Origin: Methanomicrobiales archaeon
GTDB lineage: Archaea; Halobacteriota; Methanomicrobia; Methanomicrobiales; JACTUA01
Direction: 5' to 3'
Assembly: GCA_028678815.1 (NCBI GenBank)
Contig: JAJRCS010000150.1
Coordinates: forward strand, 1-12,661
Length of the DNA stretch: 12,661 bases
Made by a program: the position numbers and the translations under genes. Of the stretch, positions 1 to 12,661 are shown in pieces. Numbering within the stretch: the first letter of the stretch is position 1; the number at the start of each line of letters is the position of its first letter. Under the pieces are notes generated by a model. The model made no database searches. It saw only the letters and a list, made by a program, of their open reading frames with translations, and had not been told where the DNA came from.

Positions 1-58
1 GGGAAACATTGGTGCCGGGCCCTGTGCGGAACCCAGGCGGTAGGGGGGCTCCCTCCAT
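1..58 (-). CDS. Possible start of a gene leaving the left edge
   Basis: On the minus strand a GGAGGAGGT motif (complement of 72-80) lies 13 bases before an ATG at 58-56, and the frame stays open for 19 codons to the window edge (translation begins MEGAPLPPGF). The spacing is longer than ideal and the peptide is too short to recognise. If real, this gene would be divergent from the M24 peptidase gene and would share the 59-507 intergenic region. It could equally be chance in GC-rich DNA; sequence to the left would settle it. Confidence 0.2.
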   Translation of the reverse strand, partial: MEGAPLPPGFRTGPGTNVS

Positions 59-333
59 CCTGCGCGTTATTACCTCCTCCAGGTTACTATGGCAACCCCC
101 GATCCACACGGAAGGTTTCGCAGAAAATCCTGGCCGCCCGAAGGAAGAAACCCGACAGGTTAGATTTCGCTGCCTCGTACACATGCCCATGATAATTGAG
201 GGCATTCCTGCACCATGGCCATCGATCTCCGGGAGGAGCGACCCTGATGTCAGGAGGTTCAGAAATACCACCAATTCCACTGGATAAAGCCCGATAAACC
301 GTTCAAATGGTCAACGCTGACGGCTGGATCGGT

Positions 334-350
334 TTCCCTTCGGAAGGGAA
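334..350. repeat. Small perfect hairpin upstream of the peptidase gene
   Basis: TTCCCTT and AAGGGAA flank a CGG loop, a 7-bp perfect stem. It lies before the AT-rich candidate promoter of the M24 peptidase gene. It could be a terminator remnant for something transcribed from the left, or an operator; the sequence alone does not decide. Confidence 0.35.
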
Positions 351-368
351 TTCCGCCTTCGCCACCCG

Positions 369-395
369 CTATAAACTGTATGATGCTATACATAA
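369..395 (+). promoter_or_regulatory. Candidate TATA elements for the M24 peptidase gene
   Basis: Two TATA-like stretches, CTATAAACT (369-377) and CTATACATAA (386-395), stand out in otherwise GC-rich DNA 115-140 bases before the chosen start codon at 508. Archaeal transcription normally starts about 25 bases after the box, which would give an untranslated leader of roughly 90-110 bases. No other AT-rich box lies closer to the gene. Confidence 0.35.
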
Positions 396-507
396 CGGGG
401 GCCCGATCAGGAAGGGCCGGGGCGGCAGGGCAGCCTCCGGAAGGGCGGGTTTAAGCAGCATTACGCCGATTCTCACGGCAGGAAGAGGACCGGAGGCTGA
501 CACGGGG

Positions 508-1701
508 ATGGCGGGAACGGTACCCCTCGGGGAACTCGAAGGCCGGCTCGGCCGGTTCAGGGCCAGGATGGACCGGGATTGCCCGGGCTGGGAGATGGCC
601 GCTATCTTCGGCAGGATCAACCTGTATTACCTCACCGGCACCATCCAGGACGGGGTCCTCCTCGTGCCGGCAGACGGAGATCCCGTCTTCTGGGTGCGGC
701 GGAGCCACGAGCGGGCGCTGGAAGAGTCGCCCCTGCCCTGGATCCGGCCGATGTCCGGTTTCCGGGATGCAGCCCGGGAGACGCCGAAGGTCCCGCAACG
801 GTTTTACCTGGAGACCGAGGTCGTGCCCCTTGCCCTCGCCGAACGGTTCCGGAAGCACTTCCCCTTCTCCGAGGTGCGATCCCTCGACCGGCAGCTCCTG
901 GAGGTCCGCTCGGTGAAGAGCCCCTTCGAGCTCTCCCTCATGGAACGGGCGGGTGCGATCCACGAGAGGGTGCTCGAGGAGTCCGTGCCGGAGCTCCTGC
1001 GGGAAGGGATGACCGAGGCGACCCTCGGCGGCAGGCTCTACGCGGCCATGGTGGAGCAGGGGCACCAGGGCATCGTCCGGTTCGGGAGCTTCAACACCGA
1101 GATCGAGGTGGGGCAGATCGGCTTTGGCGAGAACTCCCTCTACCCCACGTGCTTCGACGGCCCGGGGGGCTGCGCGGGGCTCTGCCCCGCCGCACCGGTC
1201 CTCGGGAGCCCGCACCGGAGGCTGAAACAGGGGGACCTCGTCTTCATCGACAACGCCTGCGGGGTGGAGGGCTACCAGACCGACAAGACCATGACCTACG
1301 CCTTCGGGAAGCCCCTCCCGGAGGAGGCTCTCGGGACCCACCGGCAGTGCGTGGAGATAGAGGACCGGATGGCCCGGATGCTGAAACCCGGCGCCCGGCC
1401 CTCGTCCATCTATGCCGCGGTGATGGAGGACCTTGCACCGGCCTTCCTCGAGAACTTCATGGGGATCGGGGATCGCCGGGTCCGTTTCCTGGGCCACGGG
1501 GTGGGGCTCGTGGTGGACGAGCTGCCAGTGATCGCCCCGGGCTTCGATGCCCCCCTGGAGGAGGGGATGACCATCGCCCTCGAGCCCAAGAAGGGAATCC
1601 CGGGCATTGGGATGGTGGGAACCGAGAACACCTACGTGGTCACCCCCCACGGCGGCGTCTCCCTCACCGGGAGAAACCCGGGCCTGATTCCCGTCCCGTG
1701 A
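508..1701 (+). CDS. M24-family metallopeptidase (Xaa-Pro peptidase-like)
   Basis: The 397-residue protein has the two-domain layout of prolidase/aminopeptidase P: an N-terminal creatinase-like domain (about 10-130) and a C-terminal pita-bread catalytic domain (about 140-390). The expected dinuclear metal ligands are visible: Asp248 (FIDNACG), Asp259 (QTDKTMTY), His330 (LGHGVGL), Glu359 (ALEPKKG) and Glu373 (GTENTYVV). The substrate-site His found seven residues after the ligand His in classical aminopeptidase P is Asp337 here (GHGVGLVVDELP), and the usual VRIED motif reads VGTEN. This suggests a divergent subfamily whose substrate may not be a plain Xaa-Pro peptide. ATG at 508 is chosen because GGAGG lies 11 bases upstream (492-496) and family-like sequence begins there; the frame stays open to an ATG at 307, but that extension is unlike the family. 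The protein has no signal peptide and is probably cytoplasmic. The gene is monocistronic and convergent with the next gene. Confidence 0.85.
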   Translation: MAGTVPLGELEGRLGRFRARMDRDCPGWEMAAIFGRINLYYLTGTIQDGVLLVPADGDPVFWVRRSHERALEESPLPWIRPMSGFRDAARETPKVPQRFYLETEVVPLALAERFRKHFPFSEVRSLDRQLLEVRSVKSPFELSLMERAGAIHERVLEESVPELLREGMTEATLGGRLYAAMVEQGHQGIVRFGSFNTEIEVGQIGFGENSLYPTCFDGPGGCAGLCPAAPVLGSPHRRLKQGDLVFIDNACGVEGYQTDKTMTYAFGKPLPEEALGTHRQCVEIEDRMARMLKPGARPSSIYAAVMEDLAPAFLENFMGIGDRRVRFLGHGVGLVVDELPVIAPGFDAPLEEGMTIALEPKKGIPGIGMVGTENTYVVTPHGGVSLTGRNPGLIPVP

Positions 1702-1774
1702 TGCCGGGGGGAAGGCCGCGGGGGAGAAGACCCGGGTGCCAGGGGGGGAAAGGAGATCCGGGCTCCTGCGGTCA

Positions 1775-1824
1775 ACTGTATGGGAATACAGTACCCACTG
1801 CCGGGACCGGGGGCCCTGTGGCCC
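1775..1824. terminator. Convergent-gene hairpins, probable terminator region
   Basis: Two perfect hairpins lie in the 123-base gap between convergent genes: ACTGTAT-GGGA-ATACAGT (1775-1792) and GGGCC-CTGT-GGCCC (1811-1824). The second ends directly against the stop codon of the minus-strand secreted protein gene. No long T tract follows on either strand, so termination is inferred from position and structure only. Confidence 0.45.
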
Positions 1825-2754
1825 TCAGTTTCTCCTCGCCAGGAAGAGGACGGCCGCCCCGAAGAGGGCTGACAGGACGAGGATGAGCGGGAGAGGGACC
1901 CCCGGGGTGGTGGTGGTGGCCGGGATGGTGGGGGCGGGGGTGCTCACCGGAGGGGTCCGGGTGAGGGTGGCGGTGCCCTCGCCATTGACGAGGGTCGTCG
2001 CTTCCGTGGATACGGGCGTCTCCGGTTCACCGGGGGAGAGGATGATGCGCATGGAGACGTTATCGATGTTCCCCTCGGCCACCGCGCTCGGGTTCTGGAA
2101 GTCGCCGATGGTGGAGAGGAGGATCCGGTCCATGGGCCCCAGGTACTGGACGGCCGAGAGGGTATAGCCCCAGAGGGTGGTCTGGTTGGAGAGGAAGCTC
2201 ACGGCGATCCCCGCCGACCTCTTCTCACGGTCGTACGAGAGGATGACATGGTACGGGATCCCGTCCTCGAACCGGACAGAGGGGCCCCCGTAGGACTGGC
2301 TGTAGGACGATACCTCCCTTCTCTGGTTCTGCTGGTCGATGGTCCGGATCCAGACGATCTTCCCATAGGGGCCGTTCTCGAACTCCGTGAAGATGGTCGT
2401 CCCCTGGTTGATGGACATGTCCCGGTTCCCGAGGCCGAGCCGGAAGGAGGACTGGAAATCGGTCTTCGAGGGGTAGAGATCGTACTCGAGCCGGAAGGAC
2501 TCGCCGATGTAGGGCACCTTCTTGTACACGAAGGTGTTCGTCGAGTCCCTGAGGGCATAGTGGTACATGCCCATGGCCTCGTCCCAGTGGTTCGTATACG
2601 GGTTGTTCGTCACCCAGTTGGGATCAGAAGAAAAGTCGGTGGAGTAGACGACGACCGACGTCTCGGCACACCGGACCATGCCGGCTACTGAGGCGAGGAT
2701 GAGGAGCGTGAGCACGAAGGGGCGGAGGTGCCGCCCCGGTAATCCCCTGGTCAT
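1825..2754 (-). CDS. Secreted membrane-anchored lectin-fold-like protein
   Basis: The product (309 residues from the chosen start) is an exported surface protein of unknown ligand. Residues 1-30 form a signal peptide (Arg-rich start, hydrophobic core around LTLLILASVAG, likely cut after RCA). Residues 35-238 look like a beta-sandwich of the concanavalin A/laminin-G type: alternating polar and aromatic strands, starting with the common YSTDFSSDPNW opening and ending DNVSMRI. Residues 239-284 are a Thr/Pro-rich stalk, likely glycosylated, and 286-306 are a membrane helix followed by ARRN, so the protein should be held on the outer face of the membrane by its C terminus. ATG at 2754 is preferred over the upstream ATG at 2832 because AAGGAG lies 7 bases before it and the signal peptide starts there; the longer form would also begin about at the promoter. 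The fold call rests on pattern only; no catalytic motif is seen. Confidence 0.75.
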   Translation of the reverse strand: MTRGLPGRHLRPFVLTLLILASVAGMVRCAETSVVVYSTDFSSDPNWVTNNPYTNHWDEAMGMYHYALRDSTNTFVYKKVPYIGESFRLEYDLYPSKTDFQSSFRLGLGNRDMSINQGTTIFTEFENGPYGKIVWIRTIDQQNQRREVSSYSQSYGGPSVRFEDGIPYHVILSYDREKRSAGIAVSFLSNQTTLWGYTLSAVQYLGPMDRILLSTIGDFQNPSAVAEGNIDNVSMRIILSPGEPETPVSTEATTLVNGEGTATLTRTPPVSTPAPTIPATTTTPGVPLPLILVLSALFGAAVLFLARRN

Positions 2755-2797
2755 AACGGGACTCCTTAACCTGCAGGTCCCCCGGCTCTGGACAGGG

Positions 2798-2820
2798 ACC
2801 TGTGTAAATCTAGTACAGGT
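2798..2820. promoter_or_regulatory. Inverted repeat at predicted start of transcription
   Basis: ACCTGT (2798-2803) and ACAGGT (2815-2820) form a perfect 6-bp inverted repeat with an 11-base AT-rich spacer. Its position, just downstream of the minus-strand TATA box and over the expected transcription start of the secreted protein gene, fits an operator for a dimeric repressor. That role is inference; no regulator gene is present in the window. Confidence 0.4.
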
Positions 2821-2830
2821 GTACTCGCTC

Positions 2831-2840
2831 ATTTATATGT
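2831..2840 (-). promoter_or_regulatory. TATA box of the secreted protein gene
   Basis: Read on the minus strand the sequence is ACATATAAAT, close to the archaeal TATA consensus and the strongest AT run in the 2755-2957 divergent intergenic region. Transcription would start near 2805-2812, giving a leader of about 50-58 bases before the ATG at 2754. Confidence 0.6.
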
Positions 2841-2960
2841 ATGCTGGCTGATCCGGGGTGTGGCTGCCCCTCCACCGGGGGCCCATAAACCGCAGGATGC
2901 TCTATCCAAACGGGCGCGCTTCACTATCTTCATTACCTGCACCCCCTCAGGTGTACAGTG

Positions 2961-3677
2961 ATGCAGGACCGGGCGGGAACGGGAGACGCGCAGAAATACC
3001 AGAAGTTCAAGAAGGTGGATGGCGCCACCTACGAGAAGGTGAACACCTTCCTCAGGAAGAGGACCTATGTCACCGCCCGGGAGTGGGCCATCGCCCGGCT
3101 CTGCGCCGATTTCAAGACGACGGGGGGATCGGAGATGACCTTCATCGGCGAGCACCTCCCCGAGCTCGTTCCCTTCATGACCGACACCTACACCCCCCAG
3201 GCCGTGAACCAGGCCCGGAGCGCCTTCAAGCGGAAGGTGAAGAAGGCGGGGGCGACCTTCTTCTACGGGGCCATGTGCGGCTTCTTCACCGCCGAGGAGC
3301 TGGACGACATCCTCTTCGAGGCGAGCGAGGTGGCGAAGTTCCTCCTCGAGGTGGAGGGGACGAGCCTGGACATCGACGAGGAGATCTCCATCGAGGACCG
3401 GATCACCGATGTCATGCGCAACGTCGCCGAGTCCGCGGCAAAGCTCCGGAGGTCCCGCGAGTCGGGCGAGGAGCAGGAGGGGGCGGTCCACGATGAGCCG
3501 GCTGGCCCGGGCGAGGACCAGGCAGGGAGCGAGGAGAGGAACCCGGTTCCGGAAGGCCAGGAGGGAGATGTTCCGGATCCGGGTGCACCGGTTGAGGTAC
3601 AGGCCCGGGAAACCTCCGCCGAAGTTCCGGATCAGGACCGGGAGGCCGGACCACCCGGCGGGGAAGGGGGAGCCTAG
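2961..3677 (+). CDS. Conserved archaeal protein, DUF5806-like
   Basis: The product has 238 residues and no known function. Residues about 10-165 are a compact, mostly helical domain with family-like blocks (YQKFKKVDGATYEKVNTFL, YVTAREWAIARLCADF, LPELVPFMTDTYTPQAVNQA, FFTAEELDDILFEASEVAKF). I recall this pattern from the DUF5806 family shared by haloarchaea and methanogens; that assignment is from memory. The tail, about 165-238, is acidic and rich in Pro, Gly and Glu and is probably disordered. No membrane segment or catalytic motif is seen; the conserved Trp, Tyr and Arg residues could mean nucleic-acid or protein binding, but nothing shows it. ATG at 2961 has AGGTG 7 bases upstream; GTG at 2958 is an adjacent alternative. 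The stop is 3 bases before the phosphohexomutase start, so the two genes form an operon. Confidence 0.75.
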   Translation: MQDRAGTGDAQKYQKFKKVDGATYEKVNTFLRKRTYVTAREWAIARLCADFKTTGGSEMTFIGEHLPELVPFMTDTYTPQAVNQARSAFKRKVKKAGATFFYGAMCGFFTAEELDDILFEASEVAKFLLEVEGTSLDIDEEISIEDRITDVMRNVAESAAKLRRSRESGEEQEGAVHDEPAGPGEDQAGSEERNPVPEGQEGDVPDPGAPVEVQARETSAEVPDQDREAGPPGGEGGA

Positions 3678-3680
3678 TCC

Positions 3681-5051
3681 ATGGGAGGGGAGACGGGCAG
3701 GAAGCGCCTCTTCGGGACGAACGGGGTGCGCGGGGTCGTCGGCGAGGATATGCACCCCGAGCTCGTGCTCCGGATCGGGGCGGCCCTCGGGTCGATGCGG
3801 AGGGGCCGGATCGCGGTGGGGCGGGACACCCGGACCTCGGGGCCGGCCCTCGCGAGTGCCCTCCGGGCAGGGATCCTCGCCACGGGGTCCGACGTGGTGG
3901 ACCTCGGGGTCCTCCCCACCCCGGCCCTCCAGTTCATCGTCCGGGGCGGCGGGTTCTCCGGCGGGGCCGTGGTGACGGCGTCCCACAACCCCCCCGAGTA
4001 CAACGGGGTGAAGATCATCGACACCGACGGGACCGAGATGGGGGATGCCGGGGTGATCCGGCTCGAGGAGCGGATCTTCTCCCGCCGGTTCGAGCTCGCC
4101 CCGTGGGACCGGGTCGGCAGGCCCGTGTCTGCCCCTGACCGGATCGAGGAGTACATCGCGGCGGTGGCCGGGCATTTCCCGCCGGGAACCGGCGAGGGCC
4201 TCACCGTGGTGGTGGACCCGGGTTCCGGTGCCGGCTCACGGACCACCCCGGAGATCCTCACCCGGATGGGGTGCAGGGTCCATACCCTGAATGCCATCGA
4301 GGACGGTACCTTCCCCGGCCGGGCACCGGAACCGTCGGCAGAGGGGCTCAGGCCCCTCGCGGAGATGGTGAAGGCCACGGGGGCCGGCCTGGGCATGGCC
4401 CATGACGGCGATGCGGACCGGACGGTCTTCATCGATGAGAAGGGACGCTTTCTCGAGGAGAACCGGGAGTTCGCCCTCATCGCCCGGGACCTCTGCACGG
4501 CCCGGAAGGGGGTCGTCGTCGCGCCGGTGAGCACCTCGCGGATGGTCGAGGACGTGGCAGGCAGGCTCGGCTGCACCATGGATTACACGGCCGTCGGGTC
4601 CATCTACGTGGCGAGGAGGATGATGGATCTCCTGGCAGGAGGCACTCCGGTGGTCATGGGAGGTGAGGGGAACGGGGGCATCATCTACCCGGACCACCAG
4701 TTCTGCCGGGACGGGGCCATGACGGCCGCGAAGCTCGTCTCCATCCTCTCCGGTTCGGGGAAGCCCCTCTCCGGGATCGCCGGTTCGCTCCCCCGGTACC
4801 ACATGATCAAGGAGAAGATCCGGATAGGAGATGCCCGGGGCCTCATGAAGAGCCTGGTGGAGCGGTACGAGGGGGAGAAGCCCGACCTGACCGACGGGAT
4901 GCGCCTGAACCGGGACGACTCCTGGGCCCTCGTCCGGCCCTCGGGCACCGAGCCCCTCGTCCGGATCACCGTCGAGTCCCCGAGGAAGCAGGTGGCCGCC
5001 GACCTCCTCGGGGAGATCCAGGAGGCGATTCAGGCTTACCCTGGGGAGTAA
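3681..5051 (+). CDS. glmM: Phosphoglucosamine/phosphomannomutase (GlmM-type)
   Basis: This 456-residue alpha-D-phosphohexomutase interconverts hexose 6- and 1-phosphates through an enzyme phosphoserine. All four hallmark motifs are in order: the active Ser101 in TASHNPPEYNG, the Mg-binding DGDADR at 242-247, the sugar-specificity loop GGEGNGG at 327-333, and the phosphate-binding RPSGTEP at 419-425. Length is normal for the family. In methanogens such enzymes make glucosamine-1-phosphate for UDP-GlcNAc, and thereby N-glycans and other surface sugars; some paralogues prefer mannose or glucose phosphates, so substrate identity is less sure than the family. The ATG at 3681 has a GGGGGAG run about 10 bases upstream, overlapping the end of the preceding gene. 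Expression should come from the promoter ahead of the DUF5806-like gene. The product is cytoplasmic. Confidence 0.9.
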   Translation: MGGETGRKRLFGTNGVRGVVGEDMHPELVLRIGAALGSMRRGRIAVGRDTRTSGPALASALRAGILATGSDVVDLGVLPTPALQFIVRGGGFSGGAVVTASHNPPEYNGVKIIDTDGTEMGDAGVIRLEERIFSRRFELAPWDRVGRPVSAPDRIEEYIAAVAGHFPPGTGEGLTVVVDPGSGAGSRTTPEILTRMGCRVHTLNAIEDGTFPGRAPEPSAEGLRPLAEMVKATGAGLGMAHDGDADRTVFIDEKGRFLEENREFALIARDLCTARKGVVVAPVSTSRMVEDVAGRLGCTMDYTAVGSIYVARRMMDLLAGGTPVVMGGEGNGGIIYPDHQFCRDGAMTAAKLVSILSGSGKPLSGIAGSLPRYHMIKEKIRIGDARGLMKSLVERYEGEKPDLTDGMRLNRDDSWALVRPSGTEPLVRITVESPRKQVAADLLGEIQEAIQAYPGE

Positions 5052-5081
5052 CCCCTCCGGCATACCGGGTTCGCACGCGGT

Positions 5082-5122
5082 CGCCGGGGTATCCCGGCGA
5101 TGCCGGGATCCCGGTTATTTTT
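5082..5122 (+). terminator. Terminator after the phosphohexomutase operon
   Basis: A 7-bp perfect hairpin (CGCCGGG, loop GTAT, CCCGGCG at 5082-5099) is followed by the palindrome CCGGGATCCCGG (5103-5114) and then the T-rich run TTATTTTT (5115-5122). Structure plus T tract, 30 bases after the stop codon, makes this the best terminator in the window. Confidence 0.7.
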
Positions 5123-5200
5123 CCCTTCCCTGCAGGGGCGGGGGGGCCGGCACGGTAGTACCTCGATAAAAAACAGAAATACTCCCCTTTCATCCCAAAA

Positions 5201-5219
5201 GAATGGTCAGAATCCATTC
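5201..5219. promoter_or_regulatory. Inverted repeat in the AT-rich intergenic region
   Basis: GAATGG (5201-5206) and CCATTC (5214-5219) form a perfect 6-bp inverted repeat with a 7-base spacer. It lies in the AT-rich stretch 5150-5345 that precedes the solenoid gene. It is a possible regulator binding site upstream of that promoter; the function is inferred only from location. Confidence 0.3.
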
Positions 5220-5260
5220 ATTAACTTTTAATACTCCTCAAAAGCCGGTAAAGGGCCAAT

Positions 5261-5333
5261 CTTTTATAATTTTCCTCAAATACGTTTTCTAATTCGTTTA
5301 ATGAAAAGTTTTCAATCGAAATGATTATAAGTA
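5261..5333 (+). promoter_or_regulatory. Promoter island of the solenoid gene
   Basis: Two TATA-like boxes are present: CTTTTATAATTTT (5261-5273) and GATTATAAGTAA (5323-5334). Between them is the palindrome TGAAAA-G-TTTTCA (5302-5314). The second box is centred only about 18 bases before the ATG at 5346, too close for usual archaeal start-site spacing if that ATG is used. It would instead suit a transcript starting near 5352 with translation from GTG 5367. The first box would give a leader of about 50 bases to the ATG. The region is strikingly AT-rich next to very GC-rich genes. Confidence 0.45.
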
Positions 5334-5345
5334 AAATCGGGCCAT

Positions 5346-8300
5346 ATGTTGTATTGCGGGATCCCCGTGCCAGCCGCCCCCAATATATCCCATATCAGGA
5401 AGAAGATCCACCAGGCCCTCCTACATAAAGATCTCGATGGCATCAGGGGCATCCTGGAGGATGTCCGGACCATCCAGAAGCGGAAGGAGCGGCGGGCCAT
5501 CCTCTCCGTTATCCACGAGGCCATCAAGGAGGCCATCTTCAAGGAGAACGTCCCCGACTTCCTCATCTTTTTAGGCGACCTTCCCTTCACCGAGATCCAG
5601 GAGGTGGCGGACCGGTCCATCAAGGCCTACATCGCGACGAGGAACGAGAAGTGGCTCCAGAAGACCATCGAGCTCTGCCACGGCCTCGACCGGAAGAACT
5701 ACCAGTCCAAGATCTTCTCGGTGGTCTCGAAGGAGCTCATCGAGGCCGGGGTTGCCCAGAAGGACCAGCAGCTGATGGAACGGGGGATGTCCACCATCCA
5801 CATGATCAGCTTCCGGAAGCACCGGTCGAGCATCATGATGGACATCATCCCCATGATCATCGTCTGGAGCGTCTCCACCGAGGACGACCGGCACCTCTAC
5901 ACCTCCCTCCAGCTCATCGATGTCATCGGGGATGTCTCCAAGCGCTCCATCCTCCACTCGGAGATCGCAAAGGCCATCGGGATGATCGGCATCCTCCAGC
6001 GGGACATCCGGGGCGTCCGGGAGGCCGTGAAGATCGCCATTATCATCAAGCAGAAGCAGCGCCGGATCACCTGCATCTCCCACATCTCCGAGCGGGCCTG
6101 GTCCTCGCCCCTCGGGAAGCAGCTGGAGGACGTGGTCAGCTTCATGAACCTCATGGGAGAGGTGCCCCAGCCGAGGAAGTACGAGATCCTCGCGGTCCTC
6201 ATCGAGCATCTCCTCAACCGGGTGAAGGACAAGAAACAGATCAACTACACCCTCCAGAACCTCGTCGATAAGATATCGGCGTCCCGGGAGTGCATCGTCC
6301 TCAAGCTCGTGAAGAAGGCCGAGCTCTCGGGGGATAAGGGGTACTTCGAGCGGGCCGTGGAGTTCAACGAGCAGATCACCGACGCCACCCACATCCCCAT
6401 CAAGGAGATCATCGCCTCGGCGAGCTCGGTCGTCGAGAAGACCGGGGACGTGAGCCTCCTCATGAAGACCGTGCCCCTCCTGGACATGGTGGCAAAGACC
6501 TCCGAGGAGTCGTACCTCCCCCAGTACCTCATGGTCTCCGACACCCTCCTCAAGCGGGGCAACCTCCAGAACGCCGTGGAGATCTTCGCCCGGATCGGCG
6601 GGCCGCTGGAGAGCGCGAACAAGGTGGCCATGGACACCTGCGTCCGGATCCTCCGGGAGGGGATCTTCCGGGACGAGACCGAGATCCTCAAGGAGAAGAT
6701 CCTCGCCCCCATGGACCCCGAGACCCGGGACTTTGTCATCAACCGGGCGGTCACCGAGTTCTGCACGGACGCGGAGTTCGTGGACATCATCGCCCACCTC
6801 CCCTCCCTCCAGTCCCTCACCCTCGCCCACCGGACGCCCGGGGTCCTCATCCCCGAGTGCATCCGGATCCTCATCGAGCGGAACTTCATCGAGTTCCAGG
6901 ACCCCTCGGCCCTCCTCTCCCTGGCGAACCAGATCCCGAACCGGGCCGAGAAGGAGCAGATCGTCTCGGCCATCGTCATCGGGATCGCGAAGGTGGGGGT
7001 GGCCCACAAGAACCGGGACCTCCTCCAGCGGGCGGTCGGCCTCTCCTGCGAGATCAAGGAGCAGCGGCCCCGGTCCGAGGCCCTCGGGCACATCATCGAC
7101 CAGGCGACCCTCCTCGCCGTGGAGCAGGGGGATCTCGACCTCCTCCACCGGATGATGAAGTGGACGGGGTCCCTCCTCGAGCGGGACTTCAAGCTCTATG
7201 CCATCGACAGCGTCATCAAGGGGATGATCACCTACGGCATCCACCACCAGTCCCCCAAGGCCCTGGACGAGGCGTACCTCATCACCCACACGGTGGACGA
7301 CCCGTCCCTCCAGCAGCAGCAGCGGGAGGCCATCATCGAGGGGCTCGTCCGGGTCGGGTGTATCCGGCTCACGACAGCGGTCACCCCCATCACCCCGGAG
7401 GCCCTGAAGTTCGAGATCGAGCCCTTTGACCGGGCCCTCTCCCTCCTCCTGGAGAGCGTGAACCGGTCCCAGCTCTCCCTCAAGATCTCGAAGTTCATCG
7501 ATATCATCCTCGAGTACGCCCAGGCGGCGAACCGGCAGGAGTTCCTCATCCCCCTCACGATGTTCATCCTGAACATCGAGGACCGGCTCGAGCGGAACGC
7601 CATGTTCTACCGGATCTCGGGGAACTTCCGGGATGTCATGGAGGACCTCGAGTCCACCGACCCCTACGAGATCGTCGCCGCGGTCCTCCAGCGCCTCCAG
7701 AGCGGGAACGTCTCGCCCCTCGTCCTGGACCTCATCCACCGGCTCCTCGAGCAGACGCCGGATTCGTACAAGAAGTTCGCGGGGCTCTGCAACCTCGCGG
7801 ACTCGTACTACTCCATCCAGGAGCGGGACAAGGGGACGGAGATCTTAAAGAAGGTGTACAGCAACCTCTCGTCCCTCACCGATGCCTACGAGCGGGCCCG
7901 GATCCTCGCCGATCTCGCGGGGATGCTCGCCCGGGTGGACGAGGCCCTCGCCCGGGACTGCCTGGAGGCGGCCATCGCCCTCCTCAACCAGGTCCGGGAC
8001 GAGAAGGGGTCGCTCCTCAGGAAGCACATCGTCTTTGCCATCCTCTCCCTCCACACGCTGAAGACCCAGGAGGAGAACCTGGAGACCGCCCTCGACCTCG
8101 TGAAGCAGATCGAGGATCCCACCGAGTACGTGAACGCCCTCATCGCCATTCTCTCCATGGTCATCACGGGGGACAAGGCGAAGGAGATCCTCGCGAATAT
8201 CTACGACGCCATCGCGGCCATCCCCTCGACGTACGAGCGCGTGGCCATGCTCCTCGACGTGGTCCCCCTCGCCGAGCAGTACGGGGACCCCAACGACGCC

Positions 8301-8948
8301 CTCCGGCTCCTGGACGAGGCCCGGGCAGAGGTGGAGTCCATCTCCATCTCCTACATCGGGACCATGATCAAGAAAGGGCTCGTCCAGGTGATGCTCATGG
8401 TGTACCACAAGCGGGGTGACGAGTCCATCAAGCGGAAGGCCCGGGACGTCACCATGCGCATCGAGGACGAGGAGGCCCGGTCCCAGCTCCTTGCCCAGAT
8501 CGGGTACGACCGGGCCGACGCCCAGGTGAGCCCGGTCTTCACCTCCCTCCACGTGCTCAGGGAGAAAATCAAGGAGGGACGGAACCCCTTAAACGAGCTC
8601 TCGAGCATCACCCACCAGATCAACACCCTCCCCGACCGGGCGAAGCGGGCGGCCTACTACATCGACCTCTTCCGGATCTTCACGGAGAGCAAGGAGGAGA
8701 AGATGGCGGAGCGGATGCTCTCCGCCGCCATCGACGAGGCGGCCATCATCCGGCCCCTCTCCCGCCGGGCCTACGTCCTCGGGGACCTCGCCCTGAACGT
8801 CTATTCCGCAGGGTTCGAGGAGCGGTCCAAGGACATCCTCGGCATGGCGGTGTACGCCGCCATGAACATCCGGGACGAGGGCCTCCGGGACGAGGTCTTC
8901 TACGAGCTGGACGTGGCCCTCCGGATCATCGAGGAGCGCCTTGCGTGA
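5346..8948 (+). CDS. Giant alpha-solenoid repeat protein of unknown function
   Basis: This 1200-residue protein is almost entirely helical, without signal peptide, membrane segment or recognisable enzyme domain. It is built from degenerate repeats of about 40 residues; the register is clear at 61-100, 101-140, 141-180, 181-220, and again at 516-555, 556-595 and 596-635. The pattern is roughly [DN]..LL..A..L...I.....R...L..II.....G...., a two-helix unit resembling TPR or HEAT repeats. The C-terminal third (about 840-1200) has similar helical pairs (DAYERARILADLAGML, STYERVAMLLDVVPLA). Such proteins usually act as scaffolds or protein-binding platforms; no partner is shown. Start: ATG 5346 lacks a ribosome binding site, and GTG 5367 (residue 8) is an alternative that fits the nearby TATA box better. 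The stop overlaps the acylphosphatase start by 4 bases (GTGA), implying translational coupling. Codon use is uniform and strongly biased to CTC, ATC and GAG, with no sign of recent transfer. Confidence 0.8.
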   Translation: MLYCGIPVPAAPNISHIRKKIHQALLHKDLDGIRGILEDVRTIQKRKERRAILSVIHEAIKEAIFKENVPDFLIFLGDLPFTEIQEVADRSIKAYIATRNEKWLQKTIELCHGLDRKNYQSKIFSVVSKELIEAGVAQKDQQLMERGMSTIHMISFRKHRSSIMMDIIPMIIVWSVSTEDDRHLYTSLQLIDVIGDVSKRSILHSEIAKAIGMIGILQRDIRGVREAVKIAIIIKQKQRRITCISHISERAWSSPLGKQLEDVVSFMNLMGEVPQPRKYEILAVLIEHLLNRVKDKKQINYTLQNLVDKISASRECIVLKLVKKAELSGDKGYFERAVEFNEQITDATHIPIKEIIASASSVVEKTGDVSLLMKTVPLLDMVAKTSEESYLPQYLMVSDTLLKRGNLQNAVEIFARIGGPLESANKVAMDTCVRILREGIFRDETEILKEKILAPMDPETRDFVINRAVTEFCTDAEFVDIIAHLPSLQSLTLAHRTPGVLIPECIRILIERNFIEFQDPSALLSLANQIPNRAEKEQIVSAIVIGIAKVGVAHKNRDLLQRAVGLSCEIKEQRPRSEALGHIIDQATLLAVEQGDLDLLHRMMKWTGSLLERDFKLYAIDSVIKGMITYGIHHQSPKALDEAYLITHTVDDPSLQQQQREAIIEGLVRVGCIRLTTAVTPITPEALKFEIEPFDRALSLLLESVNRSQLSLKISKFIDIILEYAQAANRQEFLIPLTMFILNIEDRLERNAMFYRISGNFRDVMEDLESTDPYEIVAAVLQRLQSGNVSPLVLDLIHRLLEQTPDSYKKFAGLCNLADSYYSIQERDKGTEILKKVYSNLSSLTDAYERARILADLAGMLARVDEALARDCLEAAIALLNQVRDEKGSLLRKHIVFAILSLHTLKTQEENLETALDLVKQIEDPTEYVNALIAILSMVITGDKAKEILANIYDAIAAIPSTYERVAMLLDVVPLAEQYGDPNDALRLLDEARAEVESISISYIGTMIKKGLVQVMLMVYHKRGDESIKRKARDVTMRIEDEEARSQLLAQIGYDRADAQVSPVFTSLHVLREKIKEGRNPLNELSSITHQINTLPDRAKRAAYYIDLFRIFTESKEEKMAERMLSAAIDEAAIIRPLSRRAYVLGDLALNVYSAGFEERSKDILGMAVYAAMNIRDEGLRDEVFYELDVALRIIEERLA

Positions 8949-9220
8949 AGACCATCGAGCTCTACGCCTCAGGCCGCGTCCAGAGCGTCGGGTTCCGGGC
9001 CTGCGTGAAGAAGGTCGCCGCAAACCTCGGGATCTCGGGTGAGGTGATAAACCTCCCCGACGGGAGGGTGCGGGTCACCGCCACCGCCGAGGAGGTCATC
9101 CTCGAGAAGTTCGTCTCCATGCTCTACGGGTGCCCCCGGGTGGTCATCCGGAACCTCGAGACCCGGGAGATCCCCCTCACGGCCTTCCCCGATTTCTCCA
9201 TCAAAAGAGCCCCCGATTAA
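8945..9220 (+). CDS. acyP: Acylphosphatase
   Basis: The 91-residue product is a full-length common-type acylphosphatase, which hydrolyses carboxyl-phosphate bonds such as those in acetyl or carbamoyl phosphate and 1,3-bisphosphoglycerate. The phosphate-binding loop reads GRVQSVGFR with the catalytic Arg18, and the catalytic Asn36 lies in VINLPDGRVRV. The loop has Ser where most family members have Gly (QGVGFR). The start is a GTG overlapping the stop of the solenoid gene (GTGA), so it is probably translated by reinitiation after that gene and made in related amounts. The gene is convergent with cas1 across a tandem hairpin-forming repeat that may terminate both. The product is cytoplasmic. 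The family call is secure; the physiological substrate is unknown. Confidence 0.9.
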   Translation: MKTIELYASGRVQSVGFRACVKKVAANLGISGEVINLPDGRVRVTATAEEVILEKFVSMLYGCPRVVIRNLETREIPLTAFPDFSIKRAPD

Positions 9221-9415
9221 TGAGCCTGGTCCGGCGGGTTGACCAGGAAGGGGCGGTTCCGCCCACGATTACTGAACCTGGTCCGGCGGGTTGACCAGGA
9301 AGGGACGGTTCCGCCCACGATTACTGAGCCTGGTCCGGCGGTTGGACCTGGAACGGGCGGTTCCGCCCACGATTACTGAACCTGGTCCGGCGGGTTGACC
9401 AGGAAGGGGCGGTTC
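9221..9415. repeat. 52-bp tandem repeat copied from the 3' end of cas1
   Basis: Three full 52-base units (9221-9272, 9273-9324, 9325-9376) and a fourth partial unit (9377-9415) run head to tail. The fourth is the actual 3' coding end of cas1 (codons for FLVNPPDQVQ); the others are extra copies beyond its stop codon. The period is not a multiple of three. Units 1 and 2 differ at two positions; unit 3 is more diverged. Each unit carries two dyads: CCTGGTC-N9-GACCAGG and GGGCGG-TT-CCGCCC. In unit 3 the first dyad is changed but still pairs (GGTCC-N7-GGACC). A short shared motif (TCGTGG on the minus strand), both inside cas1 and after its stop, could have seeded the duplication. Between convergent genes, the stacked hairpins may act as a two-way terminator. 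Confidence 0.9.
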
Positions 9416-10323
9416 TCCACGAGGGCCTCCCGGAACCGCACCACCATGCCGTCAATCTCCTCGCCCCTCACCGAGACGTAGAGCTTCGAGAGGAGTCGCG
9501 AGAGGAGCCCCTCGGAGAGGTGGCACCGCCGGTCCCCGTGCTCGAAGTCCCCCTCGCGGAGCCCCCGCCGGGCGAGCTCGAAGACGGCGTCGTCCACCAT
9601 GGCCGGCTTCAGGGGTTCGATGAGGTCATAGACGAGGCTCCCCGTCCCCTCGTGGAGCACCCCGAGGTCAGGGTCCAGGTTCGCCCCCGAGACCGCCCGC
9701 ATGCACTGGGAGAAGAGCATGGCGTACCCGAAGGAGAGCATGGCGTTCACCGGGTCCTGGTGGGGGCGCCTCGTCCTCCGCCGGAAGCCCAGGTCCGGGG
9801 GGAGGGTCCGGGAGAGGATCTCGTAGTACATGTCGGTCCCGAGGGAGAAGAGCCTCCGGACCTCGTCGAGCTTCACGAGGAACTCCATCTCCCGGAGGGA
9901 GGTCTCCAGGAACTCGAGCTCCCCCTTGTAGAGGATCCCGGTGCCGGAGGCCTCCCCGAGGCGCTCGAGCCGGACCATCCGCTCCCGGAGGGCGCCCGTC
10001 CCGATGGCGAGGGCGTACCGGTGGGCGGGGGCGAGCTTCTGGACGGCCTTGATCTCCTCGTCGGGGTGCCGGAGCGGGGGGTGGAGGAAGCCGACCGGGG
10101 TGCTGTCCTGGTCGAGGAAGCTGATGGCGCCCCCGGCCTTCAGGAGGTTCATGATGGCCGCGGTGTGGATGGTGTGGCCTCCGGCGATGACCAGGTGATG
10201 GACGCTCCGGAGCGGGAGGTTCTGAACCTCGCCCTTTCTCTGGATGATCAGCTGGGTGGGGGTGGCCTTGATATGGGCACCGAACCCCGACACGGTAAGC
10301 CAGGGAACCTTCTGGAGAACCAT
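9373..10323 (-). CDS. cas1: Stand-alone Cas1 integrase/endonuclease
   Basis: The 316-residue product is a full-length Cas1, the metal-dependent integrase that inserts spacers into CRISPR arrays as a Cas1-Cas2 complex. The N-terminal beta domain (about 1-85) is followed by the helical catalytic domain. The metal ligands are present: Glu168 (MYYEIL), His224 (GVLHEG) and Glu236 (YDLIEP), along with the family block DPVNAMLSFGYAMLF at 190-204. It therefore looks active. No cas2, cas4, interference gene or CRISPR array is in the window, and neighbours on both sides are unrelated. No PolB, HNH, helix-turn-helix tail or terminal repeats typical of casposons are seen. It may belong to the solo Cas1 groups reported from methanogens, or be a remnant of a lost locus. 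The stop codon lies in a 52-bp tandem repeat; the start (ATG, complement of 10321-10323) has only a weak GTAGAGG before it. Confidence 0.9.
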   Translation of the reverse strand: MVLQKVPWLTVSGFGAHIKATPTQLIIQRKGEVQNLPLRSVHHLVIAGGHTIHTAAIMNLLKAGGAISFLDQDSTPVGFLHPPLRHPDEEIKAVQKLAPAHRYALAIGTGALRERMVRLERLGEASGTGILYKGELEFLETSLREMEFLVKLDEVRRLFSLGTDMYYEILSRTLPPDLGFRRRTRRPHQDPVNAMLSFGYAMLFSQCMRAVSGANLDPDLGVLHEGTGSLVYDLIEPLKPAMVDDAVFELARRGLREGDFEHGDRRCHLSEGLLSRLLSKLYVSVRGEEIDGMVVRFREALVENRPFLVNPPDQVQ

Positions 10324-10362
10324 CCTCTACCCGTAACGAGTGTGAATACGGCGAAAGAAAGA

Positions 10363-10390
10363 TGGGATGCACAGGACTTGAACTCATCGT
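10363..10390 (-). other. tRNA 3'-end-like motif upstream of cas1
   Basis: Read on the minus strand, 10390-10363 looks like the T-loop and acceptor end of a tRNA: GAGTTCAAGTCC followed by TGTGCATCCCA. The loop fits the TTCRANY consensus, but the T stem pairs poorly and no matching 5' acceptor (GGGATGC) is found upstream. So it is not a complete tRNA gene. It may be a remnant left by integration at a tRNA, or simply the end module of the adjoining hairpin array. Confidence 0.35.
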
Positions 10391-10404
10391 TTCGTGCCTC
10401 CGGG

Positions 10405-10648
10405 GAACCTGAGGGCTTAAGCCCGAGGGAGAACGCGGAGGACGATAGTCCGAGCGAGAACCACCGAGCAAAGCGAGGTGGTGAACCATAGGGGCGAAGC
10501 CCCTGTGGTGATTCGCACCTTCGGTGCTCGACCCCTCCGGGGGACGCGAAGGGCATCAGCCCGAACGAGAACCAGAGGGGCGGAGCCCCGATGGAGAACC
10601 GACGGACCGAAGGTCCGTTGGTGACCAACAGGCCGAAGGCCTGGTGGT
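10405..10648. repeat. Modular hairpin array between cas1 and arcA
   Basis: About nine units of mostly 25-27 bases run head to tail, most opening with GAAC(C) and closing with GGT or CGA: 10405-10430, 10431-10457, 10458-10482, 10483-10509, an irregular pair at 10510-10529 and 10530-10542, then 10543-10568, 10569-10595, 10596-10622 and 10623-10648. Each folds into a hairpin whose stem sequence differs but still pairs: GGGC/GCCC, GGAC/GTCC, AGGGGC/GCCCCT, GCACC/GGTGC, GGGGC/GCCCC, CGGACC/GGTCCG, AGGCC/GGCCT. Loops are 3-4 bases, often GAA. Outer pairs ACC/GGT extend several hairpins to 10-11 bp; in others a GA/GA tandem mismatch separates inner and outer stems. The array could be an RNA leader of arcA, a dispersed repeat element, or a cruciform-forming DNA site. 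The frame open across it on the minus strand is a by-product, not a gene. Confidence 0.8.
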
Positions 10649-10666
10649 GAGGGAAACCATCTTCAG

Positions 10667-10681
10667 CCGGGAAGATCCCGG
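10667..10681 (+). promoter_or_regulatory. Hairpin just before the arginine deiminase start
   Basis: CCGGGA-AGA-TCCCGG is a perfect 6-bp hairpin ending 8 bases before the arcA ATG. It competes with a second pairing, ATCTT (10660-10664) with AAGAT (10672-10676), so two mutually exclusive folds are possible. No clear ribosome binding site lies between it and the ATG, so it may influence translation start or simply be the end of the hairpin array. Confidence 0.35.
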
Positions 10682-10689
10682 TTCAAGAG

Positions 10690-11958
10690 ATGGAGCCAGG
10701 GGCGCGGGCCGAGTGGGACACCCTCCGGCACGTGATGGTGCACGAGCCCGGGATCGAGGTCTTCTTCGCGCTCCTCGACCCCGGCGCCCACCTCTACGAG
10801 CGGTTCTTCAACCACCACGAGGCCCGGTGGGAGCACCGGCAGCTCTGCGACCTCCTCCACAACTCCTTCGGGGTGCGGATCCACCACCTGAAGACCACCC
10901 TCATGGAGGAGGCGGGGGAGCCGGGCCCGGTCAGGGATCGGCTCGTCGCCCTCGCAGGGAGGCGGCTCGGGGACGGGAGGCCCGAAGGCAACGCCGGGGA
11001 GAGCGGTGGCGCCGGCAGGGCGGTCCCCCTCGCAGACCGGGACCCGGAGCACCTCTTCCGGATCGCCGTCCTCAACCCGGCCGTCGGCGACGGGAAGGCA
11101 GGCCAGGTACGGCTCCTCGGCCCGGTCCCGAACCTCTACTTCATGCGGGACCAGCAGGCCGCGACCGACCGGGGGATCTGTATGGGCCGGATGGCGACCC
11201 CCGAGCGGTCCGAGGAGGTGGGGATCACCTCCCTCGGCCTCGCGGCCCTCGGGATAGAGCCCGTCCACCGGGTCAGCCGCGGCCGGTTCGAGGGGGGCGA
11301 CTTCCTCCCGGCCGGTGATTTCGCCCTCGTGGGATGCGGTTCCCGGACGAACCCGGAGGGGGTGCAGGACCTCTTCCGGGGAGGGATCGGGACCGGCGAG
11401 GTGGCCGTCGTCCGGGAGCCCCGTCACCCCCTCATCACCGGCCGTGACCACATGGTGAACATGCACCTGGACACGTACCTGAACTTCCCGAAGGAGGGGG
11501 TCGCCGTCGGGAACCCGGCCCTCCTCCGGGAGGCGGGGGTAACGGTCTGGCGCCGCTCGGGGGACGGGTACGTGCGTGCCGGCCCGGGAGGGAACCTCAT
11601 CGAGTACCTGGGCGGGAAGGGATTCGGCCTGATAGAAATTACCACCCTCGAGCAGCTCTGCTATTCCACGAACTTCCTCTGCGTGAGGGACGGGGCCTGC
11701 GTCACCCCGGACGCGAGCTCCCTCGCCCCGATGGTACTCAGGCGCCTCGGGGAGAAGGCCCGGGCAGACCCCGGCACGTACGGGCGGCTCCTCTCCCAGG
11801 CCGAGCATGACTACGAGGTCCTGAAGGCCGAGTCCGAGTTCTTCCCCCACAAGAAAGAGGTCTATGATCACGGTCTCGAGATGACGACCCTCCTCCTCAC
11901 GAACGCCACCGGGGGGTACGGCGGAGCGCACTGCATGACCTGCGTGCTCGCCCGGTAG
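10690..11958 (+). CDS. arcA: Arginine deiminase
   Basis: The 422-residue product is a guanidine-modifying enzyme of the arginine deiminase family, converting arginine to citrulline and ammonia. Catalytic residues fit: Asp154 (NLYFMRDQQA, usually FTRDP), Glu201 (RFEGGDFL), His259 and Asp261 (VNMHLDTYLNF) and the nucleophile Cys415 (GGAHCMTC) near the C terminus. The FMRDQQ variant hints at a divergent, possibly archaeal, branch, so a related arginine-directed hydrolase cannot be excluded. A Gly/Arg/Glu-rich stretch at about 92-115 looks like a loop insertion. The ATG at 10690 is chosen because the family's N-terminal strand (EWDTLRHVMVHEPG) follows directly; the ribosome binding site is weak. 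The leader contains the hairpin array. The stop lies one base from the stop of the carbamate kinase gene, whose product acts two steps later in the same pathway. Cytoplasmic. Confidence 0.85.
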   Translation: MEPGARAEWDTLRHVMVHEPGIEVFFALLDPGAHLYERFFNHHEARWEHRQLCDLLHNSFGVRIHHLKTTLMEEAGEPGPVRDRLVALAGRRLGDGRPEGNAGESGGAGRAVPLADRDPEHLFRIAVLNPAVGDGKAGQVRLLGPVPNLYFMRDQQAATDRGICMGRMATPERSEEVGITSLGLAALGIEPVHRVSRGRFEGGDFLPAGDFALVGCGSRTNPEGVQDLFRGGIGTGEVAVVREPRHPLITGRDHMVNMHLDTYLNFPKEGVAVGNPALLREAGVTVWRRSGDGYVRAGPGGNLIEYLGGKGFGLIEITTLEQLCYSTNFLCVRDGACVTPDASSLAPMVLRRLGEKARADPGTYGRLLSQAEHDYEVLKAESEFFPHKKEVYDHGLEMTTLLLTNATGGYGGAHCMTCVLAR

Positions 11959-11959
11959 A

Positions 11960-12661
11960 TCAGGGTACGATCCGGGTCCCGGCCGTCCCCTCCAGGCCCT
12001 CCCCGGCCTTTTCCAGGGAGGTGACAATGGCGTACCTGCCCCCGTCCTCCACGAACCTCGCGCAGGCCTCCATCTTCGGCCCCATGGAGCCCTCGGGGAA
12101 CCGCCCCTCCCGGAGCCAGGCCCTGACCTCGGCCGCCCGGGCAGTGTGGATGGGCCTCTCTGCCGGGGTGCCGAACCCGAGGGAAACCTGCTCCACGTCC
12201 GTCAGGATGAGGAGAACCTCTGCCCCGATGGCCGCCGCGAGGCGCTCCGCGGTGAGGTCCTTGTCGATGACCGCCTCGATGCCCGTGAGGTTTCCCGCCC
12301 CGTCCTGCACCACGGGAATACCCCCGCCCCCTGCGGCGATGACAACGAAGCCCTCGTCGACGAGGGTCCGGATGGATGACTCCTCGACGACCCGCAGGGG
12401 AGCGGGCGAGGGGACCACCCGGCGGAAGAGCCCGCCATTCACGGGCCGGACCGTCCATCCCTCCGCGGCAGCGAGCTGCTTCGCCTCAGCCTCCCCGTAG
12501 AAGGGGCCGATGGGCTTTGAGGGCCCTCCCGGGCTAAGGGCCCGGGGGGTCTGAGAGGCCGCTCCGCTGAGTGGCTTCGAGGGCCGGGAGAAGGCGTGGT
12601 CGGAGGGGTCCACCACCGTCTGGGTGACCACCGTGATGACCCGGCGGTCGATCCCCTCGCC
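11960..12661 (-). CDS. arcC: Carbamate kinase, N terminus outside the window
   Basis: The frame runs from its stop (complement of 11960-11962) to the right edge, giving the C-terminal 233 residues of an enzyme usually about 310 long. It transfers phosphate from carbamoyl phosphate to ADP, the ATP-yielding last step of the arginine deiminase pathway; some archaeal relatives run in the synthetic direction. Family features: VVTQTVVDPSD near the edge, KPIGPFYGEAEAK, the Gly-rich VVIAAGGGGIPVV, IDKDLTAERLAA, LLILTDV, and GSMGPKMEACARF. Oddity: where relatives read DPAF-x-x-PTKPIGPFY, this protein has PSKP twice, separated by about 16 extra residues rich in Ser, Ala, Gly and Pro (DNA about 12513-12583). 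The frame is intact through it. The gene is convergent with arcA, so the two are not co-transcribed. Confidence 0.9.
   Translation of the reverse strand, partial: GEGIDRRVITVVTQTVVDPSDHAFSRPSKPLSGAASQTPRALSPGGPSKPIGPFYGEAEAKQLAAAEGWTVRPVNGGLFRRVVPSPAPLRVVEESSIRTLVDEGFVVIAAGGGGIPVVQDGAGNLTGIEAVIDKDLTAERLAAAIGAEVLLILTDVEQVSLGFGTPAERPIHTARAAEVRAWLREGRFPEGSMGPKMEACARFVEDGGRYAIVTSLEKAGEGLEGTAGTRIVP

What the first reader, a model, noticed from the sequence alone, without database searches (positions are those of the whole stretch)
10405..10648. Covarying hairpin array of 25-27-base units
About nine consecutive units share an opening GAAC(C) and a hairpin plan, while their stem sequences differ but remain paired (compensatory changes). 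Some outer and inner stems are separated by tandem GA/GA mismatches (units at 10405, 10458, 10569), which in RNA commonly form sheared pairs. This argues for selection on fold rather than sequence, in an array of a kind I cannot name. It sits as a 5' leader to arcA and directly upstream of cas1. It could be a new structured RNA, a protein-binding array or a dispersed hairpin repeat of methanogens.
Basis: partly seen in the sequence, partly recalled or inferred. Interest (0 to 1): 0.75.

Follow-up and report, generated by a model that had tools for sequence, protein, structure and literature searches.

The report
Mobile double-hairpin repeat in peatland methanogens
This looks like a tiny piece of jumping DNA, built from pairs of 27-letter hairpins, that has inserted itself at the beginnings of genes in two related methane-making archaea, in one case adding a short stretch to a protein without shifting its reading frame.

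Summary
The array is real (10405-10648, 244 bp): seven forward hairpin units of 25-27 bases plus a 59-base composite holding a reverse-oriented part and an eighth unit. Fold and covariation exceed shuffles. It is unlikely to be an arcA leader RNA or a cas1 part: in the sister species (G001) the same cas1/arcA gap is conserved and lacks exactly this array, closed at GGG^GA. Copies occur at three further places, each empty in the other species: a 54-bp doublet in frame in an archaemetzincin gene; a run at codon 4-5 of what is an HD-domain gene in G001 (contig end); and, in G001, a 54-bp doublet 37 nt before archaeosortase A. The minimal copy seen is a double hairpin, type A then type B. All four insertion points lie within about 60 nt of a start codon, in that gene's sense. 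Model searches of 150 order genomes and 392 phylum genomes gave copies that I accept only in these two. Neither gave a Y1 transposase or reverse transcriptase match. Best reading: a new family of small mobile double-hairpin elements, analogous to mitochondrial double-hairpin elements and Rickettsia palindromic elements, moved by an unknown mechanism.

The parts
10405..10648 (+). whole inserted array, 244 bp; absent from the otherwise conserved cas1/arcA gap of G001
   Evidence: window left flank CCGGG and right flank GAGGGAAACCATCTTC match contiguous CCGGG-GAGGGAAATCATCTTC in L094
10405..10430 (+). unit 1, type A: 3-bp outer stem, tandem GA/GA, 4-bp inner stem, TTAA loop
   Evidence: direct reading; hand structural alignment
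10431..10457 (+). unit 2, type A: outer CGC/GCG, inner GGAC/GTCC
10458..10482 (+). unit 3, short 25-nt unit with tandem GA/GA and AAA loop
   Evidence: direct reading
10483..10509 (+). unit 4, type B: 11-bp hairpin with C-GAA-G triloop
10510..10542 (-). composite, reverse-oriented part (limits approximate): two mini hairpins whose loops read GAA and GGA on the - strand
   Evidence: direct reading; TTC and TCC triloops listed on +
10542..10568 (+). unit 5, type A, shares the core AGGGCATCAGCCCGA with the doublets at other sites; one outer pair is broken (C.A)
   Evidence: (model match 10542-10597)
10569..10595 (+). unit 6, type B stem with GA/GA internal loop and GGA triloop
10596..10622 (+). 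unit 7, type B, GAA triloop
10623..10648 (+). unit 8, type B, identical to a unit in G000:C130 but for one missing base
9373..10323 (-). cas1 (flanking, not part of the element); its start codon is 82 nt from the array
   Evidence: PF01867 183 bits; distance
10690..11958 (+). arginine deiminase-family gene ('arcA'), start 41 nt after the array
   Evidence: PF02274 118.6 bits; far below NCBIfam's arcA cut-off, 52.2 against 489.1; gap

Best explanation
The array is an insertion of a small, non-coding mobile element whose smallest copy seen is a 54-bp doublet of two hairpins: an A unit (3-bp outer stem, GA-type internal loop, 4-bp inner stem, tetraloop) and a B unit (hairpin of up to 11 pairs with a C-GAA-G triloop). 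SHOWN: copies sit at four unrelated places in two sister species, each place empty in the other; at the three complete sites the insertion is clean, with flanks GGG and GA that look like the junctions between units; 54 bp (18 codons) keeps the reading frame in the archaemetzincin gene. INFERRED: a hairpin strand (single-stranded DNA, or sense RNA copied back) is the moving form, it joins at a short GGNGA-like match, and insertion of new units at the same junctions inside an existing copy, or slippage between units, grows doublets into arrays such as the one in the window. INFERRED: insertions near start codons survive because the 5' ends of genes tolerate them. The mobilising enzyme is unknown; the two kinds tested were not found.
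For: Filled/empty pairs at four sites: cas1/arcA gap; archaemetzincin, where L109-L113, 5 of 5 relatives read, lack the 18 residues; archaeosortase A upstream region (filled in G001; no doublet in G000, nor in the 220 nt printed for G002, G005 and G006); the TFE/HD-gene junction (empty in G001 and G002). The doublets of G000 and G001 agree in 51 of 54 bases at different loci. The same units recur at different places: window unit 8 and a C130 unit differ by one missing base. Model R2 scores the best copies at 77.4, 77.1 and 77.6 bits (the model was trained on these copies, so this is no independent proof). Covariation (weaker) and better folding of the + strand in 5 of 5 units. Orientation: 4 of 4 copies in the sense of the gene whose start is nearest; insertion points 41 nt and 37 nt before a start codon and 57 nt after one, and at codon 4-5.
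Against: Only four sites are known, and one is cut off by a contig end. Insertions are seen between species, not within one population. No match to the two enzyme families tested, so the moving step is not explained; other transposase families were not tested. Two of the four sites lie in gaps between divergent genes, so 'sense' there means the nearer start (41 nt against 82 nt to cas1 in the window). One empty site (G000, archaeosortase A) reads CGC^GAA rather than GGN^GA, and GGNGA is common (about 12 per kb per strand), so the target rule is loose. The array could have grown by local duplication after one insertion. Both genomes are metagenome assemblies and one is 71% complete.
Confidence: 0.75

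Rival explanations
1. A structured regulatory RNA or mRNA leader of the downstream gene, kept by selection on the fold.
For: Strong fold (z -8.2), compensatory changes, sense orientation and position just before arcA and archaeosortase A; by my reading of the units, G-T wobbles outnumber A-C mismatches on the + strand about 4 to 1.
Against: The same gene pair lacks the array in G001, and the upstream stretches of the arcA homologues of G002, G003 and G007 printed show none. Other copies lie inside coding sequence or by unrelated genes. No Rfam family reached its gathering score; best sub-threshold match GA-cis, 21.1 bits against a cut-off of 34.7, E 0.04.
Confidence: 0.1
2. A local expansion: a short quasi-palindromic sequence at each site was enlarged by replication slippage and template switching between arms, without movement between sites. 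Arm-to-arm correction would also explain the paired stems without selection.
For: Units begin and end at a junction that resembles the target; arrays of different lengths; reverse-oriented part inside the array; no match to the two enzyme families tested.
Against: The 54-bp doublets that agree in 51 of 54 bases at different genes in two species, and specific units shared between loci, need copying between places.
Confidence: 0.12
3. A non-autonomous element moved by an IS200/IS605-type tyrosine transposase, as REP elements are, with GAAC in the role of GTAG.
For: Short hairpins with a nearly fixed tetranucleotide at the 5' foot, asymmetric (one strand), doublets and arrays.
Against: No Y1 transposase match in G001 (98% complete) or G000 (71%), while the search rings in 5 of 14 control genomes. 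The tag is GAAC, not GTAG or CGTC.
Confidence: 0.1

Closest known systems
Mitochondrial double-hairpin elements (DHE) of Allomyces and fission yeasts, and related GC clusters and hairpin elements of yeast and sponge mitochondria
   Same: Short GC-rich hairpin elements (DHEs: two hairpins), differing in presence or number between related species, mostly between genes but also inside genes; merger and shuffling of units and an unsettled mobility mechanism are described for yeast GC clusters (passages of PMC10085805, PMC4478555, PMC2800124; Paquin 2000 only as cited there)
   Different: Those are in mitochondrial DNA of eukaryotes; sequence kinship was not compared; here copies lie at gene starts in sense orientation, in an archaeon
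Rickettsia palindromic elements (RPE)
   Same: Palindromic, inserted in frame in protein genes (passages of PMC10969869 and PMC3733652)
   Different: RPEs are about 150 bp (PMC10969869) and those of R. conorii end in CGTC (PMC3733652); here 54 bp or more, tag GAAC, an archaeal host
REP / BIME elements with RAYT transposase
   Same: 20-40 bp hairpin units with a tetranucleotide at one end, doublets and arrays (passages of PMC3733652)
   Different: No GTAG or CGTC tag, no Y1 transposase match in either genome, units mostly head-to-tail in direct orientation, few copies

Membership tests
REP elements (GTAG or CGTC superfamilies) | terminal GTAG or CGTC tetranucleotide | tested here: not met
   units begin GAAC or a close variant; sequence read
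REP elements (GTAG or CGTC superfamilies) | RAYT (Y1) transposase in the genome (GTAG type) | tested here: not met
   PF01797: 0 of 2 genomes, controls ring in 5 of 14; G000 is only 71% complete
Rickettsia palindromic elements | in-frame insertion in protein genes | tested here: met
   archaemetzincin: 18 extra residues, absent in 5 of 5 relatives read
Rickettsia palindromic elements | CGTC tag, Rickettsia host | tested here: not met
   no CGTC at unit ends by reading; the sister genome's record is a Methanomicrobiales archaeon
Double-hairpin elements | two adjacent hairpins as the unit of insertion | tested here: met
   two 54-bp A+B doublets at different loci in two species
Double-hairpin elements | mitochondrial location | tested here: not met
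   archaeal genome contigs with ordinary archaeal genes
Double-hairpin elements | sequence kinship with known DHEs | not tested
   no DHE sequence was compared
MITE | terminal inverted repeats of 15-30 bp and target duplication | tested here: not met
   no such TIRs by reading; a short flanking GGGGA repeat at two sites (GGTGA on one side at the third) is compatible with a 5-bp duplication but equally with target choice
CRISPR array | near-identical repeats separated by unique spacers | tested here: not met
   hairpin units contiguous and diverged; no tandem call at the array
Known RNA family (Rfam 15) | match at gathering score | tested here: not met
   0 matches in the whole window

The most novel reading that the evidence does not exclude
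An archaeal class of mobile double-hairpin elements that moves without an IS200/IS605-type transposase or a reverse transcriptase, chooses GGNGA sites near translation starts in the sense orientation, grows by inserting into its own junctions, and adds new N-terminal peptides in steps of nine codons per 27-bp unit.
Probability: 0.3. Interest if true: 0.75.

Novelty: new variant of a known kind. Interest (0 to 1): 0.55.

Why it matters
How elements of about 50 bp with no gene of their own move is unsettled for mitochondrial hairpin elements (PMC4478555, passages). Here are filled and empty sites of such an element in an archaeon whose nearly complete sister genome gave no reverse transcriptase or Y1 transposase match, so the candidate mechanisms shrink and can be tested with more strains. 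It also shows an archaeal protein gene with an 18-codon insert made of a hairpin repeat.

Tried and rejected
Leader RNA or riboswitch: not the main reading, because the sister species has the same gene pair without the array and no Rfam family reached its cut-off. tRNA remnant at about 10363-10389 (looked like the end of a tRNA on the - strand): ARAGORN found no tRNA in the window, and the stretch is not conserved in G001.

Wider dispersal. (DNA, 31 genomes): matches in 2, G000 and G001. Apart from G000 and G001 I read 11 loci behind the next best matches (L034-L044): six (L034-L037, L040, L043) are one stretch conserved between genomes that looks like gene sequence, L038 is a microsatellite, and none of the 11 shows an array; the remaining weak matches were not read. 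(G000 and G001 only, E <= 10, laxer filters): 25 and 17 matches; besides the accepted copies and C2:88736 I read nine of the next ones, none an array. (392 phylum genomes, E <= 0.001): 6 genomes, namely G000, G001, G038 and G062 (the same gene stretch), and G294 and G412 (read, no array). (looser pattern, 150 genomes): 19 with a match; of the printed matches only G000:C130 is a unit. The control pattern matched in 2 genomes. Pattern scan of genome contigs: 9 matches, 1 true (JACTUA010000003.1), 8 read and rejected. Plasmids and phages: no match.

Open lead, partly against 'one genus only': the 14-base A core occurs once each in G005 and G006 (same family, other genera), in both cases with a pairable outer stem by my reading. 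But model R2 without filters gives at best 11.4 bits, E 0.07, at that place in G006, and 9.6 bits, E 0.2, next to it in G005, so I do not count them.

G001:C2:88736 (39.5 bits) is a 26-27 bp tandem repeat at a start/stop overlap without the hairpins, and was not counted as a copy. Model R1 was built with my structure string wrong (outer pairs shifted by two) and was never used in a search. One search's alignment of the cas1/arcA gap placed the gap badly and was not used; the site was read by eye. In one search two of five loci (L005, L008) were printed from the wrong place; L008 was re-read. One search was an alignment with two units cut one base late, replaced. Promoter/terminator scan: 0 and 0 (bacterial models).

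Literature: searches (held open-access library only) listed no paper on such an element in Methanomicrobiales; this is no proof of absence. Papers: PMC2800124, PMC4478555, PMC3733652, PMC10969869 and PMC10085805 seen as passages only; all others as search listings. The unusual stability of d(GCGAAGC)-type DNA hairpins is recalled; one search listed papers that use the term. I did not test transcription, protein binding or other transposase families.

Full report
What is there. The window lies in an incomplete metagenome-assembled genome (G000, 1.18 Mb, 71% complete). Between cas1 (minus strand) and an arginine deiminase-family gene (plus strand) lie 244 bases, 10405-10648, made of hairpin units of 25-27 bases: seven forward units plus a 59-base composite (10510-10568) that holds a reverse-oriented part and an eighth unit. 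The fold is far better than shuffles (z -8.2), and the hairpin density (9) was reached by 1 of 970 overlapping background windows.

Two unit types. Type A has a 3-bp outer stem, an internal loop rich in GA, a 4-bp inner stem and a tetraloop; type B is a hairpin of up to 11 pairs with a GAA (or GGA) triloop closed by C-G, often with one A.G mismatch. Stems change on both sides: 3 of 7 pairs in A (5 units, covariation score reached by 4 of 500 shuffles) and 5 of 11 in B (6 units, 0 of 500). Left out of these two counts: units 1, 3 and 8 of the window, the reverse-oriented hairpins, and three odd-length or degenerate units of C130. The arm-exchange test listed 15 units (without unit 3, the reverse-oriented hairpins and the degenerate first C130 unit), kept 5 distinct ones per type, and is weaker: 6 of 120 permutations for each inner stem, 12 and 24 of 120 for the outer stems. 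The units are related by descent, so these numbers are not probabilities. The + strand folds better than the - strand in 5 of 5 units tested, as DNA and as RNA.

It is a mobile insertion. In G001 the cas1/arcA gap is conserved on both sides but reads CCGGG-GAGGG where the window has CCGGG-[244 bp]-GAGGG; the stretches before the arcA homologues of G002, G003 and G007 in the same call also lack it. A 54-bp doublet (A then B) sits in G000:C175 inside an archaemetzincin gene (NF033823, 147.4 bits against a cut-off of 145), 57 nt after its start codon, adding EPAGHQPEGEPTGRSPGG in frame; the five relatives read lack it and run straight through. In G001 a doublet that agrees in 51 of 54 bases lies 37 nt before archaeosortase A (TIGR04125); G000 lacks it, and the 220 nt printed upstream in G002, G005 and G006 show none. 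In G000:C130, after the stop of TFE, four units follow a degenerate first one and the contig ends in a further one. G001 and G002 have no insert there; in G001 the place is the fourth to fifth codon of an HD-domain gene, whose body is not on the G000 contig. By outgroup comparison three sites are gains in G000 and one in G001. All four insertion points lie within about 60 nt of a start codon and in that gene's sense; two of them are in gaps between divergent genes, where the other start is farther (82 nt for cas1). With four cases the orientation may be chance (1 in 8 for all alike), but the position is striking.

Boundaries. At the three complete sites the left flank ends GGG and the right flank starts GA; unit junctions in the arrays read GGN/GA or a variant. 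The empty alleles of the other species read GGG^GAG, GGC^GAG and CGC^GAA. GGNGA occurs about 12 times per kb per strand in the G001 stretches examined, so it is a loose target. At two sites the flanks can be read as a 5-bp direct repeat GGGGA around a 49-bp element; at the window site one side reads GGTGA. I cannot tell a target duplication from target choice.

How it may move. The two genomes gave no match to Y1 transposases or reverse transcriptases, while control genomes rang (5 and 3 of 14). Other transposase families were not tested. G000 is incomplete, but G001 is 98% complete and holds an insertion of its own. I therefore favour a folded strand joined at a short match by an enzyme of another kind or by repair, with growth of arrays by re-insertion or slippage at the same junction. 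This step is inferred.

How widespread. Model R2 on 150 genomes of the order and on 392 of the phylum gave copies that I accept only in G000 and G001; the filters were strict and not every weak match was read. A scan of genome contigs with a B-unit pattern gave 9 matches, 1 true. Viral contigs gave none for two unit patterns, and the matches to the bare A core there behave like chance; plasmids and phages gave none. Single A-like hairpins in G005 and G006 may be distant relatives or chance (best 11.4 bits). A family this narrow fits a young or locally spread element.

Comparison. The nearest in kind are mitochondrial double-hairpin elements and GC clusters, and Rickettsia palindromic elements (passages read). 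It fails the membership tests for REP (no GTAG or CGTC tag, no RAYT match), for MITEs (no long TIR) and for CRISPR. It works like a double-hairpin element, but in an archaeal genome. I rate it a new variant of a known kind.

Limits. Assemblies are not checked against reads; the census rests on a model trained on these same copies; the protein database could not be searched; transcription and function of the array are untested.

Noticed in passing
window 9209-9415: A 52-bp unit repeated four times in tandem overlaps the 3' end of cas1 and reaches the acylphosphatase stop; the tandem-repeat scan of G001 (L105) shows none there, and the end of the cas1 reading frame differs.
   Followed up: partly
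window 9373-10323: cas1 stands between acylphosphatase and an arginine deiminase-family gene, and G001 has the same arrangement. No CRISPR-like array was called in the window; the other reading frames were not scanned for cas genes.
   Followed up: partly
L062 8700-8810: In G001 a 26-27 bp motif with TGATGGAGAACC is repeated three times across an overlap of a stop and a start codon between two genes that look like cbiM and cbiN (names recalled); it matches model R2 at 39.5 bits but has no such hairpins.
   Followed up: partly
L139 2177-2200; L140 around 2430 (minus strand): Single A-like hairpins with the core GGGCATCAGCCCGA and a pairable outer stem in G006 and G005, other genera of the family; the G006 stretch is GC-rich and hairpin-rich. 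Not significant with model R2.
   Followed up: partly
L121, upstream of the archaeosortase A gene: G002 (another genus) has GGGGCGGAGCCCC, the same inner hairpin as window unit 6, within the 220 nt printed before its archaeosortase A gene, without the flanking unit sequence.
   Followed up: no
window 5346-8948: A 1200-residue open reading frame without a Pfam match at E 0.001.
   Followed up: no
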